From Bdellovibrionia bacterium (GTDB lineage Bacteria > Bdellovibrionota > Bdellovibrionia > Bdellovibrionales > JAGQZY01): a stretch of 64,000 bases of DNA. The position numbers and the translations under genes were made by a program. Below the pieces are notes generated by a model that did not search any database, was not told where the DNA came from, and worked only from the letters and a program-made list of their open reading frames with translations. The stretch covers positions 1 to 64,000 of the forward strand of contig JAUHWH010000011.1 of assembly GCA_030424715.1 (NCBI GenBank). Reading direction: 5' to 3'. Positions 1-64,000 of this stretch are shown here, piece by piece (within the stretch, counting starts at the first letter, position 1; the number at the start of each line of letters is the position of its first letter).

Positions 1-1659
<1,659 letters not shown>

Positions 1660-1669
1660 CTACAGCTAT

Positions 1670-1696
1670 ATATCGGCAGCGTTATCAAAGACTTAA
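1670..1696 (-). promoter_or_regulatory. Sigma-28 (FliA)-like promoter of the left fibre gene
   Basis: On the minus strand the sequence reads TTAAGTCT, 11 bp, GCCGATAT. The sigma-28 consensus is TAAAGTTT, 11 bp, GCCGATAA, so the elements match at 6/8 and 7/8 positions with the exact spacing. Transcription would start near 1662, about 33 bases before the fibre ATG at 1629. A second site with the same architecture precedes the other fibre unit at 54.9 kb. Confidence 0.65.
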
Positions 1697-1991
1697 GTCG
1701 AGATAATCGAAAGCGTTTCAACAAGAGAAAATCTTAAAAAAAAACTCGTAAGAGCGAAAATAACCGGGTTTGAAAACATAAAAAAGGCTTCTTGTTTTGA
1801 TACAAAATCTCAGTAAGAGACACTTATGGGCTAACAGGAAGGGTGTCTCAGTTTGAGATAGAAGGACTACCGCCTTTGGTCAGCATCGTTATTATTCAGA
1901 TCGGTCACAAGACATGTCTGTGCATCTGCAACTTTTGGAAGTTTTCTAGAATGCAGAAAAAATAAAAATTTTATTCATAGAATGAAAAGAA

Positions 1992-2030
1992 CCGAGGCCA
2001 CCCATCCCTGGCAACCTCGGCGAATTATAA
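1992..2030 (-). terminator. Hairpin terminator after the small secreted protein
   Basis: On the minus strand CCGAGG pairs with CCTCGG across a 17-base interior that has its own 3-bp stem, followed by a T-rich stretch. It lies just after the stop codon of the gene ending at 2035. Confidence 0.6.
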
Positions 2031-2034
2031 AGGA

Positions 2035-2337
2035 CTACCAAGCCTTGAGACCTTCAATATAACAGCCGTTCTGAGTATAGGTATCAAAGGTTTTACAAGT
2101 GGCCGTTGTGTGAACGATCACGTAGCCTTTAGGGCAAAGAGATGTTTTGTACCAATGACGGTAGCTACTGACTTTGCTGGATTTTGTATTGAACTTTACT
2201 TTCTTTACTTTAAAAAGCTCGGCATCGATTTCAAGATCCCACAAAGTTTCTTGGGCTTCACTCTCACAAGGTGACCCTGCATGGGCAACTATAGAGTGAG
2301 CTAATAAAATAACTATGGAAAGAATAATCGTTTTCAT
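2035..2337 (-). CDS. Small exported cysteine-containing protein
   Basis: A 100-residue product with a clear signal peptide (about residues 1-20, ending in AHAG). The mature part of about 80 residues carries four cysteines, compatible with two disulphides in the periplasm or outside the cell. A strong Shine-Dalgarno site (aggaggtcatt before ATG) sets the start, and a hairpin terminator follows the stop, so this is probably a single-gene unit. I do not recognise the family. Confidence 0.75.
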   Translation of the reverse strand: MKTIILSIVILLAHSIVAHAGSPCESEAQETLWDLEIDAELFKVKKVKFNTKSSKVSSYRHWYKTSLCPKGYVIVHTTATCKTFDTYTQNGCYIEGLKAW

Positions 2338-2958
2338 AATGACCTCCTGTTTCTTCCGTTACAATGCAACTTAAAATATCCAACGGAGAATTTGCAAACC
2401 TTGAGAATGCCTAAAACCAATCAAAACATGTTCTGAACAAAATGGCCACAATCCCAACAAATAGAAAAGTTCAGTCTGACATCACCACGCAAAACACGTA
2501 CTGCCAAAGCCTGACTTGCCTTCGTCACGAGAAGCATCCTGAACCAATTGGGGAAAAATATTGTAAGAAAGCGAGCGGAGACATGATTTTTAAGGATTCA
2601 CTCACTCACTACAATTCACACACAAGCACCACTGGCCATGTAAGATTCTTTACTCAACAGTTGCGGGGCGTGTAAAACTTCAGCACTCACCCCACCCGTT
2701 TCCCTCTCTCATCGTCAGCATTAACCTCACCCGGCTTTCTGTTCAATACCAACTAGGATATCTAAAACGTGGAGGCTCCACTCCAGTAATCAAACCAACT
2801 GCCTCTCTTGAAAATATTTCAGTTGTACCGCTTTCCCCCTTCGAAACCGCAGGGGGATATCTTGAAATCATCGAAATCAAACGTTTTTCAAACGGCATAA
2901 GAACTTTATCCCTTTGAATTTTGATGATCTCGCTGGGTCTTTGTGCTACTTTTTCGAG
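2338..2958. other. Intergenic stretch with no supportable gene
   Basis: This 620-bp stretch lies between divergent genes and should hold the promoters of the small secreted protein and of pyrC, but I see no convincing boxes. Short frames occur on both strands. One plus frame (about 2601-2918) stays open and protein-like without any usable start codon, which could be a gene remnant. Confidence 0.4.
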
Positions 2959-3993
2959 ATGCAAACTTTAACGATCACCACCCCTGATGACTGGCACTGC
3001 CACTTCCGTGACGGAGACACTTTGACCGAATCGGTACGAGCCAGTGCTCGCGTTTTTCGTAGAGCCCTCGCCATGCCGAACCTAACTCCTCCCATCACGA
3101 CGGCAAAACGCGCTCTGGAGTATCGTGAGCAAATACTGACGGCTCGCCCCGCTGGCAGTGATTTTGAACCCGTGGTGACACTGTACTTGACTGATGCCAC
3201 CAAGCGAGAAGATATCCAAATCGCAGCCAAACAGGGCATTAAAGCCGCAAAGCTCTATCCCGCTGGTGTCACCACAAACTCGGACTCCGCCGTCAATAGC
3301 ATCGAAACGTTGTATCCCCTCTTTGAAGAGATGGCTCAACAAGGGATGCTACTTTTGATCCATGGAGAAGTGAATGACCCCGACATCGACATTTTTGATC
3401 GAGAGTCCGTTTTTATCGACCGTCATTTGCAACCTATCGTGAAAGCCTTTCCTGAACTCAAAATTGTTTTTGAGCATGTGAGCACTTCGGAGGCCGTCGA
3501 TTTTGTCAATGGCGCTTCTGAAAACGTGGCCGCTACGATCACTCCGCAACATTTGCTGCTCAATCGCAATGATCTACTTGTGGGAGGTCTCAAGCCTCAC
3601 AATTACTGTCTTCCGATCTTAAAGAGAAGCTCTCACCAAGTGGCTCTACAAAAAGCAATCACGACCGGTTCAAAAAAGTTTTTTTTAGGAACCGATTCGG
3701 CGCCCCACGAACAAAACCAAAAAGAGTCCGCCTGCGGCTGCGCCGGGTGTTACACAGCGCCCGTTGCCATAGAACTCTACGCCCAAGTTTTTGAGAGCCT
3801 GGACGCTCTGGATAAACTCGAAGGCTTTGCCAGTCACCACGGGGCCGACTTCTACGGCTTGCCTCGCAACACTGACAAAATCACACTGGCAAAGAAAACT
3901 TGGACGGTTCCTGAAAAGATTCCTCTCAACGGTGGTAAAATCTTGATTCCCTTTTTCGCGGGTCAATCTTTGTCGTGGCAATTGCAAGAGTAG
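2959..3993 (+). CDS. pyrC: Dihydroorotase (class II)
   Basis: Catalyses reversible cyclisation of N-carbamoyl-aspartate to dihydroorotate in cytosolic pyrimidine synthesis. The 344-residue length matches the E. coli PyrC class. The binuclear zinc ligands are all visible: H13 and H15 (DDWHCHFRDG), the lysine normally carboxylated at K98 (AAKLYPAG), H135 (LLIHGEV), H173 (FEHVST) and the catalytic D246 (LGTDSAPH). The start is placed at MQTLTITT because the upstream in-frame extension is unlike the family. pyrF lies about 41 kb away, so pyrimidine genes are dispersed. No operon partner is evident. Confidence 0.96.
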   Translation: MQTLTITTPDDWHCHFRDGDTLTESVRASARVFRRALAMPNLTPPITTAKRALEYREQILTARPAGSDFEPVVTLYLTDATKREDIQIAAKQGIKAAKLYPAGVTTNSDSAVNSIETLYPLFEEMAQQGMLLLIHGEVNDPDIDIFDRESVFIDRHLQPIVKAFPELKIVFEHVSTSEAVDFVNGASENVAATITPQHLLLNRNDLLVGGLKPHNYCLPILKRSSHQVALQKAITTGSKKFFLGTDSAPHEQNQKESACGCAGCYTAPVAIELYAQVFESLDALDKLEGFASHHGADFYGLPRNTDKITLAKKTWTVPEKIPLNGGKILIPFFAGQSLSWQLQE

Positions 3994-4334
3994 TTCAAGA
4001 TAGTAAGACTGTGTTAGACCTCGCTATGGGCCATCGACAGAAAGTGTTGTTAAAAGAGCTCCAACCCAATAGTCTTTTATTAGTCCCATTGTCGCCCAAG
4101 TTTCAGTCGACAAAAAACCAAAAAACACGTCTCATGCTGAACCAAAAATTGGACCTTTGACTATAGAGGTCATTTTCTATACCGGTAAGATGAAGTCACG
4201 ATAATCAATCACTGGGTGGTTGGCCAATATTTATTGTGCAAATTACATAGACTGATCAGAAGCCCCTTATAAACTCTATAGAGGACGCCGGGATCCGTTT
4301 ACTCGCCTCCCCTGGCCAGCTAATTTAGCAGCAT
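3994..4334. other. Intergenic stretch, nothing recognised
   Basis: 341 bp between two plus-strand genes. A 61-codon frame overlapping the end of pyrC has no Shine-Dalgarno site and no family resemblance, so it is not called. No hairpin with a T-tract was found. Confidence 0.4.
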
Positions 4335-5483
4335 TTGGGGGAGGGACTTATTTTTCATCTATTATTGTTTCTATCGAGTGTGGCTTTTGGAGCCCACGAA
4401 ATGGGCTTTGAGGAGATCTGGGCTTTGAACAAGGCGTCCCCTGTCACCCACTCTTTCGACCTCAGCGTTTATATCTCCAAGAAAAGTGCATGGACAAAAC
4501 AAGGCATCCGCTCGCGACTTGAAAAAGCCAATCAAGCTTTGGGGACATGTGGTGTCGGGATCCAACACGTGTACGTTCACGACTGGTTGCCGTCGAACCC
4601 AAAACTTCGAGTGGACGACTACATTTCAGACAAAAAATACTATGATGGTCTTCGGCATGCCTCCGTAAAATCCAAAAAAGTGACCGCTATCGAGCTTTTC
4701 TATTTTGAAGACTATAGTGAAAATTTTCAGAGTGGACCATCGGTGCCACTCGCGATCTACCCCTCTCCCAAACTGGAGCCAGCCACTTATAATACGGCGT
4801 GGTTTCCCTACTCATCGGCACAGAGGCTTTTCTCGCGAGGTTCTTCTTACAACGAAGAAGCCCACGAGATCGGCCATATTTTTTTGCAATCAGGCCATGA
4901 TCACAGTGGAGCCGAAAATATTATGGCCAATAACTCTAAAAAACGGACCTCGTTCTTTACCAAAAATCAGTGTGAAACGATTCGCAATCACCCGGCCATA
5001 GGATCCTCAGCAATCTCGAGGATGTCTTCTCTGTTCTCCACCTATTATCAAAAATATTCGCGAGCCTTTTATATGTCAGACTGGTGCTCGCGCAACGTGC
5101 TCAATCTCAGTCGAGCCTTGTATCGTTTTTTCGACATGAACCCTAACCAGACTTTTGCGGTCTTTGCGGTGCACAAGGAAGCCGAACGCTCTTTTAAACC
5201 TCTAAGGGCACGACAGGGCCGACTGGTGTCTTGGAAGTTTCACGCTTTTTTAGTGATTGATGGGTGGGTTTTCGATCTCGACTACAGTGACCAACCGCAG
5301 GTTGTGCCGCTGAGAGAGTATTTGCAAAATATGTTTGGGAACCAGGCCAATGACCTACGGTTTCAACTTCGCGATCCCCTGGATGGTTCGACAATCACCT
5401 ACAACGAGGTTCTTAAAAGCTTTCAAACTTCTAAAACTCGCAGGTTCAACAACTTTGAACTCATTGATGGGTTCGAACGATGA
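4335..5483 (+). CDS. Exported metallopeptidase-like protein fused to a papain-like domain
   Basis: A 382-residue protein with a signal peptide (about residues 5-20). The first half carries a zinc-peptidase signature, HEIGH at 177-181, then H188/H190 and a Met (M197) that could be the metzincin Met-turn; the spacing is longer than the canonical HExxHxxGxxH. The second half (from about 235) has a Cys-His-Asp arrangement, C251 (SDWCSRN), H303 (WKFHAFLVIDGW) and D314/D316, as in papain-like, transglutaminase or glutaminase folds. It would act in the periplasm or in prey. The TTG start is uncertain: a purine-rich GGGGGAGGG lies just inside the frame, so translation may begin slightly downstream at a rare codon. 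Function is inferred. Confidence 0.7.
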   Translation: MGEGLIFHLLLFLSSVAFGAHEMGFEEIWALNKASPVTHSFDLSVYISKKSAWTKQGIRSRLEKANQALGTCGVGIQHVYVHDWLPSNPKLRVDDYISDKKYYDGLRHASVKSKKVTAIELFYFEDYSENFQSGPSVPLAIYPSPKLEPATYNTAWFPYSSAQRLFSRGSSYNEEAHEIGHIFLQSGHDHSGAENIMANNSKKRTSFFTKNQCETIRNHPAIGSSAISRMSSLFSTYYQKYSRAFYMSDWCSRNVLNLSRALYRFFDMNPNQTFAVFAVHKEAERSFKPLRARQGRLVSWKFHAFLVIDGWVFDLDYSDQPQVVPLREYLQNMFGNQANDLRFQLRDPLDGSTITYNEVLKSFQTSKTRRFNNFELIDGFER

Positions 5484-5714
5484 TTGATCGAACACTACCA
5501 ATCTGAGTCGACAACGAACCCCTCCACCTAAAGTTGACAAAAACGAGGAATCCCAAACTCTCGACCCCACTCCCTCGGCAAAAAAGACGAACAGAGGTCC
5601 TTTACGGCATACGGAGAAGAGAGTCTGAAACTCCTCGCAACGAAGGTCTCTGATGAATCAATTCACTGGCCCCGAACATAGTTAAAACAAATGCAACAAC
5701 AATAAGAACGGTAA

Positions 5715-5930
5715 CTACCTATGTTCCGAATGATACCATTTCTGCGCGAGCTCTAACTTTTCTGATTCAGAGAGATTTCTCCGCTGAAGAGCAAAGCGCT
5801 GGTTGACCTCCTCACCTTCGATACGGGCTTGTTTTAAGAAATCATCTTTCATTACCACCAATAAAGCATAGGCCACGACAAAGAAAACACTTACAAACAC
5901 GATGAAACTGATTACGAAAACCTGCGACAT
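5715..5930 (-). CDS. Small single-span membrane protein
   Basis: A 71-residue product with one N-terminal membrane helix (about residues 4-27) and a charged cytoplasmic-type tail rich in Glu, Arg and Gln, likely helical. The start is well supported by GGAGG five bases before ATG. A 28-bp perfect inverted repeat lies 36 bp upstream of the start and may regulate the gene. The family is not recognised. Confidence 0.65.
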   Translation of the reverse strand: MSQVFVISFIVFVSVFFVVAYALLVVMKDDFLKQARIEGEEVNQRFALQRRNLSESEKLELAQKWYHSEHR

Positions 5931-5965
5931 TTTTCCTCCATGTTTGAAGACTACACGGTCTGCAC

Positions 5966-5993
5966 AAATTGTTCAAGCTTTCTTGAACAATTT
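5966..5993. repeat. Perfect 12-bp inverted repeat, possible operator or hairpin
   Basis: AAATTGTTCAAG and CTTGAACAATTT form a perfect inverted repeat separated by four bases. It lies 36 bp upstream of the ATG of the small membrane protein gene on the minus strand. Without a T-tract on either side it is unlikely to be a terminator. An operator or leader hairpin fits the position. Confidence 0.6.
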
Positions 5994-6066
5994 AAGCTGT
6001 GCTCCTCGCTGTGACATTGAAACCGGTCAAAGAGCGGCAAATATGGGTCCTTTTAACCCCTGCGGA

Positions 6067-6078
6067 CGGTTCGAACCG
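6067..6078. repeat. 12-bp palindrome CGGTTCGAACCG
   Basis: A perfect palindrome in the gap after the minus-strand gene ending at 6132. With flanking GG and CC it can form a longer, imperfect hairpin, but no T-tract follows. It may be a weak transcription end or a protein-binding site. Confidence 0.35.
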
Positions 6079-6131
6079 CCCAGAACTTTCCTGTTTTCGA
6101 TATAATCAAAGGTTTTGGACTAAACTAATAA

Positions 6132-6509
6132 TCAGCGGTGAAGAGAGAGGCAGGCCTCGGTCGTACCAGCAAGTACAATCTCTTGACCGGAGTCATCCAG
6201 ACAAGATGTGGCAAACCCTAGGGTGGCGTCTTCAAGAAACGCACAAGTGAGAATGGCCTGCTCCTTATTGCCAGCAGCGAGGGCTGCCTCAACCCTCTTG
6301 GGGCCACTCAAAAGAAACTGCCTTGTGCGACGATGACTCTCTTTGACTCTGTCCATTTCTTCGACAGAATTGAACTCGTATTCTTGCTCGACCGTCTCCC
6401 AAGAGAGACAAATAAGCTCTTGCAGCCTTTCTGTGGTCTCTGAATACTGGTATTGACCGTGACCCGGGGTCACTAGAGCCAAAAAGGAGAGAAAGAAAAA
6501 GAGTTTCAT
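6132..6509 (-). CDS. Small exported protein with four cysteines
   Basis: Of the long open frame only the last 125 codons look real: they start at MKLFFFLSF with a typical signal peptide cut around HGQ, preceded by AGGA at a suitable distance. The mature part is helical, acidic and carries four cysteines, suggesting disulphide-stabilised helices in the periplasm. The gene is divergent from the exported protein starting at 6765. Function is unknown. Confidence 0.65.
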   Translation of the reverse strand: MKLFFFLSFLALVTPGHGQYQYSETTERLQELICLSWETVEQEYEFNSVEEMDRVKESHRRTRQFLLSGPKRVEAALAAGNKEQAILTCAFLEDATLGFATSCLDDSGQEIVLAGTTEACLSLHR

Positions 6510-6764
6510 GGGAAAGATCCTGACAAAAATTGTTACCGACATTGAAGAAGATACATCGGTTTCCAACGAATATAAAGAGGTTAGAGGAAAGCATAGAGTT
6601 CTTACACGGTTGAGAACCAAAATTTCGACAGTAGAGCGATTCGAGGCCCCATGCAACCGCCCCCATTGATTGGCACAGATCTTCCAATACAAGTGAGCAG
6701 TGGAGCTGAAAAATCGTTTTCAGCCACTGCGGCGATAGACCCAAACGCACAACCGAGGTGCCCA

Positions 6765-7532
6765 ATGAGTGTTTTTATTCATATTTTATTCTCCACCGGA
6801 GTGTTGTTAGCTCAAGGCCTCTATGGGTCCGCCGATACTTCACAGCTCGTTTTAGAGAATCGCGAAGACGGTAGCGTTCGCTATGTGCAAGTCGTGAAAT
6901 CGCAAGGCAACAAATCCTCAGAACAAAAGACAGACTCCGTGTTTTATCGATCTTATTCTAACAAATTTTCAGGCGGTTTTAATAGCAGTCGACCTTACGA
7001 GGTGCCCGTTGAGCAATTGACTTATCCAATCCCAGAGATCCCTCTCGCTCTGAACGGTCAGAACATTCGGCTGCAAAGAGGCAAACTCATTCTCGGCAAA
7101 GATGGTGAGTTTTACATTATCGAGAACCTTTACCCCGATGGTCGTATTGCCGCTTATCGCGCGACTGTGAATCCAAACTCCAGTCGGCGGGTGCACTCCA
7201 ATTTTGTGGCCGAAGTCGAAGAGAATATCGTCATCATTGATGTTGACCTGATTCGAGCCACCCAATCCCGCTGTTTTTTTGGCATTTGCCAGAACGAAGT
7301 CTATGCTGACGTCCAAGGCGTCCCCCTCTGTGATCGAACCGTTCTCGCCTCATACCTAGAAGACTGGGGTGCCAAGAAGGCTGACAAGTTGTCTTGCCGC
7401 CTTAACGGCGCCATCATTCATGGTGTTTTCAATGATGGAACACTGGTTAGCGGAAAAACTTTGTTCAACCCCTTTCCCGAAAGTCTTCACCGCTACCCAA
7501 CAGATGAGTCTATCACCAATGTGGAAATATAA
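6765..7532 (+). CDS. Exported protein of unknown function (255 aa)
   Basis: The start at MSVFIHILF is chosen because gaggt precedes it and it opens a signal peptide ending near the GSADTS region; the longer frame adds 38 implausible residues. The mature protein is beta-rich with short repeats of a GKDGEFYIIENLYPDGR type and four cysteines in the C-terminal half (CFFGIC, C in PLCDRT, C in LSCRL). It precedes another large exported unknown protein, with which it may share export timing. No family is recognised. Confidence 0.7.
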   Translation: MSVFIHILFSTGVLLAQGLYGSADTSQLVLENREDGSVRYVQVVKSQGNKSSEQKTDSVFYRSYSNKFSGGFNSSRPYEVPVEQLTYPIPEIPLALNGQNIRLQRGKLILGKDGEFYIIENLYPDGRIAAYRATVNPNSSRRVHSNFVAEVEENIVIIDVDLIRATQSRCFFGICQNEVYADVQGVPLCDRTVLASYLEDWGAKKADKLSCRLNGAIIHGVFNDGTLVSGKTLFNPFPESLHRYPTDESITNVEI

Positions 7533-7790
7533 AACACCACTATAAAAGTCGCTACTCATTGAGTGCATATTCAAAATAGACCTATTGATGAAGAACAGTA
7601 CAAGCAATATACCTGCACCCTGGACCTCCGTCATCTATCCACCTGGGGCCTCCTCACCAATGAATGGCCGATTGACCTTTGGCCTGAATTGGCGATTTTT
7701 GTTTCGATTTAGTGGTTCATTGGTCCAGGCTGGACTCAAACTTTATTCTGATTCAACCGATGCGCATATATAGAAAAGAAGAGGTAATGT

Positions 7791-9602
7791 ATGAAGATGC
7801 TCATCGTGTTTTTAAGTTTAATCTGTCTAGGTTCGACAAGTCTTGGTAAATTTCAGAACTCGCGTCGTTCAGTGAAGCATCAGAAAAGAACAATTTCTTC
7901 TCAGAGATTGAAGCCACAAAGCTCACTCCTCTTCGACTCCAAAAAGGCTTCTATTGCTCGGCAACGTATCCAGTACATGCAGCAACAATTGCAGGGGGCT
8001 GAAACAGTCGGCCAATGGATTGATAATTCCACCCAGCGAAAAGATAAAGTTAATCGCCGCATGCATTTTTCAAAACATATCAAGACCAAACTTCCCGATT
8101 TTGCGTTCAGCGACTATGCTGTTTCTTTTACCACTGGTAAAAACAAGAAAAGGAATCTCTTTGTACTCTATCCCGCCAAAAGAGGTTTGGTTACATTGTT
8201 CAATGGTAAAGATATCTCTCCTCGCCCAAAAGAAAGCTTTCGAAATTGGCAACGACGTATGGGCTCTTTGCTGAAGCCACGGAACAATGCTCTTTTGCAA
8301 CTCCTCGTTCCCCCTGCCCACGCCGAAAACGTGAACTTTATCTTTGCAGGCATGATGTCTTCTATGAGCAACCCTCAATGGGAAGCTGGTGGTTTTGACC
8401 CCTCCCGTCCGAAAGGTCAGATGCTGGCAAACAGCGCCATGTTTTTAAGGCAAAGTAACGGACTGACTTGCTCGAGTGATGGGTCCTCCTATCTACAAGT
8501 GGCCTACGGCGGCAAGGGCGACGTGCCCATTCGAGTGCGCCCACGAACCAACCCTAGCAACGACCGTGACTTCAAAGTTGATTTTACAAAAAGCTACAAC
8601 AGCAATTCAGCCCAGGCGACTCTGCAGTTCGATGTGCTTGGCCAGTCAGCCAAACTCCTGCAAGAGGGCACCAACCGCAACTGGGAAGGACACTCTTTAA
8701 TTCCCGCAGTGACCCAAGTCGCCTATGGCAACAAACCAGAGATCGTTCCGCAAATGAAATCCGCTGACGGAGGTGACATTCTCCCGCCCAATCAATTGGT
8801 ATCCGCTTCGGAAGATCTAAAAGCCTGCAACGCTCTGAAAGAGGCCGGTATTGCAACCTGCGATGAATTCATCGGGCAAGGCATGAGCTTCTCTTCTTGC
8901 ATTCGTGACAACATCATCGGGGCCAAAATCAAAAATGGCGGTTTTCTCAATCGCAGTCCTCTAAAAAGCCTTGATGAACAACAAGCCATTGACCTTAAGC
9001 TTCGCCTGGTTGAAGCCTATCATGGATATGGAACCACATTTCGCCAACCGGACAAATTCCCTAGCACCAACCCTCGTGGCTACTCGAACGCCACCTACTC
9101 TGGCGAAACGCTCATCCCCGATGTGAAAAAAGGCTTACAAACTGCTTTTAGCAATGGCCTGGACGAAGGAAACCCTCGTCACAAAGCTTACCTGAACTGT
9201 ATCAATAGTGTTAGTAAAGGCAGCTCTCGGGGCTGTGACCGGGGCCAAATCACTCGCAAGAACATGTTCCGATTTCAAACCCTGGAGAAGTCTTTACATA
9301 ACCAAAGCAAGGGCAACAACCTAAACGCCTTACGAGATGTGTTCACCCAAGAGGGGCGAAAGGTTGCGGCCTGTCAATCGGCCTATGCCAATGACAAAAT
9401 CATCGCGGCAGTGATTGACTATGAAAACCTTGATATGAGTATCGGAAACCAAAAACAAGCGCTCGGTCACTCTAAGGACATAATGGACATAGCCCATGTG
9501 GCTGACATCAGTCGAGCCTGCTGCATGAGTTATCAATGTCGAGAACACATCGAGGGAAAAAATCGCAACTTCAACACCCGTGGCTCAAAGTCATCACAGT
9601 AG
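7791..9602 (+). CDS. Large exported cysteine-rich protein of unknown function
   Basis: A 603-residue protein with a signal peptide (about residues 1-19) and a good Shine-Dalgarno site (gaggtaatgt before ATG). The segment after the signal is basic and low in complexity (residues 20-60). Cysteines are concentrated in the second half, including CCMSYQC near the C-terminus, consistent with a disulphide-bonded secreted protein. I find no catalytic signature. The size, export signal and neighbouring secreted genes suggest a surface or prey-directed protein, but that is inference. Confidence 0.75.
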   Translation: MKMLIVFLSLICLGSTSLGKFQNSRRSVKHQKRTISSQRLKPQSSLLFDSKKASIARQRIQYMQQQLQGAETVGQWIDNSTQRKDKVNRRMHFSKHIKTKLPDFAFSDYAVSFTTGKNKKRNLFVLYPAKRGLVTLFNGKDISPRPKESFRNWQRRMGSLLKPRNNALLQLLVPPAHAENVNFIFAGMMSSMSNPQWEAGGFDPSRPKGQMLANSAMFLRQSNGLTCSSDGSSYLQVAYGGKGDVPIRVRPRTNPSNDRDFKVDFTKSYNSNSAQATLQFDVLGQSAKLLQEGTNRNWEGHSLIPAVTQVAYGNKPEIVPQMKSADGGDILPPNQLVSASEDLKACNALKEAGIATCDEFIGQGMSFSSCIRDNIIGAKIKNGGFLNRSPLKSLDEQQAIDLKLRLVEAYHGYGTTFRQPDKFPSTNPRGYSNATYSGETLIPDVKKGLQTAFSNGLDEGNPRHKAYLNCINSVSKGSSRGCDRGQITRKNMFRFQTLEKSLHNQSKGNNLNALRDVFTQEGRKVAACQSAYANDKIIAAVIDYENLDMSIGNQKQALGHSKDIMDIAHVADISRACCMSYQCREHIEGKNRNFNTRGSKSSQ

Positions 9603-9831
9603 CGCACCCTGCTCTTGAGATTTCTTGGCCTCCCCATTGTTTAACACGGGCGCTTTCAACTGGACGCATGGTTGTCGTGCGTGTTGACCTCAACGTATTT
9701 GATCGACAGTTCGGTTTAAGGCACCGCGCCGGTGTCTAGTTAATAGTCACTAATACCGAAGCAGTTCTATAAAAGATTCAAATCATTCCTCTGCTGTCAT
9801 AGCCTCCCCGATCCTGTGGCATAATGATGAC

Positions 9832-11559
9832 ATGTCGAATGTTTGGCCCCGTCGCTTCGCACTTTTTGCTACTCTATTTTTAGTTTTCATTCCTATTCTG
9901 GTCTCCGCACAGTCGCTTGAAGACATAGAACAGCAGTACGACCAGTCCTTGATCTGGTACACGGCTTTAGGTGAACGCCCCCTCGTTTTCGAGGTTGACT
10001 CTATCCAGCGCTACGAGGCTAAAAACCAACAGCTCAGGGATTACCTCCACCAGCTAAAGAGTATGGACGAACAGGCCAAAGACACACGCTTGTGGCAAGA
10101 CTTGATGAATTTTACTTTGAGTCATCTACAGGTGCGGCACCATTGCCAACCCGGGGTCTGGGACTACGTGATGGCCTATGAAATTCGAAATATTTTTAGA
10201 GACAGTCTCCATCGTATCAGTTTTTTACAGGGTCGTGTTATTGATAGAACGTGGGCCCTAAAAACGCTGGATCTTGTGGATGAAGTTCTTGATATTTACA
10301 TTGAAAAGATGCAGGTCTCTTTAGATAAACAGCTCCTCCCCTCCTCATGGGATTATATGTTTGGGATGAACACCCCCGAGCAACTTCGGCTTTCCATAGA
10401 AGATCTAAATCTCTTTTTAGATGAATTTGAAACCACCCTTTGCTCGAACTGTAGCGACGGAGACATGGACCCTGTTCGTCGTCGTTACGAAATGACGACC
10501 CTAAAAAAAGTGAATCGCTTTCTCGAAGGTTTACGAGAGATCGAGAGTCTTGCTCAAAGCACAGTGTTTCGGGTGCCCGCCCCCATCGCCCAAGCTTGCT
10601 ACACCGCCGTGATCGCTTCGGTGAGTGGCGAACGACTCACACCTGAGGCTATGTTGGAGCTGGGTCACCGTGAGCTTCGCAAGGCCGAGAGTCAAATGCT
10701 AGACATCCTGGGGATCGACGCAACGGGAGCCGATGAAACCAATAGAGCATTACTTATCCAGAGAGGCATGGAACAAATCATTGCCGATCTTGAGCCCTTT
10801 CATTCGGCAGAAGAGTATCTTGCAGAAGCCAATGCCATCATGGACCATATCGAGCCCTTTTTAGGGCAAATCTCCAGTCACCGCTTGCCACGAGCCAAAA
10901 TCGTCGACGTCAACGAGCCCACCAATAAATTTGTCGTCTTTTATGACGACGCCGATGGTGAGATCTTATTAAACAGTCAGGCCATGGACAGTCGAATGTC
11001 ATTGGCCAGCACCATTATCCACGAGGGTCTACCCGGTCATCATTTAGAGCGAGGTTTGAATTATCAGCGAGAAAGAAGCTCTTCGTTCTATCACAATCTG
11101 CCCGCCCCAGAATACATCGAAGGCTGGGCTTATTATGTTGAGGAACTGGCTGACGAATTGGGCATGTACCGCAACGATGCAGAACGCTTAGGCTACCTTG
11201 ACTTTGTGAGAGTTCGGGCCCTGCGCTTGATCATCCCCTATCTATTCTTTTTTAAAGGCCTGAGTTACGAAGACGCCGAGGCCTACATTCGACAGCATAG
11301 CCTTATCGAAGATTTTCGAGTGAATAGTGAGCTGGCTCGGATGCGCCGTCACGACGGGCAGGTCCTATCGTATTTAGTGGGTAAAGATCTCATCCTCCGC
11401 AAACGAGCCAAAGCCAAGAAAGCCTTGGGCAATCGGTTCTCGTTAGTCGCCTTCCATGATTTTATTTTGAGTCTTGGCGCCATTCACGTAAAGACCTTCG
11501 AAAATGAACTGGACCGGTGGATCGAACGGCAGTCAAACACCTCATCGACAAAACAATAG
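9832..11559 (+). CDS. DUF885-family exported metallopeptidase-like protein
   Basis: A 575-residue protein with an N-terminal signal peptide (cleavage near SAQS). It matches the DUF885 family through the zinc-peptidase-like motif HEGLPGHH at residues 397-404 and the downstream EGWAYYVEEL block, which supplies the likely third ligand and a conserved C-terminal helical domain. DUF885 proteins are thought to be zinc peptidases; substrates are mostly unknown. Here it probably acts in the periplasm. It converges on the large repeat protein ending at 11616. Confidence 0.88.
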   Translation: MSNVWPRRFALFATLFLVFIPILVSAQSLEDIEQQYDQSLIWYTALGERPLVFEVDSIQRYEAKNQQLRDYLHQLKSMDEQAKDTRLWQDLMNFTLSHLQVRHHCQPGVWDYVMAYEIRNIFRDSLHRISFLQGRVIDRTWALKTLDLVDEVLDIYIEKMQVSLDKQLLPSSWDYMFGMNTPEQLRLSIEDLNLFLDEFETTLCSNCSDGDMDPVRRRYEMTTLKKVNRFLEGLREIESLAQSTVFRVPAPIAQACYTAVIASVSGERLTPEAMLELGHRELRKAESQMLDILGIDATGADETNRALLIQRGMEQIIADLEPFHSAEEYLAEANAIMDHIEPFLGQISSHRLPRAKIVDVNEPTNKFVVFYDDADGEILLNSQAMDSRMSLASTIIHEGLPGHHLERGLNYQRERSSSFYHNLPAPEYIEGWAYYVEELADELGMYRNDAERLGYLDFVRVRALRLIIPYLFFFKGLSYEDAEAYIRQHSLIEDFRVNSELARMRRHDGQVLSYLVGKDLILRKRAKAKKALGNRFSLVAFHDFILSLGAIHVKTFENELDRWIERQSNTSSTKQ

Positions 11560-11615
11560 AGGCCTTTGCCTTACAGACAGTCTGAAAGCTGCAGTTCCGC
11601 CCGAGGCCCTTAAGG

Positions 11616-14600
11616 CTAATTACCAAAGACGATTCTCGCATAATCCATGAAAGTCTGTCCGGAGAGGGGCCTCTTTAACAAGGGCTCAGTAACCGCCATT
11701 TGCTCAACTGTCAGACTTGCAATACCAATTTTAGCCAGCTCTTCGCGCCCGTACTGGTCACCCAGCGCCTTCAGGGCCTGTATGAACTGACTCTCGGTGA
11801 ACCCTTCGCTACGCATCAACCGCGCGGCTTCAGCGGCCTTGTCAAAGGACCCAAAGGCCGACTCCGCAAGTTCAATAAATTCTTCGGGTTTGAGCTGCCT
11901 TCCGAAAACAGGCTGGGAGAATTCATCAAAGTCATCGGATGTCAGCTTCTCGATATCCTCTTTTCTATTGGAGATCCCCTCCCATGATCTGAGATCGAAA
12001 ACATGCCGCACCAGGCGTCGGAGTTGATCTGGAGCTTCACTCTGACGAGAGCTCCCAACCGCAATGTCTTGCCAAAAGTCCTCTCGCTGGAGAAATCGTA
12101 TATGGGCAATCAGACCAAAACCATCAAAGCTATGACCAAAATACTGCTGTAACAAGTTTTGAAAGTCGGCGAAATTATGCGTTGCTAAAGAATCAAACCT
12201 GAGACTCTCAACCCCCTGGCTTTTCAAAAAATACGCAATAGATGTTAAGTCCCATTGCCGACCATACACTTGCTCGATCAGTTCGGCCCCCGACATGGTA
12301 CGCCCTAGGATGGGTTTGAGAAACCGTAGGTCTTTAGGCGTCCGACTCATGACGTAGCGTCGGTTAAAATTGCTATTTCCGACTTCTTGTTGCAAGGCCC
12401 GCATCACCTTTGCTGTCACCTCGGGGGCCCATCTTTGCAGGGTAAGATCTCTACCAAGGGGAAATTCAACATTAGGCGATCGTTCTGAAGTCGCTCGTCG
12501 ATCAGTTTTCGGTGCGACTTTTACTCCGCCTTTTTCTTCGATTTTCACGAAGTCTCCGGGCTCTGTTCCTGATTCTGGTTTTGGCTTATCTCCCAAAGCA
12601 ACCTCTGGTAAAAGATCTGGTTCTATATTCAAAGGTTTCGACTGAGGTTCGGATCTTTGAGCCAGATTGGCCGCGACTAGAAGTTCAGCCCAACTCCCAA
12701 AAACGACTCCTGCGTATTTAACAAATGTGGTGCCGCTCATCCATTCTGGAAGGTGGAACGTGGCAAACTTCATATCATTTCGACTCAAACGTTCTATGAA
12801 CCGAGTTTTAAACTTTTCTTTCCCCATCTTTGCGGCCAAGGCTTGAGTGACTCGGATAAACTGCTCTTCCGTAAACCCTCTCTTGAGCATTGTATGTGCG
12901 GCTTCAACAGATCTCTCATAGGTTCCGAAACTCCCTTCAGCCATCTTCACAAAATCCTGGGGCCACATCTTTCTTTCAAACACCTGCAGTGAAATTTCAT
13001 TGAAATCCGCGAAAGACTCGTCCTCAAGATCTTCTTTTCTGTTAGACCGTCCCTCAGCTTCTCTCAAATTAAAGACGTGACGAATCTGACGCCGAAGTTG
13101 TTGGGGTGTCGACGGTCTTGCCGAAAACACGAGAGCGATATCGCTCCAGGCTTCTTCTCGTTGCAAGAACCGAATCTGCTCAATTAAAGCCGATCCAGTA
13201 AAACTCATACTAAACTTTTTTTGCAATTGAGACTCCAACTGAGAAAAGTCATACCTGGACACCCCATCAAAGCTAAGATCTTTCACGCCAAGACCTCTCA
13301 GAAAATAAGCCACGGAAACTAGGTTTCGCCAGGGCTGACTGTACAGTTTCTTTAACAGAGTGCCTCCACTCGTTGAATGCCCTAAAATGGGTTCTAAGAA
13401 GGCAAGTTGTCTTGGACTCAAATTTCGCACCTCGTTGACATTGAAGCTGTTTTCATCGAGAGACTCTCGCAAAGATTTGAACACAGCATCTGTGACTTCA
13501 GACGTCCAATCTCTAGCCGCATTGTTGTGTCGGTTGGGTATATTTGCTGCATCAATCGCTTTTAACCAACTGCCAAAAACAACAACTGTGTGCCTCAGAA
13601 ATGTACCCCCCGCCAAAGGCTCGGTGAGATAGGGCGCCGCAAACTGCATCTGACTGGTACTCAATTGGTGCATTCGTTTCGTTGTCAGCTCATCCGCTCC
13701 AAAACGATCAGCCATAACTCGAATAACATCTGTAAATTGCCCCTCGGTGAGACCTCGCTTTAACATAAAATCGGCGGTCTCCACAGCTCTGTCGTAGCTG
13801 CCATAGACAGAGTCGACGATCTTTAGAAACTCTTTGACGGGCACCTCTCGACCGAACACCCATAAGGCTAGTTTGTTAAAGTCGGCATCTGACAGGTTCT
13901 TAATGACTGCAAACTCATTTGACAGCCCCTCAGCCGTTCTCAAATTAAACAAATATCGCACCTGACTCCTGATCTGGGGGGGGGCTGTATTCACCCCAGA
14001 GAGGCTTGCGGCGATATCTTCCCATAGGGCCTCTCTGTTCAAAAAACGTATTTGATCGATGAGTCCCTTTCCATCAAAACTCATTCTGAACCGTCGCTGC
14101 AACAATACATCGATGTCATTGAAGCTCTGCTTGGATAAGGCTGCAAAACTGAGATCCGTAATGCCCTGCTTTTTTAAAAAATAGGCCACCGACATAAGAC
14201 TGTGCCATCTTCCGCCATAGAAACGACGAAGGAGAGCTTGCCCAGCAATGGGATGGCCTATGATTGGTTCTAGAAAAGACAGCTCTTCCATACTCATTTT
14301 CATAACCGACCGGGTATTAAAATTTTTCTCACCAAGCTCGCGCTTTAAAGCTCGGAGAACATTCGCTGTCACTTCAGCGGTCCATGCCGCCGGTTGACTC
14401 GTATGGGCCCCAGCCGCATTGACCGCTTCTAAGGCTTGGCGCCATCCACCAAAAATTTTGATGGAGTGCCTGAGGAGACTCTGACCAGCCATTGGTTTTT
14501 GAAGATGTCTATTGGCCTCATTCATCTGGTCCAAGGTTAGCCGATCAACCACATTTGAACGGAGCTGATCTGATTTTTCTCGATTCACTAATGCTCGTAT

Positions 14601-15236
14601 AGCGTCAACAAATTGCTGCTCCGTATAGCCCTGCTTCTCCATGAGCCGAGCCGCTTCAACGGCTCTTTCATATTTCACAAATAACGTCTCGGCCATTTCG
14701 ACAAATTCTATGGGTCTCACCGATCGCCCAAACACCGCTTTGCCGATTTCATTGAATTCAAAAACACTCTGTCGTTCAATACTCTCTCTCGAATTTGAAA
14801 GACCTTGAGCTTTACGAAGAGCGAATACGTGGCGGATTTTACGCCTTTGGTGCTCCATCGAGGGGCTTTGTGAGACCTCTGTTTTGACAATATCTTGCCA
14901 ATAGTCAATACGATCGAGCGACCGAACATAATTCACAAGACTCGGGCCACTAAATGAAAAACGAAACCGGCCCTCTAAGGAAGTTTTCAATTTGGCCAGA
15001 CTGTTTGTCGACAGACCCTCAAGACTCAAATCTTTCACTCCGTTGGCTCGTAAAAAATAGGCGATGGACGTTAGACTGTGCTGCCTGTGAAATGTGGCGG
15101 GGAAAGCCACCGGATTCCCGACAGGGGTACTCTCCACGAAGACCTCTGCGCATCGCAATGGTGCTGATTCAACCTCAACCGGAGATGAGAGCCAAAATAA
15201 GAGGGTAACAACAAAAACAAAGCGAGAGAACATCAC
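11616..15236 (-). CDS. Giant exported helical-repeat protein with HNHa-like FGSW units
   Basis: A 1206-residue protein with a signal peptide (about residues 1-25) and four tandem repeats of about 290 residues, beginning near residues 54 and 346, then twice more. An extra Pro/Glu/Lys-rich linker of about 70 residues lies before the last unit. Each repeat carries smaller helical units ending in FGSW or FGSY followed by an A-x-x-AA helix (FGSWLKAIDAANI, FGTYERSVEAAHTM), and blocks like SLMSVAYFLKKQG. The FGSW-A-AA pattern is typical of homing-endonuclease-associated (HNHa) repeats, thought to bind DNA. The protein stops at VFGN, inside a unit. A secreted DNA-binding or scaffold protein is possible; function is unknown. 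Confidence 0.8.
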   Translation of the reverse strand: MMFSRFVFVVTLLFWLSSPVEVESAPLRCAEVFVESTPVGNPVAFPATFHRQHSLTSIAYFLRANGVKDLSLEGLSTNSLAKLKTSLEGRFRFSFSGPSLVNYVRSLDRIDYWQDIVKTEVSQSPSMEHQRRKIRHVFALRKAQGLSNSRESIERQSVFEFNEIGKAVFGRSVRPIEFVEMAETLFVKYERAVEAARLMEKQGYTEQQFVDAIRALVNREKSDQLRSNVVDRLTLDQMNEANRHLQKPMAGQSLLRHSIKIFGGWRQALEAVNAAGAHTSQPAAWTAEVTANVLRALKRELGEKNFNTRSVMKMSMEELSFLEPIIGHPIAGQALLRRFYGGRWHSLMSVAYFLKKQGITDLSFAALSKQSFNDIDVLLQRRFRMSFDGKGLIDQIRFLNREALWEDIAASLSGVNTAPPQIRSQVRYLFNLRTAEGLSNEFAVIKNLSDADFNKLALWVFGREVPVKEFLKIVDSVYGSYDRAVETADFMLKRGLTEGQFTDVIRVMADRFGADELTTKRMHQLSTSQMQFAAPYLTEPLAGGTFLRHTVVVFGSWLKAIDAANIPNRHNNAARDWTSEVTDAVFKSLRESLDENSFNVNEVRNLSPRQLAFLEPILGHSTSGGTLLKKLYSQPWRNLVSVAYFLRGLGVKDLSFDGVSRYDFSQLESQLQKKFSMSFTGSALIEQIRFLQREEAWSDIALVFSARPSTPQQLRRQIRHVFNLREAEGRSNRKEDLEDESFADFNEISLQVFERKMWPQDFVKMAEGSFGTYERSVEAAHTMLKRGFTEEQFIRVTQALAAKMGKEKFKTRFIERLSRNDMKFATFHLPEWMSGTTFVKYAGVVFGSWAELLVAANLAQRSEPQSKPLNIEPDLLPEVALGDKPKPESGTEPGDFVKIEEKGGVKVAPKTDRRATSERSPNVEFPLGRDLTLQRWAPEVTAKVMRALQQEVGNSNFNRRYVMSRTPKDLRFLKPILGRTMSGAELIEQVYGRQWDLTSIAYFLKSQGVESLRFDSLATHNFADFQNLLQQYFGHSFDGFGLIAHIRFLQREDFWQDIAVGSSRQSEAPDQLRRLVRHVFDLRSWEGISNRKEDIEKLTSDDFDEFSQPVFGRQLKPEEFIELAESAFGSFDKAAEAARLMRSEGFTESQFIQALKALGDQYGREELAKIGIASLTVEQMAVTEPLLKRPLSGQTFMDYARIVFGN

Positions 15237-15571
15237 CCCTCTGACCTACCAAGAGGGCGAAAAAAAAGGCAGTAAATACCAATGTATAGAAAATTCTTCA
15301 GGACTGTCAAATTTGAGAACAAAGCGTCTTTTAGCCACCGCCCTTATTGAGGCCTGATGGCTCCCGAAAAAATGCTCTATACCAAACCAGAGTAAAGAAA
15401 CCTTAACCCTCTCGACCATTGATTTTCGATCAGGCCTGAATTTCTAATTCTAGACCCATTTTGTGCCCAATATTTTGACTTTTTGCAGGGCGTGCAACTG
15501 ACTATCACTAGCAAGGCCAACCCGCTGGTGATAGAGTCGCCCACTCAATCACATTTTTGCAGGGGTAAAGT
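15237..15571. other. Divergent intergenic region
   Basis: 335 bp between the repeat-protein gene (minus) and the kinase gene (plus). It must hold both promoters. A TTGACT hexamer near 15476 could be a -35 element for the kinase, but the matching -10 is weak. No RNA gene or riboswitch is recognised. Confidence 0.35.
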
Positions 15572-16564
15572 ATGGCTAAGTATAACGTCTATGGTGTTGG
15601 TAACGCACTCGTTGATATGGAAATTGAAACCAGCGAAGAGTTTTTAAAAAGATCGAAGATCGAAAAAGGTTTGATGACTCTCGTTGACGAAGACCGCCAA
15701 AATGAGCTTCTCAGTCACGTCGAAGGAAACATTCACAAACGAAGCTGTGGCGGTAGCGCTGCCAATACAATGATCGCCATCAGCCAATTAGATGGCCAGG
15801 CTTTCTACAGTTGTAAGGTTGCCGACGATGAAACTGGTGACTTTTACTTTAAAGATCTAGTTAACAATGGTCTGACAACAAACCTCGACGAGAAACGCAA
15901 CCCTGGCATTACTGGCAAATGCTTGGTCTTTGTCACGCCAGACGCTGACCGAACGATGAACAGTTTTTTGGGGATCACCGAGACCTTCTCTAAAAATGAG
16001 ATAAAAGAAGACGAACTGGCCAACAGCGAGTACCTCTACATCGAGGGCTATCTAGTAACTAGCGAGACTGGACGAGCGGCAGCGATCCACGCAAAAAACA
16101 TCGCCGAGAAAAACTCAGTGAGAACCTCGATTACTTTATCTGACCCTGGAATTGTGGGGTTTTTTAAAGACGGTTTTAAAGAAATGATCGGCGATGGCGT
16201 CGACCTTCTCTTTTGTAACGAAGCCGAGGCTTTGAGCTTCACTGGCACAGACAACCTGTCTGCAGCCATGGAAGAACTGAAAAAGCATGGCGCCACTCTA
16301 GCTGTAACAAAAGGAGCTGACGGAGCTCGACTGTGGGATGGCGAACAGATGATCGATATCGAGGCCCCAAAAGTGCAAGCCAAAGACACCAACGGTGCGG
16401 GTGACCTTTTTGCCGGAGCTTTTTTGTATGCCTTAACTCACGGACACTCTTATTTCGAAGCCGGAAACTTCGCTTGCCACTGCTCTTCTCAGTTGGTCAC
16501 TGAGTTTGGTGCTCGACTCGAGAAAGCAACGATCAAACAGATTTACCAAAAAATGTTCCAATAG
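15572..16564 (+). CDS. PfkB-family kinase, adenosine-kinase-like
   Basis: A 330-residue ribokinase-family enzyme that phosphorylates a sugar or nucleoside hydroxyl with ATP in the cytosol. The substrate-side signature CGGSAANT and the C-terminal PfkB signature DTNGAGDLFAGAFLY, which holds the catalytic Asp and anion hole, are intact. The opening (VYGVGNALVDMEI) and the length resemble the adenosine kinase/inosine-guanosine kinase branch, so nucleoside salvage is the best guess, fitting a predator that recycles prey nucleotides. It stands alone, followed by a hairpin at 16584. Confidence 0.88.
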   Translation: MAKYNVYGVGNALVDMEIETSEEFLKRSKIEKGLMTLVDEDRQNELLSHVEGNIHKRSCGGSAANTMIAISQLDGQAFYSCKVADDETGDFYFKDLVNNGLTTNLDEKRNPGITGKCLVFVTPDADRTMNSFLGITETFSKNEIKEDELANSEYLYIEGYLVTSETGRAAAIHAKNIAEKNSVRTSITLSDPGIVGFFKDGFKEMIGDGVDLLFCNEAEALSFTGTDNLSAAMEELKKHGATLAVTKGADGARLWDGEQMIDIEAPKVQAKDTNGAGDLFAGAFLYALTHGHSYFEAGNFACHCSSQLVTEFGARLEKATIKQIYQKMFQ

Positions 16565-16583
16565 AATTTCTGCTTCAGGCTAA

Positions 16584-16616
16584 GGGTAGCACCTCTTAGA
16601 GAGGCTACCCGTTTGT
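16584..16616 (+). terminator. Hairpin after the PfkB kinase gene
   Basis: GGGTAG pairs with CTACCC and an inner CCTCT pairs with AGAGG around a three-base loop. Only a short T stretch (gtttgt) follows, so termination may be partial. Confidence 0.5.
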
Positions 16617-16774
16617 GATCCGCCCATCTTCTATCAATCTATTTCTGCAATCTGAGTAAATGCCTGAGCCTCATAACCGCATTATCGCTTTTCATCGACA
16701 CCTCTTTGTAGGGTGCTGAAAAAAGGTCTGTTGGGCCGTATTAATCCATTGAGAAACTTTCGGGAACGACTTGA

Positions 16775-17785
16775 TCAATACCAGTCACCCAAGCCTTTAC
16801 GATAGCCGATTTCGAACGACTTCATACCGCCCAGAGAGTGCAGATAACTCTGTTTTGAAATCTGACCATATCCATTGGCGGGAAACTCTAGATTAACGGC
16901 TCCCAATACGTACAAAGTTGGTAAAAACCTTATATCAATCTCTAGCGCCTCTGAGCCCCGTTGCCGGTAGCTCAATATCCGTTGTTCAAGCCAGTCGGCG
17001 ACTTTGTGTGGTTCGCTGGCTCGCTGCACTTGCCGAGTCTGCTGATGACTTAATACGTACTCTCCCTTGGTGATTCGATTGATTTCAACCACGATAGGAT
17101 TATCTTCTGGCGCAGGAATCCGTCCTGGTTGGGAAGGGTGATTGAATTGCAGCCACTCGTTAGTTTCTCTGGTCTTGTGCTCAAGCCCCACCCGCTTGCC
17201 GATTTCGTAGGATTTAAGATAACCCAACTGCTGCAGGTAACTTGCTGGGTTGATGTTCCCATAACCACTCGAGGCAAACTGCATATTGATGGCCGGTAAC
17301 ACATCAAAAAGACCTATGTGACGAATATCGATGTTAAGGGCTTCAGCCCCTCGCTGACGGAAACTCAAAATTCGTTGTTCCAGCAACTGTGCCACTTTGG
17401 CAGGTTCCTCAGCCCTTTCGATTTCACGCATTTGTCGAACCGGAATTTCGTAAGTTCCGCCCGACAGTCGATACAGCTTGGCGACAATAGGATTTTCGAA
17501 GTCCGGAATGGCTACATCATCGGGGATTGGTTCTGGGTCAAAGTACACTTGATATAAAAAAGGATCTGTCGCAACAGGTCTGTCACCGGGAATGATGGTG
17601 TCACCCTCGCTAACGTCATCCGGGTCATCTGTGAAATCATTTTCAACAGCGTCCAGCGGGATCTCTTGCTCGGCCACCGGGCTGTCTGAAGAGATTGGTT
17701 CGATGCCTTCCGCCTTGCAGGCTTGCAATAATGGTAAAACAAAAATCCATAGTGCGACTCTCAAGATGCTTTTTCCAAATGTCAT
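16775..17785 (-). CDS. Lipoprotein with a duplicated ~105-residue domain
   Basis: A 336-residue product starting at MTFGKSILRV, where ggaggg sits four bases upstream; the in-frame ATG before it is part of that Shine-Dalgarno site. A lipobox (LPLLQAC) puts it in the periplasmic leaflet or outer membrane. After an acidic linker come two homologous domains, each opening with NPIV and containing EQRILS(F/Y)RQRG, an IDIR block, a NGYG/SGYG turn and SYL(Q/H). The duplication is internal; the domain family is unknown. A sigma-54-like site lies just upstream. Confidence 0.75.
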   Translation of the reverse strand: MTFGKSILRVALWIFVLPLLQACKAEGIEPISSDSPVAEQEIPLDAVENDFTDDPDDVSEGDTIIPGDRPVATDPFLYQVYFDPEPIPDDVAIPDFENPIVAKLYRLSGGTYEIPVRQMREIERAEEPAKVAQLLEQRILSFRQRGAEALNIDIRHIGLFDVLPAINMQFASSGYGNINPASYLQQLGYLKSYEIGKRVGLEHKTRETNEWLQFNHPSQPGRIPAPEDNPIVVEINRITKGEYVLSHQQTRQVQRASEPHKVADWLEQRILSYRQRGSEALEIDIRFLPTLYVLGAVNLEFPANGYGQISKQSYLHSLGGMKSFEIGYRKGLGDWY

Positions 17786-17811
17786 GAATCCCTCCATCGA
17801 CTGTAGAAAAA

Positions 17812-17828
17812 AGCAATTTCTATTCCAA
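17812..17828 (-). promoter_or_regulatory. Possible sigma-54 promoter
   Basis: The minus strand reads TTGGAATAGAAATTGCT, matching the -24 GG and -12 GC dinucleotides with the required ten-base separation, though two conserved bases of the -24 element differ. Transcription would begin near 17800, about 15 bases before the lipoprotein ATG. Confidence 0.35.
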
Positions 17829-18524
17829 AAAATTAGCCTAAAACATGGGTTAAGTGCTTGAAATATCAGTACTGAATGTTCGGAATATTGTAAAGAAACT
17901 GACGTTGCTTAGTCTTTGACCGCTTTCTTAAACTTATGAAAAGGACTCTATTACGCAACGTTCAAAGGGCGAGAGTCTTACGATACCCGTGGTCCTGACC
18001 TGAACCGACACAACTGTTACCGGCCCCAGAATTTTAGGTTTCGAGTCAGGCGCTACTGCGCCTAAAAATTGATCTCACTAACCCTTTGGTTTTACTGGAA
18101 AAACAGCTGTATTTCGAAGACTTAAGACACTCTCCGAAAAAAGTAGTGACGCTTCCGCTATGTCAGCTGCAGTAGGTAGGCTTCGGCGACTTAAACGAGT
18201 TTACCCCAAAGCCCATTTTTCACCAGCCTTAACCTTCTCTAGCTCGCTTATTCACTCTCTTCGGGAGAACGGCTCAAACAAAAAATGACAGTCACCCGAC
18301 TTCATAATCTCGCTATAACAAGAGTAAGATTACTATATATATTTAGACGAAGGCTCGGTTGTTCACGGGAGAGAACGTAAAAAGTGCCGGAAATCCTTCG
18401 CTTTGAATTCCTTAGCTCCAAAGTTCCCAGAGAAACGGGATCTTTTTCTGACGAAATCAGAATCGCCCTGTATACATAAACCGAGTTCACTCTAAAACAC
18501 TAATCATCGGCCAGCCCCATAATT
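17829..18524. other. Gene-poor stretch with a decayed tRNA
   Basis: About 700 bp without a supportable protein gene. Apart from the tRNA-Leu remnant at 17991-18057 it holds only short frames; a 62-codon frame near 18302-18490 needs a GTG start without a Shine-Dalgarno site. Confidence 0.5.
17991..18057 (-). pseudogene. Decayed tRNA-Leu copy
   Basis: This aligns along most of its length with the intact tRNA-Leu at 19126-19214 in the same orientation. The anticodon-loop core TAAAAT, the variable arm (GGCCGGTAAC) and the T-loop start are recognisable. The anticodon and T stems no longer pair, the T-loop is changed and no acceptor stem or CCA end can be formed, so it cannot be a working tRNA. 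Confidence 0.6.
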
Positions 18525-19034
18525 TTAATCCCTTAATCTGAGATTAAAAAGTTTAACTAGTAGCCCCTTGATAACTAATTCATCAACCTCTCTAAATCCA
18601 AGTTTCAAAAGGACGTTTTGAGAGGCTACATTGTTTATGGCTGCCATCCCGATAATTTCGTCGAGTTCCATGCTTTTTTTGGCATATTCCAAAACAGCCA
18701 ACGATGACTCCGTTGCATAACCACGTCCCCAATACTCCGGAAGCATTCTGTATCCCAAATCAGTCTTCTCGAGGTCTTCTAAATACTTCAGACCACAAAA
18801 GCCGATGACTTGATTGCTCTCCTTAACAACAAGGGCCAACCTCCCATACCCATATTTTTGATAATCGCTGTGCCAGACATTAGTAATAAGATTTCTGGCA
18901 TCACTCAATGTCGTCACCGTACCCGCGTCACCGGTGTACCGGGTCACCTGGGAGTCGACCGAATACTTCAAAACCGCCGGAGCGTCCGACAGTTCAATGG
19001 GACGTAAAACGAGTCTGTTTGTCTCTATAAGCAT
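18525..19034 (-). CDS. GNAT acetyltransferase, RimJ/RimL type
   Basis: A 169-residue member of the GNAT family with the typical opening IETNRLVLRPIELSDAPAV, the acetyl-CoA loop region (LPEYWGRGYATES) and the closing NVASQNVLLKLGF block. Such enzymes acetylate N-terminal or side-chain amines of proteins, antibiotics or small molecules; the substrate cannot be deduced. The start is moved to MLIETNR because agaggt lies just upstream. It lies between an intact tRNA-Leu and its decayed copy. Confidence 0.88.
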   Translation of the reverse strand: MLIETNRLVLRPIELSDAPAVLKYSVDSQVTRYTGDAGTVTTLSDARNLITNVWHSDYQKYGYGRLALVVKESNQVIGFCGLKYLEDLEKTDLGYRMLPEYWGRGYATESSLAVLEYAKKSMELDEIIGMAAINNVASQNVLLKLGFREVDELVIKGLLVKLFNLRLRD

Positions 19035-19125
19035 ATTGACCTCTTTGGCGTCACCGGAGCAACCCGACATCAGACAACATCAAGAATATGGGAAGAGCCG
19101 ACGAACATACAATGTGAATTGATTT

Positions 19126-19214
19126 TGGTGCCCCGGGCCAGACTTGAACTGGCACGACCGTTACCGGTCCCAGGATTTTAAGTCCTGTGCGTCTACCAAT
19201 TTCGCCACCAGGGC
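19126..19214 (-). tRNA. tRNA-Leu (anticodon TAA)
   Basis: The 89-base class II tRNA folds fully: acceptor stem GCCCTGG with CCGGGGC, anticodon stem CAGGA/TCCTG around loop CTTAAAA (anticodon TAA, reading UUA), a long variable arm, T-arm GCCAG-TTCAAGT-CTGGC, and an encoded CCA end. It is read from the minus strand. Confidence 0.97.
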
Positions 19215-19285
19215 ACGGTGATCGAAGACTTTTTAACCTCACACAAGTTGTGGTATGTTGTCATCAACAATTTTCGAGGTTCCTT

Positions 19286-20023
19286 ATGATTTGGTCACGA
19301 CAGCGCTTCCAACACAGCTTTGAGCTCTTTCCACGGGTGCTTAAAGAAGTGGCTCCCCTCCTACTCCCGATCGCCTTGTTGCTTTGGGGCCTCGAATTCT
19401 ACGTGGCCTGGCTCAACAAAGCCCGCTTCGCCAACCCCTATGATTCATCGATGATGTTGATGGTATTAGTGGGCCTCACGGGGGTGATCCTGCAAAGCCT
19501 AGCATCGGTGGTCGGCGTGCTTTATGTGGCCCGCAGTACTCAACGTCAAATGAAGAACGGCCATGGCCAGCACCCCTGGGCTTTTTTGAAAAAAAATTTT
19601 CACCAAACACTCATCGAGTACCTACGGAGCTTGATCAGTATTGGTATCTATAGCCTGTGTTTAATTATCCCTGGCATCATTCGTTGGGTGCAGTTGGTCT
19701 TCACATGCTTGGTGACCGCCTTTGATCCGAAGTACCAAGAGGGTCAAAAAGACGCCCTTAAAGAGTCCGCGCGCTTAGTTCGCGGCGCCTGGGTTCCGCT
19801 ACTCCTGCTGCTGCTTTTGCCGATGGTGCTATCTTTTCTATTGCAGGAGTTTGCCATGGGGAACTACTCTCTCGGTGATTCACGGGATGGAAGCCACTCC
19901 ATCTCAGTGAGCCCATTGACCTTGTTTTTCTATTTAACCGCTTGGGTTGTGCAACTGTACTTCTCGATTTACTTTGCCCTTACTTTTTTTGCACGACATA
20001 GCTTTAAGCTGGAGAAAGCCTAA
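19286..20023 (+). CDS. Polytopic inner-membrane protein of unknown function
   Basis: 245 residues with about five or six hydrophobic segments, including a run of leucines near residues 190-205, and a YESARLV-like block (ALKESARLVRGAW) as seen in YciC/DUF975-type membrane proteins. The start MIWSRQRF has gagg at proper spacing. Its stop overlaps the murI start (TAATG), so it is translationally coupled to cell-wall precursor genes. Role unknown. Confidence 0.75.
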   Translation: MIWSRQRFQHSFELFPRVLKEVAPLLLPIALLLWGLEFYVAWLNKARFANPYDSSMMLMVLVGLTGVILQSLASVVGVLYVARSTQRQMKNGHGQHPWAFLKKNFHQTLIEYLRSLISIGIYSLCLIIPGIIRWVQLVFTCLVTAFDPKYQEGQKDALKESARLVRGAWVPLLLLLLLPMVLSFLLQEFAMGNYSLGDSRDGSHSISVSPLTLFFYLTAWVVQLYFSIYFALTFFARHSFKLEKA

Positions 20024-20790
20024 TGCACATTGGACTGTTTGACTCCGGAGTGGGTGGACTGACTGTTTTAAAAGAACTGCGACGGCACCTTCCGAAAGCC
20101 AACTTCACTTATCTGGGGGATACGGCTCGCCTCCCCTACGGGAACAAAGCCCCGGAGACCCTGCGCAAATACACCCAGGAGAACATCGATTTTTTGGATC
20201 AGCAGGCTGTGGACGTCATAGTGATTGCTTGCCACTCTGCATCCAGTATCGCCCTTGGCATGACAGCCTCGGAGGAGGGCACTCCCATTTTTAATGTGAT
20301 CACCCCGAGCTGCGAACAAGCAGTGCAGACCACCAAAAATGGCGTGATTGGCGTTATGGCCACCAAAGCCACAACACGCAGTCAAGTATACTCCAATTTT
20401 ATCAATGACTTACAGGAAGACCTCGAAGTGATCTCTCAAGCCTGCCCATTGCTTGTTCCTCTGGTTGAAGAGGGGCTTATGGAGGACGAGGTCACCGAGT
20501 TCATCTTAAAACGTTACCTCAAGCCTCTTGCCACAGCCGACACCCTGATTTTGGGATGCACCCATTACCCCATTTTAAAGCCCCAAATTGAAGCCCTGTG
20601 CGGCGCCGGCACAACCCTCATTGATCCCGCAGAATCCGTGGCTCAACGCCTTGAAAAACACCCCCACGTCAATCAGGGCTCGGGAAGACTGGAGATCTAC
20701 CTGACCGATCACGCCCCACACTTTTTGGAACATGCTGAAGCTTTGCTAGGCGGACTGCACCAGGCTGCTTTTTTATTCCCCAACCCTTGA
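20023..20790 (+). CDS. murI: Glutamate racemase
   Basis: Interconverts L- and D-glutamate in the cytosol to supply D-Glu for peptidoglycan. At 255 residues it has the family length. The N-terminal IGLFDSGVGGLTVL block (D7, S8), the first catalytic cysteine C70 (VIACHSASS) and the second, C179, with neighbouring H181 (LGCTHYPIL) are all present. It overlaps the preceding membrane protein gene by one base and is followed 79 bp later by an MpaA-like peptidase gene and dapD. Confidence 0.97.
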   Translation: MHIGLFDSGVGGLTVLKELRRHLPKANFTYLGDTARLPYGNKAPETLRKYTQENIDFLDQQAVDVIVIACHSASSIALGMTASEEGTPIFNVITPSCEQAVQTTKNGVIGVMATKATTRSQVYSNFINDLQEDLEVISQACPLLVPLVEEGLMEDEVTEFILKRYLKPLATADTLILGCTHYPILKPQIEALCGAGTTLIDPAESVAQRLEKHPHVNQGSGRLEIYLTDHAPHFLEHAEALLGGLHQAAFLFPNP

Positions 20791-20869
20791 GCCGGTTATT
20801 CAGTGACACTGGCACCGTGTTTTGTTAGCTTTCGAAGCTTACTAATTGTCATACTTTAAAGGATTATCC

Positions 20870-21532
20870 ATGGGTCATTTCCAGAAATCATTCCACTTTG
20901 GCTACACATCCGACGGGCTATCGATACCCGCATACAAATTTGGCGACAAGGGCCCCGAGATTTTAATTCTCGCTGGCGTGCATGGCGACGAGATCGAAGG
21001 CATCCAGGCCGCCAATGGTTTGCTGCAAAAGTTTAGTCAGTCTTTCCCTTATAAACTCAATCTTACCTTGGTCCCTATATTCAATCTGGATGGCGCCCTA
21101 CGCTCTCAGCGTAAAAATGCTCGAGAAATTGATCTTAACCGTAACCTGCCGACCCAAGACTGGTCACCCGAGGTAGCGAAGGTGAAATACAACCCCGGGC
21201 CCCATGCCAATAGTGAGCCAGAAAACAATGCACTGGTTGAACACATCAAGAACAAGCCTCCTAAATTCATCATCACATTGCACTCTTGGAAGCCCATGCT
21301 CAATATCAACGGCGACTGTCACGCGGTCGCCAATGTGATTGCCAGCCACACGGGCTACATCATTACCGAAGACATTGGCTACCCCACCCCCGGTTCGCTG
21401 GGGACCTATTGTGGACTTGAGCGACAAATCCCCACCATCACCTATGAGTTCGAGCGCTTGTTAGCTCCCGAGAAAATTTTAAAAACCCATGTGCCGGCCA
21501 TCATCGAAGGCCTAAAAGTTTTGGAGGCCTGA
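20870..21532 (+). CDS. M14-family zinc peptidase, MpaA (murein peptide amidase)-like
   Basis: A 220-residue carboxypeptidase-fold protein without signal peptide. Zinc ligands H38 and E41 (GVHGDE), the substrate-binding DLNRN block (88-92), ligand H138 (LHSW) and catalytic E193 (TYEFE) are conserved. MpaA cleaves the gamma-D-Glu to diaminopimelate bond of recycled murein peptides. The neighbours support this: murI makes D-Glu upstream and dapD, one base downstream, belongs to diaminopimelate synthesis. The start is set by aaagga before ATG. Another M14 specificity remains possible. Confidence 0.82.
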   Translation: MGHFQKSFHFGYTSDGLSIPAYKFGDKGPEILILAGVHGDEIEGIQAANGLLQKFSQSFPYKLNLTLVPIFNLDGALRSQRKNAREIDLNRNLPTQDWSPEVAKVKYNPGPHANSEPENNALVEHIKNKPPKFIITLHSWKPMLNINGDCHAVANVIASHTGYIITEDIGYPTPGSLGTYCGLERQIPTITYEFERLLAPEKILKTHVPAIIEGLKVLEA

Positions 21533-21533
21533 A

Positions 21534-22337
21534 ATGAAAGAGACCATCGAAGAGATCTTTGAACTCCCCGCCGATCAACTGGCTCCACATGGGGGTGTTA
21601 TTGAATCCGCATTAGCTCTCATGGACAAAGGCCAACTAAAAGTCTGCGAGCAGGTCGACGGCCAGTGGCAAGTCAACCAATGGGCCAAAAAAGCCATCTT
21701 GCTGTATTTTCGTTACAAAAAAAATGAGCCCATCGAATGCGGCCCCTTCAGCTACTTCGACAAAGTCCCGTTGAAACAGTGGACGGGCGCTGAAAAAGTT
21801 CGCGTCGTTCCCCAAGCCATTGCCCGCTTCGGTTCGTTTGTGGATGAAGGAGCCATCCTTATGCCTTCCTATGTGAACATTGGAGCCTACGTAGGAAAAG
21901 GCACCATGGTGGATACCTGGGCCACCGTGGGGTCTTGCGCCTCCATCGGAGCCGGCGTGCATCTTTCTGGCGGCGTTGGTATTGGCGGTGTTCTTGAGCC
22001 CTTGCAAGCCAACCCAGTGATCATCGAGGACGGTTGCTTTGTGGGCAGTCGCTGCATTTTAGTAGAAGGCGTGCATGTTAAAAAAGGGGCGGTGCTAGGA
22101 GCCGGCGTGACCATCACGGGCTCCACCAAGATATTCGATGTTTCCGGCAGTGAAACCAAAGAGTACAAAGGTGTGGTGCCGGAGAACTCAGTTGTCATCC
22201 CGGGCACAACGCCAAAAGACTTTCCCGGAGGGACTTACAACGTGCCTTGCGCTTTGATTATCGGAAAACGCAAAGAGTCGACCGACAAGAAAACCTCTCT
22301 CAACGATGCTCTTCGAGAGTTCGATGTGTCCGTCTAA
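21534..22337 (+). CDS. dapD: Tetrahydrodipicolinate N-succinyltransferase
   Basis: Transfers succinyl from succinyl-CoA to tetrahydrodipicolinate, a committed step of the succinylase route to diaminopimelate and lysine. The 267-residue length is standard. The left-handed beta-helix hexapeptides are evident between about residues 100 and 220 (MPSYVNIGAYVGKGTMVDTW, GVHLSGGVGIGGVLEP). Its stop codon overlaps the start of the next gene (TAATG). Confidence 0.97.
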   Translation: MKETIEEIFELPADQLAPHGGVIESALALMDKGQLKVCEQVDGQWQVNQWAKKAILLYFRYKKNEPIECGPFSYFDKVPLKQWTGAEKVRVVPQAIARFGSFVDEGAILMPSYVNIGAYVGKGTMVDTWATVGSCASIGAGVHLSGGVGIGGVLEPLQANPVIIEDGCFVGSRCILVEGVHVKKGAVLGAGVTITGSTKIFDVSGSETKEYKGVVPENSVVIPGTTPKDFPGGTYNVPCALIIGKRKESTDKKTSLNDALREFDVSV

Positions 22338-22822
22338 TGCCTTTTCAAGTCAACTTAAGCAAAGAGCGCTTTAAGTTTTCGTCCACACACTTCACTATCT
22401 TTAATGACAGCGAAGCCGAATGTCTCCACGGGCACAACTACATGGTGTCTGTGGACTTGGATTTTAAATCTTTAGCCGAGGACACAGGCTTAAGTGCTGA
22501 GTTTTCCCACTTAAAAGACAAGGTGGACATCATCTGTGCCGAGCTCGATGAACGCGTGTTACTCCCTGGCGAGTCCCCTTTTCTTGATATTGACGAAACA
22601 GACACTAACTTTGAAGTGCGCTTTGGCCCGAAATTTTATTCGTTCCCCATCGAGGATTGCGTGATTTTGGATATCGTCAATGTGTCGTCAGAATGTTTAG
22701 CAAAATGGTTTCACTGCCGGCTAGAGAAAAACCTGATGGCCATTGGCCTTGAGGCCCTATCGGTGACTATAGAAGAAACCAATGGGCAATCGGTGACCTA
22801 CATCGCCGAAGAAGACTACTAG
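22337..22822 (+). CDS. 6-pyruvoyl-tetrahydropterin synthase / QueD-family protein
   Basis: 161 residues with the T-fold zinc site: H18 (SSTHFT), H31 and H33 (HGHNY), plus C29 just before the HGH, the position of the catalytic cysteine. Family members convert dihydroneopterin triphosphate to 6-pyruvoyl-tetrahydropterin or 6-carboxy-tetrahydropterin (queuosine pathway). No other queuosine or folate genes are nearby, so the exact reaction is open. The start overlaps the dapD stop, closing this plus-strand operon. Confidence 0.85.
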   Translation: MPFQVNLSKERFKFSSTHFTIFNDSEAECLHGHNYMVSVDLDFKSLAEDTGLSAEFSHLKDKVDIICAELDERVLLPGESPFLDIDETDTNFEVRFGPKFYSFPIEDCVILDIVNVSSECLAKWFHCRLEKNLMAIGLEALSVTIEETNGQSVTYIAEEDY

Positions 22823-22837
22823 ATCACCATTGACTCT

Positions 22838-24064
22838 TTAACTTCTCAAAATTTCGCTGGGACGAAACGAAGACAGTCTTTTCATGGTGACATTAAGAGC
22901 CAAATAGCTAAACACAATGGCAATCACTACGATTGCTAAAATTTGCACCCACTGGATCTCTGTGGGGATACTGGTCTCTTCGTAAAAAGCCGGCAACACA
23001 TCTTGCGAAAAACGACCGATGGCAAGACTGAGTAGAATACCGGTAATCACTCCCCCGACCACACCACTCAATGCCAAGAACATACCGATCAACACAAAAG
23101 TGCGCTTGGTCTCTCGACGGGTCATTCCCATAGCCAGCAAGTTGCCCACATCTTTCTTTTTTTGCGCCAACAACAAAACCATAACTGATATGATTGAAAG
23201 TCCAGCGATCAATGTGCTGAGTCCGACGAGAAAGCTCACCACAAATTTCTCGATCTTAAGAGCGAAGAATAGCGAGGCGTTACGCTCTTTCCAGGTCTCA
23301 ATTGTAACACCAGCAGTGGCCACCGCCTGCTTGATGGCCTCGGCCTGTTCTGGATCCTTTAACCAGACCTCTAGAGCAATATGTCGACCGGCGGCGCCCT
23401 GTAAGCGTGGGAAAGACTCATCGAGGATAAAGAAAAACGACTGGCCGTCAATGCGCTCGACGTCCGTCAGCAAGAAGCCTCGCACGGTGCCTTGAGACAC
23501 CTTTGGAATCTCTCCCGCCGGGAGTAGCATATTCTCAGGAGGCACAATCACAACAGAGTCATCACGAAACAGACCAATCTTGTCTGCCAACCCCATACCC
23601 AAAATCATGTCGCCAAACTTCAGGTTTTCGACTTTCTCTGCCAAGCCCTCTTCACGATTGTCGCTTTTCTTGTCGGCGTATTGCAAAAGCTGCAGCAGCC
23701 GCTCGCGAGTCACGCCGGTCGCAATGGCTTGCTGAATAAAACCATCAGTGGTTCTCAAAATAACATCTTGGTGACTGATGGGTGCCACTAAAGTGCCTTC
23801 AAAGCTTTTCAGCTTTTCGTAGACTGGATGCTGGGTCAAGTCCCGGGACGAACTCAAATCGGCAAAATCCACCACCAGATGGGGTTCGACCTCGAGCAGT
23901 CGACTGCGAATGGACTTGTTAAAACCATTCATCACGTTGACCACCACGATCAAAGCGCTCACACCCAGCCAAATACCGACGATACTGATTCTCGAAATGG
24001 TTTTGACAAGAGAACCGGCTCTTTTGGAGATCAGAAAACGATGGAAGAACTCAAAGCTTAACAC
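22838..24064 (-). CDS. LolC/LolE-family ABC permease
   Basis: 408 residues with the lipoprotein-release permease topology: an N-terminal membrane helix after the family opening (FHRFLISKRAG), a long periplasmic domain, and three C-terminal helices of the FtsX type. LolCDE extracts outer-membrane lipoproteins from the inner membrane. The GTG start follows a G-rich stretch. No lolD ATPase lies next to it; it follows the Mla-type genes on the same strand after a 63-bp gap, so it may belong to the same transcript. Confidence 0.9.
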   Translation of the reverse strand: MLSFEFFHRFLISKRAGSLVKTISRISIVGIWLGVSALIVVVNVMNGFNKSIRSRLLEVEPHLVVDFADLSSSRDLTQHPVYEKLKSFEGTLVAPISHQDVILRTTDGFIQQAIATGVTRERLLQLLQYADKKSDNREEGLAEKVENLKFGDMILGMGLADKIGLFRDDSVVIVPPENMLLPAGEIPKVSQGTVRGFLLTDVERIDGQSFFFILDESFPRLQGAAGRHIALEVWLKDPEQAEAIKQAVATAGVTIETWKERNASLFFALKIEKFVVSFLVGLSTLIAGLSIISVMVLLLAQKKKDVGNLLAMGMTRRETKRTFVLIGMFLALSGVVGGVITGILLSLAIGRFSQDVLPAFYEETSIPTEIQWVQILAIVVIAIVFSYLALNVTMKRLSSFRPSEILRS

Positions 24065-24127
24065 CCCCCCATTTAATGCGAATTACAAGGGTCTGGCAAA
24101 GAAAAAATGACTCGAGAGGCCTGTGGT

Positions 24128-24595
24128 TTAGCCTTTTGAAAGTTTCTTGAACAACGAGCGTAACCCTCTAAAGAGAGCCAGTCCCTGCCACTTGTTGTAG
24201 AACTGGTAATTAGAAATGAGCTGGTTCACAATCTCTTTATCTGGCTGTTCGATCTTTTTTAAAAACTCAACGGCTTGCGCCACCACCTCTTGATTCACCA
24301 GCTGATCGAAGCAAATCACCTCAGATAGTACCTCTTGCACATCGTCGTTCACAAAGCCGGTTTTGACGCCATCATATTCATTCCATTCGACCACTTGGTT
24401 ATAGAGTGAAATCTGATGCTTGATGATTTTGTCCTTGGCCTTCCAATAATAGAAGTCGGCGGGGCCGCTTGAGCGAAACCAATGGCTCTCAATATCCATA
24501 TTTGTGGTCTTAATCACATCAATAGAAACCAACTTTAAGCTTTTCGCCAAAGAGTCCAAATCGTAGTGATAGAGTCTTAGATTGGGGCTACTCAT
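24128..24595 (-). CDS. Cytosolic protein of unknown function in the Mla-type operon
   Basis: 155 residues with no signal peptide or membrane segment, rich in aromatic residues in the first half (HWFRSSGPADFYYWKAKD) and helical after that. It overlaps the mlaD-like gene by eight bases, so it is translationally coupled to the transporter. A role as an accessory cytoplasmic component is plausible from position alone. In E. coli the gene at this place encodes MlaC or the STAS protein MlaB, but I see neither signature. Confidence 0.7.
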   Translation of the reverse strand: MSSPNLRLYHYDLDSLAKSLKLVSIDVIKTTNMDIESHWFRSSGPADFYYWKAKDKIIKHQISLYNQVVEWNEYDGVKTGFVNDDVQEVLSEVICFDQLVNQEVVAQAVEFLKKIEQPDKEIVNQLISNYQFYNKWQGLALFRGLRSLFKKLSKG

Positions 24596-25556
24596 CGCTT
24601 GCAGGCTGCCTCATTTTGAGTTTCATCTCTTCTTCTTTCACTTCTTCAACATTGCCTCGTAACATCCAGGTTTTTTGCATGGCTTTTAGAGTGATGACCA
24701 CCTCATCAAGAGCTCGTACGGCCTTATTGGTCGCCCCGGGAATTTCGGGCGCAATTTCTTTAAAAACCGGAACGATCTCTTGCATATCAGCCGAAAGTTG
24801 ATTGAGGTTTTTAGTCAGTTGTAAAATATTACTGGATAGTGCAGGCATGTCATCGGCCACGGAGGGCAAAGCCTTTTTCATTTGCTTTGAGATCACGAGA
24901 AAGTCATCCAATACTTTTGCCATCTTTTGCTTATCATTGAGACTGGCCGACAATACGGAAACTTCAGTAGCCATGCTGTTCATCTTTTTCATTAAGGGGA
25001 ACAACTCGTCGAACAGTTCAATAATCTTGTCGGACCGCTCGTTGGATAAAAAGGCTTCAGCCAGCTTCTGCAAATTGGCCATAGTCATACTGAGAGACTG
25101 CATATACATCCCTAGCTTATTACTCGAGAGGATTTCCAAAAAGTCAGGAGAGTACTCGGCAAGGAGTGTTTGACCATCCCTGATGGGCTTACCTTTGACC
25201 TTACCGTCTTCGATCTCCAATGCCTTCTCACCAATAACGAAAGGACGAACCACACGCACAATACTGCGGTTGTTGATTCTTTTCGCGAAACGCTTGAGGA
25301 TCTTAAATTTGATAATGACCTCATTCGAGCTTTTGAGGTCAATGGTGTCGACGGAACCGATCCGAAGCCCTGAAAATCGCACCGGTGTCCCAGGGTTAAT
25401 GCCATCGGCAGAGGGCACCAGGGTTTGGAGGTGGACTTTCTGATCGAACCAACCCTTTTTAATACCCATGCCAATGGTGGCGGCAAACGCAATTCCGACG
25501 GCTCCAAGTACGAATAGTCCCGCAACTCTCTCAAATAAATTGAACTTTATCTTCAC
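24588..25556 (-). CDS. MlaD/MCE-domain substrate-binding protein
   Basis: 322 residues with one N-terminal membrane helix (about 8-32) and an MCE domain (about 38-125; ADGINPGTPVRFSGLRIGSV). MCE proteins form hexameric rings that carry phospholipids between envelope membranes. A long helical tail (about 140-290) exceeds E. coli MlaD and resembles longer MCE proteins that build a tube or needle. The GTG start overlaps the stop of the ABC gene (GTGA). Confidence 0.92.
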   Translation of the reverse strand: MKIKFNLFERVAGLFVLGAVGIAFAATIGMGIKKGWFDQKVHLQTLVPSADGINPGTPVRFSGLRIGSVDTIDLKSSNEVIIKFKILKRFAKRINNRSIVRVVRPFVIGEKALEIEDGKVKGKPIRDGQTLLAEYSPDFLEILSSNKLGMYMQSLSMTMANLQKLAEAFLSNERSDKIIELFDELFPLMKKMNSMATEVSVLSASLNDKQKMAKVLDDFLVISKQMKKALPSVADDMPALSSNILQLTKNLNQLSADMQEIVPVFKEIAPEIPGATNKAVRALDEVVITLKAMQKTWMLRGNVEEVKEEEMKLKMRQPASDE

Positions 25557-26260
25557 AGCGCTATCCCCTTTATCTTATTTACTTCTACAGAATGGAGTTG
25601 TTTTTTAGTTAAAATAATATTTTGATCCGCCAAACAGTCGGCGAGTTCCTCGTCGTAGCTAGCGAACAATAGATGTCGAAGCCCATGATTCTTGCGATGA
25701 TCATCAATCAGTTGCAGGAGATTGGCTTGTAATTTTTTCGACAACATCAGATCTGGCGTATCAAGAAAAATCATTTCGGGCTTATGGATAAAAGCACGCA
25801 AAATCAAAGTTGCTTTTTGAGAGCTGGGAGACACATCCGATGGCCTCTTGTCGAGGTCCTTATCGAGCTCAAAGTAGTCTGTGCATCGACGCATCCAAGG
25901 ATCAAATTTATCCCCTTGCATCATGTTGTGAAAGCGTAGAGGCAGTTCCAGGTTTTGCCGTAGAGTTCGATTATGAATCAATCCACGAGTCGAGAAGCCA
26001 AATCCAATATTGATTCGATACTTCATAAACTCTTCGAAGCACATTTGTGAGACATCATCATCGTTTATCAAAAAACGTCCCGACTGAAAGCCCTGCACCT
26101 GGCTGATGCCGTGAAAGAAAAAGTATTTTTCTCGATCGTTACTAAAAACGATTCTAGCGTTTTGATCCATGGGAAACTCGAAGTCACAGTTCCGCAAGAC
26201 ATTTGTGCCATCAAAACCCAAACTGACGTTTTCAAATTTCATCGTGTTAATAATGGTCAT
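25553..26260 (-). CDS. Degenerate MlaF-like ABC subunit lacking catalytic motifs
   Basis: 235 residues that align with MlaF ATPases through the opening FENVSLGF, the NLELPLRFH block and the order of motifs, but each catalytic motif is altered. The Walker A glycines are gone (FSNDREKYF at 39-47), the Q-loop glutamine is replaced (GFGFSTRG), the signature reads DVSPSSQK instead of LSGGQ, Walker B ends in D167-T168 without the catalytic Glu, and the H-loop His is Y202. ATP hydrolysis by this chain is unlikely. It overlaps both neighbours (mlaE-like stop, mlaD-like start), so it is a maintained operon member, not a pseudogene. Confidence 0.85.
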   Translation of the reverse strand: MTIINTMKFENVSLGFDGTNVLRNCDFEFPMDQNARIVFSNDREKYFFFHGISQVQGFQSGRFLINDDDVSQMCFEEFMKYRINIGFGFSTRGLIHNRTLRQNLELPLRFHNMMQGDKFDPWMRRCTDYFELDKDLDKRPSDVSPSSQKATLILRAFIHKPEMIFLDTPDLMLSKKLQANLLQLIDDHRKNHGLRHLLFASYDEELADCLADQNIILTKKQLHSVEVNKIKGIAL

Positions 26261-27075
26261 TATAGAATCCCAAAGCTCATGATGTAATCCATATAAAAAT
26301 ACAATGTCAGCACCATATTAAAAACTAAAACATAGACCGTACTTTTCACCACGGCTTTCGTGGTGACCTGTGGTATTTCATGGGGGCTACGCTCCACCTG
26401 CAGCCCCTGATAACAGCACACCGCAAAGATGATCAGCCCACTAAAAAAGTTTTTGATAATAAACACGAAGACATCACTAAGGCCGGCGGCCTGAGACAAT
26501 GAGGTGAAGAAAACATCGAAGGGCATCCCTTTAACGAGCCGACAAACACTGGCACCGGCTAACGTGGCAAAGACCACAAAATAAAATGCCAAACAGATCA
26601 CACTGATAATCCCACCTAACAAGCGGGGAAAGATCACAAAACTCAAGGGGTTGATCCCCATCGACCTCAGAGCGTCGACCTCTTTGTTCACCTGCATGGA
26701 GCCCAGCTCTGATGCCACCGCCGTTCCCGACCGAGCAATCACGATCAAGGCCGTTAATAAGGGCCCTAATTCGCGAACCACAATCATCACCATAAACTTG
26801 CCGACATAGTCGACCCCACCCAAGAATGTCATTTGCATGATCGATTGCAAGGCCACCAAGGCTCCTGAGCCAATGGCCAAAAACACGATCAGCGGCATGG
26901 CTTGCCAACCTGTAAAGTAGATTTGCGCTGAAACCACCCCATAAAGAGTTCTCCAGCCCTGGGTTTGCCCCACGAGGGTTGAGCGAAAACTCAAATAAGT
27001 CAGTAAGAACAGTTGGTAGGTGTAACTGATATTCTGAGAGATTTGTTGTCCAATGCGGTCCACAACGGCAATCAT
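26260..27075 (-). CDS. MlaE-family phospholipid transport permease
   Basis: 271 residues with about five membrane helices and the MlaE signature RELGPLLTALIVIARSGTAV, followed by ASELGSM and VNKEVDALRSMGINPL, the coupling helix region. It forms the inner-membrane channel of the Mla/MCE lipid transporter. It is the first gene of the minus-strand operon, with aagga before the ATG and a one-base overlap with the following degenerate ABC gene. Confidence 0.94.
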   Translation of the reverse strand: MIAVVDRIGQQISQNISYTYQLFLLTYLSFRSTLVGQTQGWRTLYGVVSAQIYFTGWQAMPLIVFLAIGSGALVALQSIMQMTFLGGVDYVGKFMVMIVVRELGPLLTALIVIARSGTAVASELGSMQVNKEVDALRSMGINPLSFVIFPRLLGGIISVICLAFYFVVFATLAGASVCRLVKGMPFDVFFTSLSQAAGLSDVFVFIIKNFFSGLIIFAVCCYQGLQVERSPHEIPQVTTKAVVKSTVYVLVFNMVLTLYFYMDYIMSFGIL

Positions 27076-27135
27076 TTATCCATTCCTTTTTATAAATGGG
27101 TTCACGAAAACCTATCGGACTTATTGAGGTAAATA

Positions 27136-27198
27136 ATGAGTATTAAAGATGTTTTATCGAGGATCCAAGACCTCGACCCCGGTCGAGACTGGCTCTAG
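27136..27198 (+). CDS. Possible 20-residue small ORF
   Basis: A tiny frame (MSIKDVLSRIQDLDPGRDWL) with a good Shine-Dalgarno site (tgaggtaaata before ATG). It is divergent from the mlaE-like gene and its stop overlaps the end of the YdcF gene on the other strand. It could be a real small protein or a truncated gene start. Its existence as a protein is uncertain. Confidence 0.3.
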   Translation: MSIKDVLSRIQDLDPGRDWL

Positions 27199-27767
27199 AA
27201 AAACCAGATGTCATAAAACACGGTTTTAAAGGTCTCCACCCCGACCCGCGTCCAGTGAGCATCGTAACGTTTACCAACAGTACTGCGACGATAGATCGGG
27301 ATCTCTTTGGGAAAGTGAGACTTGAAGGTCGCGAAGGCGCGATACATATGCAGCTTCGATGTGATTAAAACCACATCTTTGCAATTCAACGCCTCGATCA
27401 AAGGCAGGGTTTGTTGGGCGTTGCCGTAAGTCGTGAGTGAGCGTTTCTCCAAAATGATATCATCAAGGTCGATATCACCAAAGAAGCTCCGCTGCGGAAA
27501 GATATGGCGCAGCTGTGTCGCCGGGTTCACCCCTGATATGATCAATTTTTTAATACGCTTTAAGTACAGCTGCTCAATGGCATCGGAGATTCGGTTGCCC
27601 CCACCCGTCAAGACCACTCCACAATCGGCGGTGTGGTCTTCAAGCCATGCTGTCACGGGATACTGCCTAAGGGTGTTGAAGTGTCGGTAAAACAAAACCA
27701 GATAGACACTGATGAAACACAGCAAAACCACCCCGAGGGCCGCCCCCATTTTTTTGCGCTTTTTCAT
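27195..27767 (-). CDS. YdcF/DUF218-family membrane-anchored protein
   Basis: 190 residues with an N-terminal membrane anchor (about 8-28) and a DUF218 fold: VVLTGGGNRISDAIEQ, LIISG, a LEKRSLTTYGNAQQT block and VLITSKLHMYRA. Relatives (YdcF, SanA, ElyC) act in envelope or polyisoprenoid-linked glycan metabolism or bind S-adenosylmethionine; the activity here is not decidable. The start follows the ridA stop directly, so the two are cotranscribed. Confidence 0.85.
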   Translation of the reverse strand: MKKRKKMGAALGVVLLCFISVYLVLFYRHFNTLRQYPVTAWLEDHTADCGVVLTGGGNRISDAIEQLYLKRIKKLIISGVNPATQLRHIFPQRSFFGDIDLDDIILEKRSLTTYGNAQQTLPLIEALNCKDVVLITSKLHMYRAFATFKSHFPKEIPIYRRSTVGKRYDAHWTRVGVETFKTVFYDIWFF

Positions 27768-28148
27768 CTAAGCTTTGCGAGCCAAAAACTCCATTTCAAC
27801 ATCAACACCTTTGGGCAAGGCCGCCACTTGCACGCAAGAACGGGCCGGAAAGGGCTCTGCAAAATAGGAGGCATAGATTTCATTCACTTTCTGAAAGTCG
27901 CCAAGGTCAGTAAGAAAGATACTTGATTTTATCACGTCTGCCCATGAATAGTCGGCCTGCTTTAAGACAGCCTCAGCATTTTTCATGACTTGTTGGGTTT
28001 GCTCTTCAATAGCCCCTGTCAACACCTCACCGGTCTCGGGAATGATCGGGACCTGCCCCGAGCAGTACAGGGTCCCATCGACTTCGAGGGCTTGAGAATA
28101 GGGGCCAACCGGGGCTGGTGCTAATTTTGTTTCAATCACTTTTTTCAT
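27768..28148 (-). CDS. ridA: RidA-family enamine/imine deaminase
   Basis: 126 residues, the standard length. The family blocks are intact: APVGPYSQAL, LYCSGQVPIIPETG and the C-terminal PARSCVQVAALPKG with the arginine that binds the substrate carboxylate. RidA hydrolyses reactive 2-aminoacrylate released by PLP enzymes such as serine/threonine dehydratase. It is a trimeric cytosolic enzyme. It is followed without gap by the YdcF-like gene. Confidence 0.95.
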   Translation of the reverse strand: MKKVIETKLAPAPVGPYSQALEVDGTLYCSGQVPIIPETGEVLTGAIEEQTQQVMKNAEAVLKQADYSWADVIKSSIFLTDLGDFQKVNEIYASYFAEPFPARSCVQVAALPKGVDVEMEFLARKA

Positions 28149-28157
28149 AAACTCCTC

Positions 28158-28667
28158 CTAAAAGTAAAAAATCATGCCGCCTCTAAACGGATGATCACCG
28201 ATGGTTCGAAAAAGGGTTCCATTCGAGTCTGATCGAATGCCAACACCCGCCTCGAAGGTAAAACCAAGACTCTCCAGGCCAGAGAAAAAAAACTCTCCCC
28301 CTACAAAACCCAAAAGTTCAAAACCCGACTGGTTTTCGAATGTGGTACCGCCAGTGGGTATTTTCTCAACACTTAACAAACCCGCGCCGCCGCCAATATA
28401 GAAGTTCATATTTTTCTCAGTAAAAATGATGCGATAAAGTTTAGCCAAGACACCAAAGCGAGAATTGTTGTTCTCTGTATTTACGCCGAGAGCGAGGGAC
28501 ATTCCGGTGGACGAGTTGGGGTAGTACCGAGCCGTCATAGCAGGGAGGTCTTCAGAGAGCTGATTGCTATAGCCAACACCCAGGCGATTGGCCAAATCAA
28601 CGGCGTGAGCCGGCTGAAAAATAAACATAGCTGCTGAAAATATTAGCAATAGAGCCCGTTGCTTCAT
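28158..28667 (-). CDS. Small outer-membrane beta-barrel-like protein
   Basis: 169 residues with a signal peptide (cleavage near AHAV) and alternating amphipathic strands ending in aromatic IFYF, as in eight-stranded barrels recognised by the Bam machinery. The start MKQRALLL is chosen for ggggag upstream. The gene sits ahead of ridA on the same strand, only nine bases apart, though functional linkage is doubtful. Substrate or role unknown. Confidence 0.75.
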   Translation of the reverse strand: MKQRALLLIFSAAMFIFQPAHAVDLANRLGVGYSNQLSEDLPAMTARYYPNSSTGMSLALGVNTENNNSRFGVLAKLYRIIFTEKNMNFYIGGGAGLLSVEKIPTGGTTFENQSGFELLGFVGGEFFFSGLESLGFTFEAGVGIRSDSNGTLFRTIGDHPFRGGMIFYF

Positions 28668-28810
28668 GGGTGCTCCCCTTTCTCTAAAGTTGAGCCCTCC
28701 ATTAAATGCCATTCTAGAAAAATTTCAATGATTAACTCTTGATTTCCTCAATTTCTGGGGATACTTGTAGCTCTTTTGGAGGCAGTGCCTCTAACCCAAA
28801 AACCCGTCGT

Positions 28811-28886
28811 GGGGGTATAGCTCAGTTGGGAGAGCGCAACGCTGGCAGCGTTGAGGTCGCAGGTTCGATCCCTGTTACCTCCACCA
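28811..28886 (+). tRNA. tRNA-Ala (anticodon GGC)
   Basis: A 76-base tRNA with acceptor stem GGGGGTA pairing to TACCTCC (one G-T pair), D-arm, anticodon stem CAACG/CGTTG around CTGGCAG (anticodon GGC), T-loop GGTTCGATCC and an encoded CCA. Confidence 0.97.
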
Positions 28887-29160
28887 ATTTTCAAACGATT
28901 CGAACGGTTATTTTTTGACATTTCATCCTGAGGCAAACCCGAAGGACCTGAATCGGGGTTAGCTCAAGCGCTGCCCCCTTGTCGATGCCTTGTTCTAAGT
29001 CAAACCTTCTTCACCAAAACGGCCAGCTTCCATAGAAAGACGCAGCAAGAACCTTCTGTCAAAAGATCAACCTCGTAGATCGGACTCTCGCTTACGAGTT
29101 TGACGAATCCGGCAATTTGTCATCAAGGTAAGGACGCCTTAATTTGGGCGCACGATATAT

Positions 29161-29451
29161 TTAACTTGTTTTTTTGGCTTTGAAATCAGCCTTCGTGAAA
29201 TAGCTTCGCAGTTCTTGCTCTAAAACTTTTTTTTGTAAATCGATGTACTCTTGGGGAGACACTTTCAAGATTTTCAACCACTTCTTTAGCTTGCCTCTTG
29301 GGATGTCAATCTTTCCTGATTCGACAAAATATACGTACTGCCCTTTTGCGTAGCCAAGAGCCTCTCCCACCTGCTTCTGGGTTAATTCGAGTTCTAATCT
29401 GCGACTTTTAAGAAACTCACCCACTCGCTCAAACCTATTTTTCTCAGTCAC
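29161..29451 (-). CDS. XRE-family DNA-binding regulator
   Basis: 96 residues with a Cro/C1-type helix-turn-helix (about residues 9-65: LKSRRLELELTQKQVGEALG, then YVYFVESGK). The C-terminal 30 residues are helical and may mediate dimerisation. It is divergent from a 222-residue unknown gene; a well-spaced promoter lies between them, which suggests it controls itself and that neighbour. Confidence 0.88.
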   Translation of the reverse strand: MTEKNRFERVGEFLKSRRLELELTQKQVGEALGYAKGQYVYFVESGKIDIPRGKLKKWLKILKVSPQEYIDLQKKVLEQELRSYFTKADFKAKKTS

Positions 29452-29507
29452 TCGACTCCTTCCAGCCTAAATTCAATCACTTAGAGGCAATATCGTATCC
29501 AAGGTTC

Positions 29508-29536
29508 TATATATAAAATTTGTTTACTTTTGACAA
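29508..29536 (-). promoter_or_regulatory. Sigma-70-type promoter of the XRE gene
   Basis: On the minus strand TTGTCA and TATATA are 17 bp apart, an optimal spacing. The expected start near 29500 gives a leader of about 50 bases before the XRE ATG. The AT-rich region also overlaps any promoter of the divergent gene, allowing shared control. Confidence 0.5.
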
Positions 29537-29557
29537 TGAACAATATAGTCATGGGGC

Positions 29558-30226
29558 ATGTCAGCGATCAAAAATGCCAACATTTTTAATAGAGTCTTAA
29601 GAAAGCGTTCCGAGTGGTTAAAGTCCCAAGGCGTTGATGTCCCCCTTTTCTCAAACAAAAAAGTTTTTCAACAACTTGATGAAAAAGAACAAGAGAGTTC
29701 CATTGCTCGCCTTAAAATTCTTTGCGCTCAAATTGAGCCCTTTCAACCAAACTCCACCGAATCCGACAAGTTCAGAGAGTTTTGTAAAAATAACAAACTC
29801 ACCCCGACTGACGAGCGAGTTTTCAATTCTGTGGACGAGCGCACCTGTTGGGAGATCGTTACCTTTGATATGCAACAACTTTATAGAAACCCGGTGATAT
29901 ATTCCCTTTCCAGCTATTCACTAGAAGAATTCGAGGGCTATTCTCCGTGGGTCTTATTCAACCGTCCCGAAAAGTCTTTTGAGGACCTCATGGAAGCGAC
30001 CGCGAGGCTAAAGAAAAGCGATGAGATGATTGACCTCAATTTCATCTCACCTTATGTGATTGAAGAAGCCCTTTCTGAAGAGAAAAGGCAGTTCCAGATA
30101 CAGCACAAGATAGCTTGCCCTCTGCTACACTCAGAATCATCGGAACGGGTCGCTTTCGTCTCTGTTTTCACAACAACAGTCGTTGATACGTCCAACCAAT
30201 CCAGTAAGATCAAAATTTTAAACTGA
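29558..30226 (+). CDS. Protein of unknown function divergent from the XRE gene
   Basis: 222 residues, probably cytosolic: no signal peptide or membrane segment. It is charged, with aromatic stretches (YSLSSYSLEEFEGYSPWVLF) and no motif I can name. Arrangement head to head with a Cro-like regulator 106 bp away is typical of an autoregulated pair. It might be a defence, stress or toxin-type module, but nothing in the sequence proves that. The region after the ATG shows normal codon structure to the stop. Confidence 0.65.
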   Translation: MSAIKNANIFNRVLRKRSEWLKSQGVDVPLFSNKKVFQQLDEKEQESSIARLKILCAQIEPFQPNSTESDKFREFCKNNKLTPTDERVFNSVDERTCWEIVTFDMQQLYRNPVIYSLSSYSLEEFEGYSPWVLFNRPEKSFEDLMEATARLKKSDEMIDLNFISPYVIEEALSEEKRQFQIQHKIACPLLHSESSERVAFVSVFTTTVVDTSNQSSKIKILN

Positions 30227-30276
30227 CCGTCCAAAGAGACACTCGCAAGCGTCGCCTTTGAGGCTTGCCTGGTTCT

Positions 30277-30918
30277 TTAAGCCGCGTCTGTTTTAATTCT
30301 AGCTTGACCAAACTCTCCAATTTTTTGCAAAAGAATCGAGTACACCTCGCAGGCTTGGTCGAAATTTTCTTTGATACCTGCCTGTTTTTTTTCGTCAAGT
30401 GCATTGACAGCCATCATGGCTCTTTTGACATGATTCTTATCTTCTTGAGCGTGTATCTTTACAAATTTCGTTGCCGACTCGCCGTATTGGTCTTTGACCA
30501 AGTCGTACATCCAATCACCTAAAGAAACCGCCACGGCCTCAAGAACAAGAATTTGGCCGAGTAAGTGAGCGGGGTGCTCAAACAAAACTTTATAGTACTG
30601 AGACTGGTAAAACACTTTTGTCAAACCAAGTTCAGGATACTCGCTGACGTTTTTACCCAAATGTGAGAGGTCGCGCTCTGCTACAGTGTGATGTCCCATC
30701 TCTTCGGTCGTGTGTGCAATCATTCGCTTTTGCAGATCATCGTCGACACTCAACGCCGCAGCACCCAGAGCAGAAAGTCTCACTGAATGTCGTACAAAAT
30801 AGTACGTCTGAGCGAGCCACATGGAATAGGTTTCAACGTTGGCAAAATCAGTCTTTTCAAACTGCTCTAGGGTCGATAAATATTGTTTGGATTCAAGCAA
30901 CAAACTTGCGTCGTTCAT
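30277..30918 (-). CDS. Heme-oxygenase-like diiron enzyme (HDO-type) candidate
   Basis: 213 residues, all-helical, with ligand pairs in the places used by heme-oxygenase-like diiron oxidases and related TenA/PqqC folds: E72/E73 with H76/H77 (HTTEEMGHH), E127 (VLEAVAVSLGDW), and H156, E159/D160 and H163 (HAQEDKNH). Known HDO enzymes oxidise amino acids or fatty acyl chains. The start MNDASLLL is set by agagga; the frame overlaps the upstream acyltransferase by 26 bases, so the two are coupled. Substrate unknown; a non-metal TenA-like role is an alternative. Confidence 0.7.
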   Translation of the reverse strand: MNDASLLLESKQYLSTLEQFEKTDFANVETYSMWLAQTYYFVRHSVRLSALGAAALSVDDDLQKRMIAHTTEEMGHHTVAERDLSHLGKNVSEYPELGLTKVFYQSQYYKVLFEHPAHLLGQILVLEAVAVSLGDWMYDLVKDQYGESATKFVKIHAQEDKNHVKRAMMAVNALDEKKQAGIKENFDQACEVYSILLQKIGEFGQARIKTDAA

Positions 30919-31573
30919 AGTATTCCTCTTCATTGGTTAGATCTGTTCTGTTTTTAAAAAGCTTAAATACAACGTCAGGAAAGCTCTCGCTGGCTTTCAG
31001 CACACGGGGGATCTTAAAGACAATCACGTCAGTGGGCTCATTATTGTGCTCGATCGTGTCCAGAGTGTCACAACCCCAGAGCTTACCGAGGGTATTCATA
31101 GAGCGACTATTTCTCATCATACCCAGATGCAACTCATGGCGATTTTCAACTTGATGGAGCACACTTAAACAACCCATGATATAGCTAGGGTGGATGTTGT
31201 CTTGAAAAAAGCGTTTCCTGTAATCTGGATGCACTGAAAAATACGAATTTATGATGGCTTGATCGTTTTGCTTTGCCATTTGTTCGTGCGCAGAATCAGG
31301 CCAGACTCCCAACCACGAGTCTTCTCTATCAATTGGACTCAACATATTGACCTTACGGATACAGGTCAGAGCGATACATCGGTCCCCATCAAAGAGCGCC
31401 TGTATATAGTCTTGCCTGGTGAATTGGTCGGAGGGAATTTTGGCCTGAGAACCTTTTATCTCGGTAAATGTCTGCTCCCATACTAGCTTGTATGTTTCGT
31501 AGGCACTGAGCACTAGGGATTGGGAACCAGGCTTCCAACTTTTCGGATCGAGTATTGTGTAGTTTAGCTTCAT
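30893..31573 (-). CDS. GNAT-fold N-acyltransferase-like protein
   Basis: 226 residues. A central sheet region with RCIALTCIRKVNML, followed by SYFSVHPDYRKRFFQDN and a long helix, resembles the FeeM/autoinducer-synthase branch of the GNAT superfamily, which acylates amino acids from acyl carrier protein or CoA. The family call is moderate because the acyl-CoA loop is not canonical. It overlaps the diiron-enzyme gene downstream, implying a two-step pathway. gagg lies before the ATG. Confidence 0.6.
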   Translation of the reverse strand: MKLNYTILDPKSWKPGSQSLVLSAYETYKLVWEQTFTEIKGSQAKIPSDQFTRQDYIQALFDGDRCIALTCIRKVNMLSPIDREDSWLGVWPDSAHEQMAKQNDQAIINSYFSVHPDYRKRFFQDNIHPSYIMGCLSVLHQVENRHELHLGMMRNSRSMNTLGKLWGCDTLDTIEHNNEPTDVIVFKIPRVLKASESFPDVVFKLFKNRTDLTNEEEYYERRKFVA

Positions 31574-31675
31574 GTAGACCTCGAACCAAGGTTGGCACCT
31601 TAAACTGTTTCTGTTTAGTCTAGATTTGGCTTCCGATTAATTAGACTACTTTTTAGTCAAAATCTGGCCATAGGA

Positions 31676-31849
31676 ATGAATCGATCCCTTTTCACCACCG
31701 CCCTTTTTGCAAAAAAAAAGAACAGTGATCCAGAATCAGCAATAAACAATGATCTAAAAAACCTAAGATTTGGCATTGGCACCAAAGAGAGAGCGCCCTC
31801 ATACCCGCGCCCGCAAAGAGTTAAAAATTTAAAGTTTATTATCGCTTGA
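31676..31849 (+). CDS. Doubtful 57-residue ORF
   Basis: A hydrophilic frame (MNRSLFTTALFAKKKNSD and onward) between the acyltransferase and the response regulator. AGG lies only one base before the ATG, too close for a normal Shine-Dalgarno site. No family is recognised. It is listed because the region is otherwise empty. Confidence 0.2.
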   Translation: MNRSLFTTALFAKKKNSDPESAINNDLKNLRFGIGTKERAPSYPRPQRVKNLKFIIA

Positions 31850-31861
31850 AAGATCTGAGAA

Positions 31862-32545
31862 CTAGACGTGGAACATATAGCCGCGGTTGCGGATGGTTTT
31901 AATGGATGAGGAATGGTCGTGAATCTTTTTGCGCAATGAGTTTATGTGGACGTCGAGGGTGCGAGAGCTGCTGTTTCTAAAGGATAAAAAGCGGTTGGAT
32001 AGTTGTTCTCGACTAACGATTTCTCCCCGCTTCGAAACCAGCTCGACAAAGATTTGATACTCTGTCCTCGTCAACTGCACGAGTTTACCTTCAATTTTTA
32101 CAATGTGAGAGCGCAAATCAACTTCGATACCTTGGAACTGTATCAGGCTTTCACTGCCCCGAAAGCTATGAGAGCGTCGCAGATTTGATAAAATAGCTAA
32201 TTCTAGATCTTCGCTAGATACCGGTTTTCTCATTAGATCATCGGCGCCCATGAGTATCGCCTGCCTTTTGTTTTCCATGGTGGCTTTTCCGGTAACAACA
32301 ATAATCGGCAAGGTTCGGAAGGTCGGGTGAAGTCGAACTTCGTGAATGAGGTCGAAACCATCTTCTCCATCCAACTCTTTATCGATAATCGCAACATCGG
32401 GTTGATAGAGGTCTAGGGCCTGTAAAAAATCGGCAATATTGCTTGATGAGTAAACAATGAAGCCTCGATCCTGCAAAGAGGCTGAGATTTCCTTTTTATA
32501 CTCGGCATCATCATCCACGATTAAGATTTTTTTATCTTTCAACAT
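31862..32545 (-). CDS. OmpR/PhoB-type response regulator
   Basis: 227 residues: a receiver domain (about 5-120) with acidic pocket D11-D13, phospho-acceptor D55, T85 and K107, then a winged-helix DNA-binding domain (about 130-226) ending in SLRKKIHDH and the RNRGYMFHV wing. It should bind DNA as a dimer after phosphorylation. Head to head with it lies a PAS/HisKA protein without ATPase domain, so phosphoryl input must come from elsewhere or be unconventional. Confidence 0.95.
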   Translation of the reverse strand: MLKDKKILIVDDDAEYKKEISASLQDRGFIVYSSSNIADFLQALDLYQPDVAIIDKELDGEDGFDLIHEVRLHPTFRTLPIIVVTGKATMENKRQAILMGADDLMRKPVSSEDLELAILSNLRRSHSFRGSESLIQFQGIEVDLRSHIVKIEGKLVQLTRTEYQIFVELVSKRGEIVSREQLSNRFLSFRNSSSRTLDVHINSLRKKIHDHSSSIKTIRNRGYMFHV

Positions 32546-32678
32546 CTGAGAGGATTATCAATAGGTATACGTGCCAAGTCAAACGAATAGGTCTTGAAAT
32601 TAAATAAAATTAGTTTATCTTTGGATTGCGTAGCATGGACAACTGATAGATCATATAGAGATAAAGGACTACTTTAAA

Positions 32679-33359
32679 ATGAATAGCGAGTTTTCCACCA
32701 AATACGAATCGATCCTAGAAGCCATGTCTCAAGCTTTTCTTATCTTGGACCACGACTTTAAACTCACTTTTGCCAACAAGAAGGCCACAGCCCTCCTCGA
32801 CCCCGAGGCCTCGACCGTGCAAGGCCAGCACTTGACTGAACTTCTTGATCTTTCCGATGATGATCTCAAGTCATTGGCTGAGGCCACCAAAAATGGCGAA
32901 ACCTACGCCTCTAAAACTCTTCGAAAACATGATGATGAAAACTGGAGTGAAATTCGGTTTCGGATCAAACTGGTTCGAATTCCTTTATCGAGCCAATCTG
33001 GTTTCTTTATAGAAATCGACGATTCGAACAGCCCTTCTATTACAGAAGAAGATTTACGCCGCCTCGGCAAGAAAACGGGACAACTCTCCCATGACATCTC
33101 GAACCCCCTGGCGGTCCTTCGTATCCATTGCGACAACTTTGCTTTAAAAGCCAAAAAAGCTTCTAACTTCTCTGCCGACGATGTTCTCACTCGTATTAAA
33201 AAGTTAAGCTCCGCCACCGACCGATTGACCGACTCTAACAACGAGCTAAAAAGTTTATCGAAAGCCTTGATCGACGGCGAACAAGAAAAGCTCATGAAAA
33301 TGATTGCTGCAGAATCAGACGAAAAGTCTGATGGCGGTTCCGACGATTTTCAGCACTAA
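32679..33359 (+). CDS. PAS-HisKA protein lacking an ATPase domain
   Basis: 226 residues: a PAS domain (about 8-115; FLILDHDFKLTFANKKATALL) and a dimerisation/histidine phosphotransfer helix pair with H138 (GQLSHDISNPLAVL). After the second helix and a short acidic tail the protein stops, where a histidine kinase would continue with HATPase_c. The stop is a clean TAA followed by the next gene, with no remnant of an ATPase. It may be phosphorylated in trans, act as a phosphatase or relay, or dimerise with another kinase. It is divergent from the response regulator gene. Confidence 0.85.
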   Translation: MNSEFSTKYESILEAMSQAFLILDHDFKLTFANKKATALLDPEASTVQGQHLTELLDLSDDDLKSLAEATKNGETYASKTLRKHDDENWSEIRFRIKLVRIPLSSQSGFFIEIDDSNSPSITEEDLRRLGKKTGQLSHDISNPLAVLRIHCDNFALKAKKASNFSADDVLTRIKKLSSATDRLTDSNNELKSLSKALIDGEQEKLMKMIAAESDEKSDGGSDDFQH

Positions 33360-33382
33360 CCGCCACCTTAGGCTTGACGAAC

Positions 33383-34252
33383 TCAACTGACTTTTCTAAC
33401 AACGGGGGCGGCCTCGTTTATTTTTTGCCCGCAGTGGATACAATGGACCTCCGGCGACTCTTCTGAGCTTTCGAAATGATCTTTTAAAGAACCGTACTCA
33501 TTAAAACCACTGGCCAGCACAGCCGCTGGGAGAGCAAACAGGCCCACTCCCAGAAAGGCCACCATGGCTCCAAGAAACTTCCCCAAAGGTGTGATTGGAT
33601 ACACATCCCCATAACCGATCGTCGTTAAGGTTGAAACCGCCCACCACATGGTTTGAGGGATACTGGAGAACTTTTCGGGCTGGGCGCTATGCTCAACAAA
33701 GTACATCAAGCTTGAAGACACCAGAATCGCAACCATGCCGATAAAAAAGGAAATAACAAGCTCTGGCTTCTTCTTCTTTAGAACGTAGAGAAAAAGATAG
33801 AGAGCCATACTATAACGCACTAACTTCAATAACCGGACCAAGCGAAACAAACGAACGGCACGAAACATGATCAACTCGATGGGTAAAAAAGCAAAAAGAA
33901 GAGTGGGTAAAATCGCGACCATATCGATTAGGGCCATGCTCGAGCCACAATATTTTAATCGCCCCTTTAACCCTCCTGAGTATTTTTGATCCTGATCACA
34001 GACCCACACCCGAAGGCCGTACTCGACGACGAAGATAGCCAAAGAGACCATCTCGATCAGATGCAAGAGGTCACCGTATTGCGAGGCAATGGAGGGCACG
34101 GTCTCGAGAATCACACAGCAAACATTTAATAAAATCAGGGTTAAAAGGCTACTGTTGAATACTTTGTTCCAGAAATACTGGTTGGGACGCCCCATGATAA
34201 GAAAAATCTTTTGTTTCAGCGTGAATTCACTATCTAAATCGTCATGGCCCAT
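33383..34252 (-). CDS. Voltage-gated (Kv-type) potassium channel
   Basis: 289 residues with six membrane segments: an S4-like helix with regularly spaced arginines (RAVRLFRLVRLLKLVR), then the pore with the selectivity filter TTIGYGD. It forms a tetramer in the inner membrane. The cytoplasmic tail carries a C-x-x-C pair (HCIHCGQK) and could be a small metal- or redox-sensing element. A second, KirBac-type channel lies 24 kb away. Confidence 0.93.
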   Translation of the reverse strand: MGHDDLDSEFTLKQKIFLIMGRPNQYFWNKVFNSSLLTLILLNVCCVILETVPSIASQYGDLLHLIEMVSLAIFVVEYGLRVWVCDQDQKYSGGLKGRLKYCGSSMALIDMVAILPTLLFAFLPIELIMFRAVRLFRLVRLLKLVRYSMALYLFLYVLKKKKPELVISFFIGMVAILVSSSLMYFVEHSAQPEKFSSIPQTMWWAVSTLTTIGYGDVYPITPLGKFLGAMVAFLGVGLFALPAAVLASGFNEYGSLKDHFESSEESPEVHCIHCGQKINEAAPVVRKVS

Positions 34253-34457
34253 AGAATACTATCGACAGGTTGAAAGGTTCACTAAAGGCATCCGATCGAT
34301 AAAAATCAGCCACGCTTCGTTACTCCCACTCCGCTTATGAAACCAGACCAGAGGCCAGGCGAGAGAGTCGGCCTCTCACTCGCACTTGTAACCTAAAAAT
34401 TTTACCAAGACAGGAGTAGCGATTCGCTGCATGGCAAATGTTTGGTAGAATCTTTCC

Positions 34458-35330
34458 ATGAAACGCTCTTCTCCTCTTGCCCTTGTTATTCTTTTAGCCG
34501 CTGTATTCTGCACATCCTGTGTGCGAGAGGCGCAAGAGCCTCGGATCAGCAAAAAAAATGTTCCCCCACCTAGCGAAATCCAAGAAGCTTTTTTAGAAAA
34601 TACTTTGGTTTGTGAGACGGCGGACTGCCCAGATGCCGTGGCCTCTTTGAACGTGCTCATGACTCCATCGCAGTTTCCCTTCGTCTGCTCCGCCACGCTG
34701 ATTGGAAACCGACAGATTTTGACCAACGCCCATTGCGTCCCACAAGACCTGCGGCAGAATGGCGCCAGCTGCGCAGGACGCGTGAAAATCAACTTTCCGG
34801 CCAATCGCAACTTTCCGCCCGAGCAGTTCGATTGCGAATCCGTTCAGGCCGTTCACCTCGGACCTGAGTTTATGGCGCCTTTCCGGCAAGACTGGGCCAT
34901 CTTAACCCTAAGAGGAACAACAAATCGCCAGGCCGCTAGGTCTTCTCAAAGGGGCGTCGCCCGCCACTCCATGATTCAACTTTTTAAAGTCGACCGCGAC
35001 TTGTTCTCTGGCGACTCTGTTGTTACCGAAACCCGCTGCCAAGCCAACACTAGCAGTAGCCCCGTCACCCAAGACACTCAACGATGGTCTAATTTGGTTG
35101 AAATTAACGATTGTGATGCCAACCTGATTGTTGGAAATTCGGGAGCGGGTTATTTCAATGAGCAAGGGCGACTGGTCGGCGTGCACTCTTGGGGTTGCAA
35201 CCCGGGAACCCAACTTTGTGATGAAATCTTGCGAGAAAATCCTTTGGCGAAACCTAACTTTGGTGGCGGAACCAACATAAGCTGTATCGAATGGCGGACT
35301 GACCGCCCCGCGCAGTCGCGCTGCCACTAA
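34458..35330 (+). CDS. Trypsin-like serine protease lipoprotein
   Basis: 290 residues with a lipoprotein-type signal (AAVFCTSC). The S1-family catalytic triad is visible: the His motif LTNAHC, the Asp in DWAILTL and the Ser in GNSGAGYF. The last differs from the classical GDSGG, yet keeps the nucleophile and oxyanion glycines. Paired cysteines suggest disulphides. It likely works in the periplasm or on the surface, a fit for a predator. The stop overlaps the end of the convergent barrel gene by four bases. Confidence 0.88.
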   Translation: MKRSSPLALVILLAAVFCTSCVREAQEPRISKKNVPPPSEIQEAFLENTLVCETADCPDAVASLNVLMTPSQFPFVCSATLIGNRQILTNAHCVPQDLRQNGASCAGRVKINFPANRNFPPEQFDCESVQAVHLGPEFMAPFRQDWAILTLRGTTNRQAARSSQRGVARHSMIQLFKVDRDLFSGDSVVTETRCQANTSSSPVTQDTQRWSNLVEINDCDANLIVGNSGAGYFNEQGRLVGVHSWGCNPGTQLCDEILRENPLAKPNFGGGTNISCIEWRTDRPAQSRCH

Positions 35331-36004
35331 AGAGCAAAGTTATATTTGAGACCGGCGATAAACAACTGGTAGTCCAGGTCTTCTAGCCGACTGGCACCAC
35401 CGCGAGCGGCAAGTGATTGTATTTGCTCGTCGTTGGAGAAACTATCCCTGTCTCTTTTGTAAGAGAGGTTTTGCATATAACGATACTCGAGGCCCAAGCT
35501 CACAGAACGATTCAACTGAAAGTTGAGAGCCAAACTGGCTCCCCCATCCCAACCCTGAGAAGCATTTTCGTCGAAATTGTACTGACGTCGATTATGGGTG
35601 ATGAGAAGACCCGTTTGTAGTTTGAACCATGGGAGCCCGGTCGAGAAAAGTGACAGCCAATCAAACTGCAATCCCGTTGTTATCATATATTGGTCGATAT
35701 CCTCGCTACCGGTGTTGGCGATTCTGTTGATTTCAGCATTTTGAAAAGCGTAAAGAAAGTCGCCATGAACTAAAAAACCAGAACCTAAGCGGGCTCCGAT
35801 CTGAAAGCCGGTCGCCATATTCAGAGTTTCGATATTTACAACACCAGGATAGTTAAGCACTCCAGCGATAAGCCCTAACTGAAACGGACCACCCACCTCA
35901 TTTTCAATTTCAGGAGCGGACTCAGCATAAAGAGTGGGCGTGCTTGCCCCAGTAGCAGGATAGAAAGTAAACAGAAAGACGAAATGAAATAGTAGCTTAG
36001 ACAT
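35327..36004 (-). CDS. Outer-membrane beta-barrel protein
   Basis: 225 residues with a signal peptide (about 1-20) and amphipathic strands with aromatic girdles (FLVHGDFLYAFQN, SLGLEYRYMQN), ending in the typical LKYNFAL. It belongs to the OmpA-like small barrel group; the ligand is unknown. It converges with, and overlaps by four bases, the serine protease gene. Confidence 0.8.
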   Translation of the reverse strand: MSKLLFHFVFLFTFYPATGASTPTLYAESAPEIENEVGGPFQLGLIAGVLNYPGVVNIETLNMATGFQIGARLGSGFLVHGDFLYAFQNAEINRIANTGSEDIDQYMITTGLQFDWLSLFSTGLPWFKLQTGLLITHNRRQYNFDENASQGWDGGASLALNFQLNRSVSLGLEYRYMQNLSYKRDRDSFSNDEQIQSLAARGGASRLEDLDYQLFIAGLKYNFAL

Positions 36005-36307
36005 AGGTTCCTTTTTTTAAAGTGATACCACGCTGAATACAAAGAAGAGGCTTTCTTGTTAGGTCAGGATAAATTATGCAGGACTGTCAAAAGAGTAGAC
36101 AGTGAAGACCCGGTTCAATTCTCTAGAAAATTCAAGATCTCAAAGAAGGTTCCAGAATGGGTCTGAAAATAGGAAACAAAACCTTGTAAAATCTTCTATT
36201 GCAAATAGTTTTTTTGCGGCTCGTCATTTTCTCCACTACTACTCAACTCATTAGGACCAATAAAACAACTGACTTTTATATAAGTCGAAAGGAATGGGTT
36301 TTAGATT
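36005..36307. other. Divergent intergenic region, nothing specific seen
   Basis: 303 bp between the barrel gene (minus) and a lipoprotein gene (plus). It must hold both promoters. No clear consensus boxes, hairpins or RNA genes were found. Confidence 0.35.
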
Positions 36308-36964
36308 ATGAAAAATTTTACGACAACACTTTGCATACTAGCCCTTGTTTTTACCACGGCCTGTGGTGGAAACGGTGACAAGACAGCAACTTCTGGAGCG
36401 GATCAAGGGACTTTTTTCGTAAACCGTATTGACGAGACGACTCTCGATGACGGCACTAAAGAATACGTCGGTAACGTAGGCATCGTCGCCAATGTTAACG
36501 GTGGTTCGAAAGAAGCCAATATGGATATCTTGAACGAAGCGGCAAAAAGTGATCAGGTGCTTTACCTCAACGAAGACGAACTTCGCATTAATGGCTTAAC
36601 TCTCGGTGACAACGTGGCCGTCAGTGAGCAAGTGGCTCCTATCTTTTGGTTTGGGCTTGGATTTATTCTTGGCGCATGGGCTGGAGAAACCAGTGCTCGC
36701 TCGGCTCACTATAACAACTACGCGGTTAACTATTACGGCCACACCACTTGTCGCACGTGTTACAACACCTGCACCACCTGTGCCTATAAGCGTCCTGTCT
36801 ACCAGCGCCCTGTCTATCAGCGACCAGTAGCGCAGCGCCCGGTGTATCAGCGGCCCAACAGCTGTGGTCACAACCCTTGTGGCAACAATGGTGACTACAA
36901 CTACTCGACGTCTCGTACAACGGGTGTTACCACGACTAATACTTATTTTTCTTATTCCCACTAA
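36308..36964 (+). CDS. Lipoprotein with Tyr-Gln-Arg-Pro-Val repeats
   Basis: 218 residues with a lipobox (ALVFTTACGG). The middle holds one hydrophobic segment (IFWFGLGFILGAWAGE), followed by a cysteine-rich segment (TCRTCYNTCTTCAYK) and four short repeats of the form VYQRP, then a low-complexity Ser/Thr/Asn tail. The design resembles glycine-zipper or surface coat lipoproteins. Function unknown. A strong terminator follows. Confidence 0.78.
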   Translation: MKNFTTTLCILALVFTTACGGNGDKTATSGADQGTFFVNRIDETTLDDGTKEYVGNVGIVANVNGGSKEANMDILNEAAKSDQVLYLNEDELRINGLTLGDNVAVSEQVAPIFWFGLGFILGAWAGETSARSAHYNNYAVNYYGHTTCRTCYNTCTTCAYKRPVYQRPVYQRPVAQRPVYQRPNSCGHNPCGNNGDYNYSTSRTTGVTTTNTYFSYSH

Positions 36965-36991
36965 AAATAAGTCAATCGTTCTTATTTAGTG

Positions 36992-37023
36992 AAAAAGCTC
37001 TTCTTAGGGAGGGCTTTTTTTTT
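36992..37023 (+). terminator. Rho-independent terminator
   Basis: AAAAGCTC pairs with GGGCTTTT (one G-T pair) around an 11-base loop, ending in nine or more T residues. It closes the repeat-lipoprotein unit. Confidence 0.85.
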
Positions 37024-37090
37024 AATGTTGAGTCTCTTAAATGTTTGCGGCTACCATTAACAACAACAAACATTATTTAAGGAGCGCCTC

Positions 37091-37750
37091 TTGCATTTGA
37101 TTCTTTGCCCTCTAAAACAGGAATTACTCTATTTTGTACAAGCCTTAGAATCACAGGCATGGTCTTTTGAAAAAAAACAAATCCAAGGCAAATGGTATTG
37201 GCAGAACCCAGACATCATCGTCGCCCTTGGTGGGCATGGTAAATTGTCTTTTCAAAAAAAGACAGAGTATTGGTTGTCGGAGTTTCCAGAAGTCGATGGG
37301 GTCATTGCCATCGGATCAGCCGGCAGCCTGTCCCCTCGGCTCGCCGTGGGAGATGTTCTAGGGGTGACCGATATTATTGAGCACCAAGCTCAACTCGCAG
37401 ATGTTGAAGATGAAGAATCCTACTTTTTTAAAACACATTTGGACGAAACCTCGTCAGTCCCTCAAAATGCTTTTTCCGATTTTCAGTTTATTAAAGGGAG
37501 AATCACAAGTGGAGATGAGGATATCACCTCTCAAGAACGGGCCGAGCAGATTCGCCAGCAAACAGGAGCTTTGTCGGTATGCTGGGAGAGCTCTGGAGGA
37601 GCCCTGGGCTGCCAACCCACATCCACTCCTTATTTAGAGTTCCGTGGAATAACCGACCTCTCTGGATGCGAAGCTCACAATGAATTTATCAAGAACCTAC
37701 CGCGAGCCATGAAAAACTGCGCACGGGTCGTCGAAAAAATTTTAAAATAA
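37091..37750 (+). CDS. Nucleoside phosphorylase/MTA-SAH nucleosidase-superfamily protein
   Basis: 219 residues. The superfamily landmarks are an opening like LILCPLKQEL, the GIGSAG-type loop (AIGSAGSLSP), a CWESSGGAL block where MTA/SAH nucleosidases have MESAA, and FRGITDLSG with the acid-base Asp. It would cleave the N-glycosidic bond of a nucleoside such as methylthioadenosine, adenosylhomocysteine or futalosine; the substrate is open. Translation starts at TTG with AAGGAG six bases upstream. Confidence 0.82.
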   Translation: MHLILCPLKQELLYFVQALESQAWSFEKKQIQGKWYWQNPDIIVALGGHGKLSFQKKTEYWLSEFPEVDGVIAIGSAGSLSPRLAVGDVLGVTDIIEHQAQLADVEDEESYFFKTHLDETSSVPQNAFSDFQFIKGRITSGDEDITSQERAEQIRQQTGALSVCWESSGGALGCQPTSTPYLEFRGITDLSGCEAHNEFIKNLPRAMKNCARVVEKILK

Positions 37751-37752
37751 AA

Positions 37753-37775
37753 AAGGCCCGAAGGAATCAGGCCTT
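37753..37775 (-). terminator. Rho-independent terminator
   Basis: AAGGCC pairs with GGCCTT and the minus strand continues into TTTTTATTTT. It ends transcription of the small secreted protein gene at 37784 and may also serve the convergent gene. Confidence 0.8.
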
Positions 37776-37783
37776 GCCGACGA

Positions 37784-38092
37784 TTACTGGCAGCGAATGC
37801 TGTCTTGATGCCCCGTCACTTTAAAGTTGTCGTCAACTTGAACCAACCAAGCGCATCCGGTGGAAGCACTTTCAACACGATAGTAGCTAAAGCCACGCCA
37901 CTGAGCCACGCTGTCTGAGCTGAATAGTTCCGGCTTGGTATTTTGAGCTGACAAAATGGCGCGTTGACCTTTGGCCGCGCGAATCTCTTTACCGGCGTCT
38001 TGCAAATCCCAGTCAAGGTTGGGTAACTGAAAACCCCAAGCGAAAGTCAGACCAGCTAGGGTCGCAAGTAAAAAAACGGACAATTGTTTCAT
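37784..38092 (-). CDS. Small exported protein of unknown function
   Basis: 102 residues with a signal peptide (cleavage near AWGF). The mature part has two cysteines (TGCAW and SIRC) that could form one disulphide, and a beta-rich WRGFSYYRVE segment. The start MKQLSVF is set by gggaggg; the in-frame ATG four codons earlier is part of that Shine-Dalgarno site. A terminator follows. Unknown family. Confidence 0.72.
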   Translation of the reverse strand: MKQLSVFLLATLAGLTFAWGFQLPNLDWDLQDAGKEIRAAKGQRAILSAQNTKPELFSSDSVAQWRGFSYYRVESASTGCAWLVQVDDNFKVTGHQDSIRCQ

Positions 38093-38298
38093 AATCCCTC
38101 CCATGAGATATAAACATCGATACGATGATTAAAGTGTGAGAAAGAAATATCCAATCTTCAGAACGGGCGCAAGTCCTATGCCCGTAAGGGCCTTTCGTAG
38201 AGAAAATAACTAGTCACGCCACAATAAAATTAAAAGGATGACGAAAAAACTGTCGAATGAGCCCCCTTCAGGATCGGAGGCTCTTGATTTGGTTGCTC

Positions 38299-40242
38299 TT
38301 AGCGATATTGGATGCTTTCAACGTCAAAGCCATATTTAGTCACAGAGGCGTCTGTCTGCAGTCGAATGATCAGCTTGTCCCCCTGGGCGGTGGGCGAGAT
38401 TTCACCGCTCCTCACGCCATCCCAACGATCTAAGAGGAGACCATTCTCGTCGTAGAAAGAAACAAAATCGTAATTTTTCTCGGTTTCAAAACGACCGAAT
38501 TGGACGCGAATCTCGGAGGCACCTGGCTGTTCAAAAACCACCTCTTGATCGATGCGGTTAGAATATGGGTGGGCCGTCGAAACCTCATCGATTCTTTGTC
38601 GCCAGGACTCCCTGGCATCACCTTTGTAGTGAACGCGATCGATATCGAACCCATAGCCGGTGATTGAGAAGTCTGACTTAAATTGAATAACAATTGTGTC
38701 CCCATCGGCCACCGGCGAAAAGCTATCGCTCTGATCACCAGAGAGTTCTCCCAGCGGGTTGCCGGCACCATCAAAAAATAGTGCCTTATCAAAACCCCTC
38801 TCGGTCTCGAATCTCTCAAAGTGAACGGCTACTTTACTGGCTCCCTGAACTTGAATCGTCATTGTGTTGTCCGAGTCATTGGCATAGGGATGAGGTGTCG
38901 CATGGCTTTGCTCCTCGAAGGGCCACTGTGCTGGATCATTGATGTCCGCCGGCGGCACCCGATTGGAAAGAGCATTGAAGGCATTCAGAAACCCATGACT
39001 GACTTTTGATCGAAGACCCGCAAGAGGCACTGAAGTGCGCAACAAACGACTTTTCAACTGTTGGTAAGACAGGCTCGAATCGGCGGCCAACATCAAAGCC
39101 GCCACCCCGGACACATGGGGCGTGGCCATTGAAGTTCCGTTGAGTGACTTATAACCCGAACGAGCGGTGCTCAGTATCTCGACCCCTGGGGCTCCGATAT
39201 GAACAGACTTCTTGCCGTAGTTAGAAAAACTGGCCAGCTTGCCACGACGATCCACTGCCGCTACTGATATAACATTGGGTACTTCATAGTTCGCTGGGTA
39301 GGACGGATTTTTGTCATTGTTGCTGCGATCGTTTCCGGCGGCTGCAACAAAAAGAATTCCCGCCTTTTCGGCCCGCTCAATGGCGGCCTTCAATGTGGCA
39401 CTGGCACCGCCACCTCCCCACGAGTTGCTCATCACATCAACCCCCATCTTTGTGGCATAATCAATAGCTTTTAAAGCATCTTCAAGAGTGCCTCCTCCCG
39501 AACCCGATAAAAACTTAAGGGCCATGATGCTCACATTCCAGTTCACTCCCACGACCCCTTCGCCGTTGTCACCCGAGGCACCAATCGTGCCGGCACAGTG
39601 GGTTCCGTGGTCATTGTCATCCATGGGGTCACCATCTTTGTTGGCAAAGTCGTAACCGTAAATGTCATCAACAAAACCATTGCCATCATCGTCAACACCT
39701 GACTGACCATTGGCTTCGGCACGATTAACCCACATATTTTCTTTTAAATCGGGGTGACGATAGTTAACACCCGTGTCGATGACAGCGACCACGACTTTTC
39801 GGTCTCCAGTGGTAAGGCCCCAAGCTCGTTGGGCATCGATGTCTACGGCTTCAACACTTTTATCATTATTTTTCAGCCCCCACAGCTCATCAAGACGACT
39901 GTCATTGGGGAGGCTTGAGGCACGATATACATAGTTGGGCTCAACCAACTCCACTTGTGGGTTGGCTCGTATCTCGTCGAGGGCCGCGTCAGATCGCACC
40001 AATATTGGTTTCTTAACCACCAAAATTTTGTCTTTACTTGAAACGAGAGACTTAAAAGAGGCGTTGATACCCTTGGCAAAAGTTCTCATGTCTGCATCCG
40101 ACATTGTACCGAGACCCTGGCGCATTTTAACCACATACTCACCACTCACCGCTTCGGCACCGGTGGCTGCCGCCGTCGGCAGACTCAGTAAACAACAAAC
40201 AATAAATGTTCCTAACCTAAAAAATCGTCCCTGACTTTTCAT
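38299..40242 (-). CDS. Exported subtilisin-like protease with two CUB-like domains
   Basis: 647 residues: signal peptide (about 1-27), an inhibitor I9-like propeptide (about 33-108), and a subtilase domain with catalytic D156 (VIDTGVN), H212 (NDHGTHCAG), oxyanion N304 and S371 (NGTSMATPHVSG). Two homologous C-terminal domains of about 100 residues follow, each opening with HPYxN and containing HFERFETE or QFGRFETE and YGFD; these look CUB-like and may bind substrate or surface glycans. Probably secreted during predation. Start set by ggggg before ATG. Confidence 0.94.
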   Translation of the reverse strand: MKSQGRFFRLGTFIVCCLLSLPTAAATGAEAVSGEYVVKMRQGLGTMSDADMRTFAKGINASFKSLVSSKDKILVVKKPILVRSDAALDEIRANPQVELVEPNYVYRASSLPNDSRLDELWGLKNNDKSVEAVDIDAQRAWGLTTGDRKVVVAVIDTGVNYRHPDLKENMWVNRAEANGQSGVDDDGNGFVDDIYGYDFANKDGDPMDDNDHGTHCAGTIGASGDNGEGVVGVNWNVSIMALKFLSGSGGGTLEDALKAIDYATKMGVDVMSNSWGGGGASATLKAAIERAEKAGILFVAAAGNDRSNNDKNPSYPANYEVPNVISVAAVDRRGKLASFSNYGKKSVHIGAPGVEILSTARSGYKSLNGTSMATPHVSGVAALMLAADSSLSYQQLKSRLLRTSVPLAGLRSKVSHGFLNAFNALSNRVPPADINDPAQWPFEEQSHATPHPYANDSDNTMTIQVQGASKVAVHFERFETERGFDKALFFDGAGNPLGELSGDQSDSFSPVADGDTIVIQFKSDFSITGYGFDIDRVHYKGDARESWRQRIDEVSTAHPYSNRIDQEVVFEQPGASEIRVQFGRFETEKNYDFVSFYDENGLLLDRWDGVRSGEISPTAQGDKLIIRLQTDASVTKYGFDVESIQYR

Positions 40243-40530
40243 GATTCCCCCATTGAATTCACCCATTCATAACCTGTAATGGTAGGCCCATCGTGGTCCC
40301 AACCTCTATTGTATCCCACCCCAAAGACCCCTCAAAACGGGCCAGGGGTTAAAATTCCGCTCATGCCTAGACATTTTTTAAGACAATGACATTATTCAAG
40401 GGCATCCTATGACCAAGGTCTCTCTCTCAAGTCTATTAAGATAAACCCTATTTACGATCTTGTATTTCGTTGAAAAAAGTCTAGTGAGCCGCTATCAACT
40501 AGTGGTTAACGTCAGACGAGGAGAAAAAAC

Positions 40531-41292
40531 ATGGGTCGATGGGCGATGATAACCGGAGCCACAGCAGGTATTGGGCACGCCACGGCCCTATTGATGGCGA
40601 AAAATAAATGGAACCTTATTTTAACCGGAAGACGTGACCAAAGACTGAAGAAAATAAAGACCCATCTGCAGGAAAATTTTGCCGTCAACGTCCACTCCCT
40701 TTGCTTTGATGTTTCTGACCGATCCGCTTGCGAAAAAGCGATGGGCGAAAACAGCGCAATGATTGAAAAGGTCTCAGTTCTGATTAACAATGCTGGCCTG
40801 GCGCGAGGGATTGATCCCATGCAAACAGCTCAATTGGATGATTGGGATGTGATGATCGACACCAACGTAAAAGGGCTTCTCTACATCACTCGCCTGACCC
40901 TTCCTCATCTGATAAAAAACCAACCAGGCCATGTTATTAATGTCGGCTCGGTTGCCGGAAGGTGGACGTATCCCGGGGGAGGTGTGTACTGCTCTACTAA
41001 ATTTGCCGTGCGAGCCATCACCGAAGGTTTAAGATTGGACCTCAATGAACACAATATTCGAGTGACTAACATCAGTCCCGGACTGGTGGAAACTGAATTC
41101 AGTGAAGTGCGCCTGCAAGATACCAACAAAGCCAAACAAGTCTATGAAGGGCTAGAGGCTCTGTCTCCCACTGACATTGCTGAGGCGATTCACTGGTCGA
41201 TTGATCGGCCCGCTCATGTCAATATTCAAGAGATGGTGATTTACCCTACAGCCCAGGCGTCAGTGACCCAGGTGCGCCGAGAGCAGCCCTAG
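40531..41292 (+). CDS. Short-chain dehydrogenase/reductase, YdfG-like
   Basis: 253 residues with the classical SDR features: cofactor loop TGATAGIG, the NNAGLA block, catalytic Ser (VGSVAG) and YCSTK (Tyr and Lys), and the ISPGLVETEF segment after the sheet. The GRRDQR turn after the second strand favours NADP(H). YdfG relatives reduce 3-hydroxy acids such as serine or 3-hydroxypropionate, but the substrate is not fixed by sequence. gaggag precedes the ATG. Confidence 0.93.
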   Translation: MGRWAMITGATAGIGHATALLMAKNKWNLILTGRRDQRLKKIKTHLQENFAVNVHSLCFDVSDRSACEKAMGENSAMIEKVSVLINNAGLARGIDPMQTAQLDDWDVMIDTNVKGLLYITRLTLPHLIKNQPGHVINVGSVAGRWTYPGGGVYCSTKFAVRAITEGLRLDLNEHNIRVTNISPGLVETEFSEVRLQDTNKAKQVYEGLEALSPTDIAEAIHWSIDRPAHVNIQEMVIYPTAQASVTQVRREQP

Positions 41293-41540
41293 GCCATTAT
41301 TTCACCAATCCAGGCCTCAGCACTTATCTGACTACTAAACAAATTCTATTTACTGCTAAGCAGCAAAGCCACTATTGATAAAAACTATAACTATGCTTCA
41401 AAGCGGGACTTTTCTCTGTTAGCCCCCAACCAAAGTAAAAACCTCGTCTCTGATAAAGACATTCTATTGATTCTAGGTGTATTCTCTTAGCCAAATCGGT
41501 AACATGAATCTAGACCAACTCTATAGGAACAGTACGTATT

Positions 41541-43466
41541 ATGAAAAAAAAGACCCTGCGGAACGTTGCGCCGTCGCTTTTCGAAAACGAAGAGGAGATT
41601 CTCGACTACTTTGATATGGCTCTCGAAGGTGCCAACCTGGGTATTTGGGACTGGTACCTGACTGATAACTCGGTCCGGTTTGATCGCCGTTGGGCCGAAA
41701 TGCTTGGTTTGGACCATACAAAAATCGCCATGGAACTCAGCACTTGGGAGTCGCGCGTTCATCCCGACGACCTCGCCAAGTGTTACGAAGATATTCAAGC
41801 GTACCTTAGCGGAAAAACCGATATCTATGAGAACATTCATCGCATGAAGCACAATGATGGGCGCTGGATTTACATTCTGGATCGAGGACGAGTGTCGGCT
41901 TGGGACCGCGAAGGCAATCCCACGCGTTTCACGGGAACTCATTTTGATATCACCAAATCCGAGTACTACCGAAAGAAAATTTCCATCTTTTTTGACAACT
42001 CGCCTTTCGGTTACGCCTTTTGTGACATGCAGGGCAACCTGCTAGAGATCAACTCTCGCTACGCAGAAATCACGGGGTACTCGCTCGAAGAACTAAAAAA
42101 ATTGTCCTATTGGGATATCACTCCAAGAAAATACGAAAAACAAGAACAAGAACAAATAAAATCAATGGAAGAAAAGGGTCGCTATGGCCCGTACCGCAAA
42201 GAGTATATTCGAAAAGACGGTAACATTGTTCCAGTTGAGCTCAACGGATTCGTGGTTGAGGATTACGATGGTATGAAAGGGATTTGGTCAACGGTTGAGG
42301 ACATTACTGAAAAAGTGCAACTCGAGGCAAAGCTGCTTCACGCTTCGAAACTCGCCTCAGTTGGAGAGCTCGCCGCAGGTGTTGGCCATGAGATCAATAA
42401 CCCCTTGGCCATCATTTATGGCTTGGTCGATCAGATTAATCGCAAACATCCAGAGAATTCTGAGCTGCAGCAAATGACCCGAAGAATCAATGCCTCAATT
42501 GATCGAATCTCAAAAATTGTTTCAAGCCTGCGAACCTTTTCTCAAAAAGACAGTAGCAATGTCGAATCAGTGGATCTCCACAAATCCATCGATGAAGCGA
42601 AGGCCATGATAGAAGGCGCTTATCTAAAAACCAATATGCAAGTCAATGTCCGGTCAAAAACAGAAAGCACTTTAAATATTCTAGGAAACAAAGGGCGTCT
42701 GCAGCAAATTTTTATAAACTTATTCTCCAACGCCATCGATGCCACGCCGATAACAAAAGCCTGCCGTATCGATGTCGACCTTTCTCAGCGGAATGATCAA
42801 GTAGAAATTACGATTTCCGACAACGGAGAAGGTATCCCCACCGATTTGATCGACAAAATTTTTGATCCCTTTTTCACCACGAAAGATGTTAACGGAGGCA
42901 CCGGCATTGGCCTGTCCATTGTCCATGGTATTGTCAAAGAGCACGATGGTGATATTCAAGTATCGAGCACACCTGGTATGGGAACGACTTTTACGTTGCG
43001 TTTCCCCATCACGAACATTAGTGCCGAAGAGCTTCTTCACCCCATTCAAAAAAGGCCCCAGCACTCCCCCATCGAAGCTTTGACCGGCAGCGTGATGCTG
43101 GTCGATGACGAAGAAGAGTTCAGAGCACTTTTGGCCGAATCACTCACCGAGCTGGGCTTAGAGGTGTTCGAGTTTGGCAATGGCCATGAGGCCCTCCTCA
43201 GATACAATCAAGAACCAGAAAAGTTTGATCTTATTATTTCAGACATTCAAATGCCACAAATGACGGGCACTCAGTTGCTAAAAAAGGTGAGATCTCAGAA
43301 AGAAAAACCCCAACCCCGCTTTTTAATGATCACCGGTGGGATCAAAGATAATTTTAATAGAAAAGAGAGCGCCTTAGTCGATGGCTATATCTACAAACCG
43401 TTTCGTATTAACGAGATCGCGGGGCAGATCTCTCAGATTCTAAATTTAAAGAAATCAAACTATTAG
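41541..43466 (+). CDS. Hybrid histidine kinase (PAS-PAS-HisKA-HATPase-REC)
   Basis: 641 residues, no membrane segment. Two PAS domains (about 22-140 and 145-258, the first of the PAS_3 type), HisKA with H283 (GVGHEINNPLAII), HATPase_c with N-box, DNGEGIP and GTGIGLSIV, and a C-terminal receiver (about 515-638) with LVDDEEEF, an acceptor Asp in IISDIQMP and a late Lys (YIYKPF). It is a soluble sensor kinase that could phosphorylate its own receiver and pass it on. No dedicated response regulator is adjacent. Confidence 0.95.
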   Translation: MKKKTLRNVAPSLFENEEEILDYFDMALEGANLGIWDWYLTDNSVRFDRRWAEMLGLDHTKIAMELSTWESRVHPDDLAKCYEDIQAYLSGKTDIYENIHRMKHNDGRWIYILDRGRVSAWDREGNPTRFTGTHFDITKSEYYRKKISIFFDNSPFGYAFCDMQGNLLEINSRYAEITGYSLEELKKLSYWDITPRKYEKQEQEQIKSMEEKGRYGPYRKEYIRKDGNIVPVELNGFVVEDYDGMKGIWSTVEDITEKVQLEAKLLHASKLASVGELAAGVGHEINNPLAIIYGLVDQINRKHPENSELQQMTRRINASIDRISKIVSSLRTFSQKDSSNVESVDLHKSIDEAKAMIEGAYLKTNMQVNVRSKTESTLNILGNKGRLQQIFINLFSNAIDATPITKACRIDVDLSQRNDQVEITISDNGEGIPTDLIDKIFDPFFTTKDVNGGTGIGLSIVHGIVKEHDGDIQVSSTPGMGTTFTLRFPITNISAEELLHPIQKRPQHSPIEALTGSVMLVDDEEEFRALLAESLTELGLEVFEFGNGHEALLRYNQEPEKFDLIISDIQMPQMTGTQLLKKVRSQKEKPQPRFLMITGGIKDNFNRKESALVDGYIYKPFRINEIAGQISQILNLKKSNY

Positions 43467-43601
43467 AGAGTCGTCAGAAGACAGACAAAAAAAAAGTGCA
43501 GAGTGAAAACGGAGGTCTTCAGAGGGACAGGGTCCAACGGCCCACTTGTTAGACTTTAAGTGGGGCGAACACACGGCTCGCCCCTATTGCAGAGAGTGAC
43601 C

Positions 43602-44009
43602 TTAGGCCTTTTTCTGCCAAGAGAGACACCAACCCTCGGCTTTGACTAACTTGCCTTTGAAAATCTGACAAGGAGCAACGTCTGATTTTTTCAAATCGGC
43701 TTTTGACAAAGGTTTGCAGTCGGCGTCGCCGTCCATGCAGACATTGTATTTCGCGCAGTTGGCACAGTTGGCTTTTTTATCACTGCGCATCGGTCCGACC
43801 TTGCTTGCATCATGCTTGTACTGCATGGCACTGGCAAGAGTGTCTTTTTCATCAATCAAAGTGAGTTTCCCCAACTTTTTAGACGCGCCACCTGCCGCTT
43901 TCTTGGCATTTTTCTTAGCCTCTTTTTTCACTGGGTCGGCAGCGAAGGCTGGAAACACAGCAAGTAAGGGAAGAGTGGATAGAACTTTGAGAGTTTGACG
44001 ACGTTTCAT
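43602..44009 (-). CDS. High-potential iron-sulfur protein (HiPIP)
   Basis: 135 residues: a twin-arginine-like signal (MKRRQTLKVLS, cleavage after AFA), a Lys/Ala-rich linker and a C-terminal HiPIP domain with CANC, further cysteines and the closing GWCLSW block. HiPIPs carry a [4Fe-4S] cluster and move electrons in the periplasm. Two additional cysteines (NVCMDGDADC) beyond the usual four are seen. Start set by caggagg. It is likely exported folded, in line with the signal. Confidence 0.88.
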   Translation of the reverse strand: MKRRQTLKVLSTLPLLAVFPAFAADPVKKEAKKNAKKAAGGASKKLGKLTLIDEKDTLASAMQYKHDASKVGPMRSDKKANCANCAKYNVCMDGDADCKPLSKADLKKSDVAPCQIFKGKLVKAEGWCLSWQKKA

Positions 44010-44098
44010 AACAGCCTCCTGGTTGGGTTCAATAGAATGATTCAATTTTTAATTGAAAATATATTGAAAATCAAGTGACAACAAAAAGACCTGTCGAG

Positions 44099-44920
44099 TT
44101 AAAAAGAGGGCGCCATCTCGGCTTGTAAACGAGCCGCCTCTTCACGGGCCTTTGTACCAAAATCATCACCGTCCCCAGCATAGAGAATCCCGCGGGAAGA
44201 ATTGATAATCAAACCACCCTCACCGTCGACCCGCCGTCCATATTCAATGACAGCTTTCAAATCGCCACCCTGTGCCCCCACACCAGGCACTAAAAACCAA
44301 GCTTCCGGAAAACGATCGCGAATTTTGCGCAACTCTTTAATCGCGGTAGCCCCGACGACAAGGCCCACGTTTTTATTTTTGTTCCACCCCTTCAATGCTC
44401 GCTCAGCCACAAAAGAATACAAGGGCTGCCCATCACCCACCGTCAAGTTTTGAAGCTCTTTGGCGCCATCGTTGGAGGTTCGACACAGGACAAAGACGCC
44501 CTTGTCTGTGAAGCGTGTGTAGGGCTCAACCGTGTCGCCGCCCATATAGGGGTTTACCGTGATTGCATCGGCTTGATAGCGTTTGAATGCCTCTTGAGCA
44601 TACATCTCAGCCGTCGCCCCAATATCATTTCGTTTGGCATCGAGGATGACGGGACAACTGGGATACTGTGCTTTCAAATAGCTGATGACTTGTGCCAACT
44701 GTTGCTCCAGGCCATAGGCTGCGAAATAGGCGATTTGAGGCTTGTAACAACAAGCAAATTCTTGGGTTTGGTCGATAATCTCTTTGAGAAAAGGAACCAC
44801 GCCAGCGGCATCTCCTTTCCATTGACCGGGAAGTCGGTCCAAATGGGGGTCAAGCCCCACACATAGGTAGCTTTTTTTATTCTTTTGCTCCTGCGACAAT
44901 CGTGAGAAAAAACCGTCCAT
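44099..44920 (-). CDS. pyrF: Orotidine 5'-phosphate decarboxylase (type 2)
   Basis: Converts OMP to UMP, the last step of de novo pyrimidine synthesis. The 273-residue length and the signature DAKRNDIGATA, with the Asp-Lys-Asp catalytic network, identify the longer type 2 family. LVPGVGAQGGD and INSSRGILYA form the phosphate site. The start is set at MDGFFSRL with AGGAG ten bases upstream. Confidence 0.96.
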   Translation of the reverse strand: MDGFFSRLSQEQKNKKSYLCVGLDPHLDRLPGQWKGDAAGVVPFLKEIIDQTQEFACCYKPQIAYFAAYGLEQQLAQVISYLKAQYPSCPVILDAKRNDIGATAEMYAQEAFKRYQADAITVNPYMGGDTVEPYTRFTDKGVFVLCRTSNDGAKELQNLTVGDGQPLYSFVAERALKGWNKNKNVGLVVGATAIKELRKIRDRFPEAWFLVPGVGAQGGDLKAVIEYGRRVDGEGGLIINSSRGILYAGDGDDFGTKAREEAARLQAEMAPSF

Positions 44921-45055
44921 ACTAAACACTCTCCTGACAATTTTTGCGACACCTCTTCCACTGGCGACAATTCAAGATCAGATCGAATACAGGGGCACTA
45001 GAGCCTAAAAATCTGGCCTTCGAATTGCTCCTTAATAGATTGAAAGGAGGCTTCT

Positions 45056-45184
45056 ATGCTTACAGTATCTCTATTTTTCTCACTGGTCATGCTTGTTTCG
45101 TTTGATAGTCTTTCAGCATCAATTATCGCAGGCTCCGCTTGGGTCGGTTTATCGCTGTTGATTTTTTCGGGCAGCCCTATGTAG
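45056..45184 (+). CDS. 42-residue hydrophobic membrane protein
   Basis: A short frame (MLTVSLFFSLVMLVSFDSLS and onward) with a near-perfect Shine-Dalgarno site (aaaggaggcttct before ATG). The product has two hydrophobic stretches and no charged residue except one Asp, so it should insert in the inner membrane. It sits 46 bp before waaA and may be in its transcript. The strong ribosome site is the main evidence that it is real. Confidence 0.5.
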   Translation: MLTVSLFFSLVMLVSFDSLSASIIAGSAWVGLSLLIFSGSPM

Positions 45185-45230
45185 CCCCCTTTCGCTAGAC
45201 AAGGGCGAGAGAACCGATTATCAAATTTGC

Positions 45231-46487
45231 ATGCTATTTTCCCTTCTGTACTCGTTGCTCTACAGCCCCCTTTTATTCACCCTTTCTTTTTTGAGGTTTC
45301 TCAATAAAAAACTCAATCGCGGCTTCATCCTGCGAAAAAAGACTCAGGGTCAGCGCCCCTGGTTGAATTGGGAGAAGGGCCAGCAGCCCCTCTGGTTTCA
45401 CTGTGCCTCTGGAGAGTTTGAATATGCCAAACCAGTGATTCGCCTTCTCAAACAAAGACATCCAGAACAAAAAATTATGGTGACCTACTTCTCCCCTTCC
45501 GCGGAAAAATCCATCGCCAACACGCCCGAGGTCGACTTTTATACCCCCACACCCTGGGACACCTCGCGACACTGGCAGCGCTTTATTGAGTATCATGAAC
45601 CGAAGGCGCTTTTGATCGCCCGCACGGATCTCTGGCCGATGATGATTCAAACGGCCAATGCCAAAAAAATCCCTTGCCTGCTTTTCTCTAAAACAGAAGA
45701 CCCCACCAAAGGCTTTTTACAAAAAAAGATGAGCGCGTTTTTGCTAAAAAAAATGGATGATATTTTCTGCGCCACCGAGGACGACCGACAGGCCCTCTAT
45801 CAACGACTCAAACCTTTTCAACGGATTCATGCTTCTGGCGACACTCGCTATGACCAGTGTTTGTTTCGGTTGCAACATGCGAAACCTTTGAAACCGTTAA
45901 ATAATTTTAGTCGACCGATTTTTATTGCAGGCTCCACATGGTCCGCGGACCATCAAGCTCTGCTTCCTCTGATCGAATCCTCGGCAAAAGATGTCAGCTT
46001 TATCATTGCCCCCCATGAGCCTGATGAGAAGCATCTCAAAGAGTTATCCGATCAGCTCACCGCCCGAGGACTGACATTTCAGAAATACTCGCAAGTGCAA
46101 TCCTGGAATCCCCAATCAGTGTTAATCATTGATCAAGTAGGCATTCTGGCGGACCTCTACGCTTGGGGTGATTTTGCCTTTATTGGTGGTTCGATGGACC
46201 GAAGCGTGCACAGTGTGATGGAGGCATTGGCCCAAGGGCTTCTCACTTTTGTTGGCCCCTTTCACCGCAACAACCGAGAAGCCATGATTTACAAACACTG
46301 TAAAATAAAAGAGATGACGCCCGTTCAGGAAGTCCAGGACGGCGAACAACTGGTTCGGCGCTTTCAAGCTCTGTACCGTTCTTGGACGCCACAGCACAAG
46401 TTGGATTTACAACTCAGCGTGCGTAGCAAAGCCGGGGCATCAGAGCTTGTGTACAAATGGTGTCTCAATACGGGAAAACTGCCTTAA
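45231..46487 (+). CDS. waaA: 3-deoxy-D-manno-octulosonic acid transferase (WaaA/KdtA)
   Basis: 418 residues. Transfers Kdo from CMP-Kdo to lipid A precursor at the inner membrane. An N-terminal membrane-anchoring stretch (1-22) precedes the GT-B fold: the acceptor-side GEFE motif (ASGEFEYAKP), LLIARTDLWP, and in the C-terminal half IAGSTWSADH, FIIAPHEPDE and the FIGGSMDRSVHS-x-MEAL sugar-nucleotide block. It shows the organism makes Kdo-containing lipopolysaccharide. The upstream ribosome site is weak. Confidence 0.94.
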   Translation: MLFSLLYSLLYSPLLFTLSFLRFLNKKLNRGFILRKKTQGQRPWLNWEKGQQPLWFHCASGEFEYAKPVIRLLKQRHPEQKIMVTYFSPSAEKSIANTPEVDFYTPTPWDTSRHWQRFIEYHEPKALLIARTDLWPMMIQTANAKKIPCLLFSKTEDPTKGFLQKKMSAFLLKKMDDIFCATEDDRQALYQRLKPFQRIHASGDTRYDQCLFRLQHAKPLKPLNNFSRPIFIAGSTWSADHQALLPLIESSAKDVSFIIAPHEPDEKHLKELSDQLTARGLTFQKYSQVQSWNPQSVLIIDQVGILADLYAWGDFAFIGGSMDRSVHSVMEALAQGLLTFVGPFHRNNREAMIYKHCKIKEMTPVQEVQDGEQLVRRFQALYRSWTPQHKLDLQLSVRSKAGASELVYKWCLNTGKLP

Positions 46488-46576
46488 ATTCAGCACTAAA
46501 CAGTGATTGCCCCCATGAAACTTAACTATCCGTTCCTAACAACCGATGAGAAGTGTTGAAAAAGGGAGGACTTTAA

Positions 46577-47281
46577 ATGCAACAGTCATTTTTGCAGACC
46601 TCATTTCTCGTGGTCTTTTTAGTTGGAAATATCGCCTGGGCCCAGGTTGACGAAAGGGATATCCCACCTCCTCCGATGCCCGAGTATCTCAAACAGCATA
46701 ATAAACGACTGGGGATCAACAGCGATGCGATGGTGCCAACCCCTGCCGAACAACAACTTTCGGAAGGTGCTGCGCCCAAGGTTGAACCTTCGAGGGCCGA
46801 CAGCTCTGAATCTGTCGAGATGGCCAACCGTGAGCCACAGCAGGTCTCACAGCCAGCACAAGTGCAAGCTTCCGCACAACTTTCCCAGCCGAAAGCGCCG
46901 CAGGCGGTGGAGTCAGTGACTGAACCTGCGGCCCCAGCTCCTTTTGAGCGGGTCTCTGCTCCCACACCTGTCGAGTCACCAGATAGCCCCGAGAAAGTTA
47001 TGAAACCAAAAACCAATGTCCAAATCCCAAAGCCGGTCAAACAAGCCAAAACCCAGGAACCTGCTGTCAAAAAGCGTAAGGTGGCCACGTCGGTATTCAA
47101 GAGCGGAATGCACAAGTTCACCTCGGATTGTACGATGCGAGCAAAACCCAGCGCTGAGAGCGCGCCGAAAGGCTCTATTGGTAAAGGCCGTAAACTTTGG
47201 ATTGATCCCCACAACGAGGATTGGCACAAAGCCTATAAAAAATCAGGAACGGTTTACATCCCCGCGAACTGCCTTAAGTAG
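46577..47281 (+). CDS. Exported Pro/Ala/Glu-rich protein with C-terminal SH3-like domain
   Basis: 234 residues: a signal peptide (about 1-22), an unstructured linker of about 140 residues rich in Pro, Ala, Gln and Glu, and a C-terminal domain of about 60 residues (SDCTMRAKPSAESAPKGSIG, then RKLWIDPH) of bacterial SH3 (SH3b) type. One cysteine lies at each end of the domain, likely pairing. Such domains often bind peptidoglycan. ggagg precedes the ATG. Confidence 0.78.
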   Translation: MQQSFLQTSFLVVFLVGNIAWAQVDERDIPPPPMPEYLKQHNKRLGINSDAMVPTPAEQQLSEGAAPKVEPSRADSSESVEMANREPQQVSQPAQVQASAQLSQPKAPQAVESVTEPAAPAPFERVSAPTPVESPDSPEKVMKPKTNVQIPKPVKQAKTQEPAVKKRKVATSVFKSGMHKFTSDCTMRAKPSAESAPKGSIGKGRKLWIDPHNEDWHKAYKKSGTVYIPANCLK

Positions 47282-47432
47282 CGCGCTGTTCTCAAGCTTC
47301 GATCCTAGTCTTGGACGGCGCTCTAGGCGACCATATCTAGCTCGAGGTGATATTCCTATACGTGCCAGTAAAGTTCTTTGGCCAACGTTGTGGCCGCAAC
47401 GAAGCCTGCAATGACGGTGTCGCCCATCGTAC

Positions 47433-48878
47433 TTATTGTTTGGTTTTCTGAATAGAATTAACTAGTGACCACGCTGAAGATCGTTCACCGCTCAAGGTTC
47501 TGACTCGCCAGTGATATTTTTTTGCTGGCGCCAGGGGCTCTGTCAAAATAAAGTTGTTAGAACTCACATTGCGGGTGTACTCGACGTCTTTGAAATCTTT
47601 TGTGCTTGAGATTTGGATTTCGTAACCTCTAGCATCGGCCACACCTTTCCAGAGAAAGATGATAGGTTCGCCAGCCTTCTTATCAAAGGATATATACTGA
47701 CTCTCGTGCTCCGGAAACTCGAGAAGAGGTACTCCGATTGATGGCAGAATATCAACCTTAACAGTCATTGGAGTCTCGATAGAAGCGAGCTGCCTCTTGC
47801 TCTTGTCTTCGAAAAGCAACCGAAAGAACACCTCTTGCCCCTTAAATCTTTTGATTTCTCCTGACGTCATGGCTCCTGTAACCGACTTGTCCAACAGAAT
47901 TTTACTAAAATCTCGATCATTGCCCACTTGAAAACGATAGCCCACCCGCCCTCGTGGTTCTTCCCAATGGGCTGCGAATTTTAGACTTCTGAAGTCATTG
48001 GATTTTGAAAAAGACTCTTTGTGCACATACTGTTTGGACAAGCCTATGATTTTGGGGCTCTTAGGAGCTTTCTGTTTGACAGGAACTTCGATGCCTTCGG
48101 ACCGAAGGACTTTCTTCCACCGTGCTATTTGGACCTGAACCTGCGCTGTCACTTTGCGATCGATTTGCTCCTCGCTTACAAGACTTTTCTCTGTTACGTC
48201 GTAAAACTCCCAATCCTCGGAGACTTTCGACCGAGGCAAAGCCGCCGATGATAAATCTCTTTTTCCATCAGACTCCGTCGAGACTATCTTTTCAGGCTCT
48301 GATGAATCAGGTTTGGTAACAGTCACTGTTCCTTTACGAGAGACAATCTGACTCTTTACAGCGTTTTTCGGCTTGGATATGAGAAACTCGCCGCCAATTT
48401 CGCCCGAAACATCTCTCACCCGGCCTGAGACTCTGATCTTTATTTTTTTTCTTTTTTCAAACTTGGCTTGAAAGCTTCCGAAGCTTAGATCTATGGTATC
48501 TTCGCCGGCAACACTGGATACGCGTATAAGAGAGTTCTCCCCAACAACGAAACTCAAACCGTTAACAAACGACACTTTAGCCTCGGATCCCTCACCAACA
48601 AACAAATAATCTCCATTGGACAGAGATTGGTCCACTTCGGGGTCATTCCAAGAAAACGAGGAGAAATGCTTCCAGCGCACATCCTTAGCTGAAAACGTGA
48701 GCTTGGCAACCTGCTCCCCACGCTTGCTTTCATTCAAAAAATTGGTGACTAAATTAGGGTTAAAAAACAGGAATAAGGAAAACAGCAAGACCATACCAGC
48801 TACGAACAGCTGCAGCCGTTCCAATTTACTAAAATTGCTTAGAGAGCGAAGTTCTTCCACCCGTATTAATCGGTGCAT
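47433..48878 (-). CDS. Membrane-anchored FecR-domain protein with fibronectin-like C-terminus
   Basis: 481 residues: one membrane helix (about 25-45) with the rest periplasmic, a FecR domain (about 85-195; LSNGDYLFVGEGSEAKVSF, SLIRV), a charged linker, and two C-terminal beta domains with WEEPRGRVGYRFQV and KKYHWRVRTLSG of the fibronectin III type. FecR proteins commonly sense outer-membrane or surface events and control sigma factors. It is head to head (120 bp) with a SpoIIE-type phosphatase. An input role in the neighbouring switch is inferred from this position. Confidence 0.85.
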   Translation of the reverse strand: MHRLIRVEELRSLSNFSKLERLQLFVAGMVLLFSLFLFFNPNLVTNFLNESKRGEQVAKLTFSAKDVRWKHFSSFSWNDPEVDQSLSNGDYLFVGEGSEAKVSFVNGLSFVVGENSLIRVSSVAGEDTIDLSFGSFQAKFEKRKKIKIRVSGRVRDVSGEIGGEFLISKPKNAVKSQIVSRKGTVTVTKPDSSEPEKIVSTESDGKRDLSSAALPRSKVSEDWEFYDVTEKSLVSEEQIDRKVTAQVQVQIARWKKVLRSEGIEVPVKQKAPKSPKIIGLSKQYVHKESFSKSNDFRSLKFAAHWEEPRGRVGYRFQVGNDRDFSKILLDKSVTGAMTSGEIKRFKGQEVFFRLLFEDKSKRQLASIETPMTVKVDILPSIGVPLLEFPEHESQYISFDKKAGEPIIFLWKGVADARGYEIQISSTKDFKDVEYTRNVSSNNFILTEPLAPAKKYHWRVRTLSGERSSAWSLVNSIQKTKQ

Positions 48879-48998
48879 TTCGCTCCGTTCTCAACTGGTT
48901 GATGGTCCTAAATCTTACGACCTTCGGCTAACTCGAGAGATAGTAGTCAAACTCGGTTATTTCAGTGGGTTATACTTGAACAGCGAGGTCGATAAAAC

Positions 48999-50765
48999 AT
49001 GAAACTTTCCCTGCAAAAAAAGCTGCTTATTATCTTGATAGGTCTCCCCACTATAGCTGCGAGTCTTTACTCTGTTGTGGCCATCGATCTCTTCAAGTCT
49101 GACAAGCAAGCCTACGTCTACGAGAGCAACTCATCGATATCGAGAAGTCTCGCCCAACAGGTAAAAAACGAAATCGACAGTCATATCAATTCGGTAAGAT
49201 CTATCACAGTAGGGCTGAACCCAAAGACCTCCACTTTTTCTCAGTGGGCAAAAAAGCTGTTCCACTCAAATCGTAACCTCAGTCATATCGCCATCGTTGA
49301 CTTGATCGAAAAAAAAAGTATAGCAACCCTGTCGAAGCTAAGTGAAGTTGACAAAGAGTCATTGGATTTCGCGCAAATAGAGAATGGCACATTTAAGGTT
49401 TTTGGCGAAAACCAATTGCTCTTTACAATAAGTAACGATTTCTTGAAAAAGAAAAACTTGGTGGTCGTCACCGTTGTCTCGTCTAAAAATATTGAAAATT
49501 CGTTTACAGCTCCATCACCCTCCGCCAACTATTTAATCACTCGTTCTGGGAAAATGCTTTTTGGGTCTCTCGGCAACGACTACTCTTTCGAAAAATGGGA
49601 TCTGAGCAAAACCATAAACTTTGACCTCTCTTCCACCACAGATTTTTTATCGCCTCAAAGCGAGAAGCTGTTGATTTCAAATTCTCCGGTTTCGTATAGT
49701 GATTTGCATGTCGTCTCTATCATCGAAACATCAAAGGCGTTCAAAGCAGCTTCAGAACTTATTATACAGTCTATCATTTTTTTAATTTCCATAGTGGCTG
49801 CTTCTGTCTTGATCAGTTTTGTTGCTTCAAAAGGCCTTACCTCGAAGCTCAAACGCCTATTGGGTGCGACCAAGGAGATTGCCAAGGGGAACTACGCAAT
49901 CGCACCACTGCCCGCCTCAAATGATGAAATTGGGATTCTATCCAGTAGTTTTTCAACCATGGCCACGGAAATCGAGCAGCTCATGCTCGACAACATAGAA
50001 AAATCGAGAATGGAGACTGAGCTTAAAACAGCTCAAACCGTGCAAAAGACCCTGTTCCCTGCCGAAGAAGCCGACCTTGGTAAGATCGCCCTAAGTGGCT
50101 TTTACGAACCAGCCAGTGAATGTGGGGGTGACTGGTGGCACTACTCAGATCTAGGCGAGAAAATCGTCCTTTGGATCGGTGATGCGACTGGGCATGGTGC
50201 GCCCGCAGCTCTTATTACCAGTGCTGCAAAAGCTACATCGACCATCATTGAGATGAGGAACATCGTCTCTCCGGCTGAGATTATGGGCACCCTTAATCAT
50301 GCGATCCACGGTGCGGCCCAGGGCGAAATCTGCATGACCTTTTTCGTAGCCACTATTGATAAAGCCACCAATGAAATGGTTTACTGCAACGCCAGCCACG
50401 AAGCCCCTATCATTATTCCAAACACAGAATCATTGAGCCGAATGGATTTTTCTTTCTTACAAGACAATAATTCTCCGCGAATTGGTGAAAACCCCAAATC
50501 GACTTATAGTGAATCCAGTTATCAAATCAAGCCTCAAGAACACATCTTTTTTTACACCGATGGGATCACCGAACTTTATAACCCCACCGGCAAAATGTAC
50601 GGCGAGCGCAAGCTTGCAAAAGCCCTGGTTGGGGCCCATAACATGAAATCCTCTTTAAAGGCCTTCAAAGATTTTGTTCTCAAAGACCTGTATGAGTTTC
50701 GAGACGGGGAACCTCTACAAGATGATGTTACATTTTTTGTAATTAAAAGTGAGGAAAAAGCCTGA
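48999..50765 (+). CDS. Membrane HAMP-SpoIIE (PP2C-like) phosphatase, RsbU type
   Basis: 588 residues: membrane helix (about 7-28), a periplasmic sensor region (about 30-250), a second helix (about 253-276), HAMP linker (about 277-335), a coiled-coil (TELKTAQTVQKTLFP) and a SpoIIE/PP2C phosphatase domain with metal-binding motifs GGDWW, GDATGHG and FYTDGITE, then DDVTFFVI at the end. Such enzymes dephosphorylate STAS anti-sigma antagonists. A GHKL kinase-like protein and a STAS protein lie 6 kb downstream. Its stop is only four bases from the end of the convergent fibre gene. Confidence 0.93.
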   Translation: MKLSLQKKLLIILIGLPTIAASLYSVVAIDLFKSDKQAYVYESNSSISRSLAQQVKNEIDSHINSVRSITVGLNPKTSTFSQWAKKLFHSNRNLSHIAIVDLIEKKSIATLSKLSEVDKESLDFAQIENGTFKVFGENQLLFTISNDFLKKKNLVVVTVVSSKNIENSFTAPSPSANYLITRSGKMLFGSLGNDYSFEKWDLSKTINFDLSSTTDFLSPQSEKLLISNSPVSYSDLHVVSIIETSKAFKAASELIIQSIIFLISIVAASVLISFVASKGLTSKLKRLLGATKEIAKGNYAIAPLPASNDEIGILSSSFSTMATEIEQLMLDNIEKSRMETELKTAQTVQKTLFPAEEADLGKIALSGFYEPASECGGDWWHYSDLGEKIVLWIGDATGHGAPAALITSAAKATSTIIEMRNIVSPAEIMGTLNHAIHGAAQGEICMTFFVATIDKATNEMVYCNASHEAPIIIPNTESLSRMDFSFLQDNNSPRIGENPKSTYSESSYQIKPQEHIFFYTDGITELYNPTGKMYGERKLAKALVGAHNMKSSLKAFKDFVLKDLYEFRDGEPLQDDVTFFVIKSEEKA

Positions 50766-50769
50766 TCAC

Positions 50770-53700
50770 TTACTTGTCTTCTATTAGGCTTTCGACAAGA
50801 GCCTCGAGCTTTTTGACTCGTATTTTTAACTCTTTAATCTCACTGTCTTTCTCAGACTTTATCTTTGCAATTTGGCGATTCTGTTGATTATCCGTAGAGC
50901 TAATATTGAGGTAAACCTTACCGTTCGCCAAAAGCAAGCCCAAGGGTTGTCCGTCCAAGGTGCTCACCCGTCCATCATTGATGTTCACCTGAGAGCTGTC
51001 AAAGGTTACTTGACCCACAAGGGCTACAAGTACAGCGTTATCTTGATTACGAAGGTCGGAGTTACCGATGACACCCGGATCAGAAGAGACGATACCCAAT
51101 AGATTATCGCCCACAGAATAACGCCTCACTTTGCCAGTTCTTGGGTTTAGACTGACAAGATCACCACCATTGAGAGAAACGCCCTCAGCTTCAAAGTACT
51201 CCGCGTAATCAGCCCCAGTATTGAGTGTTGTTTCGGCAGAGATTTCACCACCCGCCGGCACAGCACCACAGGCACCATCGCTGCTCACACAAACACCACC
51301 ACCAGCACCAGCGGCATCGATATGCAACTTAGAAGCTGGCGTAGTTGTTCCAATCCCTACATCTCCATCTCGACTAATCCTCATTCTTTCAGCATCATTA
51401 GTTAAAAAACTAAAGTTATAATATTCATGCCCGTTAAGGTAATACGCCGAAGCTGCGGAATCGAAGCCTAATGTCAAACCGTCGGTTGCTCCATGACCAG
51501 AAGAGTTGTTGGTTAGCTTAATGTAATTTGATGTTTCTGCACCGTTACTGACGTGAAGCGAGGTGAGTGGGCCTGAGGTTCCTATACCAACATCTCCGCC
51601 ATTGAGAATGGTTATTGCTGGGCTGTTGTTTGTCTCAAGCACTAACGACTGAGCATCGTTCGTTCCGATGGTCACCGTAGACCCCGTTGTGTTGCCGCCA
51701 TTGGAGATATCACCACCAACACCCGTTGCCCATGACAAAACGCCACTGCCGTTAGTCTGAAGCACCTGTCCTGAGGTTCCATCGGCCGCAGGCAGAGTCC
51801 ACACGATATCAGATGTTACCGTTGCGGGAGATACAAAACCCACGTAATTAGAATCATCAGCATCATTGAGTCGCAATTGGTTGTCGATGGCGATGTCGCC
51901 GCTGGCGAGATTACCGGTGATGGCGTTGCCGATATTGAGAAGGTCGGTGGTGTCACTGCCAGGGTCTATACTGTCCCCGATAAAAATATTGCGATCACCG
52001 TTTACAATGCTAACACCCGCATTGTTACCAATCAGTACGTTGCGATCGCCGTTGGCACCAATCAGAACTCCGGCTCGGTGTCCCACTGCTACGTTGTAAG
52101 AGGCCGCATTGCTCAAGGCACCTTGCAAGGCTAGACGACCAACGGCCACGTTGTAGGCGCCCGTTAAACTGTTTTCCATGGCATCTGTACCAATAGCGGT
52201 ATTCTGCCCGCCCGTAGTAATTCGTTCGAGGGCGCTTCCTCCAATCGCGACGTTGCCGGCGCCAGAGCTGGCATTGGCCAAGGCAGAATATCCCATGGCT
52301 ACACTGCCCGGTGTAGTGAGATTTCTGCCGGCAAATCGTCCAATCCCAATATTGTAGGAACCAGTTGCGGAACCTAGAGCGTTATCTCCAATACCGACAT
52401 TATGAGAGGTGTTTGATGAACTCAAGGAACTCGTGCCTATGGCAACGTTTCCATAACCGATAAGATTTGCTGTTAGAGTGTCACGACCAATGCCAATATT
52501 AGAATAGCCCGTCGTAACAGATGCCCCTGAGTTTACCCCTAGAAAGTAGTTGTTGGCACCACCACCAGTGCTGGCATCACTGAGCTCACCAAGCGCGGTC
52601 GCCCCTGTGGCCCCTTGAGCTGTCCACGAAAGAACGCCACTTCCGTTAGTCTGTAGCACTTGTCCTGATGTTCCATCGGCCGCCGGCAGCTGCCACATGA
52701 CGTTGGCTAAAATACTGTCGGGCGCTCTGAAGCCCACATACTCTGGTACACCATCTGTCCCTGCATCGGGTGAAGCGGCTAGCTCTTCGAACTTAATCGA
52801 ACCGCCATCGCCGGCGGCCGTGCCCGCGGCTCCTGACAGGATTGAACCTTCGATATCCATCATTTCAATTGGGGCCGTCGTTCCGACACCAATTCTACCG
52901 TTAGCGGCAATTCTCATACGTTCCTGGGTACCTGCCGTGGCTGTAGTTTTAGTGTAAAAAATCAGATTTGATGACAGCCTGTTACCGCCAGCAGCTTCAA
53001 CAGCAGAGGTAATCTTAGAGCCATCTCGAGGAGTGACGTTCCATATACCATTAAAAATAATTTCACCAAGAATATCAGTAGCTTCAACATTTGCTGGTGC
53101 CCCTAGTGTTCCTCGTGCTCCTTTGAATTGAATGATAGGACTACTGCCTGTTGAGGTATGGAACAGGCTCAGGCCGTTACTCCCGCCTGAGGTCGCTAAA
53201 GAGAGTCGACGACTTGTCACTGTGGTTCCTATACCGACGTTACCTGAGTTGTCGATTCGTATACCTTCGTTGCCACCGTCATTACTTAAATAATTATTAT
53301 TAAGCCGAATATTCCCAGTCATCGCTACGGTACCGTCCGCGAGAAGGTCACCCGCCCCAGAACTAGCCCAACTAAGAACGCCACTGCCGTTGGTTTGTAG
53401 CACCTGCCCCGATGTTCCATCAGCAGCCGGTAGTTGCCACATGACGTTGGCTAAAATACTGTCAGGTGCTCTGAAGCCAACATACTCGGGCACGCCGTCA
53501 GAACCTGCGTCGGGGGATGCTGCTAGCTCTTCGAACATAATCGAACCACCATCGCCAGCCGCAGTGCCTGCTGCGCCGGATAAGATCGAGCCTTCTACGT
53601 CTAATTTTTCAGTCGGGTTGCTGGTTCCTATTCCAACGTCTCCGCCGGACTCCACTCTTAACTTTTCAGACCCATTGGTTGATACCGCCATAGTGTCGGC

Positions 53701-54564
53701 GCCTGGTGACCACAAACCAGTGTCGGCGTCTCCGTTAAAGGCGATGCTCGGAGTGGCTACAACGCCCGCGGCCAAACCATCGATACCGTTGTTTGAAAGA
53801 TTTAAGTCACCGGTCATGGCGACAGAACCATCAGCGGCAAAACCTCCGCCACCAGCCACGATCATGTCGGTCCAACCACCGTTTTGATAGGCTTCGAACT
53901 TATTGCTGGTTGAATTGTAGCGCATCATGCCGTCCTCAGGAGTGCCCGGCCGCTGAGCCGTTGTTCCTTGGGGAATAATGATCGCGTCGGTCCCTGTAAC
54001 ATCTAAAGTGGCCGCTGGGTTACTCACGCCAATACCGATGCGACCCGATACATATTGTAAATATTCAGAGGCTTGTTTACCGGCGAGCTGACTGGCGTCC
54101 ACCGCATAAGGCACCGACTGCACGTCTAAGGTTTGGGTGATCGTCTCAGGCCCCGTTCCGTCATCAAAGGTTATTAAGACCTTTCGCTTAGCACCCGCGG
54201 AGGGAGTGAAGGTTGTTCCGGTGTCACAATTTAAAGCAGATATCGTTGAGGAACTGTTACTAAAAACTTGGGCTAGAGTGCTCGTCTGCTGAAAGCCCCC
54301 ACCTGTTCTTGTTCCGGCACCAATTGTTAGGCTGAAGAAACCACTGGATGCCGACATATTCAAATTTTGGGTCTCTTCAAAAAGGATACAGGCTTCTGCT
54401 CCGGGAGAAATAATCCGAATGGTAAAGTCAACCGACGCAGACGTTACAGGATTATTCGAGGGGTCAAAGATCGTCCCTTGCAGAGTCAAACCCTGAGGAG
54501 AGTAACTGGCGATCACAAATGATGGCAAGAAAACCAAAAGCATATTTGCAATAAATGTTTTCAT
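50770..54564 (-). CDS. Modular trimeric fibre/adhesin (mosaic-adhesive-trimer type)
   Basis: 1264 residues: signal peptide (1-19), the same N-terminal domain as the left-edge fibre (GLTLQGTIFDPSNNP, SPGAEACILFEE), tail-fibre modules ending in [14 protein letters not shown] three times, a YadA-head-like stretch of short repeats (NVAIGxxAL, about 700-870), a DYAEYFEAEG to GIVSSDPGVIGN domain seen at the end of many bacterial fibres, and a C-terminal coiled coil (KELKIRVKKLEALVESL). It would form a trimeric fibre at the cell surface. Its start overlaps the stop of a lipoprotein gene (ATGA). A sigma-28-like promoter precedes the pair. Confidence 0.9.
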   Translation of the reverse strand: MKTFIANMLLVFLPSFVIASYSPQGLTLQGTIFDPSNNPVTSASVDFTIRIISPGAEACILFEETQNLNMSASSGFFSLTIGAGTRTGGGFQQTSTLAQVFSNSSSTISALNCDTGTTFTPSAGAKRKVLITFDDGTGPETITQTLDVQSVPYAVDASQLAGKQASEYLQYVSGRIGIGVSNPAATLDVTGTDAIIIPQGTTAQRPGTPEDGMMRYNSTSNKFEAYQNGGWTDMIVAGGGGFAADGSVAMTGDLNLSNNGIDGLAAGVVATPSIAFNGDADTGLWSPGADTMAVSTNGSEKLRVESGGDVGIGTSNPTEKLDVEGSILSGAAGTAAGDGGSIMFEELAASPDAGSDGVPEYVGFRAPDSILANVMWQLPAADGTSGQVLQTNGSGVLSWASSGAGDLLADGTVAMTGNIRLNNNYLSNDGGNEGIRIDNSGNVGIGTTVTSRRLSLATSGGSNGLSLFHTSTGSSPIIQFKGARGTLGAPANVEATDILGEIIFNGIWNVTPRDGSKITSAVEAAGGNRLSSNLIFYTKTTATAGTQERMRIAANGRIGVGTTAPIEMMDIEGSILSGAAGTAAGDGGSIKFEELAASPDAGTDGVPEYVGFRAPDSILANVMWQLPAADGTSGQVLQTNGSGVLSWTAQGATGATALGELSDASTGGGANNYFLGVNSGASVTTGYSNIGIGRDTLTANLIGYGNVAIGTSSLSSSNTSHNVGIGDNALGSATGSYNIGIGRFAGRNLTTPGSVAMGYSALANASSGAGNVAIGGSALERITTGGQNTAIGTDAMENSLTGAYNVAVGRLALQGALSNAASYNVAVGHRAGVLIGANGDRNVLIGNNAGVSIVNGDRNIFIGDSIDPGSDTTDLLNIGNAITGNLASGDIAIDNQLRLNDADDSNYVGFVSPATVTSDIVWTLPAADGTSGQVLQTNGSGVLSWATGVGGDISNGGNTTGSTVTIGTNDAQSLVLETNNSPAITILNGGDVGIGTSGPLTSLHVSNGAETSNYIKLTNNSSGHGATDGLTLGFDSAASAYYLNGHEYYNFSFLTNDAERMRISRDGDVGIGTTTPASKLHIDAAGAGGGVCVSSDGACGAVPAGGEISAETTLNTGADYAEYFEAEGVSLNGGDLVSLNPRTGKVRRYSVGDNLLGIVSSDPGVIGNSDLRNQDNAVLVALVGQVTFDSSQVNINDGRVSTLDGQPLGLLLANGKVYLNISSTDNQQNRQIAKIKSEKDSEIKELKIRVKKLEALVESLIEDK
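52618..53606 (-). repeat. Two near-identical ~80-residue fibre modules
   Basis: Coordinates span two copies, about 52618-52863 and 53363-53606, which encode nearly the same module (GSILSGAAGTAAGDGGSI, then EYVGFRAPDSILANVMWQL, then [14 protein letters not shown]). The DNA copies are also close. A shorter third copy (about 51727-51810) and related stretches in the left-edge gene (about 238-360) share the last part. Confidence 0.85.
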
Positions 54565-54851
54565 CTCACCAACCCCACGGTTGTTAAATCAATTGTGTAA
54601 CCGCCAGCGGTTGATTGCTGAGAGTTGCCGTTGCCGCCCAATGACAAATTTAAAATATAGCCACCGGAAGTGGACACATTCACCCGGCCGGCCGAAAGAA
54701 TTTGGACATTGTCTCGAGTAGAAGATGGAGTTTCAGGATTGGGTTCGGCGATAGAGTCCCCAGGGGTGAAGTCACCCTTCAGGTCGTTGGCGACACCACA
54801 TCCCGAGGTTGCCAAAAATAAAATAAATCCCAAGAACTTTAGACTTGCCAC
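54561..54851 (-). CDS. Small lipoprotein coupled to the fibre gene
   Basis: 96 residues starting at GTG, ten bases after AAGGAG; the longer in-frame start would place that Shine-Dalgarno site inside the gene. A lipobox (FLATSGC) anchors the product. The mature part is small, with a disordered linker and two similar beta strands (STSGGYILNLSLGG and STAGGYTIDLTTVG). Its stop overlaps the fibre start (ATGA), so the two are made together. It may anchor or assemble the fibre; this is inferred from coupling only. Confidence 0.75.
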   Translation of the reverse strand: MASLKFLGFILFLATSGCGVANDLKGDFTPGDSIAEPNPETPSSTRDNVQILSAGRVNVSTSGGYILNLSLGGNGNSQQSTAGGYTIDLTTVGLVR

Positions 54852-54884
54852 TTTGTAATAACTCCTTACAATCACCCAATTTTC

Positions 54885-54911
54885 TTATCGGACAGATCGC
54901 TGTTCACTTTA
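54885..54911 (-). promoter_or_regulatory. Sigma-28 (FliA)-like promoter of the lipoprotein-fibre operon
   Basis: On the minus strand the sequence reads TAAAGTGA, 11 bp, TCCGATAA, against the consensus TAAAGTTT, 11 bp, GCCGATAA (6/8 and 7/8 matches, exact spacing). Initiation near 54877 would leave a leader of about 26 bases to the GTG start at 54851 that contains the AAGGAG ribosome site. Confidence 0.7.
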
Positions 54912-54966
54912 CAATAAATTGGAGAAGTCACTCGTTTTGATACATGTTTTTATAGAACGATTTGGC

Positions 54967-56160
54967 TTAAAATTCGTAACCCAGTCTCAATTCGATATTT
55001 GAGAAGAAAAGAGAATGATCAAGACGGTCCCGCGCGAGGGTTACCGTATTGATTCGGGTCGTCTGATAGCTAAAATATTGCCCGTAGGAAAAGGCTCCCA
55101 GACGCCAACTCCTGTTTTTGAAGCGATAGATGGCTCCAAGGGATCCATCAAAAGCGAAGGACGAACCGATATCAAAAAGGTCACCTGATGAAACCACGTG
55201 CTGGTATCGTAAAAAGACCTCGTATTCCCAGCGACGGGATTGAATCAGCAGCGCGCGCCCACCTAGCGACCCCATGATGACTTCATTGGTTCGTATACTG
55301 GCTTGATTGACCCCTACTTGAACCACGTATGGCACCAGGTGATACTGAACCCCACCAATCACGCCAAATAGAGTTTCAAGTCCAAACAACTCGGTTTCAA
55401 AAGACTCGGGAGAGTAAGAGGCCTCAACGCCAAGGTTGTCCCACGAATACCCACCTTGCAGAACCGACACGGCCGCTCCCGATGAAACCTCACCTGGTGA
55501 GGACTTTGCGGAAACATTCAGTTCAAGGTAAGGGATGATCTCATACCAAAACTTTAAGTACTGAGAGGGTAAACTCAAACTTTGAAACGAAAAATCGCCC
55601 TGCTTATAGGTTATATAGTTGAACCCTGTCCCCGCCCAAAACCCAAACTTCTTTTTGTAAAACGGTGACGTTTCAAGGCGGCTTTCACCCACAATTTTTA
55701 AATCGTCTTTGAGCACCTTGATAATTGGCACATAAGGAGTTATTGAACCCCTATACTCCACGCTTATTGGCAAATGGACGACTCCATAAGGCAGATCTAC
55801 AGTGAAAGAAAAAAAGCCTTTACCATCGGCGATCACCGTAGAGTCTCTATCTTTGATGATATCTTTTTTAGACAACTCTGAGGTCTCAATGTGGCCTTCT
55901 TTGAAAAATGGGATCTTTACCCCAAGGGTGACCCGAGCTCCCTTAAAGGTCACTCCCTGTATAACAATCTGGTGACGCTTGCCTGGCAAAGGTTTTACAA
56001 ACTCGGGGCGATACCAGCGCACCGGCACCACCGAAAGTTTCAGCGGAGGTCGAGACTCTACCAAAGTCTGTGCATTGACCGTTGAGACTAAAAAGAGTCC
56101 CTGCAAAAAACAAGAGACGATCTTGAACACAAAATTTCTAACCCATGGGATGATACTCAT
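54967..56160 (-). CDS. Outer-membrane barrel with an N-terminal Ig-like domain
   Basis: 397 residues starting at MSIIPWVRNFVFKIV: signal peptide (cleavage after VNAQ), an all-beta domain (about 45-150; VIQGVTFKGARVTLGVKIP, GKGFFSFTVDLPYGV) and a barrel of long amphipathic strands to the terminal ELRLGYEF. It lies upstream of the lipoprotein-fibre pair on the same strand (gap about 115 bp with its own promoter for the pair). It might be a secretion or anchoring partner for the fibre; nothing but position and topology supports this. Confidence 0.78.
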   Translation of the reverse strand: MSIIPWVRNFVFKIVSCFLQGLFLVSTVNAQTLVESRPPLKLSVVPVRWYRPEFVKPLPGKRHQIVIQGVTFKGARVTLGVKIPFFKEGHIETSELSKKDIIKDRDSTVIADGKGFFSFTVDLPYGVVHLPISVEYRGSITPYVPIIKVLKDDLKIVGESRLETSPFYKKKFGFWAGTGFNYITYKQGDFSFQSLSLPSQYLKFWYEIIPYLELNVSAKSSPGEVSSGAAVSVLQGGYSWDNLGVEASYSPESFETELFGLETLFGVIGGVQYHLVPYVVQVGVNQASIRTNEVIMGSLGGRALLIQSRRWEYEVFLRYQHVVSSGDLFDIGSSFAFDGSLGAIYRFKNRSWRLGAFSYGQYFSYQTTRINTVTLARDRLDHSLFFSNIELRLGYEF

Positions 56161-56335
56161 TAATCTCAATCTTATCTCACCTGCGACAAGAGCTAAAGGT
56201 AAAAGTCTTGTTGTCGTCCTTCCCATTTTTTAATCACCTGTTGCAATTTCTGATGCCCTTTCCTAGACGAGAAGCCATGCTTTTGGTGGCTCAGAGAACT
56301 GGACTTCAATCAAAAAATAGAGATAAAATAGAGCA

Positions 56336-57199
56336 GTGAAACTGTTTTCTCGATATCCGATGAGTATGATCGATTTGCCCGAGTCGCTTCTTGAAGCTGT
56401 CTCCGACACCGAACTCATTGACTACGACCAATCTCTGAACTTGACCTCGCTTGACTCCTCCCCCTACCCGATTGTCATCGGAAAAGAAACCCCCGTCGAA
56501 GCGATTATAGAACTCCTTTCAAACACAAGGTTCGAACACTTTGTTCAAGAAGATCATGGTCATTTTTTTTATAATCTCATCTTAGCGGCCATCATGCAAA
56601 AACACTCGAAAACTATTTCGACAAAGCCTTTGCGGTCGGTACTCACCACTGGCTACTCTTCGATGCGGCGAATGGTACTGCCCTTTAATTGCAGCCTCGA
56701 CAAAAAAAGCATCCTAAAGCATTTGGAAGTCTATCTAGAAAGGCACAAGTTAAGCGCGATATCTGAAGGTGTCTTAACGATTGCCAGTGAGTTTATATTA
56801 AATGCTCTTTTTCACGCCCCTGTTGATAGCGCAAACCAGAGACTCTTTTCTAAGCTCGCTCGTCACGAATATGTCGAGCTTCCTGACGAACAGAACGCCA
56901 ATATTTTTATAGGGCACAACCAAACGACCTTTGTGATTGGCTGCCAGGACCCCTTTGGCTCCGTTGACAAAGAAATAGTCTTTAAGCTGCTCAATCGCGC
57001 CTATGGGCAAACAAAAGCGGAAATCAATACAGGACAGTCGTTTGGACTGGGCCTCAAGTCTGCCATCGACAACAGTAGTGGCCTTTATCTTCTCGTTGAA
57101 AAGTCTAAAAAGACCACGATTTATTGCACCTTCCCTACCGAAGCCGGCATGAGAAAAGTGATTTCAATGTCAAAAAATATTCATATCAAGTTTTACTAA
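56336..57199 (+). CDS. GHKL ATPase, RsbW-like serine kinase candidate
   Basis: 287 residues, soluble. The C-terminal half has GHKL elements: N-box E152-xxx-N156 (SEFILNALFHA), G1 box D205-xx-G208 (CQDPFGS) and G2 box SFGLGL (236-240). The N-terminal half (1-130) is not recognised. Anti-sigma factor kinases of the RsbW/SpoIIAB group have this ATPase fold and phosphorylate STAS partners; the next gene, 12 bp on, is exactly such a partner. The start (GTG or the inner ATG) is not certain. Confidence 0.75.
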   Translation: MKLFSRYPMSMIDLPESLLEAVSDTELIDYDQSLNLTSLDSSPYPIVIGKETPVEAIIELLSNTRFEHFVQEDHGHFFYNLILAAIMQKHSKTISTKPLRSVLTTGYSSMRRMVLPFNCSLDKKSILKHLEVYLERHKLSAISEGVLTIASEFILNALFHAPVDSANQRLFSKLARHEYVELPDEQNANIFIGHNQTTFVIGCQDPFGSVDKEIVFKLLNRAYGQTKAEINTGQSFGLGLKSAIDNSSGLYLLVEKSKKTTIYCTFPTEAGMRKVISMSKNIHIKFY

Positions 57200-57211
57200 A
57201 AGGACCATCAC

Positions 57212-57697
57212 ATGACCGACGACAACACAATATGCCATTTAACGTTAGAGAGTAATTTAGACGAAACGACTCAGCTGTCATGCCAACCGGCAGAACAACA
57301 TGAAACACTTGTCGTTGATTTTGAGAAAGTAAAACTGATCAACTCTACCGGAATCGGTATCTGGATCAACTTTATCACTGCTTTGATCGAACAGTCTAAC
57401 ATCAATAAAGTGATTTTTAGAAATGCTCGCCGAATGGTCATCAATCAAATTAACAGCGTTAAGGACTTTTTACCTGCCATTGGAACTGTGGAGTCCTTCT
57501 ACCTCCCTCTTTATTGCGAACGATGCAGTAAACAGTTTAATCAACGTCTTAAAACAAGTGAGCTTGATGTTGAAACAGTGAAAAACCTGGACAATCTTGC
57601 CTTAGAAATTGACTGCGACCAGTTCCCCGATTGTCGAAGTGAAATTGAGATTGACACTCTTCCGGGCAAGTATCTTGCCTTCTTGAAACCGACCTAA
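57212..57697 (+). CDS. STAS-domain anti-sigma antagonist with a Cys-rich tail
   Basis: 161 residues: a STAS domain (about 1-100) with the switch loop VDFEKVKLINSTGIGIWIN, where S45/T46 sits at the phosphorylation site of SpoIIAA/RsbV. The last 60 residues are unusual for the family and contain CERC plus two more cysteines (DCDQFPDC), a possible zinc site. aaaggacc precedes the ATG. It follows the kinase candidate by 12 bp and completes a phosphatase-kinase-antagonist set with the gene at 48999. Confidence 0.85.
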   Translation: MTDDNTICHLTLESNLDETTQLSCQPAEQHETLVVDFEKVKLINSTGIGIWINFITALIEQSNINKVIFRNARRMVINQINSVKDFLPAIGTVESFYLPLYCERCSKQFNQRLKTSELDVETVKNLDNLALEIDCDQFPDCRSEIEIDTLPGKYLAFLKPT

Positions 57698-57895
57698 TGA
57701 TATACTAATCAGTAATGAAACCAAAAGATCCAACTGACGGAAGAGGTATTGCAAGCTCCTCGCCTGGTGAATGAAATCGACCCGCTAGAGTCGCTTTTGG
57801 ATATGGTAATCTGCTCACGTCTCCTCGCTGCATGAAGCGGTCGCGGCAAGACGGAGAAAAACTTGGTATTACGACACCCCTGTGACAGAGAAGTC

Positions 57896-58777
57896 TTAAG
57901 GTTTTTCTTTGAATTCGACGAGTTTATTGAACAGTGAGTAATCCATGGTGATGGAGCCGTCGGGGTTATCACTGAGAATATCGGCAAAGCGCATTCCATA
58001 GGTGATTTCATCGGACTTGTAAAAATGGTTGGAGTGCACCAGTTGAGCCGACCAATCATCGATACCAGTCATCGAAATGACGATACGAACATTTTTAGCT
58101 GTCCAGTCTTCGATGCTCAAATCATAGAGGGGACTCTCTTCATCGATAATGTGCATCACCGTCCAGCTCAGAGAGAAAATGGGAGTCTTCGATCGAACCA
58201 ACTTCAGGTCTCGAATGCGCTGCATGGAGATCCCCTCAGGGGACTGGTCCGCAAGCACGACGGACGCCTCGATGACGGCATCAGCGATGTGACTGTCTCT
58301 GGCGTTGGCCACTCGAAAGAAAAGAGTCTTTTTGCCTTCAAAATTGTGGACCACGCAACGGTCCGTGAATAACACGTGGGCCGTTGGACGCGAAAACTTC
58401 GCGAAGGCCAAACCTGTGGTGATCGCCACAAAGATAATCCCCGCCAAGGTATCAAAGATAACCACCGCATCGGCGTAGTGGGTGGCTGGTAAAAGGTGCC
58501 CGTAACCAATCGTGGTGGAGGTCTGGAAGCTAAACACAAAAGCATCCCAGTACGAATTGGGGTCGGCGTTCAATATGCTGTCACCACCGATGTAGTAGAG
58601 AAAGGCAAAGAACAAATTCATAGTGATATAAAGAACCGTCGTAAAGAAGAAGAACTCAAACCAAGAGGTGGCTAAAACCAAGTGATACACATCTTCAAAC
58701 CAAGCACTCTTTAATCCGGTTTTTTTGACGTTTACCCGAAACGGGTTCGGCATTCTGTCGAGTCGCTTAAAAATCAC
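57896..58777 (-). CDS. KirBac-type inward-rectifier potassium channel
   Basis: 293 residues with the Kir arrangement: slide helix, first membrane helix (about 40-62), pore with filter TTIGYG (88-93), second helix (about 105-125), and a long cytoplasmic immunoglobulin-like domain (about 135-290) with conserved FRVANAR and SLSWTVMHIID. It forms tetramers gated by the cytoplasmic domain. Translation begins at GTG, overlapping the cysS stop (GTGA), an odd pairing with a tRNA synthetase. Confidence 0.93.
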   Translation of the reverse strand: MIFKRLDRMPNPFRVNVKKTGLKSAWFEDVYHLVLATSWFEFFFFTTVLYITMNLFFAFLYYIGGDSILNADPNSYWDAFVFSFQTSTTIGYGHLLPATHYADAVVIFDTLAGIIFVAITTGLAFAKFSRPTAHVLFTDRCVVHNFEGKKTLFFRVANARDSHIADAVIEASVVLADQSPEGISMQRIRDLKLVRSKTPIFSLSWTVMHIIDEESPLYDLSIEDWTAKNVRIVISMTGIDDWSAQLVHSNHFYKSDEITYGMRFADILSDNPDGSITMDYSLFNKLVEFKEKP

Positions 58778-60240
58778 TGGCCTTTCCGCACTTCCCAGGT
58801 GGTTCCGTCCACCGTGTCTCGAAGTTCAATACCCAATTGGTTGAGCTCATCGCGCAATCGATCGGACTCCACAAAGTTCTTTTGCTGACGAGCGGCTATT
58901 CTTGCAGCCACCATTTGATCGATGGTTTCTCGACTCAACTCTTTTTCTCGTAATAGCATATCATCGAGAGTTTTGAGATATTCACTCGGAACTTCTTGAA
59001 AAAGAGCCATTGGCTCACCGACTCGCTGAACAAAGTCGAGGAATAACTGAGAGACTTTTGCGGCAGGACCCTTTTTTTTGGCTCCCACTGGTACCAGCTG
59101 ATTGAACAGGCGAACCGTATCAAAGAGCTGAGCCATCACCTGCGGCGTGGCAAAGTCGTCGTTCACGAAGTTCTCTATGGCCGCCAAGGCTTGGGTGATC
59201 TGCTGATGCATTTTTTCTGTTTCAGGGGTCTTGATGTCGTTGCTCGCCGCCGCGTACTCTTGGGCGCGATTCAGTGCCGAGTAGACTCTCGCCAAAGCAG
59301 AGACAGAATTTTGAATCGTGGCATCAGAGAAGTCCGCCTCGGATCGGTAATGCACCGACAGCACGAGATACTTAAAAATCTCGCCATTGAATTTTTCAAG
59401 AAAGCTGCGCATGGTTCTTATATTGCCTAGGGACTTAGACATTTTTGAGCCACTGAACATAAACATATTATTGTGCATCCAATATTTCACATAACTTTTA
59501 TCGGATGCGCCTTCGCTTTGGGCAATTTCATTTTCGTGATGGGGAAAAATCAGATCCATCCCACCCCCGTGGATATCAATCTGCTCTCCGAGCAAGGATT
59601 TGGTCATGGCGGAACATTCAATATGCCAGCCGGGGCGCCCTTTTCCCCAAGGGGAATCCCACGCTTCTTCACCGTCTTTGGCCGGCTTCCACAAAGTAAA
59701 GTCCAAGGGGTTGCGCTTTTTGGGGTCCACCTGGATACGTGACCCCGATTGCATATCATCCGGATTGCGATGGCTGAGTTTACCGTAGTCTTTGAAGCTT
59801 TCGATGGAATAGAACACCTCACCATCGACAGCGTATCCTCGCCCCTTAACGATAATCCCCTGGATCAGATCGATAATATCATTCATATGATCGGTCACTC
59901 GTGGATTGTGAGTGTGAGCAGAAAGCTTCAAAGCGTTGAAGTCGACCCAGAACTCGTCAATGAAACGCTCGGCAATGGCTTTCGCCGATGTGTTTTCGTC
60001 GCGGGCTCTCTTTAGGATTTTATCATCCACGTCTGTGAAGTTGTAAGCGTAGTCCACTTCGTAATTGAGGTGCTCCAACCAGTTGCGCACGAAATTGTAG
60101 AAAACCGCCCCTCGAAAATTGCCCACGTGCAAAAAGTCGTAAACCGTAGGGCCACAGCAGTACATTTTCACATGGCCTGGCTGTAGTGGCTCAAAAAGCT
60201 CTTTTTTTTGCGATTGCGAGTTGTAGACTTTTAGCGCCAT
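58774..60240 (-). CDS. cysS: Cysteinyl-tRNA synthetase
   Basis: 488 residues, class I synthetase charging tRNA-Cys. HIGH-like motif HVGNF (residues 36-40), zinc ligand region (CGPTVYD, WHIECSAM, HHENE) and the KMSKS motif (GSKMSKSLGN) are intact. The length agrees with the family. It overlaps the Kir channel gene by four bases downstream. Confidence 0.97.
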   Translation of the reverse strand: MALKVYNSQSQKKELFEPLQPGHVKMYCCGPTVYDFLHVGNFRGAVFYNFVRNWLEHLNYEVDYAYNFTDVDDKILKRARDENTSAKAIAERFIDEFWVDFNALKLSAHTHNPRVTDHMNDIIDLIQGIIVKGRGYAVDGEVFYSIESFKDYGKLSHRNPDDMQSGSRIQVDPKKRNPLDFTLWKPAKDGEEAWDSPWGKGRPGWHIECSAMTKSLLGEQIDIHGGGMDLIFPHHENEIAQSEGASDKSYVKYWMHNNMFMFSGSKMSKSLGNIRTMRSFLEKFNGEIFKYLVLSVHYRSEADFSDATIQNSVSALARVYSALNRAQEYAAASNDIKTPETEKMHQQITQALAAIENFVNDDFATPQVMAQLFDTVRLFNQLVPVGAKKKGPAAKVSQLFLDFVQRVGEPMALFQEVPSEYLKTLDDMLLREKELSRETIDQMVAARIAARQQKNFVESDRLRDELNQLGIELRDTVDGTTWEVRKGQ

Positions 60241-60665
60241 AGCGATCTCCAGAAACCATTACTATAGTTTTATTTTCAGAACGAGGCAAACATTGGATCG
60301 ATCAAGATCGCCACTTAGGCACCCCTTCGATTCTCGAAACTCAGGATCCAGCCGGATCTATCGGATCCAAAGCCCCCTTCCAACGAGTTTTTCTGCCGCT
60401 GAGCAGTTTCCAGCGTAAGAGCAACCATCCGATCAACACCCCAAAAGGTCCCTTATGACAGACCAAAAACACCGGTCCGGATGACGTAAATTGTCAGTGC
60501 TTTTGAAGAATTTATAATCATTTTAGGCTCAGCGGCCATGAAAGAGCCCTCAAAACATTGCCTACCGCCGTTTCTTTATATTTGGGCTGCGCTGGCCGAT
60601 AGATTGAACATGGCAACATAATTGCTCTTATTAAAGATGACTCAATCAAGTAAGGAGAACGTCTT
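60241..60665. other. Divergent region between cysS and the TPR gene
   Basis: 425 bp with no supportable gene. A sigma-28-like sequence lies at 60576-60602. No terminator or RNA gene is seen. Confidence 0.4.
60576..60602 (+). promoter_or_regulatory. Weak sigma-28-like promoter
   Basis: TTATATTT, 11 bp, GCCGATAG on the plus strand. The -10 matches at 7/8 positions but the -35 only at 5/8. It would start transcription near 60610, about 55 bases before the TPR protein ATG. Confidence 0.35.
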
Positions 60666-61781
60666 ATGTATTCAAATCACGCCTGTCCAAGATGTGGAAA
60701 CCAAATCAGCATGGAACGAGTGCTGAGCAACGTTGTTGTCTGTACCTGTGGGTGGAGCGGTGACAAATCCCATTTTGAACCGCCAAAACGCAATTTTCAT
60801 ATGAAGAAAGTCGCGATGGCGTTATCAGTCGCAGCGATGGCCTACATGGGATTTCAAGCCAAGGAGTGGGGCAAGCACGCTCCCGAGCGCGCCTATTATA
60901 ATACAATCAGTGCCCTTAAAATGACCTCAGCCAAAGACGAAGCTCGCATGGCCTATGTTTGCAAAGAGTTAGCGAAACATGATTGCGCTGCCGAGTCGTA
61001 CACAAAAGCCCTAGCCAAATCTCCAAAATCCTACAATTTGGCCGGCGCCCTTGCCGTTGAACTGACAAAAGTGGGCGAGTTTGATCGGGCTATTTTAACC
61101 TTTCAAAACTTCTTAAGCCATGAAGACGGCAATGATATCCATAAACTGCACTACGCCCGTGCTCTCTCTGAGAAAGAGTATATCGACGATGCTACAGAGT
61201 GGTACTATAAAAGCTTACAAGCCAATGCGAAAAACTTTGATGCAGCACAAGAGCTGATCCAACACTTGGTCAAGAACGAACTCTATGTTGAGGCCCTTAG
61301 TGTGATTGGTCACTACAACACCCTTTTTCCGAAAACGCGAAAGTCTTGGCAGAAATTAACGGCTGAAGTGAAAGCCCAGTACAGCTCTTATTCTGACAAG
61401 TACGACATCAAAGAGATTAAGATCGCTGGGATCAATAAGTATCTCCATGCGCCCGTGAAGTTTTCCAGCTCATCGGAAACACAACTTTTTATGGTCGACC
61501 CCGATTCTGAGTTTTTGACTGTTGATCTCAATCAGCTGCAAGAGCTGGGTGTATCCTATAAAAGCTTAGGCCAGAAAGAGGTTATGGCCACCAACGGTCG
61601 CTACCTCAAAGGTACTGAGATTGTGTTGTCTGAATTGCAAGTGGGTCCTTTTTCGCTAAGCAACGTCAAAGCCATTGCCTGTGAAAACTGTGCCTTTATG
61701 CTCGGCAAGCAAGTGATGAAGCGACTGAACTTTAAAGCTCAAACCAACAAAGGCGTAAAGTACATTACTTTAAAACAGTAG
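60666..61781 (+). CDS. Zinc-ribbon, TPR protein with a degenerate retropepsin-like domain
   Basis: 371 residues: a zinc ribbon (C7-x2-C10, C26-x-C28), a membrane segment (about 47-64), TPR-like helices (about 75-240) and a C-terminal clan AA aspartic-protease-like domain (about 250-371). In the last, the ATNGRYLKG and LQVGPFSLSNV blocks match the family, but the catalytic Asp-Thr-Gly is replaced by D278-P279-D280-S281. It should therefore be catalytically weak or inactive. taaggagaacgtctt before the ATG sets the start. Confidence 0.78.
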   Translation: MYSNHACPRCGNQISMERVLSNVVVCTCGWSGDKSHFEPPKRNFHMKKVAMALSVAAMAYMGFQAKEWGKHAPERAYYNTISALKMTSAKDEARMAYVCKELAKHDCAAESYTKALAKSPKSYNLAGALAVELTKVGEFDRAILTFQNFLSHEDGNDIHKLHYARALSEKEYIDDATEWYYKSLQANAKNFDAAQELIQHLVKNELYVEALSVIGHYNTLFPKTRKSWQKLTAEVKAQYSSYSDKYDIKEIKIAGINKYLHAPVKFSSSSETQLFMVDPDSEFLTVDLNQLQELGVSYKSLGQKEVMATNGRYLKGTEIVLSELQVGPFSLSNVKAIACENCAFMLGKQVMKRLNFKAQTNKGVKYITLKQ

Positions 61782-61810
61782 TCGGAAGACACTGACTTAC
61801 GCCGTTCACA

Positions 61811-61845
61811 AAGCCCGCCTCTAGAGTCGGGCTTTTTTATTTTTC
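61811..61845 (+). terminator. Rho-independent terminator
   Basis: AAGCCCG pairs with CGGGCTT around a ten-base loop, followed by TTTTATTTTT. It ends the transcript of the zinc-ribbon/TPR protein gene. Confidence 0.9.
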
Positions 61846-62056
61846 GTCGCCCAAGAGACCACAAAATTGCCGAATCCCAGCGCCCCCTCCCAGGAGCCGT
61901 TCGTTATTCGCATCTCTCCTCCTACAAAATGTCCAGTAGCCACATTCTGTCCCCTAAGCGGCCCGACCCATGATCGGGGACGATTATAACGCAGACCAAA
62001 AATGACAGCCCACCCATATCGCTTTAGACTGAATTATATCGATAAGGATGTTGACC

Positions 62057-63415
62057 ATGGAAAAATCCACTACTGAAAAAGCCCTGTCCCTCAACCTCAA
62101 CAAACCTCTTTACGGGAGCATTGCCGAGATTGGTGCCGGCCAAGAGGTCGCTCGCTGGTTTTTTAAAGTGGGGGGAGCCGCTGGAACCATTGCAAAGGCG
62201 ATGTCGGCATACGATATGACCTTTAGCGATGATATCTATGGACGAGAAGACAGTGGTCGCTACGTCGTAGAATCCAGAGTTCGACGCATGCTCGACCACG
62301 AGTATTCCCTTTTAGAGTCTCGACTGACAGAAGAACAAAACAATCAAAATTACTATTTTGCCTTCGCCGACACAGTTGCTGCGAAGAGCTTTAAATACTC
62401 TGGTGACTGTCACGGATGGATGGGCCTCAAGTTTCAACACAGCCCCACAGAAGAGCCCAGTCAGGTCATCATTCATGTCCGCATGCTTGACCAGACCAAC
62501 CTACACCAACAGGAGGCCCTTGGAGTCTTAGGGATTAATCTCACTTACGCTTGCTACAACCACACCGACGACATCTCGCAATTCTTGAGCACTCTTATGG
62601 ACGGTCATCTTGACGACCGCGTAGAGATTAATGTGGTTCGCTTTGAAGGGCCTTTGTTTAAAGACGTTAATCCTGTAGAGGCTAATCTATTGCTGCTCGA
62701 CAAGGGGCTTACAAAAACCGTGCTGATTCCTGAATCTGGGCAGGCCTCTCACTTAGCTGAAGAGTTTTATAATAAGCAAGTTATCATTCACAGAGGACAT
62801 TTTGCCCCACCCCTGCAAACGGATATTGATATTTTGCGGGCCGCCCGAGACCACTACTGTGGTGAGAAAACCGAGGGCCTGTGCGACCCCTATTTAGTCA
62901 GTGAAGTATTTTATGACGCCGAGGCCGAAAATTTTTCTGATCTACAAAAAAAGGTGGAACTCCTCGGCAAGTGCAAACAAAACATTTTGGTTACGAACTT
63001 TAAACGCACCTTTCAGCTTACAGAATATGTTGCCCTCTTTACGACAAATCACATCAATGTCGTCTTTCGAGCAACCAAGGTCATTGAAATTCTTGAAAAC
63101 GAACGATTGGCCTCTCTCGATCGATTGGCGCGAATTTTCAACGAACGCACTCGCATGTACATCTACCCAGTCGACAGCAGTAACGTTCCAAAAGCATTGC
63201 AAGCGGACCCCAGTGTGAAGCTATTCAACCTATCGAACTACAAACCCACAGACCTAAACATCCACCTTTACAAACACCTTGTCGCTTCAAAATACATCGA
63301 GGAACTCACCAATTTTGACCCCGAGCTTGCCCAATGGGACAGTCAGTCTTGCGAAGCACTGAAATCAAAAGATGAAAAGGCTTGGCGCAAACTGTTAGCC
63401 TGCGAGATTTCGTAG
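62057..63415 (+). CDS. Widely conserved protein of unknown function
   Basis: 452 residues. The opening LNKPLYGSIAEIGAGQEVAR and GGAAGTIAKAMSAYDM belong to a large bacterial family that databases often label as a TonB-dependent receptor or nicotinate-nucleotide adenylyltransferase; neither name fits, as there is no signal peptide or barrel. It is cytosolic and likely enzymatic. The start at MEKSTTEK leaves aagga eight to nine bases upstream. It is a single gene here. Confidence 0.75.
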   Translation: MEKSTTEKALSLNLNKPLYGSIAEIGAGQEVARWFFKVGGAAGTIAKAMSAYDMTFSDDIYGREDSGRYVVESRVRRMLDHEYSLLESRLTEEQNNQNYYFAFADTVAAKSFKYSGDCHGWMGLKFQHSPTEEPSQVIIHVRMLDQTNLHQQEALGVLGINLTYACYNHTDDISQFLSTLMDGHLDDRVEINVVRFEGPLFKDVNPVEANLLLLDKGLTKTVLIPESGQASHLAEEFYNKQVIIHRGHFAPPLQTDIDILRAARDHYCGEKTEGLCDPYLVSEVFYDAEAENFSDLQKKVELLGKCKQNILVTNFKRTFQLTEYVALFTTNHINVVFRATKVIEILENERLASLDRLARIFNERTRMYIYPVDSSNVPKALQADPSVKLFNLSNYKPTDLNIHLYKHLVASKYIEELTNFDPELAQWDSQSCEALKSKDEKAWRKLLACEIS

Positions 63416-63552
63416 ACAGCAACAAGCCCGCTGTCTCAAATTGGACCTTTTTTTCACCTGCGTGGGTTTTGATCTCGCTTTTCAAGATAATATATCGTGG
63501 ATTGCCGTCTCGTTTATGTGAAGCCCTTGTTTTTACTTTAGAGAATGTGCAC

Positions 63553-64000
63553 ATGTACCGATACTTTAGTATGGTGCGTGTTCTGTTGCTGCTTTTCTTT
63601 TTTGCGGTCCCTGCTGGGGCTCAGTTCGCCAACATTGGCTTTTGGCAATCGGGTGAAGTGACCGACACCCTGGGGCCTCTCGCACCGACTGGGGTTAGCC
63701 TGGGATCAGTACCTCTAAATCTTACTACAAGCCCGACCATTAGTTACACGGCAGCTGTTGATCAAGGTCCCGGAACAACGGCTTCTCACCAAATTCGTAT
63801 TATTCGCGTTAGTGGATCGCTTCTCATTCGCGATTGGACAACTCACACAAGTGGTTCTGCAGCCACGGGGCTGACATTGTCAGGCAACACTCCCTATCGA
63901 GTTTTTGTTCGAGGAATTGATGATAGTGGCAATGTCGGCGCCTCAACAAGTGGATACACTTGGATTACCATTCCGACCAATTGTGGTTCAAGTCCATCAC
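63553..64000 (+). CDS. Exported fibronectin-like adhesin, 3' end outside window
   Basis: The 149 visible codons give a signal peptide (cleavage after AGAQ), then FANIGFWQSGEV and a fibronectin III-type domain (about 45-135; SYTAAVDQGPGTTASHQIRI, YRVFVRGIDDSGNV). Large Bdellovibrio surface proteins often start this way. The gene runs past the right edge. No Shine-Dalgarno site is strong. A surface or prey-contact role is inferred. Confidence 0.7.
   Translation, partial: MYRYFSMVRVLLLLFFFAVPAGAQFANIGFWQSGEVTDTLGPLAPTGVSLGSVPLNLTTSPTISYTAAVDQGPGTTASHQIRIIRVSGSLLIRDWTTHTSGSAATGLTLSGNTPYRVFVRGIDDSGNVGASTSGYTWITIPTNCGSSPS

Follow-up and report, generated by a model that had tools for sequence, protein, structure and literature searches.

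A partner-switching module and a MAT fibre cassette in one accessory block of a Bdellovibrionia bacterium: a possible envelope-spanning system

How Bdellovibrio-type predators convert contact at the cell surface into an intracellular decision is an open question, and it is raised in concrete form by a locus in a relative of predatory Bdellovibrio, a Bdellovibrionia bacterium of which the first 64,000 nucleotides of contig JAUHWH010000011.1 (the window) were analysed. The initial annotation described a complete partner-switching module wrapped around a fibre adhesin locus, and the question is whether the genes of the switch and those of the fibre belong together. The reading that we favour, with a probability of roughly 0.55, is that the locus couples a fibre-display cassette to an accessory copy of an envelope-spanning partner-switching system. 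The gene set, its motifs and conservation, the gene fusions and the presence or absence of the block are observed directly in the sequences.

Gene order and boundaries of the block

The ORF map places all seven genes of the locus, intact, exactly where the initial annotation had put them, and the key residues of the switch proteins are conserved, which bears out the description of a complete module around the fibre locus. The features are as follows.

46577..57697, no strand: whole accessory block (h46577 and the seven-gene locus), ~11 kb, absent as a unit from the sister species
47433..48878, minus strand: FecR-type protein, 481 aa (BLAST to relatives, Ig/fn3 matches, predicted anchor)
48879..48998, no strand: intergenic region between the divergent FecR and phosphatase genes (ORF map; 34 of 42 loci share the arrangement)
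48999..50765, plus strand: membrane phosphatase with Cache-like sensor, HAMP and SpoIIE/PP2C domains, 588 aa (profile matches, catalytic motifs)
50770..54564, minus strand: MAT fibre with Peptidase_G2 intramolecular chaperone domain, 1264 aa (Pfam/NCBIfam profiles)
54561..54875, minus strand: small lipoprotein, 104 aa, start-stop coupled to the fibre gene (ATGA overlap, lipobox SGC)
54967..56226, minus strand: predicted outer-membrane barrel with N-terminal Ig-like domain (predicted structure, fold search, family alignment)
56227..56335, no strand: intergenic region between the divergent barrel-lipoprotein-fibre and GHKL-STAS units (ORF map)
56336..57199, plus strand: putative GHKL kinase, SpoIIAB-like fold with an extra N-terminal domain, 287 aa (invariant residues, fold)
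57212..57697, plus strand: STAS protein with candidate phospho-site S45 and Cys-rich tail, 161 aa (alignment, fold)

The sister species (G001) carries the flanking genes on one contig, with match ends at 6490 for waaA and at 6567 for the K-channel gene, and 46577-57697 is missing as a unit between them. The block is therefore accessory, and the sister species provides a natural experiment. The gene h46577 was rejected as a member of the module, its relatives being located away from the switch loci examined. Inspection of the block ends for signs of insertion gave 8-bp chance repeats only, and the promoters and terminators predicted (19 found against 13.0, sd 3.9, and 12 against 11.5, in shuffled sequences) are uninformative.

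Proteins of the switch, the fibre and the barrel

The phosphatase matches the HAMP (1.4e-6) and SpoIIE (4.7e-33; 115 bits against a cut-off of 25) profiles and carries the catalytic motifs GGDWW, GDATGHG and DDVTF, as aligned to Rv1364c and SiaA. In the phosphatase phylogeny it forms a long branch, and AU tests reject neither one barrel-linked clade (p-AU 0.37) nor one family clade (p-AU 0.37); with regard to a single origin of the barrel link and kinship to the phosphatase of another genus (G002/G004), the tree is compatible with either clade.

The GHKL protein has no Pfam or NCBIfam match of its own and the STAS protein has weak ones only, as do the GHKL and STAS alignments in a profile search of solved structures, and the identity of both was settled by their predicted folds, for which the best matches are SpoIIAB (TM 0.74-0.79 on target) and SpoIIAA respectively. 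The N-, G1- and G2-box residues E152, N156, D205, G237 and G239 are invariant among 14 GHKL relatives. S45 is likewise invariant in 16 STAS relatives while the adjacent position may be T, V, C, S, I, L, F or P, so that, of the S45/T46 pair put forward by the initial annotation, S45 stands as the candidate phospho-site and T46 is rejected. As judged from conserved catalytic and phospho-site positions, a partner-switching set of the SpoIIE/SpoIIAB/SpoIIAA type is apparently complete and intact. A joined GHKL-STAS model, read through the in-frame TAA, reached a pTM of 0.71, a value that is no proof of an interface.

The claim that the locus encodes no sigma factor holds for all of its ORFs, and no third partner, whether sigma factor or other kinase target, was found in it. 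The region-3 sigma factors of the genome read as RpoD, RpoH and FliA-like only, with no SigB/SigF-like member seen among them.

The fibre is, by its domains, a member of the mosaic adhesive trimer (MAT) family, a published family of Bdellovibrio adhesins (PMC10769870): the MAT N-terminal domain lies behind a signal peptide (NCBIfam Bdello_MAT_N, 137 bits against a cut-off of 60), and a Peptidase_G2 self-cleaving chaperone domain is also present. The ATGA at 54561-54564 overlaps the stop of the lipoprotein gene with the start of the fibre gene, and small lipoproteins in a like role occur at five other loci (L163, L184, L185, L187, L188).

The FecR-type protein consists of an N-terminal hydrophobic anchor, a FecR-like domain and a C-terminal Ig/fn3-like domain. 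It does not itself reach PF04773 in Pfam, which equally placed relatives match, one of them above the cut-off (L067, 28.4 bits against 24); by BLAST it matches the FecR proteins of module A at 3e-7 and 2e-6. The barrel, which probably starts at 56160 according to the family alignment, is predicted to form a ~10-stranded C-terminal beta-barrel after its Ig-like domain (mean pLDDT 83), and its best PDB matches are the outer-membrane barrels OpcA, Pla and OmpT, a likeness by fold only. Window proteins served as seeds for the FecR and barrel profiles, which makes the E-values of these proteins circular, and conclusions on both families rest on BLAST, Pfam and loci added later. Eight loci encode FecR and barrel as a single fused polypeptide of ~760-890 aa, six of them added after the profiles were made; the fusion at L185 matches Pfam FecR at 7.4e-5 and OMP_b-brl at 1.6e-3. 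Because of these fusions, the two proteins are probably functional partners that act together.

Recurrence across the order

That relatives keep the gene set had been named at the outset as a test of the proposal, and FecR, phosphatase, kinase and STAS do form a module that is found repeatedly across the order, so that the neighbourhood lies far beyond chance. The FecR gene is divergently adjacent to the phosphatase gene in 34/42 loci, which together with the FecR-barrel fusions supports the suggestion of an envelope input through FecR. A second, fibre-less copy of the FecR/phosphatase-GHKL-STAS module exists in the window genome (L040) and another in the sister species (L039). As many modules lack any fibre or barrel gene in their vicinity, the switch does not serve fibres exclusively.

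Among the 25 best barrels of the order, 16 are encoded next to a phosphatase gene, in 12 genera and three families, which suggests that the barrel partners the switch in addition to the fibre. The combination of small lipoprotein, barrel and MAT is found in three families, as lipoprotein-barrel-MAT (L188, family f10) and as lipoprotein-FecR/barrel-MAT (L185, family f4), and in G002/G004 the genes for STAS, FecR, phosphatase, barrel, MAT and small lipoprotein are clustered, this MAT being the sole one of G002. Within 6 kb, six MAT-phosphatase pairs were observed where 0.50 were expected (P 1.4e-5) and six MAT-barrel pairs where 0.59 were expected (P 3.6e-5), or P 1.7e-4 and 3.7e-4 with G002/G004 counted once; MAT genes thus lie near a phosphatase or barrel gene about tenfold more often than expected by chance. 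In the open-access papers searched, no description of such a system in Bdellovibrio came to light. The barrel-switch association, the FecR-barrel fusions, the recurrence of lipoprotein, barrel and MAT, the clustering of MAT with phosphatase or barrel and the absence of the block from the sister species are new here.

A possible mechanism, its rivals and related systems

On the favoured reading, lipoprotein, barrel and MAT fibre would form an outer-membrane display unit, and the FecR protein would span the periplasm from its inner-membrane anchor to the barrel. The neighbouring HAMP-SpoIIE phosphatase would dephosphorylate the STAS protein at S45 and the GHKL kinase would rephosphorylate it, the phosphorylation state determining whether the kinase binds STAS or another protein. 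The state of barrel and fibre would most likely be sensed through FecR and set the activity of the phosphatase, though the reverse, a switch that controls display, is also possible. These physical contacts, the direction of signalling, the output and any role in predation or prey commitment are inferred. A bolder version, held only tentatively, is a new class of envelope-spanning signalling in which a prey-binding fibre held by the barrel acts through the FecR arm (in some species anchor and barrel are the two ends of one polypeptide) directly on a phosphatase that flips the switch, so that an engaged fibre would bring about predator commitment with no sigma factor dedicated to the task. The block may be the means by which such predators perceive or regulate contact with prey, and the locus points to a conserved candidate route by which an adhesin could signal to the cytoplasm, S45 being the candidate residue and FecR-barrel the candidate contact. 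If true, partner switching would extend to trans-envelope input and a FecR protein would gain an output other than a sigma factor.

The module might instead be a switch of the usual kind whose target is encoded elsewhere (FliA, an ECF factor or a phosphorelay), the fibre cassette merely lying between FecR/phosphatase and GHKL/STAS in a variable island. Fibre-less modules are indeed the commoner kind, in other families a PAS-Hpt-GHKL kinase, a CheY-like protein and a DUF4388 regulator follow on from the module, and MAT genes are numerous, with 13 matches in the window genome; this account is nevertheless rather doubtful in view of the tenfold excess of MAT co-location, the barrel-phosphatase pairing, the FecR-barrel fusions and a block that is present or absent as one.

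It is improbable that two devices simply adjoin, FecR, phosphatase and barrel acting as an envelope sensor and GHKL-STAS as a separate pathway. By BLAST the window GHKL and STAS proteins are closest to those of L035/L037 and more like the phosphatase-less L035 pair than module A, which makes cross-talk or another pairing possible, and several genomes have FecR-phosphatase-barrel without GHKL-STAS (L059, L060, L087, L198-L202). Against such a division, most GHKL-bearing modules keep phosphatase, GHKL and STAS contiguous, and L094 unites FecR, phosphatase, GHKL, STAS and barrel within 7 kb. That the phosphatase or kinase has targets other than STAS, the GHKL protein being an inactive or structural relative, might be argued from its divergence from every public profile, yet it is very hard to reconcile with invariant N-box and G-box residues, SpoIIAB as best fold match and an invariant STAS serine.

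The favoured reading finds partial parallels in known systems. Like SpoIIE-SpoIIAB-SpoIIAA and RsbU-RsbW-RsbV of Bacillus, the locus combines a PP2C phosphatase, a GHKL kinase and a STAS protein with a conserved serine, and its GHKL and STAS folds match SpoIIAB/SpoIIAA best; unlike them, it has a FecR protein and an outer-membrane barrel as partners and no sigma factor, its GHKL protein has an extra N-terminal domain and its STAS protein a C-terminal extension. FecA-FecR-FecI similarly pairs an outer-membrane barrel with an inner-membrane-anchored FecR-type protein, but the window barrel is small, ~10-stranded by prediction and not a TonB-dependent transporter, and the output protein would be a phosphatase rather than an ECF sigma factor, for which the locus has no gene. 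The fibre resembles the MATs of Bdellovibrio bacteriovorus (PMC10769870) in its N-domain, long modular build and self-cleaving C-terminal chaperone, though with Peptidase_G2 in place of the S74 chaperone domain; the window MAT is linked to a signalling switch, a link of which the searched parts of that paper say nothing, and they mention no operon, lipoprotein or barrel.

SiaABCD of Pseudomonas aeruginosa is a Ser/Thr switch that controls attachment (PMC7647112, PMC8457831) and shares with the locus a HAMP-PP2C membrane phosphatase of the SiaA type. Membership was rejected: the phosphatase matches the SiaA family at 68.7 bits (E 3.8e-19) against an equivalog cut-off of 700 bits, kinase and STAS match neither the SiaB nor the SiaC family, and the locus has no diguanylate cyclase. 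The SypE-SypA pair of Vibrio fischeri (PMC4517449) is also a STAS-based switch and controls attachment and biofilm rather than a sigma factor; unlike the window locus, it has kinase and phosphatase joined in the response regulator SypE, and neither FecR nor barrel.

Layout of the locus and its switch proteins

The locus comprises seven genes, for which the ORF map returned exactly the positions of the initial annotation:

47433-48878, minus: FecR-type protein
48999-50765, plus: HAMP-SpoIIE phosphatase
50770-54564, minus: mosaic adhesive trimer (MAT) fibre
54561-54875, minus: lipoprotein, with an ATGA overlap with the fibre start
54967-56226, minus: barrel, start probably codon 23 (56160)
56336-57199, plus: GHKL protein
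57212-57697, plus: STAS protein

The FecR and phosphatase genes diverge across 120 bp, and barrel-lipoprotein-fibre diverges from GHKL-STAS across 109 bp; this orientation and spacing make four transcription units likely, and promoter scans of the locus gave no usable information on them.

By domain profiles the phosphatase matches SpoIIE (4.7e-33), HAMP (1.4e-6) and, weakly, Cache; among solved structures, Rv1364c and SiaA are the closest to it in sequence, and alignment with these shows GGDWW, GDATGHG and DDVTF all to be present. No database profile matches the GHKL protein, for which the best fold match to the predicted structure (pLDDT 87) is SpoIIAB and in which E152, N156, D205, G237 and G239 are invariant across 14 relatives. 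The predicted STAS structure matches SpoIIAA. Phosphorylation had been proposed at S45/T46, and a comparison of 16 relatives retains S45, which is invariant, but not T46, since position 46 varies. A Cys-rich C-terminal stretch (CxxC and further Cys), which looks metal-binding from its sequence, is found in the STAS proteins of the window, L035, L038, L039, L040 and L088 (L numbers denote loci fetched from genomes of the order), and its Cys are absent from most other families.

The phosphatase is too divergent for phylogenetic placement. The GHKL-STAS pair is nearer to that of L035, which is without a phosphatase, so that cross-talk with paralogues is possible. This phosphatase-less pair is kept in both species of the genus (L035:8860-10231; L038:8534-9910), in a tetrapyrrole-biosynthesis-like neighbourhood, and single GHKL genes without a partner lie in L034 and L037.

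In the sister species (genome G001) pyrF, waaA, K-channel, cysS and a homologue of 60666 follow one another, the waaA and K-channel matches being just 77 bp apart; the block 46577-57697, including the unrelated gene h46577, is absent from this site, and the best matches elsewhere in G001 to the phosphatase, GHKL protein and barrel are weak or from other modules. Gain and loss of the block are indistinguishable because the family's other genomes have cysS and waaA on separate contigs.

The FecR protein and the barrel

The window FecR protein falls under the Pfam detection level; BLAST relates it to the FecR proteins of module A, the fibre-less copies of the switch in the window genome and the sister species (3e-7, 2e-6), and PF04773 is found at the equivalent position in other loci, in one case above the cut-off. 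A strong N-terminal hydrophobic segment is present in 37/38 FecR-type proteins and an AxA-like cleavage motif in only five of them. The sister-species FecR (L039:3102-6779; 1225 aa) carries a long array of ~25-residue repeats, such as GALDKDTLAALKAAGFSETTLAQL, which are missing in the window protein.

The barrel is predicted (pLDDT 83) to have ~10 strands after an Ig-like domain, and its nearest structures, OpcA, Pla and OmpT, show a likeness of fold only that is uninformative on function. When 141 genomes were searched for the barrel family, 25 proteins matched strongly (E below 1e-67), 16 of which, from 12 genera and three families, adjoin a phosphatase gene (the window, L057, L058, L059, L060, L086, L087, L088, L090, L094, L095, L198, L199, L200, L201 and L202); one further barrel (L102) adjoins a STAS gene. 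FecR and barrel form a single gene in eight loci (L097, L098, L184, L185, L193, L194, L195 and L196), six of them fetched after the FecR and barrel profiles had been built, and the L185 fusion is independently matched by Pfam FecR (7.4e-5) and OMP_b-brl (1.6e-3). The barrel thus belongs with FecR and the phosphatase. In L184 ~440 residues, with an Ig-like match among them, separate the FecR-like part from the barrel, a linker that could span the periplasm. On a crude motif test we predict that the hydrophobic anchor escapes cleavage, which would place a single fusion chain in both membranes.

Shorter relatives of the barrel (L099, L104, L107, L109) adjoin very large lipoproteins (1165-2153 aa), not MAT fibres, and the family may therefore serve several kinds of surface protein.

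Recurrence of the fibre cassette

The window fibre has a MAT N-domain (137 bits against a cut-off of 60) and a Peptidase_G2 chaperone domain; S74 and non-S74 MAT members are described on the predator surface (PMC10769870). Lipoprotein, barrel and MAT genes stand in a single row in L188 (family f10), lipoprotein-FecR/barrel-MAT in L185 (f4), and MAT diverges from FecR/barrel in L194 and, with a lipoprotein, in L184. Genomes G002 and G004, of another genus in the same family, have STAS-FecR divergent from phosphatase-barrel; the latter pair converges with a giant MAT gene that has a small lipoprotein upstream. MAT diverges from FecR-phosphatase in L182 and lies within several kb in L183 and L092, and in G003 the phosphatase converges with an ORF bearing Peptidase_S74 (2.2e-14).

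Against random placement in 21 genomes, with gene numbers read off search tables, pairs within 6 kb number six for MAT-phosphatase (0.50 expected, P 1.4e-5) and six for MAT-barrel (0.59 expected, P 3.6e-5), or P 1.7e-4 and 3.7e-4 with G002/G004 counted once, in a test made post hoc, the pattern having already been seen.

The MAT gene of G002, its single match in 4.5 Mb, has two in-frame stops in the N-domain region (C11:116885-117361, L163), reflecting either decay or sequencing error; its G004 counterpart is open. The window contains a further MAT N-domain close to its start (1117-1605, minus). Several other MAT genes of the window genome (L159, L161) are cut short by contig ends, in some cases within collagen-like Gly-X-Y repeats, and assembly breaks may therefore distort its count of 13 MAT matches.

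Proposed signal relay, output and known systems

The most economical reading, for which we infer contacts, direction and output, is a relay in which fibre and barrel would signal through FecR to the phosphatase, which would dephosphorylate STAS at S45 and so change the partner held by GHKL. Partner switching is already known, as are MAT fibres and FecR signalling, and switches of this kind acting on attachment include SiaABC (PMC7647112) and SypA (PMC4517449); in the literature searched we found no report of a barrel combined with a FecR arm and a phosphatase, of FecR-barrel fusions or of the recurring link to MAT fibres. The system is a variant of partner switching. SiaABCD and FecA-FecR-FecI signalling were both considered and rejected, the defining features of each having been sought and not found.

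A sigma-70 region 3 occurs in three proteins of the window genome, interpreted as RpoD, RpoH and FliA; within this set no SigB/SigF type is seen.

Conservation of the gene set in relatives, on which the initial annotation had staked its module, is borne out for the switch genes, FecR being divergently adjacent in 34/42 full-length phosphatase loci. Bdellovibrio bacteriovorus kdesi and Bdellovibrio sp. qaytius are among the named carriers of related phosphatases. Both module A copies, L040 (contig C13 of the window genome) and L039, have FecR divergent from a contiguous phosphatase-GHKL-STAS operon; in L067, L068 and L078 STAS follows the phosphatase with no GHKL gene between. Module A adjoins, in both species, a gene that by eye only is acyl-CoA-ligase-like (L040:5852-7501; L039:9975-11624).

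Further genes extend the operon in several families, encoding a PAS-Hpt-GHKL kinase, a CheY-like protein and a response regulator with DUF4388, and this extension suggests a phosphorelay as one candidate output path. Flanks with this kinase, CheY-like protein and response regulator, the last with DUF4388 in some, lie at L070:11763-16074, L089:12173-16611 and L067:4682-13279.
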